Origin: Acidobacteriota bacterium
GTDB lineage: Bacteria > Acidobacteriota > Terriglobia > 2-12-FULL-54-10
Assembly (NCBI GenBank): GCA_016191085.1
Contig: JACPPJ010000015.1
Span: forward strand, 1 to 64,000
Reading direction: 5' to 3'
Length of the DNA: 64,000 bases
The notes under the pieces are model-generated. The model was not told the origin of the DNA and searched no databases. It saw only the letters and a program-made list of their open reading frames with translations. Below are positions 1 through 64,000 of this stretch, in pieces. Within the stretch, counting starts at the first letter, position 1. Every line of letters starts with the position of its first letter. The position numbers were made by a program, and so were the translations under genes.

Positions 1-1016
1 CCCAGCGCTCGGTTGAGGGCCATGAATTGTTCGTACTGATTTCCGGAATAGAGAGCCGTGAGAAATTCAGTCAGGTAAGCGAGGCCCAGCATGCAGCCAG
101 TGGCGAGCGCCACCTTGCACATCTTGTCGATATGCTGCAACGTAATATAGTGCTCCAGCCCCATCGCCTTGCGGGCGACAATCGTCAGCGTCAACACCAT
201 GGCCATTCCGGAAAAGATTGCTCCTGCTACGAAATACGGCGGCAGAATGGTGGTGTGCCAGCCCGGGATGACCGAGGTGGCGAAGTCCCAACTCACAATG
301 GTGTGCACTGACACAACCAATGGTGTCGCCAATCCCGCCAGCATCTTATAAACGGTCTCATAATGTTGCCAGGTGGAAGCCGAGCCGTCCCACCCGAAGC
401 TGAGCAATCCCAGAAACCGCTGGCGTAGGCCCGGTTTGGTTCGATCGCGAATCGTGGCCAAATCGGGAACCATGCCGAGGTACCAGAAGATTACTGAAAT
501 TGTGAAGTAGGTGGAGATGGCAAAAAAATCCCATACCAGTGGCGAACGGAAATTGATCCACAACGAGCCCCGGGTGTTGGGGTAGGGGAACATCCAGTAA
601 GCCAGCCAGGGACGCCCCATATGGATAAGCGGAAAGAGTCCGGCGCAGATCACCGCGAAGATGGTCATGGCCTCCGCTGAGCGATTCACCGAGGTCCGCC
701 ACGGCTGTCGCAGCAGAAACAAAATGGCGGAAATTAGGGTGCCGGCATGGCCGATGCCAATCCAGAATACAAAATTGGTGATGTCGAACGCCCAGCCGAC
801 CGTGCTGTTAAGTCCCCAGGTGCCGATGCCCAAGGCGATCTGATAAGTCGTCGCGGCAGCTCCGACCAACAACACCGCAAAAGAAAACAGAAACCCTGCC
901 CACCAGACCCAGGTTGGTTTCCGGTCCAGAACGGCACAAATGTCCGTGGTTACCTGGGCAGGAGTCTTGCGGCCTCCGATGAGGGGAGTATCCAGGATGG
1001 AGTCGAGGCTAGCCAT
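1..1016 (-). CDS. actC: Alternative complex III subunit ActC (NrfD-like membrane protein), 3' part cut by window edge
   Basis: Integral membrane quinol-interacting subunit of alternative complex III, of the NrfD/PsrC family. The frame is open from an ATG at 1016 to the left edge, about 338 residues. The translation shows repeated hydrophobic helices, among them a segment reading FWIGIGHAGTLISAILFLLR near residues 75-95, followed by IHMGRPWLAYW, which is typical of ActC/NrfD proteins. The start overlaps the end of actB by 8 nt, so the two are translationally coupled. The C-terminal helices are missing from the window. The order pentaheme cytochrome, FeS/molybdopterin-like protein, NrfD-like protein is the standard actA-actB-actC order, which argues against a polysulfide or nitrite reductase. 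Confidence 0.9.
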   Translation of the reverse strand, partial: MASLDSILDTPLIGGRKTPAQVTTDICAVLDRKPTWVWWAGFLFSFAVLLVGAAATTYQIALGIGTWGLNSTVGWAFDITNFVFWIGIGHAGTLISAILFLLRQPWRTSVNRSAEAMTIFAVICAGLFPLIHMGRPWLAYWMFPYPNTRGSLWINFRSPLVWDFFAISTYFTISVIFWYLGMVPDLATIRDRTKPGLRQRFLGLLSFGWDGSASTWQHYETVYKMLAGLATPLVVSVHTIVSWDFATSVIPGWHTTILPPYFVAGAIFSGMAMVLTLTIVARKAMGLEHYITLQHIDKMCKVALATGCMLGLAYLTEFLTALYSGNQYEQFMALNRAL

Positions 1017-4011
1017 GGCGTACCCCTTCCTCTTGCTCCATTTGGTGCCGCACCAGCTTGAGATATCCAATGGAAGGCCGGACGTTGAGTTCCTCCAAGA
1101 CGTGATAGCGGCGGGAACTGCGCAGCAGTTGCGAGACGAAGCTGTTTGGATCGTTCTTGTCGCCAAAGGCGACGGCGCCGGCCGGACAGCTTTGCTGGCA
1201 AGCGGTCCGGATGGCGCCATCGCGTATCGGTTCCCCGTTTCGCTTCGCCTCGATTTTGGCTTCCTGAATTCGTTGTACACAAAAGCTGCATTTTTCCATC
1301 ACGCCGCGCGACCGCACGGTAACGTCGGGGTTTAACACCATGTTTTTGAGGTGATCCTCGTGCGGGTAATCAAACCAGTTGAAGCGGCGCACTTTGTAGG
1401 GGCAGTTGTTGGCGCAATAGCGCGTACCCACGCAGCGATTGTAGATCTGTTGATTCAGGCCCTCGGAGTCGTGCACTGTTGCCAATACCGGGCAGACGGT
1501 CTCGCACGGCGCGTTTTCGCAATGCTGGCAGAGCATCGGTTGATGGGCCACTTCCAGAGTCGTGTCTTCGCCAGCATAGTAACGATCAATGCGAATCCAA
1601 TGCATCACGCGCCGTCTCCGAACCTCGTCTTTCCCCACCACCGGAATGTTGTTTTCCACCTGACAAGCGATCACACAGGCGGAGCAGCCGGTGCAGGCAT
1701 TCAAGTCAATCACCATCGCCCAGCGGCGCCCGGAATAGACGTGATCAGGAGGCCAGAGATCTTCGTGCTCTTTCTCCTCGCGTTGTTTTCCGGAACTGAC
1801 ATCGTTGAGGTAGGCTTCGAGACTGGCTTGCTGGATCACCGGGCGGCGCTCCGTGCCCGGAGTAGCCAGATGCTGGGGAACCTCGATCGAGTGCTGAGTC
1901 TGCGCGAAAGCGAGCGCCAGGTGTTTTTCGGTACGGTAGACTTTCACCGCGCTGCGCCAGTATTCTACTCCCCCTTCCGTGAGCCGCAGGAAAGGACCCG
2001 CCCGCACTCCCACCCGGCCGTTTTCGCCGACGGTGGCCTTGGCATGCAGCCATCGTGGTCCCATTCTGGCGAAGCGTTCCGTGGCCTTGCTTCCGTATCC
2101 CAGAGCAATCGCCACCACCCGGTCGTGCTGGCCGGGCTGAACGACTACGGGCAGTTCGGTCGGGGTGCTTTCCCTTACAAGACCGCTTTCGAGGCGTATG
2201 ACATCTCCATCTTCGACCCGGAGTTCCGCGGCGGCTGCGGGTGAAAGACAGGCGTAGTTGTCCCAAGCCACCTTGCTGACAGGGTCCGGCAGCTCTTGCA
2301 ACCAGGGATTGTCAGCGTGCCTGCCGTCCAGGATGCCCACCTTGGGATACAGCACCAGCGCATATTCATCTTTTCCCAAAGCTCTCGCAGAAAGGATTGG
2401 GTGGACAGAGTCCGACGCAAACGGACGCACTGCCAACGCGGGTGTTCTTTCCAGTTCGACAAAACCGTCGTGGACGGCGTGATCCCAAAAAGCCTGGAAA
2501 GAACTCTCTTTGGCTTGCCGGGGGAAGATTTTGGCCTCCCAGTTTTCGCGGAGTGTGTCGTAGGCGGATTTCGGCATCCCCATCCACGCCGCCACGCTCT
2601 CCACAAGCGCGCGCGTGTTTCCGAGCGGTTGCATGCAAGGCTGGTAAATGCTGACGACGCCGTGCACGGATTCCTGATCACCCCACGATTCCAGATAGTG
2701 AGGAGTGGGACAAACATAATGAGCCACTTCTGTCGTCTCGCTGTGTTTCCCGTCGAGGCTTACCACCAGAGGAATCTGTCGAAGAAGGACGGCGAGCCGG
2801 TCGCCTTCTGGTAGGTCATAGACCGGATTTACGCTGGAAACGAAAAGAGCGGCAATCTTGCCTTCCTGCAGTTCCTCCAAGAAAGACCGTAGCTCTCGAT
2901 CATTGCCCCGGCGTTGGTTGGAGGGAAATCCCACGTCAATGGTGGCGCCGTAACTCTCCAGAAGATGATTGATGAAGTTGCAGAGCACCTGGGTAGCGAC
3001 GTCCTGGCTGCCGCATACAACCAAGCTCCTGCTCTTCGCTTGCCAAAGTTTCTGCGCAATCTTTTCCAGCGTCTGCCGCGGAACTGCCGGCGATTCGATC
3101 CGCTCGGTAGGAAATGGAACTTGGGCATAATGGGCGATGAGTGCGGCCAGATGAGTCACTACCAGCCCCAGTTCCTGCGGCGCAATGCGGATTCGTTCAT
3201 CTGCTTTGCTGCCGGTGAGAGACATGCGCGATTCGAATTGTGCGTGGTAGGAAAACCGCGGAGGGCGGGCCTCCAACCTCCTGGCCTCCTGATATCCGGC
3301 GGTGTATTCCACTGGGGAGATCCAGGTGCCCAGAAAATCGGCATCCAAACTGACTACTACTTCCGCCCGGTCAAAGCGGAAGCGGGGAAGCAGGCGAGCC
3401 CCGTTCGTTTGTTGGTAGGAGTCCAGGATGGCCGAACAGGAGAGGGGATCGTAAACAATGTGCCGGGCGTTTGGAAAGCGTCCGAGAAAAGCCTCCACGG
3501 TAGCGAGTGTGGTCAGGCCGGAGATGGAATCGCTGAGGAACCGCACGGCGCCGCCTTTTCTTCGGATCTGTTCCAGTTCCTCGATGATGTTCCGATCCAC
3601 CTCATCCCAAGTGGCTACCTTGCCTTCTTGCAGCGGCTGAAGGATACGCCGACTGTCGTACAAACCGAGAATCGAGGCCTGCCCCACAGCGCAGAGTCCG
3701 CCCCGCGAGAGAGGATGGTCAGGATTTCCCTCCAGCTTGATGGGACGGCCGTCGCGATTCTTGACCAGCAATCCGCAACCAGCGTTGCAGCCAGCGCAGG
3801 TGGAGGAGTAAAAATAAGCGCGCCCGGGAATGATCTCTTCCGGCTTGACCAGATACGGAATCGCTTTTTCCACCGGTGCTCTTTGGCAACCCGTCAAAGC
3901 GGCGCCCAGGAATGTGAAACCCGCGGCCTTCAAAAACTCCCGACGCGCAATTCCCTCGTCGGTCTCTGCCGGCGTGTTTTCCCAGGTGCGATTCGAATGG
4001 CGCGCAGCCAT
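1009..4011 (-). CDS. actB: Alternative complex III iron-sulfur subunit ActB (Tat-exported, molybdopterin-like domain plus ferredoxin-like domain)
   Basis: ActB fuses an inactive molybdopterin-oxidoreductase-like domain to a four-cluster ferredoxin-like domain and passes electrons from quinol to the cytochrome subunits on the periplasmic face. About 1000 residues from the ATG at 4011, chosen because AAGGAG lies just upstream and overlaps the actA stop; an earlier in-frame start at 4047 would run into actA. A Tat motif (ARREFLKAAGF, residues 22-32) is followed by a possible lipobox Cys (LTGC, residue 42). A CxxCxxxC motif lies near residue 70. Roughly residues 750-950 carry the cluster motifs CTGCSACVIAC, CQHCENAPCETVCP, CVGTRYCANNCP and a last spaced set ending CQQSCP. 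The third motif lacks one Cys, as expected for a [3Fe-4S] cluster. It lies 10 nt after actA and overlaps actC. Confidence 0.93.
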   Translation of the reverse strand: MAARHSNRTWENTPAETDEGIARREFLKAAGFTFLGAALTGCQRAPVEKAIPYLVKPEEIIPGRAYFYSSTCAGCNAGCGLLVKNRDGRPIKLEGNPDHPLSRGGLCAVGQASILGLYDSRRILQPLQEGKVATWDEVDRNIIEELEQIRRKGGAVRFLSDSISGLTTLATVEAFLGRFPNARHIVYDPLSCSAILDSYQQTNGARLLPRFRFDRAEVVVSLDADFLGTWISPVEYTAGYQEARRLEARPPRFSYHAQFESRMSLTGSKADERIRIAPQELGLVVTHLAALIAHYAQVPFPTERIESPAVPRQTLEKIAQKLWQAKSRSLVVCGSQDVATQVLCNFINHLLESYGATIDVGFPSNQRRGNDRELRSFLEELQEGKIAALFVSSVNPVYDLPEGDRLAVLLRQIPLVVSLDGKHSETTEVAHYVCPTPHYLESWGDQESVHGVVSIYQPCMQPLGNTRALVESVAAWMGMPKSAYDTLRENWEAKIFPRQAKESSFQAFWDHAVHDGFVELERTPALAVRPFASDSVHPILSARALGKDEYALVLYPKVGILDGRHADNPWLQELPDPVSKVAWDNYACLSPAAAAELRVEDGDVIRLESGLVRESTPTELPVVVQPGQHDRVVAIALGYGSKATERFARMGPRWLHAKATVGENGRVGVRAGPFLRLTEGGVEYWRSAVKVYRTEKHLALAFAQTQHSIEVPQHLATPGTERRPVIQQASLEAYLNDVSSGKQREEKEHEDLWPPDHVYSGRRWAMVIDLNACTGCSACVIACQVENNIPVVGKDEVRRRRVMHWIRIDRYYAGEDTTLEVAHQPMLCQHCENAPCETVCPVLATVHDSEGLNQQIYNRCVGTRYCANNCPYKVRRFNWFDYPHEDHLKNMVLNPDVTVRSRGVMEKCSFCVQRIQEAKIEAKRNGEPIRDGAIRTACQQSCPAGAVAFGDKNDPNSFVSQLLRSSRRYHVLEELNVRPSIGYLKLVRHQMEQEEGVRHG

Positions 4012-4021
4012 GGCGGTCTCC

Positions 4022-4672
4022 TTAGTAGTGGCAGGTGGCACAGTCAATCGAGGCTTCCACCGCTTTGCCCGCCACCCCGGTTCGATTCACTTCGCGGTGG
4101 CAATTGACGCACCAGCCCATGCTGAGGTCCTCAACCTGCCGCACGCGCTCCATGGTTTCCACGGGGCCATGACAGCGCCGGCACTCCACTCCGGCGTTCA
4201 CGTGCGGGCGATGGTCAAAGTAGACGTAATCCGGAAGCCGGTGCACCGCCACCCAAGCCAGCGGCTCGGGAGGTTGTTTCTGGTCAATTCGCGCCTCTCG
4301 ATGGGACGTCATCGCGTCGTGAAGCTTAGCGAGTTCAGGCGAGACCACCGTCCGGGCCGGGCGGTTTTCCCGTTGCGCCTGCTCGTTCTCGGCGCGGATC
4401 GCTCCCCGCGATGCTTTGATGACCTGATGGCAATTCATGCATACGCTGGCCGGCGGGATGCCCGCATGGCGGCTCTTTTCGGCCCCAAAATGACAATACA
4501 GGCAGCCTACTTGCAACTCGCCCGCGTGCAAGCGGTGCGAATAAGCGATTGGCTGTACCGGTTCATATCCTTGCTGGTTTCCCGGCAGCCGTGAGGAGAT
4601 CGAGCGTCCGAAGAAGGCCGCCGTGAAGGCTAAACCCGTGCCCAGAACGATCGTCACTACTAGGCTGTTCAC
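4022..4672 (-). CDS. actA: Alternative complex III pentaheme cytochrome c subunit ActA
   Basis: Membrane-anchored pentaheme c-type cytochrome that receives electrons from ActB. Five CxxCH sites are visible (CLYCH, CMNCH, CRRCH, CVNCH, CATCH), the number expected for ActA. The preferred start is GTG at 4672: AAAGGAA lies 7-8 nt upstream and the product then begins directly with a hydrophobic anchor (VNSLVVTIVLGTGLAF). An upstream TTG at 4726 would add 18 charged residues before the anchor. Product about 216 residues. The stop at 4022 lies within the ribosome binding site region of actB. It follows narI by 133 nt, so actABC may have its own promoter or be read through from nar. Confidence 0.92.
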   Translation of the reverse strand: MNSLVVTIVLGTGLAFTAAFFGRSISSRLPGNQQGYEPVQPIAYSHRLHAGELQVGCLYCHFGAEKSRHAGIPPASVCMNCHQVIKASRGAIRAENEQAQRENRPARTVVSPELAKLHDAMTSHREARIDQKQPPEPLAWVAVHRLPDYVYFDHRPHVNAGVECRRCHGPVETMERVRQVEDLSMGWCVNCHREVNRTGVAGKAVEASIDCATCHY

Positions 4673-4805
4673 CGCTAGGTTCCTTTCTCGCGGAACTGGC
4701 TGGCCGCGTTTGCTGGTAACGACCAAGCATCCCCACCGAGAGCCCCGGCGGAGACGGACAATGAATCAACGGCACTAAGGTCACGCGAATCGGGCACCGG
4801 CTGGC

Positions 4806-5537
4806 TCATATGCTGCCCCTTCCAAACCGCTGCCCGGCGGCCTTGGTCGCCCCAGGCCGCGTATACCATCGGACTACCTGTGGCTTACGCCATAAATAGG
4901 GGTTGGGTACAATCAGAATGTGTACCAGGCGCGTAAAAGGGAACAACCCGATCAGCAGATAGGCATTCACAATGTGAAGCTTGACCGAAAAGGGCATGCC
5001 CGCGATGGAGCTGATGTCTGGATGCAGTGTCAGCAGCGACCGAAGGTAGGGCGTCGCTGTGGCTGCAAACCAACTGATTCCCCAGGAGTGAAACACCGCC
5101 AAGTTCACACCACTGGCGAGTTGAACCAGGAGCATTCCGTAAAGAATCCAATCGGGAACGCTAGTCAGCCCTCGAACTTTAGGTTCGATGATTCTCCGCG
5201 ATACAGCGGCTATCAAGCCCACCAATGCTAGCAGTCCAAAAATCAACGCCGAAACTTCCAGGATGTAAAGACGCACAGGAATGCGGTTGAACAACAGCAG
5301 TTGACGCGGGAACAAAAAGCCAATCACATGGCCCGTCAGCACCACCAAAATCCCATAGTGGAATGGGACTGTACTCCAGAAGTGGAGTTTATTCTCGAGA
5401 GTTTGCGAAGAGTAGCTGGAGTAAGAAAAGCCGCGTTGCCGGTACCGCTGGATGGTGAGCAAGAAGAAACTGAAGAATGCAACGTACGGCAGCACTGAAA
5501 ACAGTAACGGATCCAAATAGGACCAAAGATTAGACAT
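4806..5537 (-). CDS. narI: Respiratory nitrate reductase gamma subunit NarI (cytochrome b)
   Basis: Membrane diheme cytochrome b that oxidises quinol and feeds electrons to NarH. 243 residues from the ATG at 5537, preceded by GGAGG; an in-frame start farther upstream would lie inside narJ. About five hydrophobic segments are visible. Histidines that fit heme ligation occur in segments PFHYGILVVLTGHVIG and KLHIVNAYLL...TRLVHILIVP. It overlaps the end of narJ by 8 nt. The family length (about 225-240) fits. This is the canonical quinol-linked gamma subunit, so the enzyme is the cytoplasm-facing NarGHI type rather than one that uses a periplasmic cytochrome directly. Confidence 0.95.
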   Translation of the reverse strand: MSNLWSYLDPLLFSVLPYVAFFSFFLLTIQRYRQRGFSYSSYSSQTLENKLHFWSTVPFHYGILVVLTGHVIGFLFPRQLLLFNRIPVRLYILEVSALIFGLLALVGLIAAVSRRIIEPKVRGLTSVPDWILYGMLLVQLASGVNLAVFHSWGISWFAATATPYLRSLLTLHPDISSIAGMPFSVKLHIVNAYLLIGLFPFTRLVHILIVPNPYLWRKPQVVRWYTRPGATKAAGQRFGRGSI

Positions 5538-6075
5538 GAAGGTCCTCCGCTGAACCCTCTCCCGTTTGTGACGACAACCGCTTCGCCAGGGCAAGTAAAA
5601 CGTATCGGTAAGGGTTGTCGTGCTCCGCAAGACCAGCCAGCATCTTGTTCAAGGCCGGTATAAGAAACCCGTCCCTGAAGTTTCGCGCCTCTTGGGGTTC
5701 CATGTGATCGAGGAGCGATAAAACATTTGAAAGGTGATCGGGCAGTTCCCGGGACTCCGCAATGCAATGCCGCCGCAAACGTTCCCGCATGGCAAGCAGG
5801 AACTCCCCCCGGGCATATTCGTCTCCGTACAAGTGCCAGCCGACTTCCAGTGCGCAAGCGGGATTGAAATCGAAGGTGTGCGTGTAAAGTTCCTGCACTT
5901 GTTCGAGGGGGAGGTCTTGAATTTGGCGAAGGAAGTTCCTCAGTAGAGAATCGGCTTCCACATCTCCGAATGGAGGGGCGGTACGCCAGGATTCCAGACG
6001 ATCCCGGTAGTCGCCCCGGGGGTATGCCAGCAACTCGCCAATCCTGCCGAGAATCCCCATTCCAGTTTGCTGCAT
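5530..6075 (-). CDS. narJ: Nitrate reductase molybdenum cofactor assembly chaperone NarJ
   Basis: System-specific chaperone that holds apo-NarG until the molybdenum cofactor and FeS clusters are inserted; it is not part of the final enzyme. 181 residues from the ATG at 6075. That codon overlaps the narH stop (TAATG), which fixes the start; an upstream in-frame alternative at 6207 would lie within narH. The all-helical sequence contains LGRIGELLAYPRGDY at the N terminus and the motif YTHTFDFNPACALEVGWHL near residues 65-85, typical of NarJ/TorD-type chaperones. Its end overlaps narI by 8 nt. Confidence 0.93.
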   Translation of the reverse strand: MQQTGMGILGRIGELLAYPRGDYRDRLESWRTAPPFGDVEADSLLRNFLRQIQDLPLEQVQELYTHTFDFNPACALEVGWHLYGDEYARGEFLLAMRERLRRHCIAESRELPDHLSNVLSLLDHMEPQEARNFRDGFLIPALNKMLAGLAEHDNPYRYVLLALAKRLSSQTGEGSAEDLHV

Positions 6076-7568
6076 TACATCCCCCTGCCTAGTTCTGTCA
6101 GAAAACCGAAGCCATGGTTGGTCTGATGCTCCGCGGTATCTTCCACGCGCTCGATGGTTTCCTCCCGATGCGCGGGGGGAATGACGACGCGATCTTCGAG
6201 GGCGCAAAGAGAGGTCAAGCGATAGATATCCTCGGCTTCTTCTGGAGAACTGTCGGCCTCGCGCAGCATGTGCTCGGCGGTGGCCATATCCACGTCGCCT
6301 ACGGTGACTGCCCGGCGATACCAGCGAACCGCTTTTACTTTCCGAAGGGCATATCGCACCTTGCCTTCATGCCCTGCTCCAAACAGGTTTGCGAGAAACT
6401 TCATGGGCAGCCGCGCCTCGTCAATGTCGTGGAAGAGATTGACAGACACATTCTCCACAAGCTTGTCTTTGCCCTGCATGGCCATTACCGGCGACAACGG
6501 CGGAATGTAGAACAACATCGGGAGGGTGCGGTACTCAATGTGGGGCGGGAGCGCTAGTTTCCATTCTTTGACGAATTTGTAGACAGGAGATTTCTGGGCG
6601 GCCTCGATGACTGAACTGTGTATGCCGTTTTGGAGCGCTGCCTGGATTACAACCGGGTCCCGCGGGTCCAATATCATTGAGCGATGTGCTTCGATGAGTT
6701 CTTCATCCCGGTGCTTAGCGGCTGTCTCGATCTGGTCCGCGTCGTACAGCAGCACCCCCAAATATCGGGCCCGCCCCACGCAGGAATGGAAGCAGGCAGG
6801 CGCTTGGCCGGTCTCCAGGCGTGGAAAGCACAGGATGCACTTTTCCGATTTGTAGGTAAGCCAGTTGAAAAAGACTTTCTTGTAAGGACAAGCAGAGATG
6901 CAGAACCTCCAGGCTCGGCAACGTTTCTGATCTACCAGCACAATGCCGTCTTCGCCCCGCTTATACAGTGCCCCCGAGGGGCAGGCCGCCACGCAGGCGG
7001 GATTCAGGCAATGGTTGCAAATCCGCGGAAAGTAGAACAAGACCAGTCGCTCAATGGAGGACAGTTGCTGCCTCTGCTCGTCCGTTAGTCCCACCAGGTT
7101 TCGGTCGTTCTGGGCGTAAACGGGTGAGCCTCCCAGATCATCGTCCCAATTGGGGCCGGCCTGAATTTGGATGAGTTTGCCCGTGATCTTCGATACGGGC
7201 CGGGCCGCCGGTTGGTCCGGCCCTTCCGGCGCGTTGAACAGCTCGGGATAGTCATAAGTCCACGGCTCATAGTAATCATCCAGGCTGGGCAGGCGGGGGT
7301 TGTGGAAGATGTTGAAAATAGCGCGCCCTTTTCCGGTTGATTTCATTCGCAAATTTCCGTTGCTCGTTTCCCAGCCGCCGCCATACTTTTCTTGATTCTC
7401 CCAGCGAGTCGGATAACCGCAACCCGGTTTGGTCTCCACGTTGTTCCACCACATGTATTCGGCACCCTTGCGGCTGGTCCAGATATTTTTGCAGGCAATG
7501 CTGCACGTATGGCATCCGAGGCACTTATCGAGGTGGAACACCATCGAGATTTGCGAGCGGACATTCAT
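6075..7568 (-). CDS. narH: Respiratory nitrate reductase beta subunit NarH
   Basis: Electron-transfer subunit with one [3Fe-4S] and three [4Fe-4S] clusters, linking NarI hemes to NarG. 497 residues, near the family's usual 490-510. Cys motifs appear in the expected order: CLGCHTCSIAC at residues 16-26, then CNHCLNPACVAACP, then CRAWRFCISACPYKK (Trp in place of one Cys, the known signature of the [3Fe-4S] site), then CILCFPRLETGQAPAC and a final CVGRARY. It lies 25 nt downstream of narG and shares TAATG with narJ. Start ATG at 7568 follows AAGGAGA. Confidence 0.96.
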   Translation of the reverse strand: MNVRSQISMVFHLDKCLGCHTCSIACKNIWTSRKGAEYMWWNNVETKPGCGYPTRWENQEKYGGGWETSNGNLRMKSTGKGRAIFNIFHNPRLPSLDDYYEPWTYDYPELFNAPEGPDQPAARPVSKITGKLIQIQAGPNWDDDLGGSPVYAQNDRNLVGLTDEQRQQLSSIERLVLFYFPRICNHCLNPACVAACPSGALYKRGEDGIVLVDQKRCRAWRFCISACPYKKVFFNWLTYKSEKCILCFPRLETGQAPACFHSCVGRARYLGVLLYDADQIETAAKHRDEELIEAHRSMILDPRDPVVIQAALQNGIHSSVIEAAQKSPVYKFVKEWKLALPPHIEYRTLPMLFYIPPLSPVMAMQGKDKLVENVSVNLFHDIDEARLPMKFLANLFGAGHEGKVRYALRKVKAVRWYRRAVTVGDVDMATAEHMLREADSSPEEAEDIYRLTSLCALEDRVVIPPAHREETIERVEDTAEHQTNHGFGFLTELGRGM

Positions 7569-7593
7569 GAGGTTTCTCCTTATCGGGCCGCGC

Positions 7594-10500
7594 TCACCAT
7601 TTCAATTCCGGCAGCTTGCGCACCAGCACGTGGGTATCGCGATTGACCCCGGTCGGCCCCCAATAGTTGAAGTGATAGGTAAACTGGCCGTATCCGCCCA
7701 CCATCAGGTTGGGTTTGAACCGCACCCGGGTGAGGCTGTTGTGGCCACCGGCCCGGCGATCTCCTCGCAATGGTGATTTGGGAACAGCACAGGTGCGTTC
7801 CGGAGAGTGGTACTGGATACAGACGCCTTGTGGAATACGGGCGCTCACCGCCGCCCTGGTTACCACCACCCCGTGATCGTTGTGCACCTCGACCCACTCA
7901 TTGTCCTGGATACCCAGTTCTGCGGCGTCGTGGTGATTCATCCAGAGCGGTTCGCATCCCCGGGAGAGGGCCGCGATGCGCTCGTTATCGGCGAAGGTGG
8001 AATGGATGTGCCACTTTCCATGCGGGGTGAGATAGTTCAGCATCTTCGTTGGGCCTGCCTGCTTGCTGAAGAGCAGGTCCGCGTACCGGGCGTGGTGCGG
8101 CTTTAGTTTGTATGTCGGCAGGTGCTCGCCAAAGGCGATGTAGCCGGAGTGGTCCAGGTAAAGATGTTGACGACCCGTGAGCGTGCGCCAGGGGACCATG
8201 CACTCCAGGTTGTAAGTAAAGGGAGAGTAGGGGCGGCCGTTTTCCAGCAGCCCCGACCACATGGGGCTGTTGATGAGGCGCTGAGGACGGCTCTGTAAGG
8301 TCTTGTAACTGACTCGCACCGAGCGGGTCTTCTCGGCGAGATGCGCCAGGGGAAGCCCAACTTTCTCCTCCATATTCTTGTAGGAGCGATAAGCGAGTTC
8401 TCCGTTGGTCACTGTCGCGAAGCGAAGGATCAGGTTACAGACCTGCTCATCGTCCGCCAGCGAGGGATAGGTGCCTCCATTCCAGGAAGCCGTCGGCCCG
8501 GTGAGGACGGCCTCGTCATACAAGTCCTTTACGTCGTAACTGGTGCCATGGGCGCCGAGCCCGCTAGCCCGGACCAGTGGGCCAAAAGAAATGAACTGGT
8601 TGTACAGGTTCTTGTAATCGCGGGTCACCACCTTCAGCGCCGGCATGGTTTTGCCCGGAATCGCTTCCACTTCGCCATCCGCCCAGTCCTTCACCTCTGG
8701 CTGCGCAATCTCCGCCGGAGTGTCGTGAGCTAGGGGAGCAGCGACCAGATCCTGAACCGGCTCCGGAAAGTGTTTGGCCGCCAACTGCGAAAACTTTTTC
8801 GACAGCGCCTGAAAGATCTGCCAGTCGCTTTTGGATTCCCAGCAGGGGGGCACCGCGACCGAGAGAGGCTGAATAAAACTGTGCAGGTCGGTAGAATTCA
8901 GGTCGGCCTTCTCATACCAGGTCGCCGCCGGCAAGACAATATCCGAATAAAGAGCCGAGGTGTCCATGCGGAAGTTCAAGTCGACCACCAGGTCCATCTT
9001 TCCCTGGGGAGCGGTCTCGTGCCACACCACCTCTTTCACCGAATCTTTAGCCAGATCCTCGGCGATGGCGTTATTATGCGTCCCCAAGTAATGCTTCAAA
9101 AAATATTCGTGCCCCTTGGCGCTGGACAGCAGGGCATTTCCTCGCCAGATGTACCAGACGCGCGGCCAATTTTCTGGGGCGTCTGGATCTTCCACGGCAA
9201 AGCGCAGCCGTCCGCCTTTCAACATCTGAAGCGAATGAGCGATGATCTCTTCGTCGGTGCGCGCGCCGGCGGCCACCGCGTCGCGAACGACTTCGACGGA
9301 ATTGCGGTTGAATTGAGGATAGAAAGGCAGCCAACCGTTGCGAACTGCTTTCACCTGCACGTCAACGGTGTGTCCGCTGGCCAGTGAGTTCGCGGCCTGC
9401 TGCGCCGGCACATCGTTGTACTCGGTGAACTGTTTTTCGTAGCGCCACTGGTCGGTATGAACGTAGTGCCAGCTTGTGGCGTTTTGCAGGCGCGCAGCGG
9501 GCACCCAGTCTTTCGCAAATGCGATGGCCGACCAGGATTCCATGGGGGCCAGCTTTTCCTGCCCCACGTAATGCGCCAACCCTCCCCCGTTGACGCCCAC
9601 ACATCCGCAGAACGTCAGTGCCTGGATGGCAGCGCGATACATCAGGTTGTTGTGATACCAATGGTTCACCCCTGCGCCGATAATGATCATGCACTTGCCC
9701 TGTGTGCGCTCCGCTGTGGAGGCCCACTCGCGCGCAAAGCGAATCAGCAGCTCTCGCCTCATGCCGGTATATTTCTCAGACCAGGCGGGGGTGTAGGGAA
9801 GGGTCTCGTCGTCATAGTCCTGCGGGTACTCGCCTGGCAGGTCGCGACATACTCCATACTGCGCCATCAGCAGGTCATAGACGGTTGTCACGAAGACGGA
9901 ACTGCCTGTGGACGTTTCCATCAGCTTCACGGGCACACCCCGCTGGAGAACGCCGCCTTTTCCAAAATCATCGAACTGGACCAGGACGACTTCGTCATAA
10001 TTGTCGAGCAAGGTCAGCGCGGGACGGATGTCGCTTCCATCCACCGCATCCTTCAACACGAGGTTCCATTTGCCTTTTTCCGTTCCCCATCGAGAACCCA
10101 CAGTGCCCATGGGCACCTTGGGGCGGTTTTCGCCCTCATCCCACATCAGGAACTTCCATTCACCATTTTCCAAATCGCGATGCTGGATCAGGCGGTTGGC
10201 ATGGAGCAGCTTGCCGGGCCGATAGGCTCCGTTCTGTTCGGTGAGTTCCACCAGGAAAGGAGCATCGGTGAACTTTTTCGCATAATCAAGAAAATACGGA
10301 ATCTGTTTTTGATGGTGGTATTCCTGGAGCAGGACGTGATTCACCGCCATCCACCAGGCCCCGTCCTGGCCCGCGTTGATGCCCACCCACTCGTCGGCGT
10401 ACTTGGACACCTGGCTGAAATCGGGAGAGAAGACCCACAGTTTAGAGCCGTTGTGGCGTGCTTCCGCTGCGAAGTGGCAGTCGGGCGTCCGCGTCATGTT

Positions 10501-11238
10501 CAGATTGGAGCCCATCACCGCCAACAGCTTGGCGTTGTACCAATCGGCGGACTCCGGAACATCGGTTTGCTCTCCCCAGGTCTCCGGCGAGGCCGGGGGA
10601 AGATCGCAGTACCAGTCGTAGAAGGAGAGCGAAACTGCCCCCATGAGTTGTAACATCCGAGCGCCCGAGGCGTAACTCACCATGGACATCGCCGGAATCG
10701 GTGAGAAGCCTGCGATTCGATCCGGACCATACTTCTTGATGGTGTGAATGTTGGCTGCGGCCATCAGTTCGAGCACGGTCTCCCAGTCGGCACGGCGGAA
10801 GCCGCCTTTTCCCCGCGCGCGCTGCCAGCGCCCTCGCGCCTCCGGGTTTTCGACCAGGGATTTCCAGGCCTCTACGGGGTCTTCATATTCGGCGCGGGCT
10901 TTAATCCACAAATCCAGCAGGGCTCCCCGTATATAGGGATACTTCACGCGCAGCGGGCTGTAGAGATACCAGGAAAAGGAAATTCCCCGCTGGCAGCCTC
11001 GGGGCTCATAGGGAGGCAGACCGGCTTCCAAAGTCGGATAATCCAGCCCCTGCATTTCCCAGGTAACAATCCCATCCTTCACGTGAATCTGCCAACTGCA
11101 TCCGCCGGTGCAATTCACGCCGTGGGTGCTGCGCACAATCTTGTCCGTTTGCCAGCGGTTGCGATAAAACTCTTCCCAAGTTCGCAGCCGTGAATCGAAC
11201 TGATCCTCGATCCAGTGGTGTGTCCCATTTGGCTTCAT
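7594..11238 (-). CDS. narG: Respiratory nitrate reductase alpha subunit NarG
   Basis: Catalytic subunit with bis-MGD molybdenum cofactor; reduces nitrate to nitrite. 1214 residues, family size about 1230-1250. The N terminus has the FS0 cluster ligands His39, Cys43, Cys47 and Cys82 in the context [13 protein letters not shown]. The motif [19 protein letters not shown] contains Asp212, equivalent to the Mo-ligating Asp222 of E. coli NarG. No full twin-arginine export signal is seen, consistent with a cytoplasmic active site. The start overlaps the upstream cytochrome gene by ATGA, so narG is cotranslated with a c-type cytochrome. MoeA at 45.6-46.8 kb could serve its cofactor. Confidence 0.97.
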
Positions 11239-12197
11239 GATTTACCTTCCAGGCTGGCCGCTCGAAGGAGAGATTCGCGTGCCGCGCCCAATCTCCGTTT
11301 CCAGATGGCGTCAAGAGAAATCAGGGCCACGATCGCGCCTCCTAGTCCCAAAAAGAAAAAGCCCAGGATCACCGCCGATTCGGCCTCTCCGCCTCGCTTT
11401 GCAGCATCCTCAAAGTACGCGACCAGGAAAACGATTTCTTCCTGCTCCAGCGGACGCGAGTCAAATAAAGACCGCATCTCCGTCGTAGGAGGAGCGCTGA
11501 GCCAAGCGGCGAGGCTCTTACGCCCCCGCTTGCGCTCATAGACCCGAGTCAGGTCTGGCGCCAGCCGGCCGCCTCCAAGCCCTCCAAAGCTCCTCATCCC
11601 ATGACATGAGAAACAGGCCGGTCCCCCATTGGCCAGGGGGCGGGTACCTCCAAAAAGTTCCTTTCCTTGCTCCACATCCTGAGGAGTAAACGGACGGTCG
11701 CTGATCTCAACCACCGCCGCGGGCGGTTCGGGGGAACTTGATTCTGGCGCCGGGATGGGCGTCTGGGGTGGGATGGGTTCTGGCGCCGATCGCTTCGATT
11801 CTGCCTCTAGGAAATCGAGGAGAGCGGAGGCGAGTGCCGGGGTCATCTCCGGGAAGTCCGGCATGACGATGCCTCCGGCGGCTTGCAGAATTTTCTGTGC
11901 ATATGGATCCCCGCTGTTGATGACCGCTTCCGGATTGCGCAGGAATCGAATCAACCAGTCGCGATCCTTGCGTTGGGTGACGCCTTTCAGATCCGGTCCG
12001 CTCAGAGGTCCCTCGCCGATGGTGTGACAAGCGGTGCAGTTTTCTTCAAAGAATTTAGCTGCATCTTGAGCATCCATACAGACGGGGACCATGAATAGCA
12101 CCAGAGAGATAGCCAGCCATGAGCTGCGGGGCGTTTTGTCGTCTCCTGCGCGCAGACCTTGTTTGCTGTGGGCCAAGTGTTCAGTCTCTTTCCTCAT
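11235..12197 (-). CDS. Diheme membrane-anchored c-type cytochrome of the nar cluster
   Basis: Predicted periplasmic diheme cytochrome, about 320 residues from the ATG at 12197. A hydrophobic signal/anchor ([15 protein letters not shown]) lies near residues 27-41. Heme site 1 is CTACH, in a cytochrome c domain with the Met-bearing motif [10 protein letters not shown] Pro/Ser-rich linker ([14 protein letters not shown]) leads to heme site 2, CFSCH, and a C-terminal membrane helix ([19 protein letters not shown]) precedes a basic tail. It is coupled to narG by a 4-nt overlap. A role as redox partner of the nitrate reductase or of alternative complex III is inferred from position only. It is not obviously the NarC protein of Thermus. 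Confidence 0.8.
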
Positions 12198-12303
12198 ATT
12201 GGTGATAGCAAAGACCACAATTACCAACCCTGTTCGATTCAACCAAGGCATCCTGACAGCCAGTGTGACAGTGACCGGATACGACGCCACTCGCCGGCGA
12301 ATC

Positions 12304-13563
12304 TCAAGGTGCGCTGGCGGCGGCCTTCGCCGGAGAACTTTGCCAGGACGCTGCCTGGATGCTCTTCAAGAAGGCCAACGTGTCGGAAAGTTCCTTGCTG
12401 TTGAAGACAGGCCACGCGATGGCTGATTTCTCCATCCGCTGCAACATGGCCGGACCGTGGTTCCACATAGCGCGGGCGATGTTGATCGGTGTGAGATTCC
12501 CCTGCAGACCTGTCAGATTCGGCCCGATACTGGTGCTTCCTCCCGTAGTGCTATGACATCCGGAACAGCCTTTTACGGCAAAGGTCCTAGCCCCAGCACC
12601 AGCATCTCCCTCTCGCTTCATAGATAAGGAGCTGAGGTAAGCCAGCAAGTCAGCCAATTCTTGCGCTTCAAATTGGGGGAGCGCAATCGACAGAACAGCC
12701 ATCATCCGTTGCATTTCGGGAGCGTGATTCCACATGACGAGGGCAATTGCCCCGTACTTTCTCGGCAAAGCCGCTCGGCTCAAATCGGGTCCAACTCTTC
12801 CGCCGTATCCACCAATGCTATGGCATTGCACGCAGTGTTTGATTCGAAAGAGGGCTTCACCCTCGTCGGAACTCGGCGGACGAACATAGCGATAATAAAC
12901 ACGATCTGCAGAGGGACCTGCCATAAGCCGGATGTAGGCCTGTAAGTCCGCCATCTCGCTGCCCTGGAAACGCGGGAAGGGCACGCCCTTTTCCTTCATG
13001 GCTCCGAACATGCCAGGGGCGTGATTCCACATAGCTGCGACCCATGCAACCGGATTCCGATTACCAGCTACACGTGCGAGGTCTGGGCCTACTTTCCCTC
13101 CTTTTCCCTGGATGGCGTGGCAATCCATGCAGCGCTTGGTTTGGAAGACCAGTCGGCCTGCCTCGTTGTTTCCCGATTCATCCAGCGACGAAGCCATCGT
13201 CAAGAACGCGAACAGATCTTCCATCTCTTCTCCCTCGAACTTCGGAAGCTGAACTTGCTCCGTCGACATCCGCTGCCACATCTGCGGTCCATGACTCCAC
13301 ATGGCCGCGGCGAAGTCCAAGCCGTCCCCGGCAGAAGGTATTCGACTGAGGTTCGGCCCAATATTTCCTCCCTCGCCCATAACGGTGTGACACCGTGCGC
13401 ATCCCTTAATCGAAAAAACTTTCAAACCCTCCTTCGGATCCGGATTCCGGCCAAATGCGGCGGAAATCAAAATCGCCCACGCCAAAAGAAGCCCAACCGA
13501 CCGAAGCATTGGAATCCTGGCACTGAGGATCGTTACCGGGAGTGATCGTCGCAACTGGCACAT
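12304..13563 (-). CDS. Tetraheme protein built of four tandem cytochrome c domains
   Basis: Secreted or membrane-tethered c-type cytochrome, 419 residues from the ATG at 13563, which follows GAGGAGG. A signal helix spans residues 19-37. Four homologous domains follow, each with CxxCH (residues 55-59, 145-149, 244-248, 333-337) and, about 30 residues later, MW(S/N)H(G/A)P.M (residues 88, 178, 277, 366), probably including the axial Met. The repeat period is about 90-100 residues, which indicates internal duplication of one monoheme unit. It lies 106 nt upstream of the diheme cytochrome gene, same strand. Function as an electron shuttle or wire between alternative complex III and other acceptors is inference. 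Confidence 0.85.
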   Translation of the reverse strand: MCQLRRSLPVTILSARIPMLRSVGLLLAWAILISAAFGRNPDPKEGLKVFSIKGCARCHTVMGEGGNIGPNLSRIPSAGDGLDFAAAMWSHGPQMWQRMSTEQVQLPKFEGEEMEDLFAFLTMASSLDESGNNEAGRLVFQTKRCMDCHAIQGKGGKVGPDLARVAGNRNPVAWVAAMWNHAPGMFGAMKEKGVPFPRFQGSEMADLQAYIRLMAGPSADRVYYRYVRPPSSDEGEALFRIKHCVQCHSIGGYGGRVGPDLSRAALPRKYGAIALVMWNHAPEMQRMMAVLSIALPQFEAQELADLLAYLSSLSMKREGDAGAGARTFAVKGCSGCHSTTGGSTSIGPNLTGLQGNLTPINIARAMWNHGPAMLQRMEKSAIAWPVFNSKELSDTLAFLKSIQAASWQSSPAKAAASAP

Positions 13564-13860
13564 TGCATCCTCCTCTATCCCGAGCCCTGTAAGCCTTGAA
13601 TTTTGATACCGCGCTCCACAAGGACCGACCTCCACACCCCCAGGATCAAGGTGCTGGAGATCTGCTTTCCTCTGGCCACCGCTTACGAAAGCCGGTAATC
13701 CCGGAGCGATCCGCGCGCTCAGTATCACTTCATCGTTGGCGTTCCTTTTCCGGGTTTTGAACGTAAGCTATCAGGCTAGTCGATTCGAAAGTAACGAGGA
13801 AAGACGAAGGACTTCGGCTGGCCTTAATCTCAAATACCGTTCACCGCAGATTGCTGTTGA
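13564..13860. other. 297-nt spacer between two cytochrome genes
   Basis: I looked on both strands for an FNR/NNR-type box (TTGAT-N4-ATCAA) and a sigma-54 promoter and saw neither clearly. The promoter for the tetraheme-nar-act genes most likely lies here, because the next gene is 297 nt upstream. No gene is evident. Confidence 0.4.
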
Positions 13861-14202
13861 TCACGACTTAGCCAAGGTTCGAACAAACGCGATCACGTCC
13901 GCAATTTGTCGATCGGTGAGGCCCTTGACGGGCTGCATCTTCCCGCGACCCTCGGTGATTTGCTTTTTCAACTCATCGTCCGTCTTGCTTTGAACTGTCT
14001 GAGACGTTAAATCTGGCAACGTCACCTTCAATGATTTGGCAATGACCGGGTTCCCTTTACCGTCTGCTCCGTGGCACATCTTGCACTTCGAATCGTAAAC
14101 GGCCTTGCCCGACTGGGCATCGGCTCCCGCGGCAACATTTCCGCTGAACACAAATGACATAAGAATTGTTATGGTTAAGGCGGCAAAATATCTCACGATC
14201 AT
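13861..14202 (-). CDS. Monoheme class I c-type cytochrome (periplasmic)
   Basis: Small soluble cytochrome, 113 residues. A signal peptide (residues 1-25, ending near NVAAGA) is followed by the heme site CKMCHGADGKG at residues 40-50 and the axial-Met motif GKMQPVKGLTD near residue 90, then a C-terminal helix (IADVIAFVRTLA). This is the layout of cytochrome c6/c8-type carriers. It is the most upstream gene of the same-strand respiratory group. The 297-nt spacer before the tetraheme gene suggests a separate transcript. A mobile carrier between alternative complex III and terminal oxidoreductases is a reasonable guess. Confidence 0.85.
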   Translation of the reverse strand: MIVRYFAALTITILMSFVFSGNVAAGADAQSGKAVYDSKCKMCHGADGKGNPVIAKSLKVTLPDLTSQTVQSKTDDELKKQITEGRGKMQPVKGLTDRQIADVIAFVRTLAKS

Positions 14203-14461
14203 TCTCCTCGTTGTATTGTTACTGCTCTGGCGCAGAGATCGATGAACATCCCCTCCAGAAAGATGGCTGTCGGAGCGTCACGCCAAGCTCCTGCGAGATC
14301 ACGTTCTCCCCTTCTGATGAGCCGGGATGAGCGATGTGCAATCGAGAGACCAGCACAAAACCAAATGAACTTGTTAAAAGAAGGGTTTCCGTCCGGATCG
14401 CGACTCTCTGCGAGAGCGTCAGATTTTCGGACATCGGACAGGGGAGGGGAAACTGCAGACT

Positions 14462-14716
14462 TCAGAGCGGTATGCCGTATTTATGCATTTTGCAGTAAAG
14501 CGATTCTCGGCTGATACCCAGGATCTGGCTAGTGCGGCTTTTGTTGTTGCCGCACAGACGAAGCACCTGTTCAATCGCGCATTTCTCCATATGCTCCAAA
14601 GAAAACATGGAGAGGTCCACCGTGAAGTGCACCATTTCTTGCGGTAGGTCCCGATGGCGGCGAGGACAATTACCACCTCCGCGAATGAACTTTTTCTCCT
14701 GATGGGGTATCATCAC
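14462..14716 (-). CDS. Short Fis-type helix-turn-helix protein (possible remnant of an NtrC-family regulator)
   Basis: An 84-residue reading frame. Its last 45 residues match the C-terminal Fis/HTH_8 DNA-binding domain of NtrC-type regulators: LEHMEKCAIEQVLRLCGNN followed by the turn and recognition helix SRTSQILGISRESLYCKM. There is no AAA+ domain and no receiver domain, so this is either a stand-alone Fis-like protein or the surviving 3' end of a response regulator. Receiver-like and kinase-like fragments lie on the opposite strand within 1 kb, which favours a decayed locus. The N-terminal 35 residues are unremarkable. Confidence 0.5.
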   Translation of the reverse strand: MMIPHQEKKFIRGGGNCPRRHRDLPQEMVHFTVDLSMFSLEHMEKCAIEQVLRLCGNNKSRTSQILGISRESLYCKMHKYGIPL

Positions 14717-14733
14717 GCTTTCTCGACTAATCT

Positions 14734-14766
14734 ATTGCATGAACCGTTCCTAATTGCATGAACCGT
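14734..14766. repeat. Pair of 14-bp direct repeats in a divergent spacer
   Basis: ATTGCATGAACCGT occurs at 14734-14747 and again at 14753-14766, a period of 19 nt, about two helical turns. It sits between the Fis-like frame (minus) and the kinase fragment (plus). This could be a tandem operator; no binding protein is proven. Confidence 0.45.
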
Positions 14767-15334
14767 GCCAATCCCTCGGCAGGGCGGATGGGCAAAAGTA
14801 GATGCCTTTCAACAATGTTCAATTCCGAAGGAAACCGCGCGAAGCGATCGTCAGCGGCGCGTACGCGAGGCGCACATCGCACCGGGATTGCTGCTGCTTA
14901 TTCGCGCAACTGCACTGGTTTCAGGACTTCACTACGGACCTCTTAGAGACCGGCTACTCGCTTCACTATTGACACAAATGCCTCGGCGCATCTTGCTGAA
15001 TGCGCGAGACTCCAGATACGCGGATGGATTCACGCTAGAGGACGACGTCCATCTATTTGTGCGGGATAACGGCTGTGGCATTCCCTATGATAAATTGCCG
15101 AATATCTTTGAACCATTCTTTACAACCAAGGAGCCTGGGCAGGGCACGGCCTTAGCGCTTCTAATGGCTCGCAGCATTGCCGAAGAGCACTGGGGAACCA
15201 TTGAGTTAATCAATAACGCTGAGCGGGGAGTCACGGTCCGTGTTTGTCTGCCGCTGTGCAAAGGAAGAGAACAAAACACGCGCTGCGTTACTGGAGTTTG
15301 TCCCTTGACGGCAAACCGGATCTGCCGGTGTTGA
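14765..15334 (+). pseudogene. Histidine kinase 3' fragment (HATPase domain)
   Basis: Only the ATP-binding end of a sensor kinase is recognisable: DNGCGIP (G1 box), FEPFFTTKE (F box) and a degraded G2 box GQGTALAL where GTGLGL is usual, followed by the normal terminal strand GVTVRVCLPL. The dimerisation domain with the phospho-accepting His and any sensor domain are absent. The first 60 residues do not look like a kinase. I read it as a decayed gene. Confidence 0.6.
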
Positions 15335-15423
15335 TGATGAGCGGCTTTGGTACGATCGCTTCTGTGGTCGAAGCCATCAAAAAGGGTGCTGAAAACTTCA
15401 CTACCAAACCGTTTGAGGGTCGC
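15319..15423 (+). pseudogene. Response-regulator receiver domain fragment
   Basis: About 35 codons in a different frame from the kinase remnant read DLPVLMMSGFGTIAS, then VVEAIKKGAENFTTKPFE. This is the second half of an NtrC-type receiver domain (the Ser/Thr and Lys switch region), without the phospho-accepting Asp part or anything downstream. It stops being recognisable 8 nt before the 3' end of the tRNA gene. Together with the kinase remnant and the Fis-like frame it suggests a broken two-component system. Confidence 0.55.
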
Positions 15424-15430
15424 TTCGATT

Positions 15431-15506
15431 TGGTAGCGGCGCACGGACTCGAACCGTGGACCTAGGGATTATGAGACCCTCGCTCTGCCAACTGAGCTAC
15501 GCCGCC
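15431..15506 (-). tRNA. tRNA-Met (anticodon CAT), CCA end encoded
   Basis: Read on the minus strand, the sequence folds as a cloverleaf. Acceptor arms GGCGGCG and CGCCGCT pair over 7 bp with a G-U first pair. The D arm is GCTC/GAGC, the anticodon loop is CTCATAA giving CAT, and the T arm is CACGG-TTCGAGT-CCGTG. Discriminator A is followed by a genomically encoded CCA (15431-15433). The anticodon stem has a T-T mismatch at its loop end. The loop and stem resemble elongator tRNA-Met rather than the initiator, which would have three G-C pairs flanking the anticodon loop. Confidence 0.93.
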
Positions 15507-15767
15507 CCTTTTTATGTCCTGCAATCAGCGCTCACCAACAAAGATACCTGAGGGCAGCCGCAAGTGACAAGTAATTACCGGGGCAACCCGACGACCTTCG
15601 CAGGCCTCGAAACCCTTTTTAGGTTGAGTCGTTGTCACCTCTACGCTACCATGATTCCGCTGCGGATCGGAGTCCTGGTTTGAAAGCCACGAATTGAATC
15701 CGTCTGCGGATCCAATTGCACGAGGGAGAGCGCGGGTCGCTGTCACTGAACCGACCTAAACCGATAG
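15507..15767. other. Spacer upstream of tRNA-Met
   Basis: About 260 nt without a convincing gene. A 73-codon minus-strand frame (15525-15746) is low-complexity in character and has no clear ribosome binding site or family resemblance. The tRNA promoter should lie within the first 60 nt next to 15506. Confidence 0.4.
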
Positions 15768-16537
15768 AATGTCACATGCCGTGTCTATCGGCCTGAGTGT
15801 CCTCGCGGTAATAGTAGCTTCTCAAGTTGGTGGGAGGCTCATCTAGCAAGGCGAACCGCTCAGATTTCGAACAGAGCAGTTATTGAAGTCCAGGGCCTGC
15901 GCGCCGTCAAGAATCTCACCTTATTCAACGACGAGAAAGGTTATAAACTCCTACTGCGCAACACCGGTTCGGGCACAGCCAAGAATGTGTTGCTCTCGGC
16001 ATTCTATACACATGACTCGATCGGTTTCGACCTTTCCGAGATTTCTACAGAAAACCGGGAAGGGCCTACTACGCATATACGAACCACCAAATTGCAACTG
16101 TCCGCACAAAGGCAGGCAAAAGCGGCGGAAGAATCCTTGCGTAAACTCCGAGAGCAAGTAGAGGCTCAGCAGGAAGTGGGAAGAATGATTGTGGACAATG
16201 CAGTTCAGAGTGCCTCAGCTAAGATAAGTTTTGGGCAAAAACACACAGTTTTCGTCATGATTGGCTTCCCCAGACGATCAGTTTGGTTCCAGACCAAGCG
16301 GGGTCTGCATTGGAGTACGCGAGCCGTATTTCCATAGAGGCCGCCGCCGAATTGCGCAGTGCGTTTGATGCCCTGATTTTTGCCCAAATCAATATAGAGA
16401 TTCTTAGGGATGCCAAAGATACGTCCGGCACTTTTCCCGAGGACCAAAAGAAAAAAGCTTTGAAATATCTCGAACAGGCACTGAATGAAATAGAATCCGC
16501 TAGACCAAAACTGGCAGGCCACCAGCGGCCAGTATAA
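15768..16537 (+). pseudogene. Frameshifted hypothetical gene with a coiled-coil
   Basis: An open frame from 15768 to 16337 has no good ATG start and encodes a beta-rich stretch (YKLLLRNTGSGTAKNVLLSA), then a predicted coiled coil (LRKLREQVEAQQEVG). After about 16220 the protein-like signal passes to another frame, 16230-16537, which carries SALEYASRISIEAAAELRSA and ends in a Lys-rich helix (KKKALKYLEQALNEIES). The simplest reading is one gene that lost its 5' end and suffered a frameshift near 16215-16330. No family recognised. Confidence 0.35.
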
Positions 16538-16540
16538 ACA

Positions 16541-16627
16541 GCGGGTAACGAATGGCGCATTGCGCCGTGGACTTTTCCCGAATTTACGAACCCACGGCGA
16601 GAAAAAGCGCTCGCCGTGGCTACCCGC
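16541..16627. repeat. Imperfect palindrome, GTAGCCACGGC-type repeat
   Basis: Outer arms GCGGGTA (16541) and TACCCGC (16621) enclose an inner hairpin CCACGGCGA / TCGCCGTGG (16592-16619). The same core occurs at 46786-46868 and 54558-54584, so it is a dispersed intergenic repeat rather than a unique terminator. Confidence 0.6.
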
Positions 16628-16694
16628 CTTTGCGAATGGAACCTTGCCTTTGTACGGCTGAGCACAAACAGGAATAGGTGTTCCAACGGTACGC

Positions 16695-17213
16695 ATGAAA
16701 GAAATCCTTTTAATATTGGCGGGTGCGATTGGCGGTTTCGTTACGCATTCTATTTCAATGAAGGTCAGCTTCAAGCAACGGACAATTGAGAACAAGATCA
16801 AAGTTTTTGATTCCATCATCTCTCATTGGGTGAAAATGAGAAACTTCATCTACGCAAATCTTATTGGCGTACCAAACCAAAACTCGCAGCCCCAGGTGAT
16901 CTACCAGTTTGATCAAATTTATGGTGAATCACAGCAACTCATCGGCGAGGCGATTCTCGTGTGTGAGGACGCGTCGTTAACTAACGATGTGAACACCTTA
17001 AACGAGAAGCTGTACCGGACCGATTGGGTTCACTTGCCACTCCAGAGGGCAGACAAGATCATGGAAGAGATCAAGAAGGAAGCTATGTCCATCGTGGTGC
17101 GAATGCGTGAGGACATTAAGGCAAGTACGCGGCTTGAGTTGCGAGACTTTGTCCATATATTGTGGGCCTCGAAGGAGGATCAAGCCGCCAGCCACTTCTT
17201 GAAGGACGCCTGA
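16695..17213 (+). CDS. Hypothetical membrane-anchored protein
   Basis: 172 residues, starting MKEILLILAGAIGGFVTHSI: one N-terminal membrane helix, then a mostly helical soluble part (residues 25-172) rich in charged residues. I do not recognise the family. It has more A+T in its codons than the neighbouring respiratory genes and stands alone on the plus strand between a repeat and a convergent gene, which suggests an acquired orphan. The helix-rich soluble part contains VHLPLQRADKIMEEIKKEA and no Cys or catalytic signature. Confidence 0.6.
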   Translation: MKEILLILAGAIGGFVTHSISMKVSFKQRTIENKIKVFDSIISHWVKMRNFIYANLIGVPNQNSQPQVIYQFDQIYGESQQLIGEAILVCEDASLTNDVNTLNEKLYRTDWVHLPLQRADKIMEEIKKEAMSIVVRMREDIKASTRLELRDFVHILWASKEDQAASHFLKDA

Positions 17214-17324
17214 CTTTCCCCGGAAGGCCTTCCAGCCAGCAATCCTGCCACGCTGATATCCTCGTCCAGGTCCTCCCAATGGATTCCACGTCCCCTGGCA
17301 ATCAATCTCCAGTGCTTGCGCTCC

Positions 17325-17774
17325 TCATGCTTTCTTCGGCCCCTCATTGGCCGGATACCATCTGCCAGGCTCATACTTGAGATCATAGACATTCTTGAAG
17401 TCGGCTACGTGCTGCAACATTGCTGCAAGCTGCTTCCCTCGACCCTGAAGTCCCTCTTGCCACACCTTCTTCTCGATCGTGCCAAGCACCATGTATTCAT
17501 TCCCGATGACTTCCGGCGCGATCTGGCTGAAGCTCTGCGCTAACTTCGCTTCTAATTCGTCCTGATGCACCATAATCATTTCACAACGGGAACAATAGCG
17601 GCAAGTCTTGCCGAGCGCCATCGCGCCCCACCCTTCAATGTGAATAAGAAGCGCGAACTTCCGCAAATGGGTATCCTTCTGACACTTTGGACACTTGCTC
17701 AGGCGCACCTCCGCATAAGGGTTGAGCATGAATGAATAGCGAGGTGGTAACTCGCCAATTCTTCCTTTCGGCAT
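17325..17774 (-). CDS. Hypothetical zinc-ribbon-like protein
   Basis: 149 residues. Two Cys pairs, CPKC (residues 28-31) and CRYCSRC (near residue 58), could form a zinc ribbon, and they bracket the segment RKFALLIHIEGWG. The remainder is helical and ends in a tail with YEPGRWYP. Family not recognised with confidence. It is transcribed toward the orphan at 16.7-17.2 kb and lies 154 nt from the MerT-like gene. Confidence 0.6.
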   Translation of the reverse strand: MPKGRIGELPPRYSFMLNPYAEVRLSKCPKCQKDTHLRKFALLIHIEGWGAMALGKTCRYCSRCEMIMVHQDELEAKLAQSFSQIAPEVIGNEYMVLGTIEKKVWQEGLQGRGKQLAAMLQHVADFKNVYDLKYEPGRWYPANEGPKKA

Positions 17775-17928
17775 CCCTGTATTCTACTTGCAAAAACGAA
17801 AGCCGTGATCTCTTCTCGGGCGAATAGGGCGAGTGATAACCGAACCCGCGGAGGCGTGCGGACTACTTTCGCCCGTTCCCCAACACCCAGCATCCAACAC
17901 CCCAGACCTCACAACCCGTCCCTACGTA

Positions 17929-18537
17929 TTAGGCGTCAGGCGTGCGGTAGCGGCTGATGAAGAAAAAGAGGAGCACCGTGAAGGTGGCGAGGGCGGCCGA
18001 TGTGGGGATCGCCCAGCTCTCGTCGTACTGTGCCCATGGCAGGCCGGCGGCAATGCCCCAGTAGTGCAATGCTACGTAAGCCCAGAGAATATAGGCTGTC
18101 GTGGAGGTGACCAGAACTAGCAGCGACATATTGAGGAGCCACTTCCGCCGCCGTTTCACCTCCATCAATGTGCACACCCCGCGCCTACGGAAGTAAATTA
18201 TCAGCGCCGCCGCCGTCAGCAGTAGCGAAACCAGACGGAAGAGCCAGCGATAGTCGCCGTATAGCACGTTCCCCAAACTGGCGGCCACAGAAATACTGGC
18301 GATCCCGAGCAGCACCAGAACGATCGGCGTCAGGCAGCACAGCCCGGCTATTAAAGCCGAGACGGAAGAGAGAGCCAGAATGGCCTTGTGATCCATCTCC
18401 CGGCTCGGCCAGTTTCGACCCAAAGCACGGACAACGAACCACAACGCAACCGGAATGGCCAATGCAACGAAAATTAACAATGCGGAGGAAATCGGCACGA
18501 TACCAGCAGTATGCCAGCGGCTCGCGTCAGCGTGCAA
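17929..18537 (-). CDS. Membrane protein with MerT-like segment
   Basis: 202 residues with about five membrane helices. Residues roughly 55-115 resemble mercuric transporter MerT: SALIAGLCCLTPIVLVLLG carries the CCxxP motif in a helix, followed by a Tyr-Arg segment (YGDYRWLFRLVSLLL) and a cytoplasmic Cys (RRRGVCT) after the next helix. In MerT the paired Cys bind Hg(II). There is no merA, merP or merR nearby, so mercury transport is only a possibility; another metal or thiol function is equally open. It starts 6 nt after the stop of the DHH gene, so the two are probably cotranscribed. Confidence 0.6.
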   Translation of the reverse strand: MHADASRWHTAGIVPISSALLIFVALAIPVALWFVVRALGRNWPSREMDHKAILALSSVSALIAGLCCLTPIVLVLLGIASISVAASLGNVLYGDYRWLFRLVSLLLTAAALIIYFRRRGVCTLMEVKRRRKWLLNMSLLVLVTSTTAYILWAYVALHYWGIAAGLPWAQYDESWAIPTSAALATFTVLLFFFISRYRTPDA

Positions 18538-18543
18538 ATGTGG

Positions 18544-19521
18544 CTATTTCGGCGCCGCTTCCTGCGGCACGGTTTGCAGCTCTGCGACGATTTCTTGCGC
18601 GATCTTGCGGGCCTCATCAAGGGAGCCGGGCGCGAGCGAAACTGCGCCCACCCGGGGGTGGCCTCCGCCGCCGTAGCGTTCGCAGATAGTTGCCAGATTG
18701 TGGAAGGCGGCAGGCTTCTTCCAGGGATTTGAGCCCACCGAAATTTTCGTGCGGAAACTTGAGGGGCACACACTCACGCTGTAAAGACAATCGGGAAACA
18801 GGTAATACGGAGCAAACTTGTTGTAGACCTCCACGTTCGGCGCCACCAAATCGAAGAAGACCACGCCGTTTTCGCAGCGGCCATGCTGCCGGATGTAATC
18901 CACCGAGCGGAGGTGCTGTTCGTATAAGACCTGGAAGCGGCTGGCAATCTGCGGCTCGGCGGCCAGTTCGGCCAGGGGCCGCTCGGCCATTTGCGAGATG
19001 AGCCAGCGCGTCAGGTTGCCGCCCATATCGGCTTCGATCACCATCGTGAGGCGCAGGGCCGGGTCTTGCATCATGACGGCCGTTTCGGCATTCGGGAACA
19101 ATGCCCCATCCACCACGTCAGCCCAGTGAACCAGATCGTCAAGTTGACTGGTGTCGAACCCGAACCGCTCTTTGCTGACGGTCGCGATCAGCTTTGTGCA
19201 TGACTTGAATGTGGGATCGTAAAATTTTTTACCGCTGCGGTCCTGCCGGAAGTGGACCCCGTCTTCTGGCGTGAGGAATGCACTTTGATGATGATCGAAC
19301 CACCATGTCAAGCGCGGCGAGCGGCAGTATTTAAAATCAACGATGGCGTTTTCTTCGCCGTCGAACAGGTTTTCATCGAATAGCTGTGATGCGCGATGCG
19401 CCAGGCCCGTATAAACGAATTCGGTCTCGGACCTCATGCAGCCGCGGTAAAAACGAGTGAACACGGATGCAGAAGCAGCTCCGTCAAAGCATCGGTCGTG
19501 AAAGAACAGACGCAGCCTCAT
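18544..19521 (-). CDS. DHH/DHHA1 family phosphoesterase
   Basis: 325 residues from the ATG at 19521; a TTG at 19578 is a weaker alternative. The DHH motifs are in order: HDRCFDGAASAS (residues 8-19), DFKYC, FDHHQSAF (the name-giving DHH), HWADVVDGA, and the C-terminal DHHA1 signature GGGGHPRVGAVSL. Members hydrolyse phosphodiesters of nanoRNA, cyclic dinucleotides or related substrates with Mn2+; the substrate here cannot be told. There is no CBS or exonuclease fusion and no membrane segment, so it is cytoplasmic. It is followed closely by the MerT-like gene. Confidence 0.8.
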   Translation of the reverse strand: MRLRLFFHDRCFDGAASASVFTRFYRGCMRSETEFVYTGLAHRASQLFDENLFDGEENAIVDFKYCRSPRLTWWFDHHQSAFLTPEDGVHFRQDRSGKKFYDPTFKSCTKLIATVSKERFGFDTSQLDDLVHWADVVDGALFPNAETAVMMQDPALRLTMVIEADMGGNLTRWLISQMAERPLAELAAEPQIASRFQVLYEQHLRSVDYIRQHGRCENGVVFFDLVAPNVEVYNKFAPYYLFPDCLYSVSVCPSSFRTKISVGSNPWKKPAAFHNLATICERYGGGGHPRVGAVSLAPGSLDEARKIAQEIVAELQTVPQEAAPK

Positions 19522-19734
19522 AAATTGCTTGTGATTCCCTTTCCCAATAGAGGCGGATGACGCTCCCCAGTACTGCAAACGGATACCAATACTCGATTAT
19601 GGCAAGTTTTTCAAGTCTGAAATGAAAAATCCCGCCTGCGAGCTAACCTAGTCGATTTGTCACGCGGGTTCGGCATGTCGCAACGAGCGCAATACCGGCT
19701 GTTCTCTTCATCGATTGTCCGTATCACCACATCA

Positions 19735-20388
19735 CTACATCACCGCCTGACCTTTCTGCGCCGACGCTTGCTTATCTATTAACACGCCGATTCCGCGCGT
19801 GCCATCTCCGCCGGGCGGTTCCACCCGCATGACCGTGGCAGGCTGTTCGATATTCGCCGTAGGGTTCTGGGAAGAATAGTTCAGAATAAGATATGCTAGC
19901 AGTCCTTTCTCATACGGCAGACGGCTGCGGAAGTAGACGCCGTGGCGGCTGACATTCAGCGTCGTATTTTGTTCCTCGAAATAAGCTCCTCTGGAGTTGA
20001 CACGCACGCGGATCGGCAGGCGCAGGGGCACACGATCATGTCCCCGCTGAAAGCTCTGCCGGCGATCCGCACCGGTGCGCCGGTCCGCCAGAACGATTCC
20101 GGCGGCGGCCTTGCGATACATGTCCCTATCCGGCGGAGCCTGCACCCCGGCGCGCTCGCCTCGCAGAATTCTGTCGACAGCTTCGGGATGAATCGCCTCA
20201 GTAGGCGCTCTCCGCTCTGTCCCGCCACGCCGGCCGTAATCCGACGTTTTCCAGTAAGTCTCGTGTCTGCATCCCTCGCAGGCTAAGAGAACGGCGCCCG
20301 AGGTTGCCAGTTCATTCGCTTTCGAGAACTCCAGTTGCCGCCACTTGCGACTACCACAGACTACACATTCCAGCATCGCGTCCGACAT
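19735..20388 (-). CDS. PilZ-domain protein with N-terminal zinc ribbon
   Basis: 217 residues from the ATG at 20388, preceded by a perfect AAGGAGG; an upstream in-frame ATG at 20409 lacks one. The N terminus has two Cys pairs (CVVC and CEGC, residues 9-40) that look like a zinc ribbon. A PilZ-like domain fills the C-terminal half: DRVPLRLPIRVR corresponds to the RxxxR c-di-GMP-binding start, and NVSRHGVYF to the (D/N)xSxxG motif. c-di-GMP binding is therefore plausible. It lies downstream of a surface-polysaccharide gene group and could link that group to c-di-GMP control. Confidence 0.75.
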   Translation of the reverse strand: MSDAMLECVVCGSRKWRQLEFSKANELATSGAVLLACEGCRHETYWKTSDYGRRGGTERRAPTEAIHPEAVDRILRGERAGVQAPPDRDMYRKAAAGIVLADRRTGADRRQSFQRGHDRVPLRLPIRVRVNSRGAYFEEQNTTLNVSRHGVYFRSRLPYEKGLLAYLILNYSSQNPTANIEQPATVMRVEPPGGDGTRGIGVLIDKQASAQKGQAVM

Positions 20389-20425
20389 TGCAACCTCCTT
20401 CCGATTCAACCACCCGGTTCGCCTC

Positions 20426-21466
20426 TCAGGGCCTGTTTATTTTTACAGCATTCGCCTGCTCAGGCAATGGGTTCGAAAACCGCGAACTCAGGTACAGAAA
20501 CGCGCCGCTTGAATTGATCAGCACATATGACACTGCATACAGCGTGTAAAGATTAGCCCCCTGCCCAGACCCTGCCATGTGAAACAGCGTGAGGAAAGCG
20601 ACTTGTCCTACGCCTAATCCTGCCGGGGTAATCGGAATAGCTGTTACCATCAACCCCACAGGTACCAGCATGAAATAGAGGCTCAATGGAATCTCAACCC
20701 TCAGAGCGAATCCGAAAAGAATGAAGCTCAACAGTCCTGCCCCTTGGGTCAAGAACGACACCCCGATAATGTTTGCGATTAAGTTTAAGTTTCTGACGTA
20801 ACTATGTGCAATTACAAATAACTGTTCAATTGCTCGGCCAGCTCCAAATATACCCGCCGCGCGCACCAGCCAGCGCGGAGCGCGGTCTGTCCACCAAGCC
20901 AGCAGAAACAGAATCAGCATCCCTGAGACACCCGCCCCCGCCAGCAATCCGATCGATAGATCCAGGCCGGACGGCAACGGATACCAGATGGCCCCAAGCA
21001 GTCCTAACAGAGACATGACAAACAGTGGAAACAGCCCGGCGGCACGATCGAATACAATGCTGGCGACGACGGTAGGCGGAGCAGTATTCGGGCTGCACGA
21101 ATTGCCCTTCTCCGAAGCAGCGTCAGTTTCACCCTGGCCGGTCGTGCGGCGGAAAACGTAAAAGCCGCGCAGAATGTCTCCGCTGATATAGCCGGGCATC
21201 GCCATACTGAAGAACTTCGAAACCATGACGAAAGAAAACACGTCGCGGCCGGGCAAGCGCAGGCCGCCACAGCGCAACAGGCTTTGCCAGCGCCAGAATT
21301 GTCCTACAGGAGTGAGGGCGAGAAGGAGGAAAGCAGGAACCGTGTATTGCCACTCCGCCATGGAAGCCCGCAGCGGTTCCCACGCGATGTCACCGCGCAG
21401 CACCAGGTATATGACCACAGCCGCGGCCAGCCCGAACTTCACAAGCTGGAAAACGATTTTTTTCAC
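20426..21466 (-). CDS. Flippase-like integral membrane protein (UPF0104 / LPG synthase TM family)
   Basis: About 346 residues from the GTG at 21466; a TTG at 21553 would add 29 polar residues, and neither has a strong ribosome binding site. Eight or so membrane helices. Family motifs: VSKFFSMAMPGYISGDILRG near residues 80-100, SIVFDRAAGLF, and PITPAGLGVGQVAF toward the C terminus. Proteins of this family resemble the membrane half of lysylphosphatidylglycerol synthase and often accompany glycosyltransferases; lipid or glycan translocation is suspected. It is the downstream member of the polysaccharide group. Confidence 0.8.
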   Translation of the reverse strand: MKKIVFQLVKFGLAAAVVIYLVLRGDIAWEPLRASMAEWQYTVPAFLLLALTPVGQFWRWQSLLRCGGLRLPGRDVFSFVMVSKFFSMAMPGYISGDILRGFYVFRRTTGQGETDAASEKGNSCSPNTAPPTVVASIVFDRAAGLFPLFVMSLLGLLGAIWYPLPSGLDLSIGLLAGAGVSGMLILFLLAWWTDRAPRWLVRAAGIFGAGRAIEQLFVIAHSYVRNLNLIANIIGVSFLTQGAGLLSFILFGFALRVEIPLSLYFMLVPVGLMVTAIPITPAGLGVGQVAFLTLFHMAGSGQGANLYTLYAVSYVLINSSGAFLYLSSRFSNPLPEQANAVKINRP

Positions 21467-21679
21467 GGACGATACTCGGGGGAAACTTGGTTCCGCATTG
21501 TTCTGATCAGCGGAGTGCTGCTCGATACGAGCGTCCAGTGTAATGCAAAGCAACGGAGAATGAGAAGGGCGGCAACTGCGGCAATATTCGATTCATTACA
21601 CCGTGGGGTCTATTCAGAATATTAAAGCTTCGACGCCGTTCTACGGCATTGCGGAAAGTAAGTCCCCGAGAACTGCTCG

Positions 21680-21907
21680 CTAGGGATCGACGTGAGTGGA
21701 GCGTTGTGATTCCAAAACCCGCCGATGAACACCCCTGCACGGAACGCGGTCGTCCGATTGAATAACATAGATGCGGTCTTCGGTGGGCGAGCCGCACCAG
21801 CAACACATCTCCGACCTGACCACTCCAGTGGAACGGCTGGGATTATCCGGCCTGAGCAGCCGCATTCTCCAGCAAGGCATGCAGATTGCGTGTCGAAACG
21901 CGCTCAT
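21680..21907 (-). CDS. Small Cys-rich protein with CCWCG motif
   Basis: 75 residues from the ATG at 21907, which follows TAAGGAGC at good spacing. The sequence carries CMPCW, then MCCWCG followed by EDRIYVIQSDDRVPCRG. The CCWCG...IYV...VPC pattern looks like a small metal-binding protein, and I have an impression of similar short proteins elsewhere, but I cannot name the family. It lies between the flippase-like gene and the broken glycosyltransferase, same strand, with 43 nt to the latter. Confidence 0.45.
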   Translation of the reverse strand: MSAFRHAICMPCWRMRLLRPDNPSRSTGVVRSEMCCWCGSPTEDRIYVIQSDDRVPCRGVHRRVLESQRSTHVDP

Positions 21908-21950
21908 TGGCGGCTCCTTAGCTGACTGTTGCCTTACGCCGGTCACCGTG

Positions 21951-22245
21951 TTAACGACCGCGAGCTTCATAAGAGGCGACCGCATATTCCACAGCAGGTA
22001 ATAAATCGTGCTCGGTGTAAGGAGGGACTAGCAGGTCAATCGCGCCGCCCACCAGTACTTCGAACCACTGCGGTTCTCCGCCGGTCCGTGATAAGACGAC
22101 CATCGGTAAATCTGGATACTGCTCCCGCATTCTTTGCAGTGTGCGTTCCACAGAGTTCGATAGAACGCCCGCGCGCATAGCACGGCATCGCAATCGTGGA
22201 GCGGTTTGCTGAAGCGCCGCGCTGCCTTGAAGTTTTCCGTCGAGC
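21951..22245 (-). pseudogene. Receiver-like domain remnant fused out of frame to the glycosyltransferase 3' end
   Basis: Past the natural end of the glycosyltransferase (about residue QLEQLLDGK) the sequence looks like a response-regulator receiver domain. One frame gives TENFKAARRF then LHDCDAVLCARAF, and after a frame change the main frame gives DLPMVVLSRTGGEPQWFEVL, then GGAIDLLVPPYTEHDLLPAV. It appears to be a separate receiver gene, now frameshifted and overlapping. Confidence 0.5.
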
Positions 22246-23300
22246 AACTGTTCCAATTGCGCCGCCCGATGCGCGTATGTGTGCTGCGTCAGGACTCTCC
22301 GCCGCGCGTTGCCGCCCAGTTGCGCGGCACGTTCTACCGTCAACCACTCAAGGTGAGCGGCCACGTCTGCTCCGCTGTTGGCCAAAAGGACCTCAGCGCC
22401 GGGCTCCAGAAACAGCTCGATGCCCTCCCACGCATCGGTGATGATGCAGGCCCCAGTGCCGGTGGCCTCGAACACACGCGTGGGAGGCGAGAAGCCATAC
22501 CGCGCCATGCTGTCGCGGGTAATGTTCAAGACAGCCCGGGGCGTGGAGTTGAAAGCGTTGTGCTCAGCGATATAGATGTGACCCAGATTCACTACATTCT
22601 CCGGCATCGGCTTGCCGTCCCAGCCACTCCCGCCCAAGATGAATTTCCTCGACGGCAACATCGCCGCAGCACGCAGGAAGAACTCCTCGACGCGGGCCTC
22701 ACGGTCGGGCAAGCGATTGCCGAGAAAATTCAGGTCCCCCGGAATCGCGAGTCGGCCGGGACGGGATAGTGTGTGGATCGAGAGCGTTGTAGATGGGGTG
22801 GCACTCTCGCGCTCCGAGTTGCGTGTACCCTCGCACTACTGGCGGTCCGCCGCCGTAGGTGAAGATCATGTCGTACTGAGGTATGAGAGAACGAAATGGA
22901 TCGCTGGGGTTGCTGTGGACGCGATCCAGCGTCGCAGGAGCATCCACATCCCAGAAGACGCACAAAGCGCGGGGATGCTTCACTTCGAGCACCGCTGCCT
23001 CCAGCAGTTCATCGAAGACACCCACGCCGCTGCATTTCACAACCAGATCGGCATCGCGCGCCTGCCGCAGAGCCTGAGTGACGCCCGCCTCGGTGCCGGG
23101 ATAAACCACGACGCGAGCGTAATCCGGATCAGGGCCGTCGCGGTGCTTCTGACGGTCATACGCATCCGGCTCATAGAACGTAATTGCGTGTCCTCGCTCG
23201 GCGAGCGCGCGGATGATGCCGCGGTAGTAAGTGCCGCTCCATTCCAATAAGCCGAAGCGAGGCTGGATCCGAAGAACGCCATTTCCATTCCCGACGGCAT
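21951..23300 (-). pseudogene. CgeB-family glycosyltransferase interrupted by frameshifts
   Basis: The N-terminal half is read in one frame (about 23300-22760; FGLLEWSGTYYRGIIRALAE, then VVKCSGVGVFDELLE) and the C-terminal half in another (22730 down; DLNFLGNRLPDREARVEEFF, then PPTRVFEATGTGACIITDAW). Between them, near 22700-22765, two apparent single-base deletions lie within 40 nt, one in a CACACAC tract and one in a run of five G. Correcting both restores the family pattern ALDP..HYPVPADSRF..DLNFLGN. The start is also out of frame with the TAATG overlap to the upstream gene at 23300. This is either a pseudogene or a sequence error. An intact protein would transfer sugars in surface-glycan synthesis. 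Confidence 0.75.
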
Positions 23301-24439
23301 TACGCGGCCTCTCCCCGGACAGCAGCCGCCAGCCGTGCAGCCGAGCGTCTGTCGCCATCCAGTTGTTTCACAATTCGGAGCAATTCATCGACCCGGTGAG
23401 CACAGGTGTGGCGAGCGAGAACGGTTCGTAAGCCGTGTGCGGCGAGCTCGCGCGCCCATTCCGCGTCGCGCAGCAGCGATCGAATGTGGCGAGTCATCTG
23501 CTCGCCCGTGTGAGCAACGAGAAAATCTTTGCCGGGCGTAAACAGTCCCTCGATGTCTTCCCACGGCGCAGAAACCAGCGGTATGCCGCAGGCCAGAGCC
23601 TCAAATACCCTTATGGTTGGAATGCCCGGTAATGTCGCAGCGTAGTGGCGTCGAGGGATATGTACGGTAACAGAAAATTGCGCGAAGACTTCCGGCACAC
23701 GATAGTTCGGAAGCCAACCGACATACTCGATCGCGGCATCACTTAAAGACCGAATCGCTTCGGCCGGATAGCGTACGCCATAGAGACGAGCTTTGAGCCG
23801 CAACTGCTTGACGGGTTCGAACAGGAATTCACGCAACTCCGCGCTTCGTTCCTCGTCTCCCCAGTTGCCGATCCACACCAGATCGCCTTCCACAGCGTGA
23901 ACGCTGTGCGGGCGGAATACGCGCGTGTCCGCAGCTTCGTGCCAGGTCCAGGCGTTCTGCGCCCAGCCCTCGCCGAGATAAATGTCGCGGATGACGTTAC
24001 CGTACGCCAGCACACCGTCGTAGTCGCTGAGGTCAAATCTGGCGATTGCCTTACGATCCGTAACGGCGCGGTGGTGCGTGTCGTGGAAGAGCAACCTGTA
24101 ACGCGATCGGGCGCGGTGCTCGCCCAATCTTTTTACCAACTCAGGGTCGTTCCATTCATGCACCAGCACCAGGTCCGCGCCCTCGAGTTCCGCATCCTCG
24201 TTGAACGACGAAAGGTCATACTGAACGCTTTGTAATCCCGGATAGGCTTCCCGGAACAAGGCCAGAGCCTGCTCACCGCCTTCCGACAGCAGATTCTGCA
24301 GGCTCCAGCCGAGCTTTGGCTCATACACGCGGACATCGTAGCCGCGCGACAGCAACTCGGTCACGATTCCGCGCAGGAAGTGGGCGTGTCCATTATTCCA
24401 ATCCGAAATGAGCGAGTGGTAGAACATGCGTATGCGCAT
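23300..24439 (-). CDS. CgeB-family glycosyltransferase
   Basis: 379 residues from the ATG at 24439, preceded by AGGAAG; an in-frame start 33 nt upstream looks weaker. The N-terminal GT-B half begins MRIRMFYHSLISDWNNGHAH. The C-terminal nucleotide-sugar half contains LPGIPTIRVFEALACGIPLV and SAPWEDIEGLFTPGKDF, typical of the CgeB/Glyco_trans_1_2 family. Likely a cytoplasmic enzyme of surface-polysaccharide or glycoprotein assembly; donor and acceptor are unknown. Its stop shares TAATG with the frameshifted paralogue that follows, so the pair was once translationally coupled. The two are related in fold but clearly diverged. Confidence 0.82.
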   Translation of the reverse strand: MRIRMFYHSLISDWNNGHAHFLRGIVTELLSRGYDVRVYEPKLGWSLQNLLSEGGEQALALFREAYPGLQSVQYDLSSFNEDAELEGADLVLVHEWNDPELVKRLGEHRARSRYRLLFHDTHHRAVTDRKAIARFDLSDYDGVLAYGNVIRDIYLGEGWAQNAWTWHEAADTRVFRPHSVHAVEGDLVWIGNWGDEERSAELREFLFEPVKQLRLKARLYGVRYPAEAIRSLSDAAIEYVGWLPNYRVPEVFAQFSVTVHIPRRHYAATLPGIPTIRVFEALACGIPLVSAPWEDIEGLFTPGKDFLVAHTGEQMTRHIRSLLRDAEWARELAAHGLRTVLARHTCAHRVDELLRIVKQLDGDRRSAARLAAAVRGEAA

Positions 24440-24541
24440 TAGCAACTTCCTCGTGTGAAGGTTCCGCAGCAACGCCCATATGCGGACCGGGATAGCGACC
24501 GTTACCGCGATGTTGCAGGAGTGGAACCGCCCACCTGAAAT

Positions 24542-25741
24542 TCACCTGCTCGGCAAGACGCAGGTGCTCCTGCAACGTTGGGAGCGTTTTAGAAGCGAAA
24601 GACCGCAGCGTACGGCAGCCAGGTTCAGGTCGAGATTGGCGACGTTCGGGACCGCTACCGGTTGCGCCGCTGCGTACAGAGAGCGGCACAGGTGTTTCAC
24701 CTCGCAGCCCAGGTAGCCGTTACGTCCAGCCTGATTGATCCCACCCACGAAAGACTTCGCCATTAATTCTGGTGGAACATTGAATCTGCTCGAGGGACTG
24801 CGCGCTCTCAAGGATCCTCCGCCCTGTGCCCAAAGCCGGAACAGGAGTTTCGATGTACCGTCGGAGCGCTTCAGACCAAAGTGATAATGGCGTTCATCCA
24901 CATGAAAACCGCCTTGAGCGGGCAGATCCGGGTCGAGATCACGCGCGGCATACCAATACATGCGATCGACGGAAGCTTCAGTGGCTTTCACGAAGGCGCG
25001 GAGTTGCTGGTGCTCATCGTGCCGCCACGTCGAAAATCCTGTTTTGGTAATCCATATTTCCGCTTCCGAGCCGTACTCTTCGAGCACGGAGCGGACATCG
25101 GAAACCTTGCGATGCCAGTCTTCCCAATCAAATTCCCACGCACCCGGGAAGCCGTGGATGCCCACTGCGTCAAACGATCGAGCACCGATGCGATCGAACA
25201 TCAGCTTCAGCCACGCCAGGTCGGTTGGACACATTCCGGCGAGCACGGTTTTCTTGCCGAGCTCATGAGCGGTATTGGCCGCTGCGCCGATCATCTCGGC
25301 AAAAATGTGCCAGTCCGGATCGAGCCTCCAGTCCCAGTCGTATAAGTTATTGGGTTCGTTCCACAGTTCAACGTGATCAAGATAATTTCCGAATCGGGTG
25401 ATGACAGTGCGGACGAATTCAGAATACGTCTTGTAATCGCGCGGCGGCGCAGAGCTTTTGGGAAGCAGCGCCAAATTTTCCGGAGTGCCGACGAAGCAAG
25501 GGGGTATTCGAACCTCGCGCACTAAACGCTCGAACAGCCACTCGTACCATTGATCGTGCGCGCCGTTGGCGAAATCCGACCAGGAGATTCCGGTTCGCAG
25601 CTCCCGGATCGAGAGCGCCTTCATGTCGGCGAGAACGTTCTCAACCAACTCACGGTCATTTGGCCTAAACCACTCATTGATACCGATGGACGGAATAGCT
25701 CGAACGGACTCGGGGCCGGGATCTTTTCGTTTCATCGCCAC
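24542..25741 (-). CDS. Glycoside hydrolase-like TIM-barrel protein (GH39/cellulase-like), putative nucleophile replaced by Lys
   Basis: 399 residues from the GTG at 25741, which follows GAAGGAG. The acid/base motif HVELWNEPNN (Glu in WNEPN, near residue 128) is present. At the strand-7 position where relatives read WITE.G.ST, this protein reads WITKTGFSTW: a Lys (codon AAA) replaces the expected nucleophile Glu. No signal peptide is visible, so it is probably cytoplasmic. The last 60 residues are poorly conserved in character. It lies between an epimerase and a glycosyltransferase on the same strand, so a role in glycan synthesis, possibly binding or transfer rather than hydrolysis, is possible. 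The family name is uncertain. Confidence 0.7.
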   Translation of the reverse strand: MAMKRKDPGPESVRAIPSIGINEWFRPNDRELVENVLADMKALSIRELRTGISWSDFANGAHDQWYEWLFERLVREVRIPPCFVGTPENLALLPKSSAPPRDYKTYSEFVRTVITRFGNYLDHVELWNEPNNLYDWDWRLDPDWHIFAEMIGAAANTAHELGKKTVLAGMCPTDLAWLKLMFDRIGARSFDAVGIHGFPGAWEFDWEDWHRKVSDVRSVLEEYGSEAEIWITKTGFSTWRHDEHQQLRAFVKATEASVDRMYWYAARDLDPDLPAQGGFHVDERHYHFGLKRSDGTSKLLFRLWAQGGGSLRARSPSSRFNVPPELMAKSFVGGINQAGRNGYLGCEVKHLCRSLYAAAQPVAVPNVANLDLNLAAVRCGLSLLKRSQRCRSTCVLPSR

Positions 25742-25783
25742 GCGCTGCTCCTTCGAACCTTGGCGCTGCGTTATATTGAGCCC

Positions 25784-26899
25784 TTACATCGTCAGCCCTC
25801 TGACCGCCAGTTCCTGGCCCGCCTCGGCAACTCGGTCGGTTGCGGCCTGCCCATCGAGCCATTCCGCCAAATCCGCCAAGCCCTGCTCCAACTCAATAGT
25901 GGGTTCAAACCCAAGCACCTTCCGAGCCAAGCCAATATCAGCGAAACAGTTACGAATGTCCCCCATCCTGTATTTCCGGCTGATCAACGGAAATATGTTG
26001 CGGTGTAAGATTTTGGCTTCCAAACTCGCGATTTCCAGGACGGTAAATGCTTTGCCGCTGCCGATATTGAAGGCGCGGCCGGCTGCCTCGGGCGTTTCGA
26101 GCGCCAGGCCGCACGCCTTAGCGATGTCGTAGACCGAAACAAAGTCACGTTTTTGCTGTCCGTCTTCATAAATGATCGGTGCATTCCCATTCAACAAGCG
26201 CGAAGCGAAGATGGCCAGCACGCCCGTGTACGGGTTCGATAACGCTTGGCGCGGGCCGTATACGTTGAAAAAACGCAGGGCAACAGTCGGGATGTTGTAA
26301 GCTTCACCGACCATCAAGCACATGCGTTCCTGTGTGTACTTGCCCAAGGCATAGACCGACTTAAGCGATGGACTCTTCCACTCCGGAGTCGGCAGTGGAA
26401 CGAGGGCTTCTCCCTCAGCACTGCGCGCCTCCCAATCGGCTTGTTTCAACTGTTCGAGAGTTCTCTCGACCTTTTCATATGTTTGCCCACTGGCATCGCG
26501 ATACAGACCTTCGCCATAAATGCTCATGCTGGATGCCACGACCAATCTTTCGACCGGCCGCTCGATCAGGCACTCGAGCAGTACCGCTGTGCCGATATCG
26601 TTAGCGCTGCAGTAATCAACGATTTTGTACATGCTCTGGCCGACGCCGACATTGGCGGCGAAATGAAACACAGCATCCACGCCGTGCAGCGCGCGGCGAA
26701 GCACACACGGATCACGCACGTCGCCGTTCCAGAATTCCACATCGCTGTTGAGATAATCGGGTTGCTTTCCCGTGGCGCCGTGCACCTGAGGCAGCAAAGT
26801 GTCGATGACCCGCACACCATACCCGGACGTGAGTAGTTCGTCCGCAACGTGAGAGCCGATGAACCCTGCACCGCCCGTGATGAGAACCTTCTTCTTCAA
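25784..26899 (-). CDS. NAD-dependent sugar-nucleotide epimerase/dehydratase (extended SDR)
   Basis: 371 residues from a TTG at 26899, chosen because GGAGG precedes it at 8 nt and the Rossmann motif then sits at the N terminus (KKKVLITGGAGFIGSH); longer in-frame starts add 44 unrelated residues. The active site has SSMSIYGEG and YALGKYTQE (YxxxK). FFNVYGPRQ and FNIGSG are typical of UDP-glucose 4-epimerase-like enzymes. The exact substrate cannot be read from motifs. It is the first gene of the minus-strand polysaccharide group and probably supplies a sugar donor for the downstream glycosyltransferases. Confidence 0.87.
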   Translation of the reverse strand: MKKKVLITGGAGFIGSHVADELLTSGYGVRVIDTLLPQVHGATGKQPDYLNSDVEFWNGDVRDPCVLRRALHGVDAVFHFAANVGVGQSMYKIVDYCSANDIGTAVLLECLIERPVERLVVASSMSIYGEGLYRDASGQTYEKVERTLEQLKQADWEARSAEGEALVPLPTPEWKSPSLKSVYALGKYTQERMCLMVGEAYNIPTVALRFFNVYGPRQALSNPYTGVLAIFASRLLNGNAPIIYEDGQQKRDFVSVYDIAKACGLALETPEAAGRAFNIGSGKAFTVLEIASLEAKILHRNIFPLISRKYRMGDIRNCFADIGLARKVLGFEPTIELEQGLADLAEWLDGQAATDRVAEAGQELAVRGLTM

Positions 26900-27319
26900 T
26901 TCTGATTCCTCCAAACCGAGCTTGGCCGTGAAGATCCGCCAATCGTTTACACGTTTGATTCGATGAGAAACGTAAGTACGAAAGAGGCATCTTTGTCCTG
27001 CTACATACGGGTGGGGACGCGCCGTTCCCACGCCGTGACCATCTGCACGACAGAGCTTGGCATGATTTACAACGCGATCTAATGCAGGTGATTGACTAAG
27101 TGGCTGAATCTCGTCGGATCTCGGCGGAAAAGTAGCATGACTGCTCTAATTTTGGGAATCGCAATGCAACCCACGGCTCACACAGCGGGCCCGCCTCCAT
27201 GGCTGAACCGGCCAGGCATTCAGGTGAGGTTTCCGTACTTAATCAAGGCTGGGAATAATGTGTGCCGTGCTATAGTATGCTCAGCCAAACCTGAAGTTTA
27301 TTGTAACGGAAAGAGCAGA
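26900..27319. promoter_or_regulatory. Divergent 420-nt spacer between epimerase and sigma factor genes
   Basis: No gene is convincing here. The start regions of both divergent transcripts must lie in it. A TATAGTAT string near 27270 could be a -10 element for the sigma factor gene; I see no good -35 partner. Confidence 0.3.
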
Positions 27320-27961
27320 ATGCACGTCCCACACGACATGGAGGCAACCCTCGCGGCACCGGATGTGGTGGTCAGGTCTCGTCCGGCAACGGACTCGGAC
27401 TGGGAAACCAATTTGGTCAGGAATTGTCAAAAGGGGGACCCTGAGGCGTTCCGTTTATTGGTCGAGCGTTACCAACGACGAGTCTTCTCCATCGCTCATT
27501 CGCTGGTGCGTCTCCGCGCAGATGTGGAAGATATCGCGCAGCAGGTGTTTACGAAGGTCTACTTTGCAATCGAACACTTTGATTTCCGTTGCGCTTTGAT
27601 CACATGGATTTACCGAATCACGGTGAACGAATGTTACGACCATCTGCGCCGCAATCGGTCCCGCAGAACGGTTTGCGTTTCAGAGATTTCAGAAGCTGAC
27701 TTCCACAAGCTCGAGCGGGCGCCAACGCTGGAGCTCTCGCCCGACCGGCAAGCGGAGTTGGGGCAGATCGTCACCATGCTGCTTGAGAAAGTGACGCCGG
27801 ACGAGCGTGTATTGTTGTTAATGAAGGAAGTGGAAGGCTACTCCATACAGGATCTGGCACGTCTTTTCGGCTGGAATCAGAATACGGTCAAGGTGAAGTT
27901 GTTCCGCGCGCGGCGCCGTCTAGCCCAAGTGGCCCGCAAGAAGCTCCCGCAGGCGAGGTGA
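27320..27961 (+). CDS. ECF-type RNA polymerase sigma factor (RpoE-like)
   Basis: 213 residues from the ATG at 27320, preceded by GGAAAG; longer in-frame starts add about 76 residues with no family character. Region 2 is seen as KGDPEAFRLLVERYQRRVFS and DVEDIAQQVFTKVY; region 4 as LLMKEVEGYSIQDLARLFGW followed by NTVKVKLFRARRRL. It overlaps the anti-sigma gene by GTGA, and the third gene encodes an LTXXQ protein. This is the usual arrangement of an extracytoplasmic stress circuit in which the sigma factor controls its own operon. Confidence 0.92.
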   Translation: MHVPHDMEATLAAPDVVVRSRPATDSDWETNLVRNCQKGDPEAFRLLVERYQRRVFSIAHSLVRLRADVEDIAQQVFTKVYFAIEHFDFRCALITWIYRITVNECYDHLRRNRSRRTVCVSEISEADFHKLERAPTLELSPDRQAELGQIVTMLLEKVTPDERVLLLMKEVEGYSIQDLARLFGWNQNTVKVKLFRARRRLAQVARKKLPQAR

Positions 27962-28434
27962 ACACAATGGGCATGATGCAACAACATGTGAACGCGGGTA
28001 TAGAAGAATATTTGTCCGGCGAATTGGACGTCCACGAGCTCCGAGATTTCAGGCGGCACCTCAAAGAGTGCCCGTCCTGCGCACGCGCTGTGCGCGAAGC
28101 AGAAGATACTCAGTCCTGCATGCAATGGCTGCAGCCGCTGGAGGCGCCTCCTGCTCCTGGGCCGGACTTTTACTTCAAAATCCAGAGTTCGATCCAGAGA
28201 AACTCCGGCGCTGGATGTCTAGGCAGTTTTGCGTTAGCATTTCGCGGTCTGCGCGTTGCATACCCACTGATTTTCTTGGCAGCGGGCTTGTTAATTTCAT
28301 TATGGACCTTCACTACTCAGACGGAATGGGGAGAATACGGCGTTTTGGACATCCCTCCCGCGCGCTTTTCGACCGCAATCACTACGGAAGCACGGCGTGA
28401 TTTGGTGATGGTGAGTCTGGTGGATGAGGACTAA
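27958..28434 (+). CDS. Anti-sigma factor with zinc-finger (zf-HC2) domain
   Basis: 158 residues from a GTG overlapping the sigma gene stop. The N-terminal anti-sigma domain has the HLKECPSCARAV motif (HxxxCxxC, residues 34-41) preceded by an acidic helix (EEYLSGELD). One membrane helix lies near residues 101-118 (LIFLAAGLLISLWTF), leaving a short periplasmic tail. It should hold the upstream sigma factor inactive until a cell-envelope signal acts. The gene pair and overlap make the assignment strong even though the periplasmic part is not recognisable. Confidence 0.85.
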   Translation: MNTMGMMQQHVNAGIEEYLSGELDVHELRDFRRHLKECPSCARAVREAEDTQSCMQWLQPLEAPPAPGPDFYFKIQSSIQRNSGAGCLGSFALAFRGLRVAYPLIFLAAGLLISLWTFTTQTEWGEYGVLDIPPARFSTAITTEARRDLVMVSLVDED

Positions 28435-28440
28435 AACGGC

Positions 28441-28833
28441 ATGAGTGAGACAATGCCCACGGACCGCAAGAGGGCAACACTCTATGTGGCGCTGATTTTT
28501 CTCTGCGGCGCTTTGACTGGGTTTGCGGCCACTAACCTGTGGAAGAATTGGTGGCCCGGAAGCACTTCGGCTAATGCGGGAAAATCGCGTAGCGTCCAGC
28601 ACCGAGTCGAAAAATTCACGCGTGAGTTGGACCTGACGCCCGAACAGGCCCGGCAGCTCAATGACATCCTGGACGAGACTCATGCAAATTACCGCCGGCT
28701 CGAGCGGGAACAGGAAGGTATCCGCCAACAAGGCCGCGCCCGTATCCGCAGTATGCTCACCGAGGAGCAGAAGCCAAAGTATGAGCAACTTCTAGCCCGT
28801 CAGGAAGCTAATCGCCGGCGGCAGCGTAGATAG
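28441..28833 (+). CDS. Periplasmic LTXXQ/CpxP-like protein, membrane-tethered
   Basis: 130 residues: one N-terminal signal/anchor helix (ATLYVALIFLCGALTGFA), then an extended helical region with two LTxxQ-type motifs, ELDLTPEQARQL (near residue 62) and SMLTEEQKPKYEQLL. Proteins of this kind (Spy, CpxP, CnrX and heavy-metal-resistance types) sense or chaperone in the periplasm. It lies 6 nt after the anti-sigma gene and is most likely the sensor or effector of that circuit. A very basic C terminus (RRRQRR) is unusual. Confidence 0.75.
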   Translation: MSETMPTDRKRATLYVALIFLCGALTGFAATNLWKNWWPGSTSANAGKSRSVQHRVEKFTRELDLTPEQARQLNDILDETHANYRRLEREQEGIRQQGRARIRSMLTEEQKPKYEQLLARQEANRRRQRR

Positions 28834-28914
28834 CCTGTCCGGCTCACCCCATTTTGACCCCTGTTGCAATCTTGAGCTACACTTCAAATGACCCGAGCAA
28901 CGGGTTTCTTACCT

Positions 28915-29382
28915 ATGCCTTCCATATTGCACGATATTGCGGATACCGCTTTGACGCTTGCAGCCGGGTTCAAAGTTACGCTGAAGAACTTGTTTCGGCC
29001 CACTGTTACAGAGGATTACCCGAGCGAACCGCCTCGCTTCGAGCAGCGATTTCGCGGTTTACACATCCTGCAACGAGATGAGAGCGGACTGGAAAAATGC
29101 GTGGCTTGTTTCCTGTGCGCAGCGGCATGTCCATCTAATTGCATTTATATTGAAGCCGCGGAGAACACCTCCGAAAATCGGATCAGCGCTGGAGAGCGTT
29201 ACGCGGCCGTCTACAATATTGACTACAACCGTTGCATCTTCTGCGGATATTGTGTCGAAGCCTGCCCAACGGACGCCATTACCCACGGCCACGGATTCGA
29301 ACTGGCCACTTACAACGTTACGGAACTTATTTACCGCAAGGAACAACTGCTCGCGTCACCTGCTAGCCCGGCCCAGTTTTAG
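28915..29382 (+). CDS. nuoI: NADH-quinone oxidoreductase subunit I-like ferredoxin, away from other nuo genes
   Basis: 155 residues from the ATG at 28915. Two [4Fe-4S] motifs, CVACFLCAAACP and CIFCGYCVEACP, each followed by typical NuoI sequence (YIEAAENTSENRISAGERYA; TDAITHGHGFELA). The short N-terminal amphipathic segment is also NuoI-like. No other complex I gene is within the window, although NuoI normally sits in the nuo operon. It could be a second copy used with another complex I or a related dehydrogenase. An 81-nt gap separates it from the LTXXQ gene on the same strand. Confidence 0.88.
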   Translation: MPSILHDIADTALTLAAGFKVTLKNLFRPTVTEDYPSEPPRFEQRFRGLHILQRDESGLEKCVACFLCAAACPSNCIYIEAAENTSENRISAGERYAAVYNIDYNRCIFCGYCVEACPTDAITHGHGFELATYNVTELIYRKEQLLASPASPAQF

Positions 29383-29442
29383 TGAGAGCCCCCCGCCGCG
29401 CTGTACTGAGATACTCTGCTTGATCGCGAATAGGCTGCATAC

Positions 29443-29454
29443 GAACCGCGGTTC
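29443..29454. promoter_or_regulatory. 12-bp perfect palindrome in the nuoI downstream spacer
   Basis: GAACCGCGGTTC is a perfect inverted repeat within a 257-nt spacer. It could be an operator or be accidental; there is no T-run, so it is not a typical terminator. Confidence 0.25.
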
Positions 29455-29639
29455 ATAACCAGCGGTCAGCAGTTCTTGGCGTCTGCCTTCAGTCCCGCCG
29501 TTACCGCCGTATTGGTTTGCAAATATTACCGAGTTGTGTTAGCGTGTTGTTGTAGCGTTTTGCACATCTTACCTGGCTGGCGCTGGGCAAAGGTACATCC
29601 TAACAGTAGCTCAAGTCCAGTCATGACAAGCGGTTACAA

Positions 29640-29912
29640 ATGAAATTTCAGAAAAAGGATATAAAACAGGCTACAAAACCTGCATCCATAGGAGGAAAAG
29701 CTAAACTTCCCATCAACACATTGCACGGCCGTGCTGTGCAAGTGTCCGTGGATGAGCGAGTCTCGGACTTGGTGCGCCGCTACCCTGCCTTAACGAACGC
29801 TATTGGGCCAATGTTTCTTGAAGGAAAGAAGCGCATCCGGGATTTTCCCGCAGAAGAACAAATGCGGCTTCTCCGGATGGTCTATGCCTTGAAGAAGGCG
29901 GCCGCTGGCTAG
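29640..29912 (+). CDS. Small hypothetical protein
   Basis: 90 residues. The basic N terminus is followed by VSVDERVSDLVRRYPALTNA, which faintly recalls the DUF1858 fold found in small redox-linked proteins, but no Cys is present. It ends in a helical segment (EEQMRLLRMVYALKKAA). No operon partner on either side. Family not assigned. Confidence 0.5.
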   Translation: MKFQKKDIKQATKPASIGGKAKLPINTLHGRAVQVSVDERVSDLVRRYPALTNAIGPMFLEGKKRIRDFPAEEQMRLLRMVYALKKAAAG

Positions 29913-30052
29913 TGAATTCGTGGCTGGAACTGGCGGGCATTGGCCGCATCGCGGGCTGCGGCGTTAGGATATTGTCCCGACAGAAGTTGTAGCCTTTTCG
30001 CCTGCAACGCATGCCACTGCTCCTCGGCGGACTTCAGCGTCAGTCTCCTCAT
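29909..30052 (-). CDS. Possible small basic protein
   Basis: 47 codons starting MRRLTLKSAEEQWHALQAKR, highly charged and helical, converging with the 90-residue gene (4-nt overlap of ends). No clear ribosome binding site and no family. The rest of the 396-nt spacer 29913-30308 shows nothing else I can name, apart from the expected promoter of ccdA. Confidence 0.25.
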   Translation of the reverse strand: MRRLTLKSAEEQWHALQAKRLQLLSGQYPNAAARDAANARQFQPRIH

Positions 30053-30308
30053 AAGCGAAATCGAGAAGCGCGCAATCACCGGGCGGTAATTCTCAGAATG
30101 TTCTTGTTGGGGTGTTTTGTACGTTGCATGCTGCATGGCGGGAAGGAAGAGCAGGTGCAGGTTTCAGGCGGAGCCAAACTGGTAATCGCATCAATCTTTC
30201 AAATTTGTGCAGCTTTTTCGGTGTGCGCGAATCTATATTAGAGTGGCAAGAGCGGTTGCACTCTCTCAAAATGCCAGTGGTGAAGCGATGACCAAAAGGA
30301 AGTGATGT

Positions 30309-31031
30309 ATGGGTAGTGTTTCGATAGCGGCGGCGTTTACGGCAGGACTGGTTTCATTCCTCTCTCCTTGCGTGCTGCCACTGGTTCCCGGCTACATCTC
30401 GCTGGTCTCGGGCGCCAGCGTAGATGAGTTGAAATCCGAAGCCAACACAAGAGTGCTCGGGAAGGTTCTGTTGCACTCGATACTTTTCATCCTGGGCTTT
30501 TCCGTCGTTTTCATTTCGCTGGGAGCATCCGCGACGTGGCTGGGGCAGGTCCTGCTTTCGCGCATGTCGCTGCTCTATAAGATCGCCGGCTTAGTGATCA
30601 TCATCTTCGGCCTGCATCTGACAGGCTTGCTGAAAATCGGCATTCTCTATCGTGACAAGCGATTCCACACTGCGGGTAAACCCGCGAGTGCGGCTGGCGC
30701 GTTTCTCATCGGGTTCGCGTTTGCTTTTGGCTGGACGCCGTGTATCGGGCCAATCCTCGCCGCCATCTTGAGCCTTGCCGCCAGCCAGGATACTATAGGC
30801 GCCGGGATCACGCTGCTGGCTTCGTATTCTTTGGGGCTGGCTGTTCCGTTCCTGCTGACGAGTTTGGGTATCAACAAATTCTTGAAATTCTACAATCGTT
30901 TCCGGACGCATCTGCACACGGTGGAAGTCTTCTCCGGAGTCGTGCTGATCGTGCTGGGCGCGATGATCTTCACAAATCAATTCACGCGCCTGGCGGGTTA
31001 CCTCGCTTTTCTGAACCGCTTCGCGCTGTAA
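30309..31031 (+). CDS. ccdA: Cytochrome c biogenesis protein CcdA
   Basis: 240-residue, six-helix membrane protein that moves reducing equivalents from cytoplasmic thioredoxin to periplasmic thiol proteins. The two redox Cys lie in conserved Pro contexts: FLSPCVLPLVPGY (Cys21) and FGWTPCIGPILA (Cys144), as in CcdA/DsbD. It is followed 37 nt later by a membrane-tethered thioredoxin, the usual partner. The many c-type cytochromes at 1-14 kb are the likely beneficiaries, since their heme-binding Cys must be kept reduced. Confidence 0.94.
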   Translation: MGSVSIAAAFTAGLVSFLSPCVLPLVPGYISLVSGASVDELKSEANTRVLGKVLLHSILFILGFSVVFISLGASATWLGQVLLSRMSLLYKIAGLVIIIFGLHLTGLLKIGILYRDKRFHTAGKPASAAGAFLIGFAFAFGWTPCIGPILAAILSLAASQDTIGAGITLLASYSLGLAVPFLLTSLGINKFLKFYNRFRTHLHTVEVFSGVVLIVLGAMIFTNQFTRLAGYLAFLNRFAL

Positions 31032-31068
31032 AGCTGATTTGGGTGCGCCCTTAGCTTAGGAGGATGGA

Positions 31069-31710
31069 GTGGGCCGGTATATTTTGGCGATCGGATTGTT
31101 ATTAGCGGCGCTGGCCGTTGGATCGACTCTGATGCAGCAGCGTACGCGTTCTAGCGCATCTCCCGCTACCAGCGCTGCACGTCCGCCTGCCGTTCCGGCT
31201 CTTCGGGGCAAGCCCGCTCCCAATTTCGAATTACCAGACTTGAAGGGATCGAAGGGCAGTGCCGCCGATTTCAAAAACAAGGTTCTGCTGGTGAATTTTT
31301 GGGCAACGTGGTGCGCTCCTTGTATTGTCGAGATCCCCTGGTTCGTCGAATTCCAGCAGAAATACGGTCCTCAGGGACTGCAGGTCATCGGCATCTCTCT
31401 CGATGAGACCGGCTCGAAAGATGTGCAGCTATTCGTTGAAAAGTACAAGATGGCGTATCCAGTGCTGATGGGCGATGAGAGCACGGCTGAACTGTTCGGC
31501 GGGATTTTGGGGCTGCCGACCACGTTTATCGTGGATCGCGACGGAAAGTACTACTCCATGCACCGCGGACTGGTGAATCGTGAGGCGCTAGAGGAAGAAC
31601 TGCAAACCGTGCTCGGGACACCCAGTCAAAGCGCTCCCGCGGCCACAGAAAAACCGCCTGCCAGCAGTGCGCCCGCGCCCGCCCCCCGCGCGGATACCAC
31701 GAAGAGCTAA
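31069..31710 (+). CDS. Membrane-tethered thioredoxin-like protein (ResA/TlpA type)
   Basis: 213 residues from the GTG at 31069, five nt after AGGAGG. An N-terminal helix (residues 4-20) serves as signal anchor, followed by an Ala/Pro-rich linker. The thioredoxin fold has WATWCAPCIVEIP with Cys82 and Cys85, and the cis-Pro motif GLPTTFIVDRDG. An unusual C-terminal tail of about 35 residues is Ala/Pro-rich (PPASSAPAPAPRADTTKS). Working with the adjacent CcdA, it probably reduces apocytochrome c thiols. Confidence 0.88.
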   Translation: MGRYILAIGLLLAALAVGSTLMQQRTRSSASPATSAARPPAVPALRGKPAPNFELPDLKGSKGSAADFKNKVLLVNFWATWCAPCIVEIPWFVEFQQKYGPQGLQVIGISLDETGSKDVQLFVEKYKMAYPVLMGDESTAELFGGILGLPTTFIVDRDGKYYSMHRGLVNREALEEELQTVLGTPSQSAPAATEKPPASSAPAPAPRADTTKS

Positions 31711-31727
31711 TCGCGCCTCCACGGACC

Positions 31728-32873
31728 CTACTGCGCGTAGTAACCTTCCCTGGCGTGTACTGTCAGGTCCTTCTGTTTTGCCGTAACGCGGATTTTGCGA
31801 TAGCCGGGTCCGGGGTCGGGATCGGGGCTGTAGCCCAGACTGTACTGGTTTCGCAGCTCCTCCTGAATGATCGTATAGATCTGCTCGACGGTCTGCTTCT
31901 TAGACGCTTCAAAGACGCGTCCTCCGGTCTGCTTCGCCAGCTGTTCCAAGACTCTCTTGCCGTCTCGGCTACGTCCGCCGCCGCCCCAAGGACCTCCAGC
32001 GCCGCCGCCGGGCCCATACGCCATGTCATCCGAATACACGATGGAGTAAACCAGGGTGTCCGATCGCAGAGCGGCCTCGGCCGCGGTCTCTAACGAAACC
32101 TTGCTGGCATTGTCTACGCCATCGGAGAGGATGATGAGAGCCTTGCGACCGTGCTGCTTTCGCATCAATTCATCGGAACCAAGAAAAACGGCATCGTATA
32201 CTGCGGTGCCGGTGCCCGCAGTCCTCTGCGGAGGACGGTCTGGCCATGGCCGCCGCCCACCTCGCCTGCCGCCGGGCCAAGGCCATGTACCGCCGCCCGA
32301 CCCGGGCCATTGACCGGCATCGCCCGGCCATTGGCCGGGAGAACCGGGCCACTGCAAAGGCATCATGTGCGGCCAACCTCCACCACCCGTAGGGTGCAAC
32401 TGCGGAACGTGCAGCGTACGCAGCGCCGTCTCCAATTCTTTGCGCGACGACGTCAGATCCTGGAGCAGCTCCACCTCGCCCTCAAAGTGGATGACAAATG
32501 CCATGTCCTTGTCGCGCAGCATTTGATCCAAGAAGGCGTAACTGGCTTCGCGCTCCTCTTCGAGCACGCGCGCCTGACTCAGGCTGGTGTCCACCAGCAA
32601 ACCCAATGTCAACGGCAGGTCTGTCTCTTGTCCGAAATAACGAATGACCTGAGACCGGCCATTCTCTTCCAGTATGAAATCGTCTTTGGTGAGATTCCGA
32701 ACGATTTGCCCTTGCTTGTTGCGCACCGTTGCAAGGACGTTCACAACCTTGACATCTGTTGAGAAGGTGGGTTGTTGCGCTGGCAGCAGGGCGCACGAGA
32801 ACACGGCAACAGCCGCGAACGCTGGTAGCATCCACCAGCGTCCGCGGCCCTTAGCTAAACGGTCAAACCTCAT
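31728..32873 (-). CDS. Secreted VWFA-domain protein of the acidobacterial type
   Basis: 381 residues with a signal peptide (residues 15-32). A short domain, VVNVLATVRNKQGQIVRNL, leads into a von Willebrand A domain whose MIDAS motif is DTSLS (residues 95-99), with a later ILSDGVDN. Inserted in the domain, residues 165-210, is a low-complexity stretch with repeated WPG units (QWPGSPGQWPGDAGQWPG). The ending NQYSLGYSPDPDPGPGYRKI matches the acidobacterial VWFA-related family that is expanded in this phylum. Function unknown; binding or adhesion at the cell surface is assumed. Convergent with the thioredoxin gene. Confidence 0.85.
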   Translation of the reverse strand: MRFDRLAKGRGRWWMLPAFAAVAVFSCALLPAQQPTFSTDVKVVNVLATVRNKQGQIVRNLTKDDFILEENGRSQVIRYFGQETDLPLTLGLLVDTSLSQARVLEEEREASYAFLDQMLRDKDMAFVIHFEGEVELLQDLTSSRKELETALRTLHVPQLHPTGGGGWPHMMPLQWPGSPGQWPGDAGQWPGSGGGTWPWPGGRRGGRRPWPDRPPQRTAGTGTAVYDAVFLGSDELMRKQHGRKALIILSDGVDNASKVSLETAAEAALRSDTLVYSIVYSDDMAYGPGGGAGGPWGGGGRSRDGKRVLEQLAKQTGGRVFEASKKQTVEQIYTIIQEELRNQYSLGYSPDPDPGPGYRKIRVTAKQKDLTVHAREGYYAQ

Positions 32874-32886
32874 AGGACGTGAGCCC

Positions 32887-33020
32887 GTAAGGGCACGACT
32901 TCAGTCGTGCCGATCCGGCGATGCTCAGGAAGGGGTTTAGCCCCTGAGGAGCGTTCTGGACCTCAGCGGCTAAAGCGCGTAACATCTCGCACTCGGCACG
33001 GTTGAAACCGTGCCCTTCTA
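32887..33020. repeat. Dispersed palindromic repeat, GGCACGACTTCAGTCGTGCC type
   Basis: Contains the 20-bp palindrome at 32892-32911, a second hairpin around GGGTTTAGCCCC, the string CCTCAGCGGCTAAAGC, and a closing arm GGCACGGTTGAAACCGTGCC. The same set of words recurs at 58767-58900, so this is a repeat family and not a gene-specific terminator. Confidence 0.7.
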
Positions 33021-33045
33021 GTGTCGAAACTGGTCGCAACAACTT

Positions 33046-34143
33046 CTATTCGAAGTTCGTTGCCCTGCGTTTCAATTGCGGTCTGGGCGATTCATAGTTG
33101 CGATCGGACCAGCGTTCCCCGCCTCGCGCGTTGGAGATGTACGCGGGGACTATCAGCGGCTCCTCGAGACGGAACGTCAAAACTGTCTCGGACGGGAACG
33201 AAATCTTCGGAGCGCCCTGCGCAGCGCGCGCCACGCCGCCCGCGCCCGCACCTGCCATGGCGCCAATAGCAGCGCCCTTACTGCCGCCCGCGATGCCACC
33301 AATGACAGCGCCGAGTCCAGCACCAGTACCGACTGTCGCGGCCGTTCCCTTGCCGCGGCCGCCGCCGGACTGATTGTACTGATCCGTTCTCAGCGAATAG
33401 ACCTCGCCGTTCGCAAACAGCTTACTGAGTTCAAGCGTAAGTTCGGGGTGTCCGGTGTACTTGCCGGCCTTCGATGCCTCTACCACGCGGCCTTCCACAT
33501 CGAGCCCGGCGGGGATCACCACCTCACCGTCCGCCCTGATGGGCGCGTCGAGAGTGGCGCGGAACGTGTCGCCCACTCTGTTGTTGGATGAATCGAGCGA
33601 TTCCACCAGACGTACCGAGAGCACTGAACCAGCCGGGATAGTGTACTTCGTCGGCGCAGGCGGCGGGGGTGGAGGTAGAGTATCAACGGCCATGTGCAGA
33701 GCCGGCTCTGGCGCGGGAGGCGGCGCTACATAGACAGGCTCACTGCGCGGCGGAATTGCTCTGGCGGTTTGGACCGGACGCCGCGGTGTCGTGCGCCTGG
33801 GGGCGACAACGGCCTTCTCCTCAACTGGAGGCGGCGGAGCAGCTTCGGCGAGCGGCGACGCCACTGTTAAGTTGTTCGTCACCACTTTGACCCCCGCGAC
33901 ACCTGCCGCGTCGCGCGCAGCCAATTGCCGCGCCGCCTCGCTGCCCACTTGCCCATTTAGCGTGATCACGCCACCGGCGTTGTCCACGGTAACCTCGCCA
34001 TCAATTGCGGAGTTATTTCGAATCTGAGTTTGCACTTTGTAGGCGATCTGATGATCGTCAGGCTTGCTAGCACAACCGATGCCCGCGGCAACAGCCACCA
34101 GAACGATAGCAACTACGACAATGTGAGCTTTATGTCGAAACAT
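33046..34143 (-). CDS. Lipoprotein with BON domain, Pro-rich linker and glycine zipper
   Basis: 365 residues. The signal peptide ends in a lipobox (AAGIGC, Cys24). A BON domain follows (YKVQTQIRNNSAIDGEVTV, then GVITLNGQVGSEAARQLA; residues 33-95). A Pro-rich linker (residues 100-165) leads to a beta-rich domain, KYTIPAGSVLSVRLVESLD. A Gly/Ala-rich zipper (GAVIGGIAGGSKGAAIGAMA, near residue 290) may insert into the membrane. BON proteins bind phospholipid and stabilise the outer membrane; attachment to the envelope is likely here. The gene is followed by the repeat at 32.9 kb. Confidence 0.8.
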   Translation of the reverse strand: MFRHKAHIVVVAIVLVAVAAGIGCASKPDDHQIAYKVQTQIRNNSAIDGEVTVDNAGGVITLNGQVGSEAARQLAARDAAGVAGVKVVTNNLTVASPLAEAAPPPPVEEKAVVAPRRTTPRRPVQTARAIPPRSEPVYVAPPPAPEPALHMAVDTLPPPPPPAPTKYTIPAGSVLSVRLVESLDSSNNRVGDTFRATLDAPIRADGEVVIPAGLDVEGRVVEASKAGKYTGHPELTLELSKLFANGEVYSLRTDQYNQSGGGRGKGTAATVGTGAGLGAVIGGIAGGSKGAAIGAMAGAGAGGVARAAQGAPKISFPSETVLTFRLEEPLIVPAYISNARGGERWSDRNYESPRPQLKRRATNFE

Positions 34144-34156
34144 TGAATGTCTCCCT

Positions 34157-34245
34157 CTACCCCGCGCCGCGTCAGAAGAATGCGTCCCCCGGTTTACCGG
34201 GGGACGAGCGCGGCGCGGGGTTTCGAACCCAGGGGCGACGCCCCT
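34157..34245. repeat. Strong nested palindromes between BON and Spy-like genes
   Basis: Outer arms CCCCGCGCCGCG and CGCGGCGCGGGG enclose the hairpin GTCCCCCGGTTTACCGGGGG, followed by AGGGGCGACGCCCCT (34231-34245). It lies in the 125-nt spacer downstream of the Spy-like gene and could stop its transcription. No T-run follows, so a dispersed repeat is equally possible. Confidence 0.5.
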
Positions 34246-34268
34246 ACAGTTCGGCGTGAAAGGCCTGA

Positions 34269-34811
34269 TTACCGGCCTCCATGATGCGGCCCTTGGCCAG
34301 GACCACCAGAGGCGCCCGGTCCGTCAAAGCCCATTGGACCGCCGCCGGGACCAAAACCTATCCCACCCATTCCACGCCCCCGGCCTCGCAGAGCGCCGAG
34401 CTTCTCTCGCTGATCGGGCGTGAGAATATTGTAGAACTGCGCTTCAGCGGTTGAGCGGGCGGCAGTGAGTTGCCCCATCAGAGTACCGATCTGAGTGGCA
34501 GTTTGGGTAATCGTATTCAAATCATTGTTCTGAATCGCCGTGCGCAAGGTTTGCCGTAGCGTCCTCATCTGGGTCATCAAGGGACCGGAGGTGTTGGCCG
34601 CGGTCGTAAAGAAATTAATGGCCTGCTGCTGCTGGTCCGATGTCAGGTTCAGCAGGGTTGTCAGCCGCTGTACGCGCCGCTCGATCATCTGTGCAGCATT
34701 GGGCCGCCCGCGACCCGGAGTCGGCGTAGGCGATGGTGTCGGCGTCTGCGCAACCAGCAACGTCGTGGCGAACGTGCAAATCAGCAGGAATGCTGTTATT
34801 GGTTTCTTCAT
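34269..34811 (-). CDS. Spy/CpxP-like periplasmic protein
   Basis: 180 residues with a signal peptide (residues 1-21), then a Thr/Pro tract (TPTPSPTPTPG). The helical core has NLTSDQQQQAINFF and a second motif YNILTPDQREKLGALRGRG, i.e. two LTxxQ-like sites as in Spy and CpxP. The C terminus is extremely Gly-rich (GPGGGPMGFDGPGASGGPGQ) and disordered. It probably acts as a periplasmic chaperone or stress sensor, like the protein at 28.4-28.8 kb, but it is not in a sigma-factor operon. Confidence 0.75.
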   Translation of the reverse strand: MKKPITAFLLICTFATTLLVAQTPTPSPTPTPGRGRPNAAQMIERRVQRLTTLLNLTSDQQQQAINFFTTAANTSGPLMTQMRTLRQTLRTAIQNNDLNTITQTATQIGTLMGQLTAARSTAEAQFYNILTPDQREKLGALRGRGRGMGGIGFGPGGGPMGFDGPGASGGPGQGPHHGGR

Positions 34812-34979
34812 TGGTGGGAAACTCTCCTTTTCCTTTGAGTCGAACTAGACGCGAATGGTTGCTCTGTAGAGCTGCTGAACGGCCCGTCTTCTGGGTGTCC
34901 TAACGAATCTCGCGTCATTGATGTAAACACGCCGGCGGGAGGAAAAGTTGCTGGATACGAAACGACAGAGAGAAGTTCT

Positions 34980-36419
34980 TTATGAGTTAGCGCCTTTCAA
35001 CACTTCCAGCGCGCGACGGAGTCTGGCGCGGCAAAGGTCGCGGCCGAGGATCTCCATGGAATCGAACAGCGGAGTGGAGGTAGGACTCCCGGTAATAGCT
35101 ACATAGAACGGTCGAAGGAAATCGCGCAGTTTGCTTTGAAACTCGTCACAGAGTTGCTTGAACAACGCTCCAATGGCTTGTTTGTCCCAGCAGCCCAGCG
35201 CATCGAACTCTTCGAGCGCTCTCGCGAATGCTTTCCTGCTCACTTCAACCGGCACCTTCTTGTCTTCAAAATCAGCCGCCTTGACGGGCAGCTCTCCAGA
35301 GAAGAAGAACGCGGTCAGAGGACCGAGGTCGCTCAGGATCGATACGCGCTGCTTAGTGAGGGCGGCAATCGGCATCAGATATTCGCGGTTCAACGCCCAC
35401 TTCTGAACGCGCTCCGCGTACTGCTCATCGCTGAGGTCTTCGCGCACCCAGCGCCCGTTTAGCCATGAGAGTTTCTTAATGTCAAAAACCGGGCCGCCCA
35501 GGGAGATGTGCGCCAAGTCGAACTTCTCCACCATCTCCGCCAAAGAAAGTTTCTCTTCTCCCTCCGGCATGGACCAGGCCATCAGACCCAGGTAGTTCAG
35601 CATTGCTTCGGGAAGAAAACCCATTCGCTGGTAATAAACCAGGCTAGTGGGATTTTTCCGCTTGCTCAATTTACTCTTGTCCGGATTGCGGAGCAGCGGA
35701 AGATGGCAGAAGACAGGCTTCTCCCACCCGAAGTAGTCGTACAGGAGAAGATGCTTTGGAGTCGAGTTGATCCACTCTTCCCCGCGAATGACGTGAGTAA
35801 TGCCCATCAGGTGGTCGTCCACAACGTTGGCCAGGTGATAAGTGGGCATTCCGTCCTGCTTCAGCAGCACCTGCATGTCCACCATGTCCCACCCGATCTC
35901 AATCCTGCCGCGCAGCAGATCGGTCATCTCACAGACTCCCTGCTCCGGAACTTTCATGCGGATGACATACGGAACATTGTCTCGCAGCAGTTGCTCTACT
36001 TCCGCTTGTGAAAGCCCAAGGCATCGCCCATCGTATCCCGGACGGAGCCCTGCCGGCTGTTGTGCTTTGCGCAATTCGGCCAAACGCTCCGACGTACAGA
36101 AGCAGCGAAAGGCATGGCCTTCCTCCAACAGCCGCGCCACATGTTGGCGATAGATTTCGCCCCGCAGACTCTGCTGATAGGGACCGTGAGGTCCGCCCAC
36201 GTCAGGCCCTTCATCCCAATCGAGTCCCAGCCACCGCAGGGAGTTTAAGATCGCCTCCTGCGATTGGGGATTACTCCGGGCCATGTCCGTGTCCTCGATC
36301 CGCAGGATAAATTGGCCGCCTGATTTTCGCGCAAAACAGTAGTTGAAAAGGGCTACGTAAGCGGTGCCGACGTGAGGGTCCCCGGTGGGAGAGGGCGCGA
36401 TGCGGGTGCGAACAGTCAA
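34980..36419 (-). CDS. gltX: Glutamyl-tRNA synthetase
   Basis: Charges tRNA-Glu with glutamate. 479 residues, near the usual 470-490. Class I motifs: [16 protein letters not shown] (HIGH region, residues 6-21), FILRIEDTD, and KLSKRKNP (KMSKS-like) near residue 240. The start is TTG at 36419, preceded by GAAGGAG at about 8 nt; the partial second copy of this region at 40.8-41.0 kb keeps the same TTG and ribosome binding site. The C-terminal anticodon-binding half is present, so this is the functional copy. Downstream (minus-strand) spacer to the Spy-like gene is 168 nt. Confidence 0.96.
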   Translation of the reverse strand: MTVRTRIAPSPTGDPHVGTAYVALFNYCFARKSGGQFILRIEDTDMARSNPQSQEAILNSLRWLGLDWDEGPDVGGPHGPYQQSLRGEIYRQHVARLLEEGHAFRCFCTSERLAELRKAQQPAGLRPGYDGRCLGLSQAEVEQLLRDNVPYVIRMKVPEQGVCEMTDLLRGRIEIGWDMVDMQVLLKQDGMPTYHLANVVDDHLMGITHVIRGEEWINSTPKHLLLYDYFGWEKPVFCHLPLLRNPDKSKLSKRKNPTSLVYYQRMGFLPEAMLNYLGLMAWSMPEGEEKLSLAEMVEKFDLAHISLGGPVFDIKKLSWLNGRWVREDLSDEQYAERVQKWALNREYLMPIAALTKQRVSILSDLGPLTAFFFSGELPVKAADFEDKKVPVEVSRKAFARALEEFDALGCWDKQAIGALFKQLCDEFQSKLRDFLRPFYVAITGSPTSTPLFDSMEILGRDLCRARLRRALEVLKGANS

Positions 36420-36605
36420 ACGGTTGGCTCCTTCGGATGAAAGGTCCTTGCCGGAATGCCGGGGAGGCAGAAAGCAAACAGCAATTATAGCCTATCGCGC
36501 AAAGTATCCTGGAGAGGGTAGCAGGCGATTGCTTCCTGTTTTTCCTTGACTGCGAATTCTTGAAGGGGTGCAGAGGTCTTCTATTGTGCTAAAATCGGCG
36601 GCGTT

Positions 36606-37169
36606 ATGGAGCGTTTTTACCTTTATGCTGCTGTTCTCGGTGTTTTGGCCTTTATATTAGCCATACCGATGGCTGTTGCCGCAAACCTGCTAACACCAAA
36701 GGTCCAGCGATGGTGGGCTAGCTCTTCTCGAAGTCGTGCATTGAAGCGGCTAAGCCGTTTGGAGAAGCAAATTTCCGAATTGCAAGCAATGTCAGAATGG
36801 CATCTCATGGCTCGGATCATGCATGCCGGCGTCGGGTTTTTTTTCGCGCTTTTTATGATTCTTCTCGCCTTATTGTATTTTCTCTATTTAAACGATCTAT
36901 ATCTATTTGCTCATAACGGTTTTAAATTGCAAAGTGATATCACCGAGACTGACATTGTTCGTAAAGCTGAACGACTCATCTACATCATTTCTACATCCAG
37001 TTTCATACAAGGTCTAGAGTTTCACCGCTTATCAGTTGGCTTAAGACAACTCTCTCCAACACATAGAAACAAGCGGCTTGAGGATTTGAAAACAGATCGT
37101 GATGTCCTAACGCAAAGGCTGGGAGTTGTGGATAATTCTCTTCCACGACTTACCGCTCCTCATTGTTAA
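36606..37169 (+). CDS. Orphan two-helix membrane protein in the first gltX/glnS junction
   Basis: 187 residues. An N-terminal membrane helix (residues 4-28) is followed by a basic coiled-coil-like segment ([19 protein letters not shown]), then a second helix ([18 protein letters not shown], residues 77-95), then a helical cytoplasmic or periplasmic tail. The gene is A+T richer than its neighbours and faces opposite to gltX. I do not recognise the family. Its place between gltX and a glnS 3' fragment parallels the nuclease/NTPase gene at 41.2-43.6 kb, so both may be cargo of one insertion slot. Confidence 0.6.
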
Positions 37170-37340
37170 ACTCTGGTTTTTTCAAATTCGAGCGCGCGGG
37201 ATCCGGCAGGATCAGGATCATCTTCGCATCGACGCCGAGAAGCAGCGCGCTTTCGTAGAAGTCGTTGACTACCACGGCGTATGTCTACAAATGAGCCATC
37301 ATACCGTGCTGTATTGCGTGACGACGTGGCGCCGCCTATC

Positions 37341-37470
37341 CCTTCTGTTTGCGCTCGAATCTTCGCCCAGGTATCCCGTAATGTCGCTGTGCGGTTGAAG
37401 ACTAGCTTCTCGGGTTTCGAGTCGCGATCAACACACAAGTAACCGAGCCGCTCAAACTGATACAGAGAAT
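37341..37470 (-). pseudogene. Duplicated 3' fragment of glnS
   Basis: About 130 nt closely match the real glnS 3' region at 43670-43800 (by eye about 90 percent). The translated part reads [28 protein letters not shown] and LRDTWAKI, versus the same GlnRS C-terminal words in the intact gene. An extra A near 37358 shifts the frame relative to glnS. The rest of glnS is absent. The stretch 37170-37511 holds nothing else that I can name. Confidence 0.85.
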
Positions 37471-37511
37471 CGACCGGAACACCGGGCAGATACAGGTCGC
37501 TGCCATCGGGC

Positions 37512-38693
37512 TCACATGAAATTTTTCGTGTGATAAGCGGAAAGAGTCTCGGCGTCCTGCGCGCCGAATCCAAGGGATTGCAAGCGTTCCCTACGGGAGC
37601 GGTCCATATCCCGGTGCAGCTCCGCGACGCAGGATGCGCCGTGGCGGATCTGCGAAGGCTCAATGCCGCCCCCGGAGTAGATCACGAGGGCATCATGCAC
37701 GTACGGACTCAGCCCGGTGACGGAGGCAAGGACATTGTTCCTCCGCTCGACGGCCGCCGCCAATGAGGACCGGCGTTCCGGTTCGAGTCCCAAGATGTAC
37801 CGAATATGTTCGACGCCGAAAGCCACGTGCCGCGCCTCATCGCGATGAGCAAGGCGCGCCAGCATCGCCGTCACCGCATCCGGGGCGTGACGTTCCAGAA
37901 ATGGCAGTAAAGTCAAAAATGTCCCTTCTCCCATTACGCAAAGCAGGAAAACCGCAGAGGTGAAATCCGCTTCCTCCATCAGACTCTTGAGCGAAAGCTG
38001 TCCACTGGCCGCGGTCGTTCCGAGTCCCTGCCCTCCCGCTTCGGCCCGTTTTATAAAAGCCTCTGCGTGCCGAGCCTCGTCGGCGATCTGCATCGCCAAC
38101 ACTTGCACGACTTCCCTATAATGGGGATGAATACGAGCAAGAAAACGGGCAGGGATATAGAGTGCGGCGAATTCATTTTCCGTCAGAAAGGTCATGATCT
38201 GACAAACCGCACCTTCCACCTCGGAAGAGAGCTTGGGAAGCTGCTGCCACGGAATGTCCTTCGCCGCTGACCACTGGTTCGCCACCGCCTGGCGATGGAT
38301 GCTGTTGAGTTCCTGCGCCCACACGTCCTTCTTCCTGGAAAGGGGAAATGAAAGGCTAGGGCCGCCGGCCTCGAGCATCGCACCGCGCGGCGCCAAAGCC
38401 CAGGTCGGCTCCGCTACCTCCGCCACTTCCGGGCCAGAACTGAGCAACGGGACCGCGACCGCGCCGCGTTCGATTATGTAAATCCCGACTCCGTTGCCAC
38501 CTCCGTGATATGGGTTGCCCGACTGACGGCACCAGGAGCGGATGTGCAGTTCGAGGTCGGACGAGTCGCCGTGGACCTCCAGCAACTCTCCCTCGGCCAT
38601 GCGGGCGAGACTGCGCCGCAGCAATACCGGCACCCCCTGATGAAACGCCAGGTCTTCGAGGTCGAGCCGCAGCTTTGGAATGATTTCAGGCAT
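37512..38693 (-). CDS. TusA-like domain fused to a ferritin-like di-iron protein
   Basis: 393 residues. The first 65 residues resemble a TusA/SirA-type sulfur-carrier fold ([20 protein letters not shown], then [12 protein letters not shown]); the Cys is in the second half rather than the usual CPxP site. Residues about 165-310 form a ferritin-like four-helix bundle with two Glu...ExxH sets: ENEFAALY...DEARHAEAF and GEGTFLTLL...[10 protein letters not shown], consistent with a di-iron centre. It overlaps the PhnD-like gene stop by 8 nt, so it is the last gene of a three-gene operon. An oxygenase or oxidase role is inferred; the substrate is unknown. Confidence 0.7.
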
Positions 38694-39522
38694 AAAACTT
38701 AAACCGGCTTACTGCATTTTGCAGTTGCTGATACCCGCTGGTGCGAGCAGGCAGCCAGCGATTGAGGCCTTCCAGTTCCATAAAGGTTCGCACGCTGGGA
38801 TCTTCAAACGACATCGCGAGGAGGACTTCAACGAAGGGACGGCTGCGCTTCTCGGAAACTCCGGTGAGCGCGGTGAAATTGCAATGATCGTAGGGAGGCG
38901 TGGTCGCCAGGATCTTCGTTGTGCCGGGATCGAGTGTGCCTTCGTTCACGAACACTGTGAAGTTACTGTCCAGCACGCAGGCCGCGTCCGCCTGACCGGA
39001 AGCCAGTGCTCGTGCCGCGTCGCGCTCTCCGCCGACATGATCCCCATGTTTGCCGAACATCACTTCGTGATATAGGACCTCGAAGTCCTTGCCGGAAACA
39101 AGCCCCGCGTCGGTCAGCATCGCCAGCGGGATCAGTGTCGCCTGGGGAGAATCTGATGCTCCAACAGCGATCGTTTTGCCTTTCAGGTCCAACACCGAAG
39201 CAATATTGGAATTCTGCCGTACCAGAATGTGGGTGGTGAGGTCGCGATCGCTGTCGCGCATCGCCAAAGCCTGGCACTTTCCCTTAGTTGCGAGATCCGT
39301 TCTTACCCAGGCCAATGGCGAGTTCCAGGCAATGTCAATCTCTCCGGAGAGCATCGCGTCCACCTGAGCATCATAGTGGGAGTAGAGAACATAATCGATT
39401 TCGACGCCTCTCTTGTGGAAGTAGTCCTTGAATCCTTCCCAGATTGTGACGACTTTGGGATCGTAGGCAACCGCTCCGATTCGCAGAGGGCGGTCCGAGG
39501 ATTTCTTGTCAGATTTTGGCAT
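38686..39522 (-). CDS. PhnD/SsuA-like substrate-binding protein without a signal peptide
   Basis: 278 residues from the ATG at 39522. The periplasmic-binding fold of the PhnD family is evident: RIGAVAYDPKVVTIWEGFKD, SGEIDIAWNSPLAWV, LKGKTIAVGASDSPQATLIP and ALASGQADAACVLDSN. The N terminus (MPKSDKKSSDRPLRIG) has no signal peptide or lipobox, and the only longer in-frame start does not create one. There is no ABC permease or ATPase gene nearby. It may therefore bind a phosphonate-, sulfonate- or oxyanion-like ligand in the cytoplasm for the adjacent enzymes. Confidence 0.75.
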   Translation of the reverse strand: MPKSDKKSSDRPLRIGAVAYDPKVVTIWEGFKDYFHKRGVEIDYVLYSHYDAQVDAMLSGEIDIAWNSPLAWVRTDLATKGKCQALAMRDSDRDLTTHILVRQNSNIASVLDLKGKTIAVGASDSPQATLIPLAMLTDAGLVSGKDFEVLYHEVMFGKHGDHVGGERDAARALASGQADAACVLDSNFTVFVNEGTLDPGTTKILATTPPYDHCNFTALTGVSEKRSRPFVEVLLAMSFEDPSVRTFMELEGLNRWLPARTSGYQQLQNAVSRFKFYA

Positions 39523-39563
39523 AGGACAATCCGTATTTCTTTTTTTTACTAATAGCACTGCCG

Positions 39564-40712
39564 TCAGAAGAGTGGCATACCGCAGGTGGATTTGCCGATA
39601 AAATCGTACAGCGCATCAGTGACAGGCGCCATTACAGTGGCCGCGCGGCTATCCCGGAAAAAGCGTTCCACGGCGACGTCTTTGCGAAAAGCCGCCCCGC
39701 CGCAAACCCTCATAGCCAAATCCAGGACTTCGAGGGAAGTTTCGGCGCCCGCGACCTTGGATTCCAGCACACGCAGCATCACATCATCCCGCTGCTGCTC
39801 GACGGCTTCGACGGCATCCAGTAGAAAACCGCGAACGAGATCTATTTTCACACGACTCCTAGCAATATGCCCGCGCACCTGCGGCAGGTCGGCAATTTTC
39901 GAGCTATCGTACGAGTACCTGGAATTCGTCACATGTTGGACGGCCCGGGCCAAGGCACCTTCCATCATACCCAAGGAAACCGCGCAGCTTTGCACATTGA
40001 AATAAGGCAGAATGACTCCCATCATTACATCGAACCCTTTTCCGTCCTCACCTAAACGGCTCGACTCGGAAACCAGGACATCCCGCGCCGTGATCGGAGC
40101 AGAACCATTCCCGCGCAATCCCAGGCCGTCGAACGGCGCTGAGATCGTAAGTCCCTTCGCGTCCGAAGGAACCGCCCAGATGGTGCTCAGCCCTTGGGCG
40201 GCCACAGGCTTGCTAGACCAAACGTATAAGTCACACTTTCCAGCCGCCGTGATCAATTGCTTGGAGCCGTTCAGCCGGATGCCGTTTCCGTTCCTCTCCG
40301 CCGTGCCTACCGGTACCCAGAAGTGGCTGCGTGACCCGGTTTCGGAGAAAGCCAGCGTGGCCAACTGACCTCTGGTGGCTACAGCTTTCCTTAGATCTTC
40401 TGTGCCAAAATGTTCGATCGCGGTGGTCGCGCAATTATGCATGATCGTAATCATGGCTGTGGAGGGGCAATCGCGAGCGATCCGCTCCGCCACGGCAACA
40501 GCAGAACGAATTCCCTGACCCTGTCCTCCCATCTCCTTAGCACTGAGAAGGCCAAGCAGCCCGGCGTTTCGCATGGCGTCTATATTTTCTCTCGGAAAGC
40601 GGCCCTCTTTGTCGGTCGTTGCGGCCCGTGGCTCGATCACTTCCCGTGCGATCCTATCCACCGCAGCCAGAATCCGCAATCCTTCTTCATTCAGTTTCCA
40701 CGAGTTGCTCAT
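39564..40712 (-). CDS. Acyl-CoA dehydrogenase-family flavoprotein lacking the usual catalytic Glu
   Basis: 382 residues with the acyl-CoA dehydrogenase fold: N-terminal helical domain (GLLSAKEMGGQGQGIRSAV), middle beta domain (LAFSETGSRSHFWVPVGTA), C-terminal helices (FRKDVAVERFFRDSRAATVM). Where dehydrogenases end with the YEGT-type segment supplying the base, this protein has VMAPVTDALYDF, so the Glu is missing at that place. Members without it include flavin-dependent monooxygenases of the DszC/SfnB type. First gene of the operon with the PhnD-like and TusA-ferritin genes; together they suggest oxidation of a sulfur-, phosphorus- or similar heteroatom compound. Confidence 0.75.
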   Translation of the reverse strand: MSNSWKLNEEGLRILAAVDRIAREVIEPRAATTDKEGRFPRENIDAMRNAGLLGLLSAKEMGGQGQGIRSAVAVAERIARDCPSTAMITIMHNCATTAIEHFGTEDLRKAVATRGQLATLAFSETGSRSHFWVPVGTAERNGNGIRLNGSKQLITAAGKCDLYVWSSKPVAAQGLSTIWAVPSDAKGLTISAPFDGLGLRGNGSAPITARDVLVSESSRLGEDGKGFDVMMGVILPYFNVQSCAVSLGMMEGALARAVQHVTNSRYSYDSSKIADLPQVRGHIARSRVKIDLVRGFLLDAVEAVEQQRDDVMLRVLESKVAGAETSLEVLDLAMRVCGGAAFRKDVAVERFFRDSRAATVMAPVTDALYDFIGKSTCGMPLF

Positions 40713-40756
40713 TGCGCTTATTTCCTTTCAAGGAGTGCTCCTGCGCGCTACTCCTA

Positions 40757-41000
<244 letters not shown>

Positions 41001-41150
41001 GAGTAAGTCCTTTGGGTGATTCGACGCTGAGGCGAGTCAACGGCCAGTACACGATTCCCTCACGAAACGGCGCGAGTCGCCTGTCGATTTTTACGTCAGG
41101 ATGAGCCATACTTCGAAGGATTGTCGAAAAGAATTGGTGGGAAATCTCAA

Positions 41151-43616
41151 ATGTTAATCGATGAGAATTCGGCACTGTCCACGGAGAGCGATGTTGAGCA
41201 AAAGATCCTCTTCCCACTCCTGACCGGAGACGGGTATCTGGGTATACCTGTAGCCAACGTCCATACCAAAGAGTATCTTCCTCCCACTCCCCTCGATAAA
41301 GCCGCAGGCAAGACGATTGGCTACTATCCGGATTACTCAATTTGGTTTCATGGTCTGCCAGTAATGATAATTGAAGCCAAATCTCCTGATGTTGATCCGC
41401 AGATAGGTTACCGCGAAGCTAGTCTGTATGCTCGGCACCTGAACCAGAAGTTTCCCGCCGGAGTCAACCCGTGTGCTCGCATCATCTCCTCAAACGGCAA
41501 CAGATTACTGTACGGACCTTGGGACGCGGCACCAGAGATTGAGTTGTCATTGTCTGATCTCAATGTGGGCACTGCCGGGCTGGAGAATTTACAGTCGCGT
41601 TGCTTCGGCCACATACTCGATAAATCTGCAATAGAAATCTCCCAGAGGCTCCAGCTCATAAACATCGTTATCCCCTATGACCTACTGGGAGGCCAAGCTG
41701 TGCTCAACGCCAAGCGGCCTCTAAACACGTTCGCAGCCGACTTGTCTCCGGTCCTTCGGCGTTACTTCTCATCCACCCCGCAGGAAAACGTTCACGAGAT
41801 CGCCGAAAAAGCATACATTTCCTCAAACGAAGTTACCGAATACGATCGTGTTTTGGAGTCGTTGCTCAAGGAGCGGCTCTCACTTCGGCAGACCGCGATC
41901 GTCAAACCGCTGGAGCCCAGCCGACGGGAAGAACCCAACGTGGCGCACGCAATCGCCTCCTTTGATGAGCAACGCCCCATGACAGGACAGCTTCAAATCG
42001 TCCAGGGCCCAGTCGGCGCGGGTAAGTCTTTGTTCGCGCGGCGATATTGCGATGTTTTGCAAGATCCCGACCAAGCTAAACGGACGCGTTGGGCATTCAT
42101 AGACTTCAATACTGGTGCGATAAGCAATACGCTTAGTCCCGAACGGTGGTTATACGAATCGTTCATGCAGGCATTCCAGAGTGAGAATCCGTCACTGGAC
42201 GTGTACTCTGCTAGCGCTCAGCGAGGTATCTTTTCTAGAAACCTTCAGAGGCGGCGCAGCGTGTACGAAGAACTTGAGCGAGTATCTCCCGAATCGGCGG
42301 CCGTGCAGCGGGCAACCGACCTTGCCAAATGGCAAGACGACCCGAAAGAGTTCACGCAAGGGCTCGCTACATATATTTTGGGGAGCCGTCACGAAGTACT
42401 CGTCGTAGTGATGGACAACGTGGACCGACTTGATCTCAACGGACAGCTAACGGCGTTCAATATCGCCCTTTCTTTCATGGCACTGACGAAGTGCTTTGTG
42501 ATCCTCCAAATGCGAGACGAGACATACGAGCGGTTCAAGGATAAGCCGCCTCTAGATACCTACCGCTCGGGCATAACATTTCACATTTCGCCGCCTCGAT
42601 TCATAGACGTCGTCAAGCGCCGACTTGAACTGAGTCTGGAGTATTTGACGGCCCATGCCGCCGAGGTACAACGATATACCTTGGAATCCGGGATGCGGAT
42701 CAGTTATCCGAAATCGGCGCTCGGTTGGTTTCTAGGACAACTATACTTGGAGCTGTTCGAACGCCGCCACAACATCTCTCGCGTCCTCGAGGCGCTTGCC
42801 GGATGGGACGTGCGCCGAGCACTGGAAATGTTCGTGAGCGTTATTACCTCGGGACACCTCAGTGAAGAATCGATCACATCGAGTGTCATGGGTGCGAAAA
42901 GTATTCCCATCAGAGAGCACACTGTTCTTAAAATTTTGATGCGCACGGATTACCGTTTTGCGAGCGATCAAAGTGGCTACATCATCAACGTGTTTGGCTT
43001 CGACAAAGAATGGGAGAGGCCGGACAATTTTCTTCTTGTCGAGGCACTGTACTATTTAACGGCGAACCGTAAGAAGCGAGGAGAAATCGGCCTGGAAGGG
43101 TACTTTACCTGCCGGCATGTTGCGAATGCTCTGCAACAGTTTAGCTACGTGCCGGAGGATGTTCTCGCTGCTCTCAATCATCTGCTCCGGAAACGGCTTA
43201 TCGTTGCGGACCACATGAATCATACGTCCGTTGCGTTTGATGACTCAGTTCGCATTCTTGCGGCCGGATTCATGCATTTACGGGTTTTGACCGAGCGACT
43301 TGAGTACCTGTTCGGTATTTTGCCTACAGTGCCGATCGCTGACCGACACGTTGCGCAACAGATCGCGCGGGTTCTAGAGAAAGAGAAACTTACCGGAGAG
43401 GTTTTGGCAACGGAGAAGATCCGCGCAGTTCGACATTTTCTTCGCTATTTATGGTCACTACATGCCTCCGTCAGAGGGCGCAGTGTCCACGCTGCGGATG
43501 AGTACAGCGGCGCGGATTATGTCCTGAAAAAGATTGCGGCGTGCTTGGCTAACTTTTATATCAAAGGCATCAAAGGCATAGCTTCGCCGGATGAGGAGGA
43601 CGTGCTTGATCTTTGA
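41151..43616 (+). CDS. Predicted PD-(D/E)XK nuclease fused to a P-loop (STAND/AAA-like) NTPase; candidate defence protein
   Basis: 821 residues from the ATG at 41151; a TTG at 41121 is possible. Residues 10-125 resemble the N-terminal nuclease domain of type I restriction HsdR: Glu16 in ESDVEQKILFPLL, Asp61 in GYYPDYSIW, Glu75-x-Lys77 in MIIEAKSPD, and a Gln84/Tyr93 pair. A P-loop NTPase follows: Walker A GPVGAGKS (residues 286-293), Walker B VVVMDNVDRLD (418-428) and a sensor-like segment ILQMRDETYERF. The C-terminal third is helical with a winged-helix-like part (VLAALNHLLRKRLIVADHM). There are no helicase motifs and no hsdM/hsdS genes. The layout resembles nuclease-STAND (Avs-like) defence proteins; function is inferred. 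Confidence 0.72.
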   Translation: MLIDENSALSTESDVEQKILFPLLTGDGYLGIPVANVHTKEYLPPTPLDKAAGKTIGYYPDYSIWFHGLPVMIIEAKSPDVDPQIGYREASLYARHLNQKFPAGVNPCARIISSNGNRLLYGPWDAAPEIELSLSDLNVGTAGLENLQSRCFGHILDKSAIEISQRLQLINIVIPYDLLGGQAVLNAKRPLNTFAADLSPVLRRYFSSTPQENVHEIAEKAYISSNEVTEYDRVLESLLKERLSLRQTAIVKPLEPSRREEPNVAHAIASFDEQRPMTGQLQIVQGPVGAGKSLFARRYCDVLQDPDQAKRTRWAFIDFNTGAISNTLSPERWLYESFMQAFQSENPSLDVYSASAQRGIFSRNLQRRRSVYEELERVSPESAAVQRATDLAKWQDDPKEFTQGLATYILGSRHEVLVVVMDNVDRLDLNGQLTAFNIALSFMALTKCFVILQMRDETYERFKDKPPLDTYRSGITFHISPPRFIDVVKRRLELSLEYLTAHAAEVQRYTLESGMRISYPKSALGWFLGQLYLELFERRHNISRVLEALAGWDVRRALEMFVSVITSGHLSEESITSSVMGAKSIPIREHTVLKILMRTDYRFASDQSGYIINVFGFDKEWERPDNFLLVEALYYLTANRKKRGEIGLEGYFTCRHVANALQQFSYVPEDVLAALNHLLRKRLIVADHMNHTSVAFDDSVRILAAGFMHLRVLTERLEYLFGILPTVPIADRHVAQQIARVLEKEKLTGEVLATEKIRAVRHFLRYLWSLHASVRGRSVHAADEYSGADYVLKKIAACLANFYIKGIKGIASPDEEDVLDL

Positions 43617-43631
43617 TGAACGAGTCCGGCC

Positions 43632-45398
43632 TCATGTACAATAACGCAAACCCTTACTTCCCCCCTGCCCCTTCTGTTTCCGCTCGATCTTCGCCCAGGT
43701 ATCCCGTAATGTCGCTGTGCGGTTGAAGACGAGCTTCCCGGGTTTCGAATCGGGATCAACACAGAAGTAACCGAGCCGCTCAAACTGGTACAGAGAGCCG
43801 GCCGCAGCACCAGCGAGACACGGTTCTATCTTGCAGCGCTCGACGATCTCCAGCGAATTTGGGTTCAGATTGATTGTGAAGTCCTCACCCTCTTGGACCT
43901 CATTCGGGTCTTCCTTGGTGAACAAGGTATCGTAGAGCCGCGCCTCAGCCTCCAGCGCGTGCGGTGCGGAAACCCAGTGGATGGTGGACTTCACCTTGCG
44001 TCCATCGGGGGCATTGCCGCCGCGTGTCTCCGGATCGTAAGTGCAGCGCAACTCCACAATGTTTCCGCTGGCGTCCTTGATTACGTCCCTGCAAGTCATC
44101 ATATAGGCATACCGCAAGCGCACCTCACGCCCTGGCGAAAGCCGGTAAAACCCCTTGGGGGGATCCTCCCGGAAGTCGTCGCGCTCGATATACAATACGC
44201 GCGAAAATGGCACCTTCCGTGTGCCCGCGTTGGCGTCTTCCGGGTTGTTCACTGCCTCCATCTCTTCCACGAGATCCTCCGGATAGTTTTCGATGACCAC
44301 CCGTAGAGGACGAAGGACCGCCATGACGCGAAGCGCACGCTTATTCAGGTCTTCACGGACACAGTGCTCCAGCAACGCGAGTTCGATGACGCCATTTGTT
44401 TTCGACACACCGATTCGGCTGCAGAATTCGCGGAATGCCTCCGACGTATAACCCCGCCGTCGTGCACCCTTGAGAGTGGGCATGCGGGGATCGTCCCAAC
44501 CGCGCACGTGTCCGTCGCGAACGAGCTGGAGCAACTTCCGCTTGCTCAGCAGCGTGTAGGTCAGGTTCAGCCGGTCAAACTCGATCTGCTGCGGATGATG
44601 GATTCCGAGTTGCTCGATGAACCAATCATAGAGCGGGCGATGATCCTCAAATTCCAACGTGCAGATGGAGTGTGTGATGCCTTCGATCGAGTCGCTCTGC
44701 CCGTGAGTGTAGTCGTAGGTTGGATAGATGCACCATTTGTTTCCGCTCCGAGGGTGCTCGGCATGCAAAATTCGATAGAGAATCGGGTCGCGCATATTCA
44801 GGTTCGGTGACGCCATATCGATCTTGGCCCGGAGCGTACGCGAACCGTCCGGGAAATCGCCGGCGCGCATCCGTTCGAACAAGGCCAGGTTCTCTTCCAC
44901 ACCGCGTCCACGGAAGGGACTTTCCCGGCCCGGTTGGCTTAACGTGCCACGATACTCCCGCACCTGGTCGGCAGTCAGGTCGCACACATAAGCCTTGCCC
45001 GCCTGGATAAGCTGGACAGCCCAAGCATACAATTGCTCGAAGTAGTCGGACGCATAGAAAAGACGGTCTTCCCAATCGGCTCCCAACCAACGAACATCTT
45101 CGATGATCGACTCGATGTATTCCATTTCCTCTTTCAGTGGATTGGTGTCGTCAAATCGGAGATTGAATTTGCCTCCAAATTCCTTCGCCAGGCCAAAATT
45201 GAGATGGATTGATTTCGCATGACCGTAGTGCAGATATCCATTCGGTTCAGGGGGAAACCTGGTATGCACGCGGCCGCCATTTTTATTACTCTCGATATCC
45301 CGAAGAATGATGTCGCGAATGAAATGTGATTTCGGCCGCGGCGAATCACCAGCGCGGGGAGTGGATCCAGAAATTTTTTGGGGTGTAGTCATGCTCAT
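43632..45398 (-). CDS. glnS: Glutaminyl-tRNA synthetase
   Basis: Charges tRNA-Gln directly. 588 residues, a little longer than E. coli GlnRS. Class I motifs: [17 protein letters not shown] (HIGH region), [10 protein letters not shown], and LLSKRKLLQ (KMSKS-like). The C-terminal beta-barrels for the anticodon are present ([20 protein letters not shown]). The start pair MSM at 45398 lacks a strong ribosome site. The 3' end overlaps a copy of the sequence duplicated at 37.3-37.5 kb, and its last 12 codons ([13 protein letters not shown]) abut the nuclease/NTPase gene, which converges with it 16 nt away. Confidence 0.95.
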
Positions 45399-45468
45399 AT
45401 ACCTATGATATCGCGTGATAGCTGCCTCTGGCGCTCATTCGTTGACAGAGAACAAGCAGCGGTAGCGC

Positions 45469-45538
45469 AGGGTTTGATCTTTTTCAAACCCTGCGGCTCT
45501 TCTCCGGACAGGCCGCAGCGTTTGAAAAGCGCAAACGC
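45469..45538 (-). promoter_or_regulatory. Three adjacent hairpins between moeA and glnS
   Basis: CAGGGTTTGA/TCAAACCCTG (45469-45493), CTGCGGC/GCCGCAG (about 45491-45517) and GCGTTTG/CAAACGC (45518-45538) are in series. For minus-strand transcription they lie after moeA and before glnS. They could end moeA transcripts or form a structured glnS leader; no poly-T tract decides it. Confidence 0.45.
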
Positions 45539-45559
45539 ATGTTTACAGAAAAGAAGCAG

Positions 45560-46768
45560 TCAGCGCGTCAGGACGGAGACCCACTCTCCTGCTTTTATTT
45601 CGGCGGCCTCCTCGGGCACGGCCAGGTAGCAATTTGCGCGGTTCAGGCTGGCGATATCGCCGGAGCCTTTCCATTCCACCACTGAGACAGACGGGTCGTA
45701 ATAATCGCCCTCCAGCAGCGCGGGAAGAAAGGAGGCCAAACCCGGCTTGCGGCGGAAGTCGCGCGCCAGCCTGGCACGCAGGAATCGCAACGGTGCGCTT
45801 GCTTCTCCTGAGAGCAATGCCAGCGCGGGCCGGACAAATAGTTCGAAGGTGACCATAGTGGAAAGCGGGTTTCCAGGCAGCCCAAAGAAGAAAGTGCCGT
45901 GCGCGCGCCCAAAGACGAGCGGTCTGCCGGGCTGAATCAGGACGCCGTCGAAGAAGAACTCCGCGCCAAACTCGGCCAGCACTTTTTCCACCAAGTCATA
46001 TTTCCCCATCGAGACGCCACCGCTGAGCAGCAGGAGATCGCTCTTGAGTCCCTCTGCAATCATTTCTGCGAGTCGGTCTTCGCGATCCAGAGCAACCCCC
46101 AGAGGTACCGGCGTGCAATGCTCGGCCTTGACCTGCGCGTATAGCGAGTAGCCGTTGCTGTTGCGAATCTGGAACGGTCCTGGCGTCTGCTCCACTTCGA
46201 CGACCTCATCGCCGGTGGGAATGATAGCCACACGCGGCTGCCGACATACGCTCACCGATGAGCGACCCACGCTAGCCATCAAAGCTACCTCACCATAACG
46301 GATTCGGCGGCCCGGCTCGATCAGTAAATCGCCACTACGCGCCTCGCTACCGCGTGCGACTACATTCTCGCCAGGCGATACGGCGCGGTTCACTTCAACT
46401 GCATCACCGTCGCGCTCCGTATATTCAACCATCACGACAGCATCAGCGCCCTCCGGGACTGGTGCGCCGGTCATGATCTCCACGCACTCCGTCTCCGCTA
46501 TGGATCCGGAAAACGCGCTTCCGGCCTTCACCTGTCCTTTGCACCGCAATCGCATGGGCAACTGGGAAACGTCCTGCGCACGGACAGCGAAGCCGTCGCG
46601 GGTAGAGCGAGGAAATGGAGGAAAATCGCGGTCGGCGTGGATCGGCTCGGCGAGCACGCGCCCTTGGCTGTCGAGGAGCGGCAGACGCTCGGATGCAGGC
46701 GTGCCACCTGCAGAGCGAATCTGTGCGATTACGGTTTCGCGCGCCTGCGTAAACGTAAGGACGGCCAC
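45560..46768 (-). CDS. moeA: Molybdopterin molybdenumtransferase MoeA
   Basis: Inserts molybdate into adenylylated molybdopterin, the last step common to all Mo cofactors and needed for NarG. 402 residues from the GTG at 46768; longer in-frame starts reach into a repeat. Motifs: ADRDFPPFPRSTRDGFAVRA, EIMTGAPVPEGADAVVMVEY, IIPTGDEVVEVEQTPGPFQI, LLSGGVSMGKYDLV, GLPGNPLSTMVTFELFV, as in MoeA and gephyrin. The window has no other moa/mob gene. It lies 82 nt after purA, with a palindromic repeat between. Confidence 0.93.
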   Translation of the reverse strand: MAVLTFTQARETVIAQIRSAGGTPASERLPLLDSQGRVLAEPIHADRDFPPFPRSTRDGFAVRAQDVSQLPMRLRCKGQVKAGSAFSGSIAETECVEIMTGAPVPEGADAVVMVEYTERDGDAVEVNRAVSPGENVVARGSEARSGDLLIEPGRRIRYGEVALMASVGRSSVSVCRQPRVAIIPTGDEVVEVEQTPGPFQIRNSNGYSLYAQVKAEHCTPVPLGVALDREDRLAEMIAEGLKSDLLLLSGGVSMGKYDLVEKVLAEFGAEFFFDGVLIQPGRPLVFGRAHGTFFFGLPGNPLSTMVTFELFVRPALALLSGEASAPLRFLRARLARDFRRKPGLASFLPALLEGDYYDPSVSVVEWKGSGDIASLNRANCYLAVPEEAAEIKAGEWVSVLTR

Positions 46769-46785
46769 AGTACGCCTCAACGGCT

Positions 46786-46868
46786 GTAGCCACGGCATGC
46801 ATTTTATGCCGTGGGTTGTAATGGTGCATCCGAAAAGATCCCACGGCACACCAAACGTGCCGCGGCTA
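46786..46868. repeat. GTAGCCACGGC-type palindromic repeat
   Basis: Outer arms TGTAGCCACGGC and GCCGCGGCTACC frame two hairpins, CCACGGCAT/ATGCCGTGG and CCACGGCAC/GTGCCGCGG. It fills the purA-moeA spacer and touches the last codons of purA. Related copies are at 16541-16627 and 54558-54584. Confidence 0.65.
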
Positions 46869-48176
46869 CCTATCGGTAAGCAGCTTCTGCAGTTTTGTAC
46901 CTGGAAGAACGATTCCCTGCTGCCGTTCAGGACCGGTGGAGATCATGGCAACCTCTACGCCCAGTCTTGAACCGATGAATTCCAAATATTCGCGTGCTTG
47001 CTTGGGTAGATCTTCATATCGCTGGAGTCCAAAGGTAGATTGCTTCCAACCGGGCAAGGTTTCGTAGATAGGATGGACCCTCGCCAGCATATCGGCGAGC
47101 GGAGGCATCTCCTCAATCCGGGACCCTTCGTATTCATACGCGGTGCAGACGGGGATTTCATCCAGCGTGTCGAGGACGTCTAGTTTGGTAATGATCAGAC
47201 TGTCGAGCCCGTTGACCATCGAGCTATAGCGCAGGACTGGAAGATCCAGCCAACCGCATCGCCGCGAACGCCCAGTGACCGCACCGTATTCCTTACCACG
47301 GCCTCGCAGAGTCTCACCCATGGTGGAGTTCTCTTCCGTTGGAAACGGCCCGCCTCCCACTCTCGTTGTATATGCTTTCGAGACTCCTACAACTCCCGCA
47401 ATTCGCGTAGGAGCAACACCAAGCCCGGTGCACGCTCCGCCAGCCGTAGAGCTGGACGAAGTGACGTAGGGATATGTTCCGTGGTCCAGGTCCAGCATGG
47501 TTCCCTGGGCTCCTTCGAACAACACCGACTGGCCCGCGTCCATCTGGCGGTTCAGAAACATGGATGTATCCGTGATGAGCGGCTTCAGGCGCCTGCAAAG
47601 CACAAGGTACTCGGCGACGATAGGGGCCGTATCAACGGCAGCATCGCAGCCCCAAGCGCGCAGCACTAGCTGCTTCTCTGCGACTGCGGTCTCGACCAGA
47701 CAACGAAAGTTAGTCTCGTCCAGAATATCTCCGACGCGAATTCCCCGCCTGCCCGCTTTGTCTTCGTAAGCGGGACCGATGCCGCGGGACGTGGTTCCGA
47801 TGCTGATCCGTTTGCTGACGCGTTCGGATTCTCTTTCAAACAGTCTGTGGTAAGGAAAAATCAGATGCGCGCGATTGCTGATGAACAGCCGACGATCAAT
47901 ATCGACGCCGTTCTGCTCCAAGGCGTCCACTTCTTTGAGCAGCGCCGCAGGGTCCACCACCAGTCCATTGCCGATGACGCCTATTTTGCCTGATCGCAAC
48001 AGGCCGCAAGGGATCAATTGCAGGACGAAACGATTGGTGCCGATCTCGACAGTGTGGCCGGCGTTGTGGCCTCCCTGATAGCGGGCGACAATGTCGAAGC
48101 TCTCCGAGAGCAGGTCGACAATCTTGCCCTTGCCCTCGTCACCCCATTGCGCGCCGACGATGATCAGATTGCTCAT
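46866..48176 (-). CDS. purA: Adenylosuccinate synthetase
   Basis: Joins IMP and aspartate with GTP to form adenylosuccinate, in AMP synthesis. 436 residues from the ATG at 48176; the reading frame extends 24 codons farther but the family N terminus is here. Motifs: [15 protein letters not shown] (GTP-binding, catalytic Asp, residues 7-21), GGHNAGHT with the catalytic His, [19 protein letters not shown], and [20 protein letters not shown]. Family length about 430. It precedes moeA on the same strand. Confidence 0.96.
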
Positions 48177-48331
48177 TCCGCTGGAACTCCGCGCCAATTC
48201 AGACGCACCCCGCGTCGTGGTCAATCGCGTAGACGCGATTTGACGCACCGAAACATCATAACCTGAATTTGAGAAAATTCCAGATGAAGCGTTTCTCCGA
48301 ACGAATCTTTCGATGGGGGTGCTACGAGACT

Positions 48332-48661
48332 TTACATAACGTGCTTCTTAAGCAGGTTCTCGATGGTTTCGCGGCTAGCCGCGCCAACCAACTGCTCCTG
48401 CACTTGCCCGTTCTTGAAGAGGAGCAGCGTGGGGATGCCGCGGATGCCGTAGCGCTGCGGGGTGGACTGGTTTTCATCCACATTCACTTTGCCGATCTTG
48501 GCCTTGCCGGCGTACTCAGTCGCCAGAGCTTCCACGGCGGGCGCTATCATACGGCAGGGTCCGCACCACACCGCCCAAAAGTCTACCAGGACGGGCTTAT
48601 CGGACTTTAATACCTCTTGCTCAAAGCTCTGATCCGTAAACTCCAGAACGTTACCAGCCAT
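48332..48661 (-). CDS. trxA: Thioredoxin
   Basis: 109-residue cytoplasmic thiol-disulfide carrier with the classical active site WCGPC (Cys33, Cys36) and cis-Pro motif [13 protein letters not shown]. It has no signal peptide. It would be the electron source for CcdA as well as for ribonucleotide reductase and others. It stands between purA and glgA on the same strand with 150- and 66-nt gaps and is probably separately transcribed. Confidence 0.96.
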
Positions 48662-48727
48662 TCAGACCTCCATGCTAGCTTCCAGTGATTAGATGTACTC
48701 ACCGCCGTGTAGTTTCAGGCCTATTTC

Positions 48728-50344
48728 TTACTTTTTCTTTTTGTCGGCCGGTGGTTTCTTCTTTTCAGACGCAGGCTTAGGGCCGGCGCTTTTCTTCACC
48801 GCTGTGCTTGGCCTTGCCGCGCGCTTGGCAGGCTGCTTCTCCGATACGTGTTTTGGCTCCATTGATTGTAACTCAGGCACGACCCTGTCGCCGGCCATCT
48901 GCCTATAAAGAGCAGCGTACTCGCGCGCAGAGGCGTCCCAGGAGAAGTCCTCCTTCATGCCCGCGCGCATCAAGTGTCTCCATTCGTCGGGATTGTCGTA
49001 GACGCTGAGCGCCCGCAGCACCGTTTCCAGGAGCGCGATGCCCGAGAAAGCCGAGAATTGGAACCCCGTGCCGACCCCCGTCGAGGCGTCGTAATCTTCA
49101 ATGGTATCATCCAGTCCCCCGGTGGCGCGCACGACGGGCACTGTTCCATACCGGAGGCTATATATCTGGTTTAAACCGCATGGCTCATAGCGCGACGGCA
49201 TCAGGAACATGTCGGCCCCGGCCTCAATCTTGTGCGCCAGGACATCGTCATAAGCGACGCGAACACCGACCCGTTCAGGGAAACGCGCCGCGAGAGTGGT
49301 GAAGAGCTTTTCGTACTGCGCCTCGCCATTGCCCAAAGCGACGAGACGGACGTTCTCGGCCATCAGGCGCTCAGCAACTTCGGCGATCAGGTCGAACCCC
49401 TTTTGTCGTGTAAAGCGCGACACAATGCCGATCAGCGGAATGGAGGTGTCGTCAGGCAACCCAAACTGACGCAGCAAATCTTGCTTGCAAGCGGTCTTGC
49501 CGTCCAAATTAGAGGCATCGTAATGCGCGGCGATGTGAGGATCGACCGCCGGGTCCCACTGCGAATAGTCTACTCCGTTGAGAATCCCGTGGATCTTCTC
49601 CGCGCGATCCCGCAGCACTCCATCCAAACCGAAGCCGTATTCGGGCGTCTGAATCTCCTGGGCGTATTTGCGGCTCACCGTGGTAATGGCGTCAGAGTAA
49701 ACTAACGCGCCCTTCAGGAAATTGATCTTGCCGTAGAACTCCAGACGGTCTACGCGAAACATGTCGAGCGGCAAACCTGCGCGGCTCAGGGCATCGTACG
49801 GGAACAACCCCTGATAGCCCAAATTGTGCACCGTGAAAATGATCGGCACGGCTTGTAGAGCGGGGTCGGACGCATAGGCCGTCCTCAGCATCACCGGAAC
49901 CAAGCCAGCCTGCCAGTCATGGCAGTGGATCAGGTGCGGTGGAAAAATGGTCTTGGCGATCTCCAGCACGGTACGCGAAAACAGCGCGAATCTTTCAGGA
50001 TTATCTGTGTAGTCTGTGCCGCTGGGACCCACGTAAAGGGAATCGCGATCGAAGAAAGGAGGGTAATCAACAAAAAACCACCGCACCGAGTCCGTCGTCG
50101 GACCCTGCAAGATGCTCGGGAACCGCAGCCCGTCTCCGAGCGCTACGGTGAGGCTGGATACCAGTTGCTTAGAATTCTCCAGACGGGTCGATTTATAGCG
50201 TGGCAGCACTACGCCAACCTGAACGCCATTGGATGCGAGCGCCTGTGGTAAGGCACCGATCACATCCGCTAACCCGCCGGTCTTTGAATAAGGGACGCCT
50301 TCGGAAGCCGCTATTAGTACGCGCAACGGATTTGTTGTAGGCAT
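48728..50344 (-). CDS. glgA: Glycogen synthase GlgA with a Lys-rich C-terminal tail
   Basis: ADP-glucose-dependent glucan synthase (GT5). 538 residues from the ATG at 50344; an upstream in-frame extension of 93 residues is unlike the family. N-terminal KTGGLADVIGALPQALA binds ADP-glucose; the second Rossmann half has GIVSRFTRQKGFDLIAEV and FLMPSRYEPCGLNQIYSLRY. The last 40 residues are Lys/Pro/Ala-rich and end in KKPPADKKKK, an unusual disordered tail that might bind nucleic acid or glycogen. Divergent from tkt across a 156-nt spacer. Confidence 0.93.
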   Translation of the reverse strand: MPTTNPLRVLIAASEGVPYSKTGGLADVIGALPQALASNGVQVGVVLPRYKSTRLENSKQLVSSLTVALGDGLRFPSILQGPTTDSVRWFFVDYPPFFDRDSLYVGPSGTDYTDNPERFALFSRTVLEIAKTIFPPHLIHCHDWQAGLVPVMLRTAYASDPALQAVPIIFTVHNLGYQGLFPYDALSRAGLPLDMFRVDRLEFYGKINFLKGALVYSDAITTVSRKYAQEIQTPEYGFGLDGVLRDRAEKIHGILNGVDYSQWDPAVDPHIAAHYDASNLDGKTACKQDLLRQFGLPDDTSIPLIGIVSRFTRQKGFDLIAEVAERLMAENVRLVALGNGEAQYEKLFTTLAARFPERVGVRVAYDDVLAHKIEAGADMFLMPSRYEPCGLNQIYSLRYGTVPVVRATGGLDDTIEDYDASTGVGTGFQFSAFSGIALLETVLRALSVYDNPDEWRHLMRAGMKEDFSWDASAREYAALYRQMAGDRVVPELQSMEPKHVSEKQPAKRAARPSTAVKKSAGPKPASEKKKPPADKKKK

Positions 50345-50500
50345 AATTAGCAAAGTAACCAGCGCCGAGCAGGTTGTCAAGAAAAGCGACGGGCCGATGC
50401 GAAAACGGGAGGCGAGGTACCCCGCAGACGGATTTCCGAGTAATATAGAAGGCTTTGACCACCGGTCCATAGCAGAAGATTGAGGCCACCGGAGATCACG

Positions 50501-52531
50501 ATGCCAGAGAAAGCAAGCCCGTCCGCTGCGCCCCCTGTAGAACAACAACGCCTGGATCAGGTGTGCATCAACACCATTCGCGCGCTGGCCATGGATGCCG
50601 TAGAGAAAGCCAAGTCCGGGCACCCAGGCATGCCTATGGGCGCCGCCGCCATGGCTTATGTTCTATGGACGAAGTTTCTAAGGCACAACCCGCGCGATCC
50701 CAAGTGGCCCAACCGCGACCGCTTTGTTCTCTCTGCCGGACACGGCTCCATGCTGCTTTACTCATTACTCCACCTGACCGGCTACGATCTTTCGCTCGAT
50801 GACCTGAAACAATTCCGTCAGTGGGGCAGCAAAACTCCAGGCCATCCCGAGCACGGTCTCGTTCCCGGCGCTGAGGCGACAACAGGACCGTTAGGACAGG
50901 GCTTTGGAAACGGCGTAGGCATGGCTATCGCGGAGCGCTATCTCGCCGCCTACTTCAACCGTCCGGGTTATCCCATCGTAGATCACTTTACGTACGCGAT
51001 TTGCAGCGATGGCGATCTGATGGAGGGTGTCGCTTCCGAGGCCGCGTCGCTGGCCGGCCATCTAAAACTCGGCAAGCTGATTTATCTATACGACGACAAC
51101 AACATCACCATTGAAGGATCCACGGATCTGGCGTTCAGCGAAAACGTGTCCCAGCGATTCGAGGCCTATGGGTGGCACGTGCAGGAGATTGACGGAAACG
51201 ATCTGAAGGCGGTCACCAACGCTTTGGCAGATGCCCGAGCGGTGCTAGACCGGCCATCGTTGATCCGCGCTCACACTCACATTGCATTCGGCAGCCCAAA
51301 TAAGCAGGACACGGCCGGAGCCCACGGCGCGCCTCTCGGAGCCGACGAGGTCAAAGCCACCAAAGAGGCGCTGGATTGGCCGCTGGAGCCTGCTTTCTAC
51401 GTGCCGGATGAGGCGTTGAAGCATTTCCGCGAGGCCGTAACCAGAGGCCAGGCTCGCCAAGCGGAGTGGCAGGCGCGCTTCGAGGCTTACGCACAAGCAT
51501 TCCCCGAATTAGCCGAGCAGTGGCGTCAGGCGATGGACCACGACTTGCCGCCGGGATGGGAAAGGACCCTACCGCGCTTCACTCCAGACCAGGGCCTCGC
51601 AACGCGCCAGGCCTCGGGAAAAGTGTTGAATGCGATTGCGCCTATCGTGCCCACGCTCATCGGCGGCTCGGCGGACCTGGCGCCTTCGACCGACACACTG
51701 TTGAAGAATGCAGAAAGTTTCCAGGTCTCGCCATCGGGCAGAAACTTTCATTTCGGTGTCCGCGAGCATGGCATGGGCGCGGCTCTGAACGGAATGGCGC
51801 TGCACGGTGGAGTTCGGCCCTTCGGCGCGACATTCCTGGTGTTTTCTGATTACATGCGGCCGTCCATCCGGCTGGCAGCGATGACGGAACTGCCGGTGAT
51901 CTACGTCTTTACGCATGACAGCGTCGGCCTAGGCGAAGATGGCCCTACGCACCAGCCAATCGAGCACCTGGCGTCCCTGCGCGCTATACCGAATTTGACG
52001 GTCGTCCGTCCAGCGGACCCGAATGAAACCGCCGCGGCGTGGCGTGTCGCGCTGGAGCGCAGGACAGGACCCACCGCGCTCATCCTTACACGCCAGAAGG
52101 TGCCGACGCTCGATCAGACCAAGTTCGGTTCGGCTGATTTGCTCGTCAAAGGAGCGTACGTGCTCGCCGATTCCGGACAACCGCAATTGCGCCTCATCCT
52201 GATCGCGACGGGCTCCGAGGTTGACGTCGCATTGCAAGCAAAAAATTTGCTCGAAGCGAAGGGGATTGGGACGCGCGTCGTGAGCATGCCTTGCTGGAAG
52301 TTCTTCCGTGAGCAGCCGCGAAGCTATCGTGATGCAGTGCTGCCGCCACAGCTCAAAGCACGCTTGGCCGTTGAGGCAGCGTCGCCCATGGGCTGGCTGG
52401 AATGGGTGGGCGAGGCGGGAGCGGTCTTGGGTATAGAGCGATTCGGCGCCTCCGCGCCGGGTGAAGTGGTCTTGAAACAATTTGGATTTGGGCCGGAGAA
52501 TGTGGCAGCAAAGGCAGAAGCTCTGTTGTAG
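50501..52531 (+). CDS. tkt: Transketolase
   Basis: Thiamine-diphosphate enzyme of the non-oxidative pentose phosphate pathway. 676 residues from the ATG at 50501, which follows GGAGATCACG; a start 21 nt earlier is less likely. Motifs: [17 protein letters not shown] near the N terminus, [18 protein letters not shown], the ThDP motif [20 protein letters not shown], and [19 protein letters not shown] carrying the catalytic Glu. Followed 21 nt later by rpiB, making a two-gene pentose phosphate operon. Confidence 0.96.
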
Positions 52532-52552
52532 CGTTCGGGAGGGAGAGCACAG

Positions 52553-53032
52553 ATGCGCATAGCCATCGGCGCCGATCACGCCGGATTTGAATTGAAGTCG
52601 CCGATCGTAGAGTTCCTGCACGCTATCGGTCACATCGCCGTGGACGTGGGCACTCACAGCAGCGCTCCCGTGGACTACCCCGACGTATCGCGCAAAGTGG
52701 CCGAGGCGATGCAACAAGGGCACGCCGAGTTGGGCATTCTGATCTGCGGCAGCGGCGTGGGAACCTCTGTTGCGGCGAACAAGTTTGCGGGCATTCGCGC
52801 CGCGGTTTGCCATGACACCTTCTCGGCGCACCAGGGACGCGAGGACGATGACGTAAACGTGCTGTGCCTGGGCGGCCGTGTTATCGGCAGGGCGCTGGCA
52901 TTGGAGATTGTCAGGACGTGGCTGGAGGCTGAATTTTCGGGCCTGGAGCGGCATCAGCGCCGGCTCGACAAAGTAATCGCAATCGAAAAGGAGAATGGCC
53001 TCGCGCCCGCAGGCAACACCCGGACCCGCTGA
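52553..53032 (+). CDS. rpiB: Ribose-5-phosphate isomerase B
   Basis: Interconverts ribose 5-phosphate and ribulose 5-phosphate. 159 residues, RpiB/LacAB fold: IAIGADHAGFELKSPIVEFL at the N terminus, GILICGSGVGTSVAANKF with the catalytic Cys, and HDTFSAHQGREDDDVNVLCL. It lies immediately after tkt. The last 10-15 residues past ERHQRRLDKVIAIE extend beyond the usual end. Confidence 0.95.
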   Translation: MRIAIGADHAGFELKSPIVEFLHAIGHIAVDVGTHSSAPVDYPDVSRKVAEAMQQGHAELGILICGSGVGTSVAANKFAGIRAAVCHDTFSAHQGREDDDVNVLCLGGRVIGRALALEIVRTWLEAEFSGLERHQRRLDKVIAIEKENGLAPAGNTRTR

Positions 53033-53234
53033 ATTCCCCACGTTCTTTACTTTTGCATTATTGGGAAGTAGGATGAAGCGAAGGGGAATTACGGGAGGTC
53101 ACGATGCTTTCAGCACCGCCAATTCCGGTACCGTGCGGCCCGTAAACTACTGAACGCCGGAATGGGCTCGTCACTCCCTCCGGTCCGTCCGCAGCCCCTT
53201 TTTATTACCCTCTCAGAGGAGATCCAAAGCTCTC

Positions 53235-54539
53235 ATGCCAGCCACTACTACGGAAACCGCTACGCTCACTGTCGGTGAAAAATCCATCCAGATGCCGACT
53301 GTTGCGGGCACTGAAAACGAGCACGCCATAGATATTTCTCAACTGCGCCAGCAAACCGGTTACATCACTCTTGACCACGGCTATATGAATACCGGTTCGT
53401 GTCTCAGCGCCATCACTTTTTTGGACGGAGAACAGGGAATTCTTCGCTATCGAGGCATTCCCATCGAGCAATTGGCCGAGAAATCAACCTTTATTGAGGT
53501 TTCATATCTTCTCATCTATGGCAAGCTGCCGACCAAACAGGAACTGGCTGACTTCACGACTCTCCTCACCCGGCATTCGATGATCCACGAGGATATGAAG
53601 CGGTTCTTTGATGGGTATCCCAGTACGGCTCATCCCATGGCCATTCTTTCGGCCATGATCTGTTCCATGTCCAGTTATTATCCGCAAGCTGTGGAACCCA
53701 AGCGGCAGCTCGAGCAGCTGGACATGACTGTGGCGCGCGTTCTGGCCAAGATGCCTACCATCGCGGCGTTTTCGTATAAGAAATCGATGGGCCAACCCTT
53801 CACATATCCAAAAAATTCGCTGAGCTATTGCGCCAACTTCCTCCACATGCTTTTTGCCGTGCCCGCGGAGGAATACCACGTCGATGCCGAAGTGGAGTGG
53901 GCGCTTAACCTACTTCTCATATTGCATGCCGACCACGAGCAGAACTGCAGCACCTCCACCGTGCGCCTGGTGGGGAGCAGCGGCTCGAATATGTTCGCCT
54001 CTATCGCGGCGGGTATCTGCGCCTTGTGGGGACGATTGCACGGCGGGGCGAACCAGGAAGTAATGGAGATGCTGGAACTCATCCACGCCGACGGCGACAA
54101 CGTCGATAAGTACATCGCGCTGGCAAAGGACAAGAAGTCCAAGTTCCGGCTCATGGGATTTGGGCACCGGGTGTATAAGAACTTCGATCCGCGCGCCAAG
54201 ATTATCAAGAGGGCCTGCGACGCGGTCCTGGCGAAGCTCGGCAAATCCGATCCGCTGCTCGATATCGCCAAACGGTTGGAGGAGCACGCTCTCAGCGACA
54301 ACTACTTCATCGATCACAAGCTCTACCCCAACGTGGACTTCTATAGCGGCATCATATATAAGGCGATTGGAATCCCGATCAACATGTTCACGGTGATGTT
54401 CGCTCTGGGACGTCTGCCCGGATGGATCGCCAACTGGAAGGAGATGCTGGAGTCGCCGAACACCAAGATCGGCCGCCCCCGGCAGATTTATACCGGTCCA
54501 ACCGAGCACAGTTACGTGCCAATCGAACAGCGGGGATAG
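53235..54539 (+). CDS. gltA: Citrate synthase (type I)
   Basis: Condenses oxaloacetate and acetyl-CoA. 434 residues, the hexameric bacterial length. Family landmarks: [39 protein letters not shown] with a catalytic His, [17 protein letters not shown] with a second His, and [16 protein letters not shown] with the catalytic Asp. The start ATG at 53235 follows AGAGGAGATCC at about 10 nt. A 202-nt spacer separates it from rpiB and probably holds its promoter. Confidence 0.96.
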
Positions 54540-54557
54540 GTGCCCGTTAACGTTCTT

Positions 54558-54584
54558 AGCCACGGCGAAGTACTCGCCGTGGCT
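54558..54584. repeat. Hairpin after gltA, GTAGCCACGGC-type
   Basis: AGCCACGGCGA / TCGCCGTGGCT form an 11-bp perfect stem with a 5-nt loop, 18 nt after the gltA stop. There is no T-run. The core matches repeats at 16.6 and 46.8 kb. It may act as a transcript end or mRNA stabiliser. Confidence 0.6.
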
Positions 54585-54654
54585 GTCACCACCCTGCTTT
54601 ACAACGCGCTCCCCTCCCCGCATAATCCAATCAGAGCCGTACGGCCGCAATCTC

Positions 54655-56310
54655 ATGGCGACGAAACCCATATCCTCTGCCGCTGAGACACAGCAAGCTT
54701 CCCCAGCCGAGTCGCAACGGCTGGACCGCAATGTGCCGTTTACTACGGTCAGCGGCGTACCGGTTCGCGAACTGTACACGGAAGCTGACTTGGCCGAGTT
54801 GAGCTATGATCGCGACCTCGGCGATCCCGGAGAGTTTCCTTACACGCGCGGCATTCACCGCAGCATGTATCGCGGGAAGCTCTGGACCATGCGCCAGTTC
54901 AGCGGCTTCGCCACGCCGGAGGAAACCAATCAGCGCTACCGCTATCTGCTGTCGCAAGGCCAAACGGGATTGTCAGTGGCGTTTGATCTCCCCACATTGA
55001 TGGGCTACGACGCCGACAGCCCTCTTGCCGAAGGCGAGGTGGGCAAGTGCGGTGTGGCCGTTTCGTCGCTCGAAGATATGGAAACTCTGTTCCGCGATAT
55101 TCCGCTGGAACAGATCACCACCTCGATGACCATCAACTCGCCCGCCGCGGTGCTGTGGGCGATGTACCTGGTAGTTGCTGAAAAGCAGGGTGCGGACTGG
55201 AAGAAGATCTCCGGCACAATTCAGAACGATATCCTGAAGGAGTATATCGCGCAGAAGGAATTCATATACCCGCCGCGTCCTTCCATGCGCCTGGTGACGG
55301 ACACCATCGAGTTCGGCGCTCACGCGACGCCGCGATTTAATCCCATTTCGATCAGCGGCTATCACATCCGCGAAGCCGGCTCCACCGCGGTTCAGGAGCT
55401 GGCGTTCACGTTGCGCGACGGCATTGAATATGTCCAGCACGTCATTGATCGTGGCCTTCCCGTAGACGACTTCGCGCCGCGCCTGTCGTTCTTCTTCAAT
55501 GCTCACAACGACTTCTTCGAGGAGATCGCGAAGTACCGGGCGGCCAGGAAAATCTGGGCCACCGTCATGCGCGACCGCTTCGGCGCCAAGAACCCGCGCT
55601 CCTGGATGTGCCGGTTCCACACGCAGACTGCCGGCTGTTCGCTCACCGCGCAGCAACCCATGAACAACGTGGTCCGTACCACCATCCAAGCGCTCGCCGC
55701 GGTGCTCGGCGGAACGCAATCCCTGCATACCAATTCTCTCGATGAAGCGTTGGCCTTGCCCACCGAAGACACCGCCACGTTGGCGCTGCGCACGCAACAG
55801 GTACTCGCGTATGAAACCGGGGTCGTGAACACGGCAGACCCATTTGCCGGATCGTACTTTGTGGAACGGCTCACGCTCGACATGGAAGAAGCCTGCTACG
55901 AGTACTTCCGCAAAATTGACGACATGGGCGGCATGATCCCCGCCATCGAGCGCGGCTTCCCGCAGCAGGAGATCGCCAGGGCCTCGTATCAATACCAGCG
56001 GTCCATCGAGTCGGGAGAGAAGATTATCGTAGGCGTCAATGCATTTGCGGGAGAGCACCGATCGCCGGAAGTGCTTTCCATTGGTGAAAGCGTGGCCGAG
56101 CAGCAATCTGAAAAGCTGCGCCAGCTGAGAAAGTGCCGGGATGCGTCCCGTGCCAGCTCCGCGATCTCCGCCCTGGAAAAAGCCGCCCGAGACACCAATA
56201 ACATGATGCCCGCCATACTGGAATGCGTGCGCGCCTACTGCACCGTCGGCGAAATCTGCGACTGCCTGCGCACCGTCTTCGGAACGTATCAAGAAACCAG
56301 CGTCATATAA
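54655..56310 (+). CDS. B12-dependent acyl-CoA mutase large subunit (methylmalonyl-CoA mutase family)
   Basis: 551 residues: the TIM-barrel substrate domain of methylmalonyl-CoA mutase-type enzymes, without the C-terminal cobalamin-binding domain, so a separate B12 small subunit is needed (none seen here). Motifs: [90 protein letters not shown]. Where methylmalonyl-CoA mutases have the Tyr of RQYAGF, this one has Phe, as described for isobutyryl-CoA-type mutases, so the substrate is uncertain. Neighbours include an acyl-CoA dehydrogenase, which fits branched-chain acyl-CoA metabolism. Confidence 0.87.
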
Positions 56311-56373
56311 CCGCCGTACGCCTTCCTCCCATCGTGCTCACGTGTTTTCAAATAGGGTATAATTCGGTTCGTT

Positions 56374-57285
56374 ATGCCTGTACAGATTCCTATAACCCAG
56401 AAACTTTCCTGGCATGAGGCAGTCTCACGGTGGAAGGAAGCGTTCGAGCTAAGAATAACGGCAGTGTTGAAAGATTTGTTGGAATCGAAACATCTGTACC
56501 AAGGTGTTTTGATTGACCACACTGCCTTGAGCAAGGACTATTCGAACCTGCTGCAGAATCCCGGCGAGGATTTATGGCGCTTCCAGATCGACGTTAGCCA
56601 GCTACTACTGAATGATTGGGTAGTCATCGACAACTCAAAACGAACGCCGAAAGCCGTCGGGGTTCCGGCTGCTTCTAAAGAAAACCTTGCTTTCAAGGTG
56701 CCGGACGTCAAGCTCTTCTGCCGTGAGTGCGACCGTATAGAAGCGTACAATTCAATCTCGCCCGACGACATCCCGCAGTACACACGTTCTAGTCAACCTC
56801 TCGGTATAGGCAATCGGCGGGTTCAGGTCTTTGTCATGTCGTTTCTCTGCCAATCGTGCAAAACCGTGCCTGAAGTTTTTCTAATTCGGCGCAAAGGTAG
56901 TAGAGTCACTATTTGCGGCCGCGCGCCGATGGAGGCCGTCGCTGTACCCGGAGCAATTCCGAAAAGTGTCCACAGGTTTTATTCAGGAGCTGTTGTTGCC
57001 CATCAGTCCGGTCAGACGCTGGCCGGGCTATTCCTATTTCGGACTTTGGTTGAACAGTGGGCTCGGGGTCAGATGTCCGAGCCTCCAAACCAAGCGGACC
57101 AAGTTCTTGACCGCTACATGGCCACACTGCCGGACGACTTCAAGAGCCGGTTCCCATCTCTGCGTGCACTCTATGCAGAACTGAGTGCTGACATACATTC
57201 GGCGTCCGGTTCAGAGGAACTATTCGGCAAAGCTGGTCAGCAGATCGTCGAACATTTCGAGGCGCGTCGCCTTTTTAAGCTGTGA
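56374..57285 (+). CDS. Hypothetical protein with a Cys-pair zinc site
   Basis: 303 residues, soluble, no signal peptide. Two Cys pairs about 47 residues apart, CREC (near residue 114) and CQSC (near 161), suggest a zinc knuckle splitting the middle domain. The C-terminal helical region (LRALYAELSADIHSASGSEE) recalls DUF4145-type or HEPN-like tails, but I cannot assign it firmly. It sits between a mutase and an acyl-CoA dehydrogenase that would otherwise be neighbours and is A+T richer than both, so it may be an inserted accessory gene. Confidence 0.6.
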   Translation: MPVQIPITQKLSWHEAVSRWKEAFELRITAVLKDLLESKHLYQGVLIDHTALSKDYSNLLQNPGEDLWRFQIDVSQLLLNDWVVIDNSKRTPKAVGVPAASKENLAFKVPDVKLFCRECDRIEAYNSISPDDIPQYTRSSQPLGIGNRRVQVFVMSFLCQSCKTVPEVFLIRRKGSRVTICGRAPMEAVAVPGAIPKSVHRFYSGAVVAHQSGQTLAGLFLFRTLVEQWARGQMSEPPNQADQVLDRYMATLPDDFKSRFPSLRALYAELSADIHSASGSEELFGKAGQQIVEHFEARRLFKL

Positions 57286-57383
57286 ACCTGCTCTGAGGAG
57301 TTCATTGCCTCCGCCCGTTGGTAACCTCGCTCGCGGGCCAGCACCACGTACGCGACCTTCTGACATCCGCGCTGGAGCATCAT
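57237..57383 (-). pseudogene. Possible truncated 5' end of an unknown gene
   Basis: A minus-strand frame begins with MMLQRGCQKVAYVVLARERG at 57383 behind a good ribosome site (GGAGGAGTT), then loses protein-like character and ends at 57237 inside the preceding hypothetical gene. It may be a gene start cut off when the hypothetical gene arrived. Weak evidence. Confidence 0.25.
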
Positions 57384-57453
57384 AACTCCTCCGGTTGAAT
57401 CGCTTCCCTCCCCTGCTAAAATAGAACCCGCCGTGGAATAGGAGGAGAATACC

Positions 57454-58626
57454 GTGCCTGAAATCATCGCTACCGACCGTCCGCCGCTCACTTTGCTTAC
57501 TGAAGAGGAACAACTGTTCGTTGCCTCCGTCCGCCAATTTGCCCGCGAGCGCATTCAGCCGCTGGTGCGCGCGATGGACGAGAAGGGGGTGTTCGAGAAA
57601 AAGCTCCTGGACGAGTTCTTCCGTCTTGGATGGATGGGGATCGAAATCCCGGAGAGCTACGGCGGGTCGGGAGAGAGCTTCTTCCACTGCATCCTGGCGA
57701 TCGAGGAACTTTCGGCTGTTGATCCGTCCGCTGCGGCGATCGTAGACGTGCAGAACACGCTTGTTAATAATGCCCTGCTGCGGTGGGGGAATGAGGACCA
57801 GAAGAAGCGATATCTGACGATGCTCGCCAAGGACACGGTTGGTTCGTACGCGCTATCGGAGGCCGGATCGGGTAGCGATGCGTTCTCGATGGCGGCGGTG
57901 GCTCGCGAGGATGGTGATCATTTTATCCTCACCGGGCGCAAGCTGTGGATCACCAATGCCAAAGAGGCTGGGATATTTCTGGTCTTCGCCAATGCTAACC
58001 CGTCGGCTGGCTATCGCGGCGTGACGGCATTCCTCATCGAGCGCGCCTTTCCCGGTTTCGAGGTCGGCAAGAAGGAGGATAAGCTGGGCATTCGCTCCAG
58101 CAGCACTTGCGAGTTGATTCTGGAAGACTGCCGCGTGCCGCGCGAGAACGTGGTCGGCAAAGTTGGGGAAGGATACAAGATCGCCATGGAAACTCTGAAC
58201 GAAGGCCGCATTGGCATCGGCGCTCAGATGGTGGGCTTGGCGCGAGGCGCGCTGGACCATTCCATTCATTACGCTAAAGAGCGCAAGCAGTTCGGCAAAC
58301 CGATCTCGGATTTCCAAGGTGTGCAGTTTCAGCTCGCGGAAATAGCCACCGAAATCGAGGCCGCGCGCCTAACAGTCTATAACGCCGCCCGGCTGCGCCA
58401 GGCGGGTCAGCCTTTCCTTAAAGAAGCCGCCATGACCAAGTACTTCAGCTCGCAGGTAGCCGAGCGCGCCGCCTCGATGGCCATAGAAATCTTTGGCGGC
58501 TACGGCTTCACCCGGGACTATCCCGTCGAAAAATATTATCGAGACGCCAAGATCGGCAAAATCTACGAAGGCACCTCGAACATGCAGCTTCAGACCATCG
58601 CCCGCGCCATATTGGGCGGCCGCTAA
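57454..58626 (+). CDS. Acyl-CoA dehydrogenase (short/branched-chain type)
   Basis: FAD enzyme that forms the 2,3-double bond of acyl-CoA. 390 residues, start GTG at 57454, shortly after GGAGGAG. Family landmarks: ALSEAGSGSDAFSMAAVA (FAD region), KLWITNAKEAGIFLVFANA, YGFTRDYPVEKYYRDAK, and IYEGTSNMQLQTIARAI holding the catalytic Glu. This contrasts with the paralogue at 39.6-40.7 kb, which lacks that Glu. With the nearby mutase it suggests branched-chain amino acid or fatty acid breakdown. Confidence 0.92.
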   Translation: MPEIIATDRPPLTLLTEEEQLFVASVRQFARERIQPLVRAMDEKGVFEKKLLDEFFRLGWMGIEIPESYGGSGESFFHCILAIEELSAVDPSAAAIVDVQNTLVNNALLRWGNEDQKKRYLTMLAKDTVGSYALSEAGSGSDAFSMAAVAREDGDHFILTGRKLWITNAKEAGIFLVFANANPSAGYRGVTAFLIERAFPGFEVGKKEDKLGIRSSSTCELILEDCRVPRENVVGKVGEGYKIAMETLNEGRIGIGAQMVGLARGALDHSIHYAKERKQFGKPISDFQGVQFQLAEIATEIEAARLTVYNAARLRQAGQPFLKEAAMTKYFSSQVAERAASMAIEIFGGYGFTRDYPVEKYYRDAKIGKIYEGTSNMQLQTIARAILGGR

Positions 58627-58726
58627 CTGCGCGTTAGCGTTCGAGCATTCTTTTTAGAGCATTCCTTTCAGGTTCCCGCCAATCGTCATGCATACGGGCA
58701 GGTTACACTGTACCAATGCTGTAGAT

Positions 58727-58927
58727 TAGAGCATTTTCTGTATTGCTGTAGACCAAGAAAGATTCGTAAGGGCACGGCTTCAGCCGTGCCGCAACTGCGC
58801 AGACTAGCTGGCCTTTAGGCCCTGAGGTTCAGGCCCCCAGCGGCTAAAGCCGTACCGTTTGATAATCTTTTTCGGCATGACTGAAGTCATGCCCTTACGG
58901 GTCTACACCAATTGTGAAAATGCTCTA
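58727..58927. mobile_element. MITE-like element with 27-bp imperfect terminal inverted repeats
   Basis: A 201-bp non-coding unit. The left end TAGAGCATTTTC...TGTAGAC (58727-58753) is repeated in inverse at 58901-58927 with about four mismatches. Inside are the palindrome GGCACGGCTTCAGCCGTGCC (58771-58790), the word CAGCGGCTAAAGCC and a closing arm GGCATGACTGAAGTCATGCC, the same words as in the repeat at 32.9 kb. No transposase is coded. A further TAGAGCATT copy is at about 58656. The rest of the 358-nt spacer 58627-58984 contains short reiterated words such as AGCGATCAG. Confidence 0.6.
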
Positions 58928-58984
58928 GCCATCAGCGACGAGCGTTCAGCAAGCTGTTACTGATCGCTGAAAGCTGACCGCTGC

Positions 58985-59962
58985 TCATCCCGCTTGCGGC
59001 AGGCCGATGGCGCTGAAGTCTTCCTGCGTGTGAATCCATCCTTCTTTGCCGTCGATGCGGATCTTGAGCCAGAGGTCCTCGCCGACATTCAGGTGAACGA
59101 CATCGCCGTCTTCGTTCCATTCTACAATCCCGGCGCCTTCCAGGATCTCCACCTTCGACGTTTGCTTCACTACCACATGCTGTGCGCTGGATTCGGGTTC
59201 GAACGGCTCAGGTAAGAGCCGCACAAAAGTTAACTCTTGCGCCGGAATCCGTTGCGCCTCCACTTCGAATCTGCAGATCGGCTGCCAGCCTTTGGAGGTC
59301 ATCTGCATACAACGCCAGCCGAGACGCGCTTTCGCCTGCAACCAATCCACCCTCACAGGGATGATCGCGAAGAAGTTGCTGGTCCACACTCGAAAGTGAA
59401 GCGTTTCGCCGTCGAGACCCGGTTCCGTGCCCGTTTTAGCCACTGTTTCCGAAGCGGGCTCCGGCTCCATCAGGTCACCTTCCAAAGAAATGGGCGCGCT
59501 GAAAGGCACCAACTTGCCATCAAACAACCCGAACACTTGATACGAGCCGCCGCCCAGCGGCGTAGAGGGCTCGACGCCGTATACGACCAGCAGTCCGCTC
59601 CCGCCCTTCCCTTCGAGTCTCCGGGCGGAAACTTCGGTGGTCTCAAAAAAGTGGTCCTGATCAATCCCAACCGGGAATGATCTCTGGTAGACGACAAGTC
59701 CGGCCTGGTTGCGAATTTCCATGGAAGCGACCGTCTCTTCGGAGCCCGACGCGCGTACGCCTGGACCGCGCAGCCGCTTACAATGCAGCACGATGGTGAA
59801 CCGCTGGTCTTTCACTAGAAGAGGTCCGATGCTGCGCTGGAAGTCTTCCAGGCGCACGACCACAGGAACCTGTGGCTCTTGCGCTTGCGGCCGGGCGCAG
59901 GTGAGGCTGAGAACTATGGCTGCGAACAGAACCCGCAAGAGTGACTTGTGCGCGCCTTTCAT
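58985..59962 (-). CDS. Secreted hypothetical protein with SH3-like C terminus
   Basis: 325 residues from the ATG at 59962, which overlaps the preceding glutamine amidotransferase gene by ATGA; a longer in-frame version would intrude on that gene. A signal peptide is visible (residues 5-28, LLRVLFAAIVLSLTCA). The C-terminal 60 residues (VEILEGAGIVEWNEDGDVVH, then LWLKIRIDGKEGWIHTQEDF) look like a bacterial SH3 domain that could bind peptidoglycan or peptides. The central part is beta-rich with no recognised family. Confidence 0.65.
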   Translation of the reverse strand: MKGAHKSLLRVLFAAIVLSLTCARPQAQEPQVPVVVRLEDFQRSIGPLLVKDQRFTIVLHCKRLRGPGVRASGSEETVASMEIRNQAGLVVYQRSFPVGIDQDHFFETTEVSARRLEGKGGSGLLVVYGVEPSTPLGGGSYQVFGLFDGKLVPFSAPISLEGDLMEPEPASETVAKTGTEPGLDGETLHFRVWTSNFFAIIPVRVDWLQAKARLGWRCMQMTSKGWQPICRFEVEAQRIPAQELTFVRLLPEPFEPESSAQHVVVKQTSKVEILEGAGIVEWNEDGDVVHLNVGEDLWLKIRIDGKEGWIHTQEDFSAIGLPQAG

Positions 59963-60705
59963 AGCCGGTCTTCTGACGCGGGAACATGTATCCGACCGAC
60001 CATCGCATTCAGGAACTGCCGGAACATAAGCGTGCTCAACCGCTCCAATTCCCCGGCCCACTGCGGTATGCCGCGGCGGATCACTTCCGGATCGAGGTTG
60101 ATACTAGCCATCTCGGCCCGGCAGCCGGGGTCATCGAGCCAATCGGCGATCATGGTTGCGCTGACCTCCAGGTGAAACTGAAGAGCGAGGACGTTGGAGC
60201 CCCAGCGAAAACCTTGGTTCTCGTACAGATTAGACCGAAACAGCCGGACTGCTCCTGCTGGGAGGTCAAAGGTATCTCCGTGCCAGTGAAAACCGACGAA
60301 TGAGGCAGGCAGGCCTTGGGTGAATGGATCTGCGGGGGCGGTTACTTCGACCGGGAACCAGCCGATCTCCTTTTGAGGACCGGGATACACCTTCGCTCCC
60401 AACGCGGCGGCGATCAATTGCGCTCCCAGACAAATACCGAGCACAGGCAAACCCACACTGGCCGCACTGCGGATCAGCGACATTTCGTCCGCCAAAAACG
60501 GATAACGGTCGGTTTCGTACACACCCATAGGGCCGCCCATGGCGACCAAACCGCCAAGATACTCCAGGCTCTCGGGCACGCTCTCGCCGCGAAAGACATC
60601 TATATACCGAATGGCGGTATCGCTGAGTGTTTGCGCAAGCGTGCCGATATGCTCGTGCTCAATGTGGCGCAAAACCAACCAGGGTTGCTGCGGATGATCG
60701 GGCAT
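59959..60705 (-). CDS. Class I glutamine amidotransferase (GMP synthase-like, stand-alone)
   Basis: 248 residues forming a GATase1 domain: nucleophile Cys92 in VLGICLGAQLIA, His178 and Glu180 in ALQFHLEVS, and the oxyanion-side motif GGPMGVYETD. There is no synthetase domain, so it is of the stand-alone type that can act on gamma-glutamyl compounds or supply ammonia to an unknown partner. Coupled by ATGA to a secreted SH3-like protein gene, which gives no metabolic hint. Some relatives hydrolyse glutathionyl or gamma-glutamyl amines; that is only a possibility here. Confidence 0.82.
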   Translation of the reverse strand: MPDHPQQPWLVLRHIEHEHIGTLAQTLSDTAIRYIDVFRGESVPESLEYLGGLVAMGGPMGVYETDRYPFLADEMSLIRSAASVGLPVLGICLGAQLIAAALGAKVYPGPQKEIGWFPVEVTAPADPFTQGLPASFVGFHWHGDTFDLPAGAVRLFRSNLYENQGFRWGSNVLALQFHLEVSATMIADWLDDPGCRAEMASINLDPEVIRRGIPQWAGELERLSTLMFRQFLNAMVGRIHVPASEDRL

Positions 60706-60866
60706 TAACGCTCTCCTGTAACAGACCGTTCAGGTGGATATAGTACACCCGAGTAGTGTGTGAGACGCACGCCATCGGCGCGGGAGAATTGGTCCCCCGC
60801 TCATGTCAGCTGCTCTCGTACGCCCCCGTGGTGATCTACTGTGAAGAGGTGTATCATAAGCTTAAG

Positions 60867-61931
60867 ATGGTGATGGGAAGAACGAAAAAAACTTCTCTTT
60901 TTGCTTTCCTGCTGCTACTCACAGCGGCATTTTCAGCCAACGCTCAGTTGCCCGACTCGATCAGCGGATGGGTAACCACTGCTTTCCGTCCCGTGGCCGC
61001 GGCGCAGTTGACTCAATTTGCGGGGGAAGACGCGGGCGTGATCTGGGAATACGGCTTCGAGTCAGGCGAGCACCGGGAGTACAGCAAAGGAGGCGCCACG
61101 CTGGTCGTCAATCTCTGGAAAATGAGAGACGCGAGTGGCGGATACGGCCTTTACAGCTTTTACAGAGAGGCCGGGACCGCTGTTTCAGGATCCGAAACCC
61201 GTATGGCGATTTGGCCGAATCGATTGCTGGTTCAGCACGGACCTTACGTGATTGACGCGCGAGGTACAAGACTCACCATCGGCGATTCGAAACTACTGCT
61301 TTCCAAAATTCCTCCGATCTCCAGGCGTGAATCTGTGGGGACGCTCCTTCCCGCTGCCTTGCCCGAAGATCGCATGGTCCCACAGACGTTGAAATTCATT
61401 CTGGGCCCGGTGGCGTTTGCGAAAATTGAGAAGGGTTTACCCGCAGCGCAGATAGGCTTTGAGTCAGGGGCAGAGGCGGAGATCGCCGAATACCAGACCG
61501 AGACTGGAGGGAGAAACGTCCGTCTGCTCCTAGTCAGCTACGCGACTCCTCAGCTTGCCGCCAAAAAGTTGCGTGAATTCCAGCAAACGGTAAAGGGACA
61601 ACAGGAGAAAGGAATCTATCTGGATCGAAGAGGATCGATGATCGGGTTAACGTTCGGCGCTCCAACGGCAGAAGCCGGAGAAGCATTGCTGCGCCGCATC
61701 CGCCAGGAGACCCAGGTGACCTGGAGCGAGTATGTCCCGACCCGCCGCGACAATGTTGCCCACCTGGTTTTGAACGTGTTTCTTCTCGCCGGGTTCGTGC
61801 TGCTGTTCGCGCTAGTTGCCGGATTGTCTTTTGGGGGAATCCGAATTTTGACCAAGAGATTCTCGCCGGTGCCGGTCTTCGACCGGCCCTCGCAAATGGA
61901 GATCATCCAATTGCACCTCTCTGGTAGATAA
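60867..61931 (+). CDS. DUF6599-like secreted/membrane protein
   Basis: 354 residues from the ATG at 60867; the frame extends 37 codons upstream but the signal peptide starts here (MVMGRTKKTSLFAFLLLLTA). Middle domain: IWEYGFESGEHREYSKGGAT, LYSFYREAGTAVSG, and LPEDRMVPQTLKFILGPVAF. One C-terminal membrane helix (HLVLNVFLLAGFVLLFALVA) precedes a short basic tail. Proteins of this style are common in Acidobacteria and of unknown function. It stands alone, divergent from the glutamine amidotransferase gene. Confidence 0.7.
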   Translation: MVMGRTKKTSLFAFLLLLTAAFSANAQLPDSISGWVTTAFRPVAAAQLTQFAGEDAGVIWEYGFESGEHREYSKGGATLVVNLWKMRDASGGYGLYSFYREAGTAVSGSETRMAIWPNRLLVQHGPYVIDARGTRLTIGDSKLLLSKIPPISRRESVGTLLPAALPEDRMVPQTLKFILGPVAFAKIEKGLPAAQIGFESGAEAEIAEYQTETGGRNVRLLLVSYATPQLAAKKLREFQQTVKGQQEKGIYLDRRGSMIGLTFGAPTAEAGEALLRRIRQETQVTWSEYVPTRRDNVAHLVLNVFLLAGFVLLFALVAGLSFGGIRILTKRFSPVPVFDRPSQMEIIQLHLSGR

Positions 61932-62164
61932 GTACTTATTTTTAAATTAGATAGACGGAATGCAGGCTAATTGGAGGTCTCTCCATATACAATTTTTCAT
62001 AGATCTTTGCCAAAAATTCCTGCTTGTAAACATCTGATTTTATTGTGCTTACATCGTGATAAATATTCCGAAATTTTCCTTGACAAGGTTTGTACTGGCG
62101 AATAACATTTCGGGTAACAAAGGTTTTGACGGTTGCGCATTCCGTCGGACCATTCTCTATTTCG

Positions 62165-62196
62165 AAAATGCCCACCCCGAACGGGTGGGCATTTTT
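62165..62196. terminator. Bidirectional intrinsic terminator upstream of gapA
   Basis: AAAATGCCCACCC / GGGTGGGCATTTTT form a long G+C-rich stem with a 5-nt loop, flanked by A-run and T-run, fitting a rho-independent terminator usable in either direction. It lies 234 nt after the DUF6599-like gene and 80 nt before gapA. The rest of the 344-nt spacer 61932-62275 is A+T-rich and holds no gene I can support; a 92-codon minus-strand frame overlapping the stem is unconvincing. Confidence 0.75.
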
Positions 62197-62275
62197 ATTC
62201 TTGACCGAAACTTTTTGCACGTCTAATCTGCAGCGCCCTTAAAACTTTTAAGTTAACGACGCACTAGGAGGATCG

Positions 62276-63280
62276 ATGGTCAAAGTAGCAATCAATGGTT
62301 TTGGAAGAATCGGCCGTAATATTTACCGCGCCTCAATGGGACACCCGGACCTCGAGATCGTGGCGGTGAACGATATCACTGAGCCACAGACCCTGGCACA
62401 TCTATTGAAGTACGACTCCATATTGGGGAATCTTAAGAATCAAGTCACACACGGCAAGGACTGCATCCAGGTGGACGGAAAGAACATCCGCGTGTTTGCC
62501 GAAAAAGATCCCGCCAAAATAGATTGGGATTCGGTGGGAGCTCAGATCGTCATTGAATCCACGGGTCTGTTCACGAAAGCAGCCGACGCGCGAAAGCACC
62601 TGCGCGGTGGTGTGAAGAAGGTTATCATCTCTGCACCGGCTTCGGACGAAGACGTCACCTTAGTACTGGGAGTGAACGATAACGTCTATGACCCAGCCAA
62701 GCACAATATAATCTCGAATGCCTCCTGTACTACAAATTGTCTCGCGCCTGTCGCGAAAATACTGGAAGACAAGTTCACGATTCGCAGCGGGTCCATGACC
62801 ACGATTCACTCTTATACGAATGATCAAAAGCTCCTCGACCTGCCCCACAAGGATCTCCGCAGGGCCAGGGCAGCGGCCGTTTCCATGATTCCTACCTCCA
62901 CGGGAGCCGCCAAGGCGGTACACCTTGTCATTCCTTCGCTCAAAGGCAAGCTCGATGGATTCGCCATGCGCGTGCCGACTCCGAACGTCTCGGTGGTGGA
63001 CCTGGTGGCTTTCGTCGAGAAAGCTACGACGAAAGACGAAGTTAACGCCGCGCTGAAGGAAGCGTCGCAGGGTGCGATGAAGGGCATTCTGGGATTTGAG
63101 GAAGGCGAACTGGTCTCGGCGGACTTCCGCGGGGATGAGAGATCCTCCATCGTGGATGCTCCGCTGACCCGCGTTATCGGTGGAAATTGCGTCAAGGTCA
63201 TCTCCTGGTACGACAACGAATGGGGCTACTCCTGCCGCGTCCGGGACTTGATCAAATTCATTGCCGCTAAAGGGCTGTAA
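62276..63280 (+). CDS. gapA: Glyceraldehyde-3-phosphate dehydrogenase
   Basis: Oxidises glyceraldehyde 3-phosphate with NAD and phosphate. 334 residues from the ATG at 62276, preceded by AGGAGG. NAD-binding INGFGRIGRN at the N terminus; catalytic Cys151 in NASCTTNCLAP; FLD-type His in TIHSYTNDQKLLD; C-terminal SWYDNEWGYSCRVRDL. Next gene is pgk on the same strand, the common glycolytic order, although a repeat-rich spacer of 104 nt intervenes. Confidence 0.97.
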   Translation: MVKVAINGFGRIGRNIYRASMGHPDLEIVAVNDITEPQTLAHLLKYDSILGNLKNQVTHGKDCIQVDGKNIRVFAEKDPAKIDWDSVGAQIVIESTGLFTKAADARKHLRGGVKKVIISAPASDEDVTLVLGVNDNVYDPAKHNIISNASCTTNCLAPVAKILEDKFTIRSGSMTTIHSYTNDQKLLDLPHKDLRRARAAAVSMIPTSTGAAKAVHLVIPSLKGKLDGFAMRVPTPNVSVVDLVAFVEKATTKDEVNAALKEASQGAMKGILGFEEGELVSADFRGDERSSIVDAPLTRVIGGNCVKVISWYDNEWGYSCRVRDLIKFIAAKGL

Positions 63281-63288
63281 AAAAATAG

Positions 63289-63383
63289 GAGCCAGAAGTA
63301 GTAAGAAGCCAGAAGGAAGTCGCTCACCAGGCTCAACTTCTGGCTCGTGACTTCTGGCTCCTGTGACTTCTGACTCCTACTAC
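63289..63383. repeat. Reiterated short words in the gapA-pgk spacer
   Basis: The word ACTTCTGGCTC or a close variant occurs three times in direct order (about 63337-63379) and its inverse GAGCCAGAAG twice (63290-63325), so the RNA can form several alternative hairpins. It lies between coding genes and may affect pgk expression. Confidence 0.6.
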
Positions 63384-63384
63384 C

Positions 63385-64000
63385 ATGCCAAAATTATCAA
63401 TTCGCGACCTACAGCTCGCTGGCAAGCGCGTGTTCATGCGCGTAGACTTTAACGTACCTCTTTCCGATACCAGCCAAATCACCGATGACACTCGTATCCG
63501 GCAAACACTCCCGACGATCAAGTACGCGCTCGGCCAACGAGCTAGTCTGGTGCTGGCGTCACATCTCGGCAGACCCAAGGGCAAGGCTAATCCCAAGATG
63601 AGCCTTGCGCCGGTGGCTAAAAGGCTGGGAGAACTGCTGGGCCAACCAGTTGAATTCGCATACGATTGCATCGGCCAGCCAGCCGAAGCTGCGGCAGCCG
63701 CGCTCCCCTCCGGCGGCGTATTGCTGCTGGAGAACCTCCGCTTCCACCTCGAAGAGGAAAAGAACGATCCTGAATTTTCCAAGCAACTGGCGAGACTGGG
63801 AGAACTATACGTGAACGACGCCTTTGGCTCCGCTCATCGGGCTCACGCATCGACCGAGGGGATGACGCGTTACTTCAGCCAATCCGCTGCCGGCCTGCTA
63901 ATGGAAAAGGAGCTGAATTATCTGAACAAGGCCACCGCCAATCCCGACCATCCGTACGTGGCGATACTCGGGGGAGCCAAGGTTTCGGACAAGATCGAGG
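63385..64000 (+). CDS. pgk: Phosphoglycerate kinase, 3' part cut by window edge
   Basis: Transfers phosphate from 1,3-bisphosphoglycerate to ADP. The open frame runs from the ATG at 63385 to the window end, about 205 residues, roughly half the protein. N-terminal landmarks: [34 protein letters not shown], and [16 protein letters not shown], then [14 protein letters not shown] at the edge. No strong ribosome binding site is seen before the ATG because repeats fill the spacer. Confidence 0.96.

Follow-up and report, generated by a model that had tools for sequence, protein, structure and literature searches.

Two diverged copies of a glnS–gltX junction, each with a different foreign gene, flank a cassette operon in an Acidobacteriota genome

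The analysed window, 64,000 nt of an Acidobacteriota bacterium (GCA_016191085.1 JACPPJ010000015.1:1-64000), contains the same glnS–gltX junction twice in direct orientation, with a different foreign gene in each copy and a three-gene operon between the copies. On few informative sites, the two copies appear to have been alleles of different lineages that diverged before they were joined. With slightly better than even confidence, we regard the locus as a scar left by DNA of a related strain, with other cargo, that was inserted in a one-sided event of the single-crossover or displacement type. It is a modest variant of known recombination scars and no new kind of system, and it gives a legible snapshot of the uptake of foreign genes without any recombinase.

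Read along the minus strand, the gene order was purA, moeA, glnS, orphan B (opposite strand), gltX', the acyl-CoA dehydrogenase, substrate-binding-like (SBP-like) and DUF455 genes, 'glnS, orphan A (opposite strand) and gltX, where gltX' and 'glnS are truncated copies. Both junction copies, both cargo genes and the operon made up one 9-kb stretch. The full-length genes were intact and showed the expected Pfam domains: glnS (43632-45398, minus strand) encodes a GlnRS of 588 aa (tRNA-synt_1c, E 6.5e-107) and is 85% identical to the glnS of family member G004, and gltX (34980-36419, minus strand) encodes a GluRS of 479 aa with an HVGT motif (Pfam, E 3e-106) and is 75% identical to that of family member G001. 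The final 12 codons of full-length glnS were unlike those of its relatives, and 16 bp separated the end of orphan B from its stop codon.

The repeated part of gltX consists of its 5′ end and leader, and was found at 36255-36504, at the head of the full gene (leader, 36420-36504), and at 40757-41007, as gltX'. The repeated part of glnS is its 3′ end, found at 43660-43826, within the full gene, and at 37331-37498, as 'glnS. All four segments lie on the minus strand, and no other long direct repeats occurred in the window. Positions 36255-36499 aligned to 40757-41000 over 246 columns with 91.5% identity (E ~5e-92); the 165 nt of coding sequence were 96.4% identical, and the leader had diverged further. 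Positions 37340-37468 aligned to 43669-43796 over 129 columns with 93.8% identity (E ~3e-49), and weaker homology reached 37498 and 43826, respectively. The sequence-only reading had proposed these repeats, a different orphan gene in each copy and a three-gene operon between the copies. The repeat alignment recovered the repeats at these positions and on one strand, and the operon was indeed found between them (37512-40712, minus strand).

In gltX', a leader of approximately 85 bp with a TATAAT box precedes the first 55 codons; an in-frame TAG then ends the fragment, 44 bp ahead of the acyl-CoA dehydrogenase start. The 'glnS fragment, apparently the 3′ end of a second glnS allele, starts approximately 14 bp after the DUF455 stop codon and retains about the last 45-50 codons. 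It carries a one-base (+1 T) frameshift near 37359 and ends, where the relatives end, in an ancestral-looking TAG.

Full-length gltX and gltX' differed at 6 of 165 coding bases, with five synonymous differences and one Met/Leu replacement (P ~0.005-0.009 under neutrality). When these six sites were polarised with the gltX orthologues of G001, G005 and G006, all members of the family, the full gene was derived at five and the fragment at none, with one site ambiguous. Decay in place would leave all 165 sites of a fragment free to change, and more changes would be expected in it than in the constrained gene; for such decay the 5 versus 0 split, which involves few sites, has a probability of approximately 3e-4 to 1.6e-3. 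The glnS core (129 nt) had four sites at which the full gene was derived, two at which the fragment was, and two ambiguous ones, and identity to G004 was 85.3% for the full gene and 86.8% for the fragment. Because of the outgroup polarisation and the synonymous bias, divergence as alleles in different lineages is the probable history, and the fragments do not appear to be decayed copies of resident genes. The earlier statement that this is no simple tandem duplication was thus upheld, and recombination between strains carrying different cargo, which the same reading had offered as one explanation, fits best on the same two lines of evidence. In-place tandem duplication with later decay was rejected on the outgroup polarisation. 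The 'glnS fragment showed two non-synonymous changes in addition to the frameshift, and gltX' was nearly pristine; since 'glnS looks more decayed, two events of different age, rather than one, are possible.

The operon between the fragments consists of an acyl-CoA dehydrogenase family gene, Rv1679/FadE16-like (39564-40712; NF049984, E 6e-112, below the cut-off; also recognised by Pfam), a gene for a phosphonate-type substrate-binding-like protein, Rv1680-like (38686-39558; Phosphonate-bd, E 1.4e-37; NF049985, E 2.5e-81, below the cut-off), and a gene for a DUF455/ferritin-like protein (37512-38693; DUF455, E 2e-6, below the cut-off), all on the minus strand. The mycobacterial pair of the FadE16/Rv1680 type (NF049984 and NF049985) likewise has adjacent dehydrogenase and SBP-like genes, equivalent to the first two genes of this operon, whereas the operon described here falls below the curated cut-offs, adds the DUF455 gene and occurs in another setting. 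At least eight other genomes of the class also have the trio as a unit, in unrelated places, and in the stretches examined there it was never beside gltX or glnS. It is therefore a cassette that also occurs elsewhere, and it stands here behind a copy of the gltX leader, from which it would presumably be expressed. A search of 34900-46000 for a conserved RNA leader gave no Rfam match, and the signal of a promoter and terminator scan was not above that of shuffled sequences. Two types of dehydrogenase (approximately 72% versus 36-40% identical) were seen to precede the same SBP/DUF455 pair (37512-40712 in the window; loci L124-L131 elsewhere).

Given its spacing to the two fragments (44 bp and approximately 14 bp), the trio fills the joint almost exactly. 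The gltX'/operon joint (40738-40764, minus strand) has the 8-bp direct repeat CGCAGGAG on either side, at 40757-40764 and 40738-40745. The repeat is present twice and is not merged as a simple join would leave it, so it is at most suggestive of a join at short homology. The topology of this joint would also suit an in-place tandem duplication at short homology, from gltX codon 55 to the operon start, in which the joint was selected for putting the operon behind the gltX leader, redundant parts were lost afterwards and the cargo was inserted separately. Acquired genes have been activated by such duplications in experiments (PMC11111574), and redundancy would permit the loss of one glnS. However, the fragments are less changed than the constrained full genes and keep the outgroup states, two independent cargo insertions at one slot would be needed, and the first operon copy must have vanished without trace; we consider this origin quite improbable.

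The cargo genes differ, as the sequence-only reading had held: orphan A (36606-37169, plus strand) encodes a putative membrane protein of 187 aa, and orphan B (41121-43616, plus strand) encodes a protein of 831 aa. Both are foreign and atypical in G+C content (orphan A, 43%; orphan B, 52%; neighbours, 55-61%). Orphan A is nearly a singleton, with a single weak local match among 299 genomes of the class. Orphan B has a PD-(D/E)XK/HSDR_N-like region at its N-terminus and a P-loop ATPase with conserved Walker A and B motifs; the Pfam matches to HSDR_N (E 1.4e-4) and AAA_22 (E 3.4e-4) were both below the Pfam cut-off. Its structure model was of moderate quality (pLDDT 72, pTM 0.49) and the fold matches, to ORC and NB-ARC proteins, had low TM-scores, so these matches indicate an ORC/STAND-type ATPase and nothing more specific. 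Relatives of orphan B in Acidobacteria and Proteobacteria adjoin integrase, resolvase, restriction-modification or toxin-antitoxin genes, and PHROG 14719 (function unknown) matched the protein. There was no PADLOC match at E ≤ 1, no NCBIfam match or sequence-level PDB match of note, and no match among phage records; a named defence system was rejected on the absence of PADLOC, NCBIfam and noteworthy PDB matches. Orphan B has the character of a solitary mobile gene, probably of the defence type; its domains, together with the neighbourhoods of its relatives, do no more than suggest a role in defence. A solitary nuclease-ATPase gene of this type is thereby placed at a tRNA-synthetase locus. The family of orphan B (41121-43616 in the window; loci L016-L024 and L194 elsewhere) is widespread, solitary and absent from PADLOC, and is a candidate single-gene defence system.

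The source genome comprises 82 contigs and is 88% complete, from which we take it to be a metagenome-assembled genome, and moeA and glnS are not adjacent in its relatives. These properties would fit an assembly chimera, in which one contig was stitched from two co-occurring strains with different cargo. Nevertheless, the window contains no Ns, the estimated contamination is only 0.49%, and the longest identical runs between the junction copies are 42 and 44 bp. Both joints at the operon ends fall in unique sequence outside the repeats, so a chimera of the assembly graph would not make truncated genes there. Because of these short runs and the position of the truncation joints, misassembly is unlikely.

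A one-sided insertion would proceed as follows. On the resident chromosome, a foreign gene would have stood between glnS and gltX, and it alone would have been read in the opposite direction; a second lineage would have had the same junction with the other foreign gene. The molecule that came in, whether linear or circular, would have brought one junction allele together with the acyl-CoA dehydrogenase/SBP/DUF455 operon. Homology in glnS or gltX would have anchored one side, and the other side would have been closed by an illegitimate join, or by a single crossover in the case of a circle. The old junction would have been displaced downstream, not replaced, which would leave two junction alleles with different cargo, truncated gltX' and 'glnS, and the operon in the joint. 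We observed truncation at both operon ends and retention of 'glnS–orphan A–gltX, and no homologous crossover could be placed. We infer both parental states, because the genus is represented by one genome and no strain with an empty or single-cargo junction was found among the 7 family genomes or the 69 neighbourhoods of the class; the one-sided mechanism and the identity of the incoming allele are likewise inferred. A one-sided insertion is favoured by the repeats in one order and on one strand around differing cargo, the allelic divergence, the joints at the operon ends, the cassette nature of the trio, the atypical G+C of the cargo, and the synteny breakpoint and probable ancestral gene order described below. 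The case for it is weakened by the possible difference in age between the fragments, the unmerged state of CGCAGGAG and the small number of informative sites. Homologous recombination from repeat to repeat could still resolve the locus, either to glnS–orphan B–gltX, with loss of 4,502 bp, or to glnS–orphan A–gltX, with loss of 6,328 bp.

Comparable scars have been described. In the type VI secretion (T6SS) clusters of Vibrio cholerae, effector-immunity modules have been displaced, as proposed, by homology-facilitated illegitimate recombination (PMC5361080). The incoming module is likewise anchored by homology at one end, and the 3′ end of the old gene is kept downstream with its cargo, whereas in the present locus the anchors are tRNA-synthetase genes, the cargo consists of unrelated genes, a metabolic operon occupies the joint and there is no series of displaced modules. 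Merodiploids of Streptococcus pneumoniae made by transformation (PMC3784515), approximately 100-900 kb in length and bordered by repeats, are also partial tandem duplications in which two alleles were joined by recombination between donor DNA and the chromosome, but the present duplication is confined to the ends of the two genes, each of them truncated. The tandem duplication that activated a horizontally transferred gene (PMC11111574) also has a joint at which a resident expression signal precedes the acquired gene; it was formed in place from identical units, whereas the units here are diverged alleles with different cargo. If reads bear it out, the locus would record displacement-type recombination at an intermediate stage, at a site other than a polymorphic-toxin locus, and would suggest a one-step route by which an operon acquires a constitutive leader.

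The survey of the class covered 69 glnS neighbourhoods. A neighbouring gltX was found in 45, in the order gltX to glnS in 43 and convergent in 2, and the remaining 24 had no gltX within reach. Gaps within the gltX–glnS pairs were mostly -9 to 119 bp. The order glnS–cargo–gltX was found in 0 of the 69 neighbourhoods; two that had been labelled as glnS before gltX were overlapping gltX–glnS pairs. In the family of the window, gltX and glnS were not neighbours (glnS of G004; gltX flanks), and the gltX flanks in G001, G005, G006 and four genomes of family f4 held other genes. The same flanks with different cargo were seen only in the two copies of this genome. The interpretation in the sequence-only reading therefore stood in part: recombination between strains was retained, whereas a recurring insertion hotspot found no counterpart in the family or in the 69 neighbourhoods. 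A hotspot in relatives was rejected on the differing gltX flanks and the absence of the glnS–cargo–gltX order, and an island mediated by an integrase or transposon was rejected as well: a search of the genes near the locus gave no integrase or transposase, no att-type repeat was found at the tRNA-synthetase slot, and the only tRNA was distant.

Two alleles with two different foreign genes in the same orientation, one of them from a mobile, defence-like family, are what would be seen if the glnS-3′/gltX-5′ gap repeatedly took up solitary foreign genes. Five genomes of another family of the class (f9) have 0.9-3.2 kb of varying genes in the gltX-3′/glnS-5′ gap: an IS200-like transposase gene, a GGDEF-like gene, an alcohol dehydrogenase and RelE-like pair, a rhomboid-like gene, and a DNA methyltransferase gene with a second gene (names read from translations). 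Two of these genomes share a genus yet differ in cargo. The variable interval of f9 is on the opposite side of the genes from the slot in the window, and such a gap would have had to fill repeatedly without an att site, tRNA or integrase nearby, with no common motif observed at the edges of the cargo other than the repeats, and without the slot occurring in any relative examined. A recurring hotspot is therefore scarcely credible. Nearly as doubtful is the broader proposal that the glnS tail and gltX head form an integrase-free exchange slot, through which foreign genes and trapped operons would circulate among strains as circles by ordinary homologous recombination, with the present locus a still-resolvable intermediate.

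In 43 of the 69 class neighbourhoods gltX immediately precedes glnS on one strand, and the two fragments follow that order. The unit gltX'–operon–'glnS might therefore be the relic of a class-typical gltX–glnS operon that gained another glnS and gltX, one on each side, and then lost its interior to the cassette. We consider this rather unlikely: the GluRS of most class pairs is of a different subfamily (approximately 32-37% identical; G015 has one of 51%), the genes are unpaired in the family of the window, and three copies of the pair as well as reciprocal losses would be required. The same single-copy CsgG-like gene is closely followed, co-directionally, by glnS in G004 and by gltX in G005, and this shared position is consistent with an ancestral glnS-to-gltX order in the family. 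In the family, glnS turned up in only two of seven genomes. Since all seven have GatB, glnS may have been lost and regained, a history that cannot be told apart from the one-event model.

In the six other family genomes, moeA adjoins purA without glnS, and several of them have moaC, a response-regulator gene and mogA next in line after moeA; in the source genome this last block is on a separate contig (C54). The gltX gene keeps its TlpA/DsbD-side neighbourhood in G001. The window is thus a synteny breakpoint between the purA–moeA block and the gltX block. The first bases of contig C54 (1-160) look like what we take to be the start of a mobile-element gene, and this gene beside the moaC block suggests an IS-associated rearrangement. 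Finally, G004 is the closest relative by glnS, and its gltX, which stands beside TlpA/DsbD genes, is only approximately 40% identical to that of the window and looks replaced by a distant form.

Follow-up and report, generated by a model that had tools for sequence, protein, structure and literature searches.

The 64,000-nucleotide stretch of Acidobacteriota DNA analysed here (the window) carries an intact gene for a protein that combines a predicted restriction-type nuclease with a P-loop NTPase (Table 1), and which is probably a stand-alone, horizontally moving antiphage protein whose NTPase would sense phage and release the nuclease. This defence reading follows from the location of its relatives, which occur in distantly related bacteria and are carried there by prophages, plasmids and islands of restriction systems. 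The family concerned, phrog_14719, is unnamed in PADLOC and NCBIfam and very probably represents a type of defence protein not described before.

Table 1. Predicted features of the nuclease-NTPase gene and its surroundings, in window coordinates
Feature	Position	Strand	Basis or remark
CDS, nuclease-NTPase protein, 821 aa, phrog_14719 family clade A	41151..43616	+	
Putative PD-(D/E)XK (HsdR/RecB-type) nuclease domain, about residues 1-135	41151..41555	+	AlphaFold, Foldseek, HMMER alignment
Catalytic motif D61 ... E75-x-K77 ... E89xxxY93	41331..41429	+	alignment, conservation
P-loop NTPase core, about residues 262-480	41934..42590	+	fold search
Walker A GPVGAGKS, residues 286-293	42006..42029	+	sequence, conservation
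Walker B, ending D422-N423-x-D425	42396..42425	+	conservation
Helical lid, about residues 484-600, with conserved R555 (DVRRAL, sensor-2-like)	42600..42950	+	model, conservation
Winged-helix-like domain, about residues 628-712	43032..43286	+	AlphaFold model; conserved in clades A and B
Helical C terminus; S1/RRM/cold-shock domain added beyond it in sister clades	43287..43613	+	model, family comparison
gltX 5' end, truncated second copy, left edge of cargo slot	40757..41000	-	matches 36255-36446
Intact glnS 3' end, right edge of cargo slot	43661..43826	-	truncated copy at 37332-37498
187-aa ORF, alternative cargo of second junction copy	36606..37169	+	GC3 0.40

The reading frame begins with ATG and is free of internal stops; an in-frame TTG at 41121 offers an alternative start that would add 10 aa. 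The host is a soil bacterium, represented by an 88%-complete assembly of 3.47 Mb. It shares its class with Acidobacteria gp2 AA93, since locus L084, from a genome of that class (G513), and L002 are one and the same DNA, which makes the host an acidobacterium. The residues singled out in the original prediction (E16, D61, E75-x-K77 and the Walker motifs GPVGAGKS and VVVMDNVDRLD) all lie where they had been placed. In an alignment of 19 homologues with 23-55% identity to the window protein, every homologue covering these positions is identical there or differs by the replacement of S293 with T, a degree of conservation beyond chance. The same homologues served as the alignment for an AlphaFold model of the whole protein (mean pLDDT 81).

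The N-terminal domain is predicted, from sequence and model, to be an HsdR/RecB-type PD-(D/E)XK nuclease, as had been proposed. In its AlphaFold model (pLDDT 86 for residues 1-192), residues 12-123 follow the alpha-beta-beta-beta-alpha-beta order of PD-(D/E)XK nucleases, and the predicted structure thus has the topology that this assignment demands. A HMMER profile of the domain aligns D61, E75, K77, E89 and Y93 with D151, E165, K167, Q179 and Y183 of EcoR124I HsdR at identical spacing, and also aligns the domain to 3h1t. Gln179-Tyr183 is the QxxxY motif of EcoR124I HsdR (PMC4454674); D61, E75-x-K77 and E89xxxY93, corresponding to the D ... ExK and (Q/E)xxxY elements of this nuclease type, are kept wherever the 19 homologues cover them. 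When the isolated domain was searched with Foldseek, the best 22 PDB matches were all restriction endonucleases or proteins of the same fold. Their E-values are individually weak (0.02-0.4, best 0.024, none significant), but the matches agree with one another and with the sequence profile. In the protein alone, the Pfam model PF04313 (HSDR_N) matches residues 59-122 with E=1.3e-4 and 22.3 bits, against a cut-off of 25.1; in a six-frame search of the genome, the same stretch reaches 26 bits with its frame neighbours, above the cut-off, and is the only HSDR_N match in this 88%-complete assembly. Several homologues of clade B (described below) clearly pass the HSDR_N cut-off.

A P-loop NTPase with Walker A and B motifs had likewise been foreseen and is present, but its kinship needs qualification, as its nearest relatives by fold include ORC/Cdc6 as well as STAND/NLR proteins. 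Cdc6/ORC (4.7e-6) and the NRC3 complex (2.2e-5) head the fold matches, followed by plant NLR resistosomes, CED-4 and Apaf-1; TnsC of Tn7 is also among them. Within the NTPase region, R455 after a core strand and R555 in the lid motif DVRRAL are conserved. STAND proteins carry an arginine at sensor 1, and the DVRRAL motif recalls sensor 2 of Cdc6/ORC. On the strength of the fold matches to both groups and of R455 and R555, the modelled NTPase is assigned to the STAND/ORC-Cdc6 clade, with STAND used here as the name of the clade and not in the narrow sense. The order of domains, an NTPase core of this clade followed by helical and winged-helix domains, is that of STAND proteins. The long helical C terminus of the original prediction does contain helices, but part of it is modelled as lid and winged helix. 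A Pfam search of the window protein found no repeat family of the sort that forms C-terminal sensors in STAND proteins (TPR, WD40, LRR etc.), and in the model the chain closes with a winged helix and helices, without sensor repeats. The suggested likeness to nuclease-STAND proteins holds for the succession of effector and STAND/ORC-clade NTPase, but does not extend to sensor repeats or to a PADLOC match with Avs.

The only whole-protein family match of the window protein is to phrog_14719 (E 9.6e-64), a PHROGs family annotated as "unknown function"; the match falls into two stretches, the best of which covers residues 192-771. PADLOC (2023) and NCBIfam models do not match the protein, the Avs models not even at E<=1, and a PDB sequence search with the single protein returned chance matches only. 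The literature searched yielded neither a paper that names phrog_14719 or describes the family nor a functional assay of one of its members. The suspicion of a new subgroup is thus borne out insofar as the defence models applied leave the family unnamed. The conserved catalytic and nucleotide-binding residues and the context of the homologues make the protein a probable antiphage candidate.

Members of clades B, C and D match phrog_14719 at 8e-83 to 3e-201. Proteins of clade A, including that of the window, mostly have 820-840 aa and no extra domain. Clade B, a well-supported sister on the tree, comprises proteins of about 890-930 aa whose C terminus carries an S1 domain (an RRM in a single member). 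In the more distant groups C and D, the N terminus is HSDR_N_2-like, and D adds C-terminal cold-shock domains. All of these add-ons follow the core at one and the same position (S1, E down to 1.6e-12; RRM, 2.3e-8; CSD, 1.8e-11). The RNA recognition motif (PF00076, 2.3e-8) is found in a bacterial nuclease-NTPase protein encoded at positions 1075-3741 (-) of locus L028. Host phyla show hardly any clustering on the tree, where the phylum label changes 7 times, compared with 8.0 times on average after shuffling; this indicates horizontal transfer. Full-length copies occur in 5 of the 299 genomes of the class and in none of the six other genomes of the same bacterial family; the protein family is rare and horizontally spread. 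Close relatives of the window protein were not found in the phage collection, but IMG/VR contigs do contain relatives, and the members in Klebsiella and E. coli are remote, with about 20% identity to the window protein.

Homologues are not confined to a housekeeping context, and many reside on prophages, plasmids and restriction-modification islands. One stands between a tyrosine integrase and a type I restriction-modification operon (L003); another, in L078, belongs to a type I operon and begins 41 bp after HsdR. In L007 (at about 17 bp) and in L011, the gene adjoins a serine recombinase; an integrase or integrase fragment is its direct neighbour in L027 and L077, and plasmid replication or partition genes (Rep/ParA) lie near it in L011, L012 and L080. 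Elsewhere, the gene adjoins a GNAT/TacA-type toxin-antitoxin pair and a tRNA-Gly (L005), a truncated copy is surrounded by a tRNA-Gly, an integrase and a GmrSD-family gene (L010), or the direct neighbour is a DUF4258 gene (L095); neighbours in L004 and L008 are unremarkable. Both tRNA-Gly genes have the anticodon ccc, one just upstream of the gene in Asticcacaulis (L005, 4834-4907), the other upstream of the integrase and truncated gene in Rhizobium (L010, 5749-5822), and they are possibly a shared attachment site. On IMG/VR contigs, one setting is directly behind a CI-like repressor, in prophages that also encode RecT and RecE; other copies have tail genes for neighbours, lie close to the Zot-like gene of a filamentous phage, or immediately follow an integrase. 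Rac-like prophages of E. coli carry a group C member (WP_045170235.1) as oppositely oriented cargo in 8 of 5426 genomes. A search for the corresponding empty site yielded no clean example: both flanks matched in thousands of genomes, with no site covering 80% of the joined query.

In a genome of the same class, a broken copy of the nuclease-NTPase gene (L096, 4734-5377, +) directly follows a methylase-like gene and a BsuBI/PstI-type restriction endonuclease. A 715-aa neighbour protein in L006 (5703-7850, -) has a RelE/ParE toxin-like N terminus fused to a longer domain. In an apparent Mu-type prophage of a related genome (L097, 4891-8608, -), a TIR-domain gene lies beside a gene for a protein of 906 aa. 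This protein starts with a nuclease homologous to that of the window protein (33%, E 4.5e-13), apparently fused to an N6 methylase and specificity region.

Among 127 neighbour proteins from 18 loci, resolvases (4), phage integrases (4), ParA (3) and several type I restriction-modification models were matched, and no partner gene, transposases included, recurs. The lack of a recurring neighbour suggests that the gene acts alone or with host factors. At the window locus itself, none of the 50 other ORFs of at least 120 aa matches PADLOC at 1e-8, a comparison that serves as contrast only, between sets that differ in phylum composition. Accordingly, restriction-modification partners are absent from the window; together with the lack of any helicase family in the protein, this agrees with the predicted absence of methylase, specificity and helicase components. 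Defence genes are seen, along with mobile elements, around homologues, but the window locus is not a defence island, and no defence or mobile-element neighbours occur within the window. Promoter and terminator scans remained at chance level.

The gene was further said to sit, oppositely oriented, in a duplicated gltX/glnS junction. Duplication and orientation are confirmed, with the refinement that the second junction copy holds a different gene, the 187-aa ORF. The duplicated parts are the 5' part of gltX (36255-36446 = 40757-40948, 95% over 192 nt) and the 3' part of glnS (37359-37498 = 43687-43826, 88%). Read along the minus strand, glnS is followed by the nuclease gene on the opposite strand, the gltX 5' fragment, a three-gene operon, the glnS 3' fragment, the 187-aa ORF on the opposite strand, and intact gltX. 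The 187-aa ORF is an orphan cargo gene: nothing in Pfam matches it above cut-off, PADLOC gives no match either, and 40 relative genomes lack a counterpart; it contains hydrophobic stretches and is unrelated to the nuclease gene. Bracketed by the truncated genes, the operon (37512-40712, -) encodes an Rv1679-like acyl-CoA dehydrogenase, an Rv1680-like binding protein of the phosphonate type (PhnD-like) and a di-iron protein with weak DUF455 and R2-like matches; a moeA-like gene lies in the vicinity. In a comparison of 26 window genes, third-position GC is lowest in the two cargo genes (0.58 for the nuclease gene, 0.40 for the ORF; others 0.60-0.75). This, and the different cargo of the two junction copies, suggest that foreign genes were inserted at a single site and that two versions of the locus then underwent an exchange that was left unresolved. 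Misassembly of two strains in the draft may also have produced the duplication, yet the copies differ by 5-12%. The idea of a class-wide hotspot at the glnS/gltX junction was dropped: the genome with the closest glnS (G399) has no adjacent gltX, and two genomes of another family (G187, G289) have a gltX-like gene upstream of glnS instead.

A plausible course of action can be sketched for the protein. In the resting state, the NTPase, lid and winged helix would keep the HsdR-like nuclease off. A phage component might then meet the C-terminal half; in the sister clades, the S1, RRM or cold-shock domains suggest nucleic-acid sensing, and the trigger there is probably nucleic acid. ATP binding could lead to assembly, presumably into an oligomer, whereupon the PD-(D/E)XK domains would cut what is presumably DNA, and the phage or the infected cell would be stopped. 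A bolder and decidedly tentative generalization is that phrog_14719 may be an undescribed class of immune proteins encoded by single genes. In these, an AAA+ switch, ORC/Cdc6-like and not classical STAND, would gate the HsdR-type nuclease, and sensing would be set by a swappable C-terminal nucleic-acid slot (none, S1, RRM or cold shock). If this slot does decide sensing, bacteria would change the trigger of an NLR-like protein by swapping one small domain. In any case, an uncharacterised phage protein family moves from "unknown function" to a testable hypothesis, and a concrete, unnamed defence candidate is provided, with intact catalytic motifs and relatives inside E. coli and Klebsiella prophages.

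Other functions are conceivable for the same architecture. A type IV-like restriction enzyme, in which the winged helix and helical region read a feature of incoming DNA, such as a modified base, and the NTPase licenses cleavage without cell death, is rather unlikely: it would suit an HsdR-type nuclease with a winged helix and no methylase partner, as well as the members in or next to type I operons (L003, L078) or near a GmrSD-family gene (L010), but no known modified-base reader domain was found, the NTPase belongs with the STAND/ORC clade and not with helicases or McrB, and the RNA-binding modules of the sister clades are ill-suited to reading base modifications. These same modules, always at one place after the core, could instead recognise phage RNA or ribosomes, so that the protein would be an RNA-targeted or translation-sensing nuclease whose module was lost or replaced in clade A. 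CoCoNuT systems likewise pair cold-shock folds with a restriction-type NTPase and a predicted RNA target (PMC11090510). Such a role is nevertheless doubtful, as the window protein has no such C-terminal domain, PD-(D/E)XK enzymes usually cut DNA, and S1 and CSD folds can also bind ssDNA. Maintenance, replication or transposition of a mobile element by an ORC/Cdc6-like or TnsC-like ATPase with a nuclease, to which the fold matches to Cdc6/ORC and TnsC and the frequent plasmid and prophage locations would point, is quite improbable, given that carrier elements have their own Rep/ParA genes (L011, L012, L080), that no transposase recurs among the 127 neighbours, for which reason a Tn7-like reading was dropped, and that the gene is single-gene cargo in unrelated element types.

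Compared to known systems, the antiphage protein proposed here shares with type I HsdR the catalytic spacing of the nuclease, including (Q/E)xxxY, but lacks SF2 helicase domains and HsdM/HsdS (Pfam for the protein, PADLOC for the window), and its NTPase belongs to another clade. The type IV systems CoCoNuT and McrBC similarly combine a restriction-type NTPase and nuclease with cold-shock/OB folds (PMC11090510), but are multi-gene and based on the McrB GTPase, and no sequence match with the window family was seen. A link to the KAP P-loop NTPases is visible in the clade C member at L015, which passes the PF07693 cut-off (28.7 against 20), whereas the window protein has no Pfam match to this family. 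In Avs proteins, the effector is N-terminal, the NTPase central and the sensor C-terminal (PMC12931631), and nuclease-STAND relatives have been found in defence hotspots of P4-like satellites (PMC9122126). Unlike Avs/AVAST, the window protein has an HsdR-type nuclease, a lid with winged helix and an ORC-like R555, but neither C-terminal sensor repeats nor a match to the curated Avs profiles. Alike are the N-terminal effector, a nuclease in several Avs types, the central STAND-clade NTPase, the single gene and the mobile context. The best reading is therefore that the protein, although the tests applied do not place it within Avs, would act like nuclease-STAND proteins of the Avs type.
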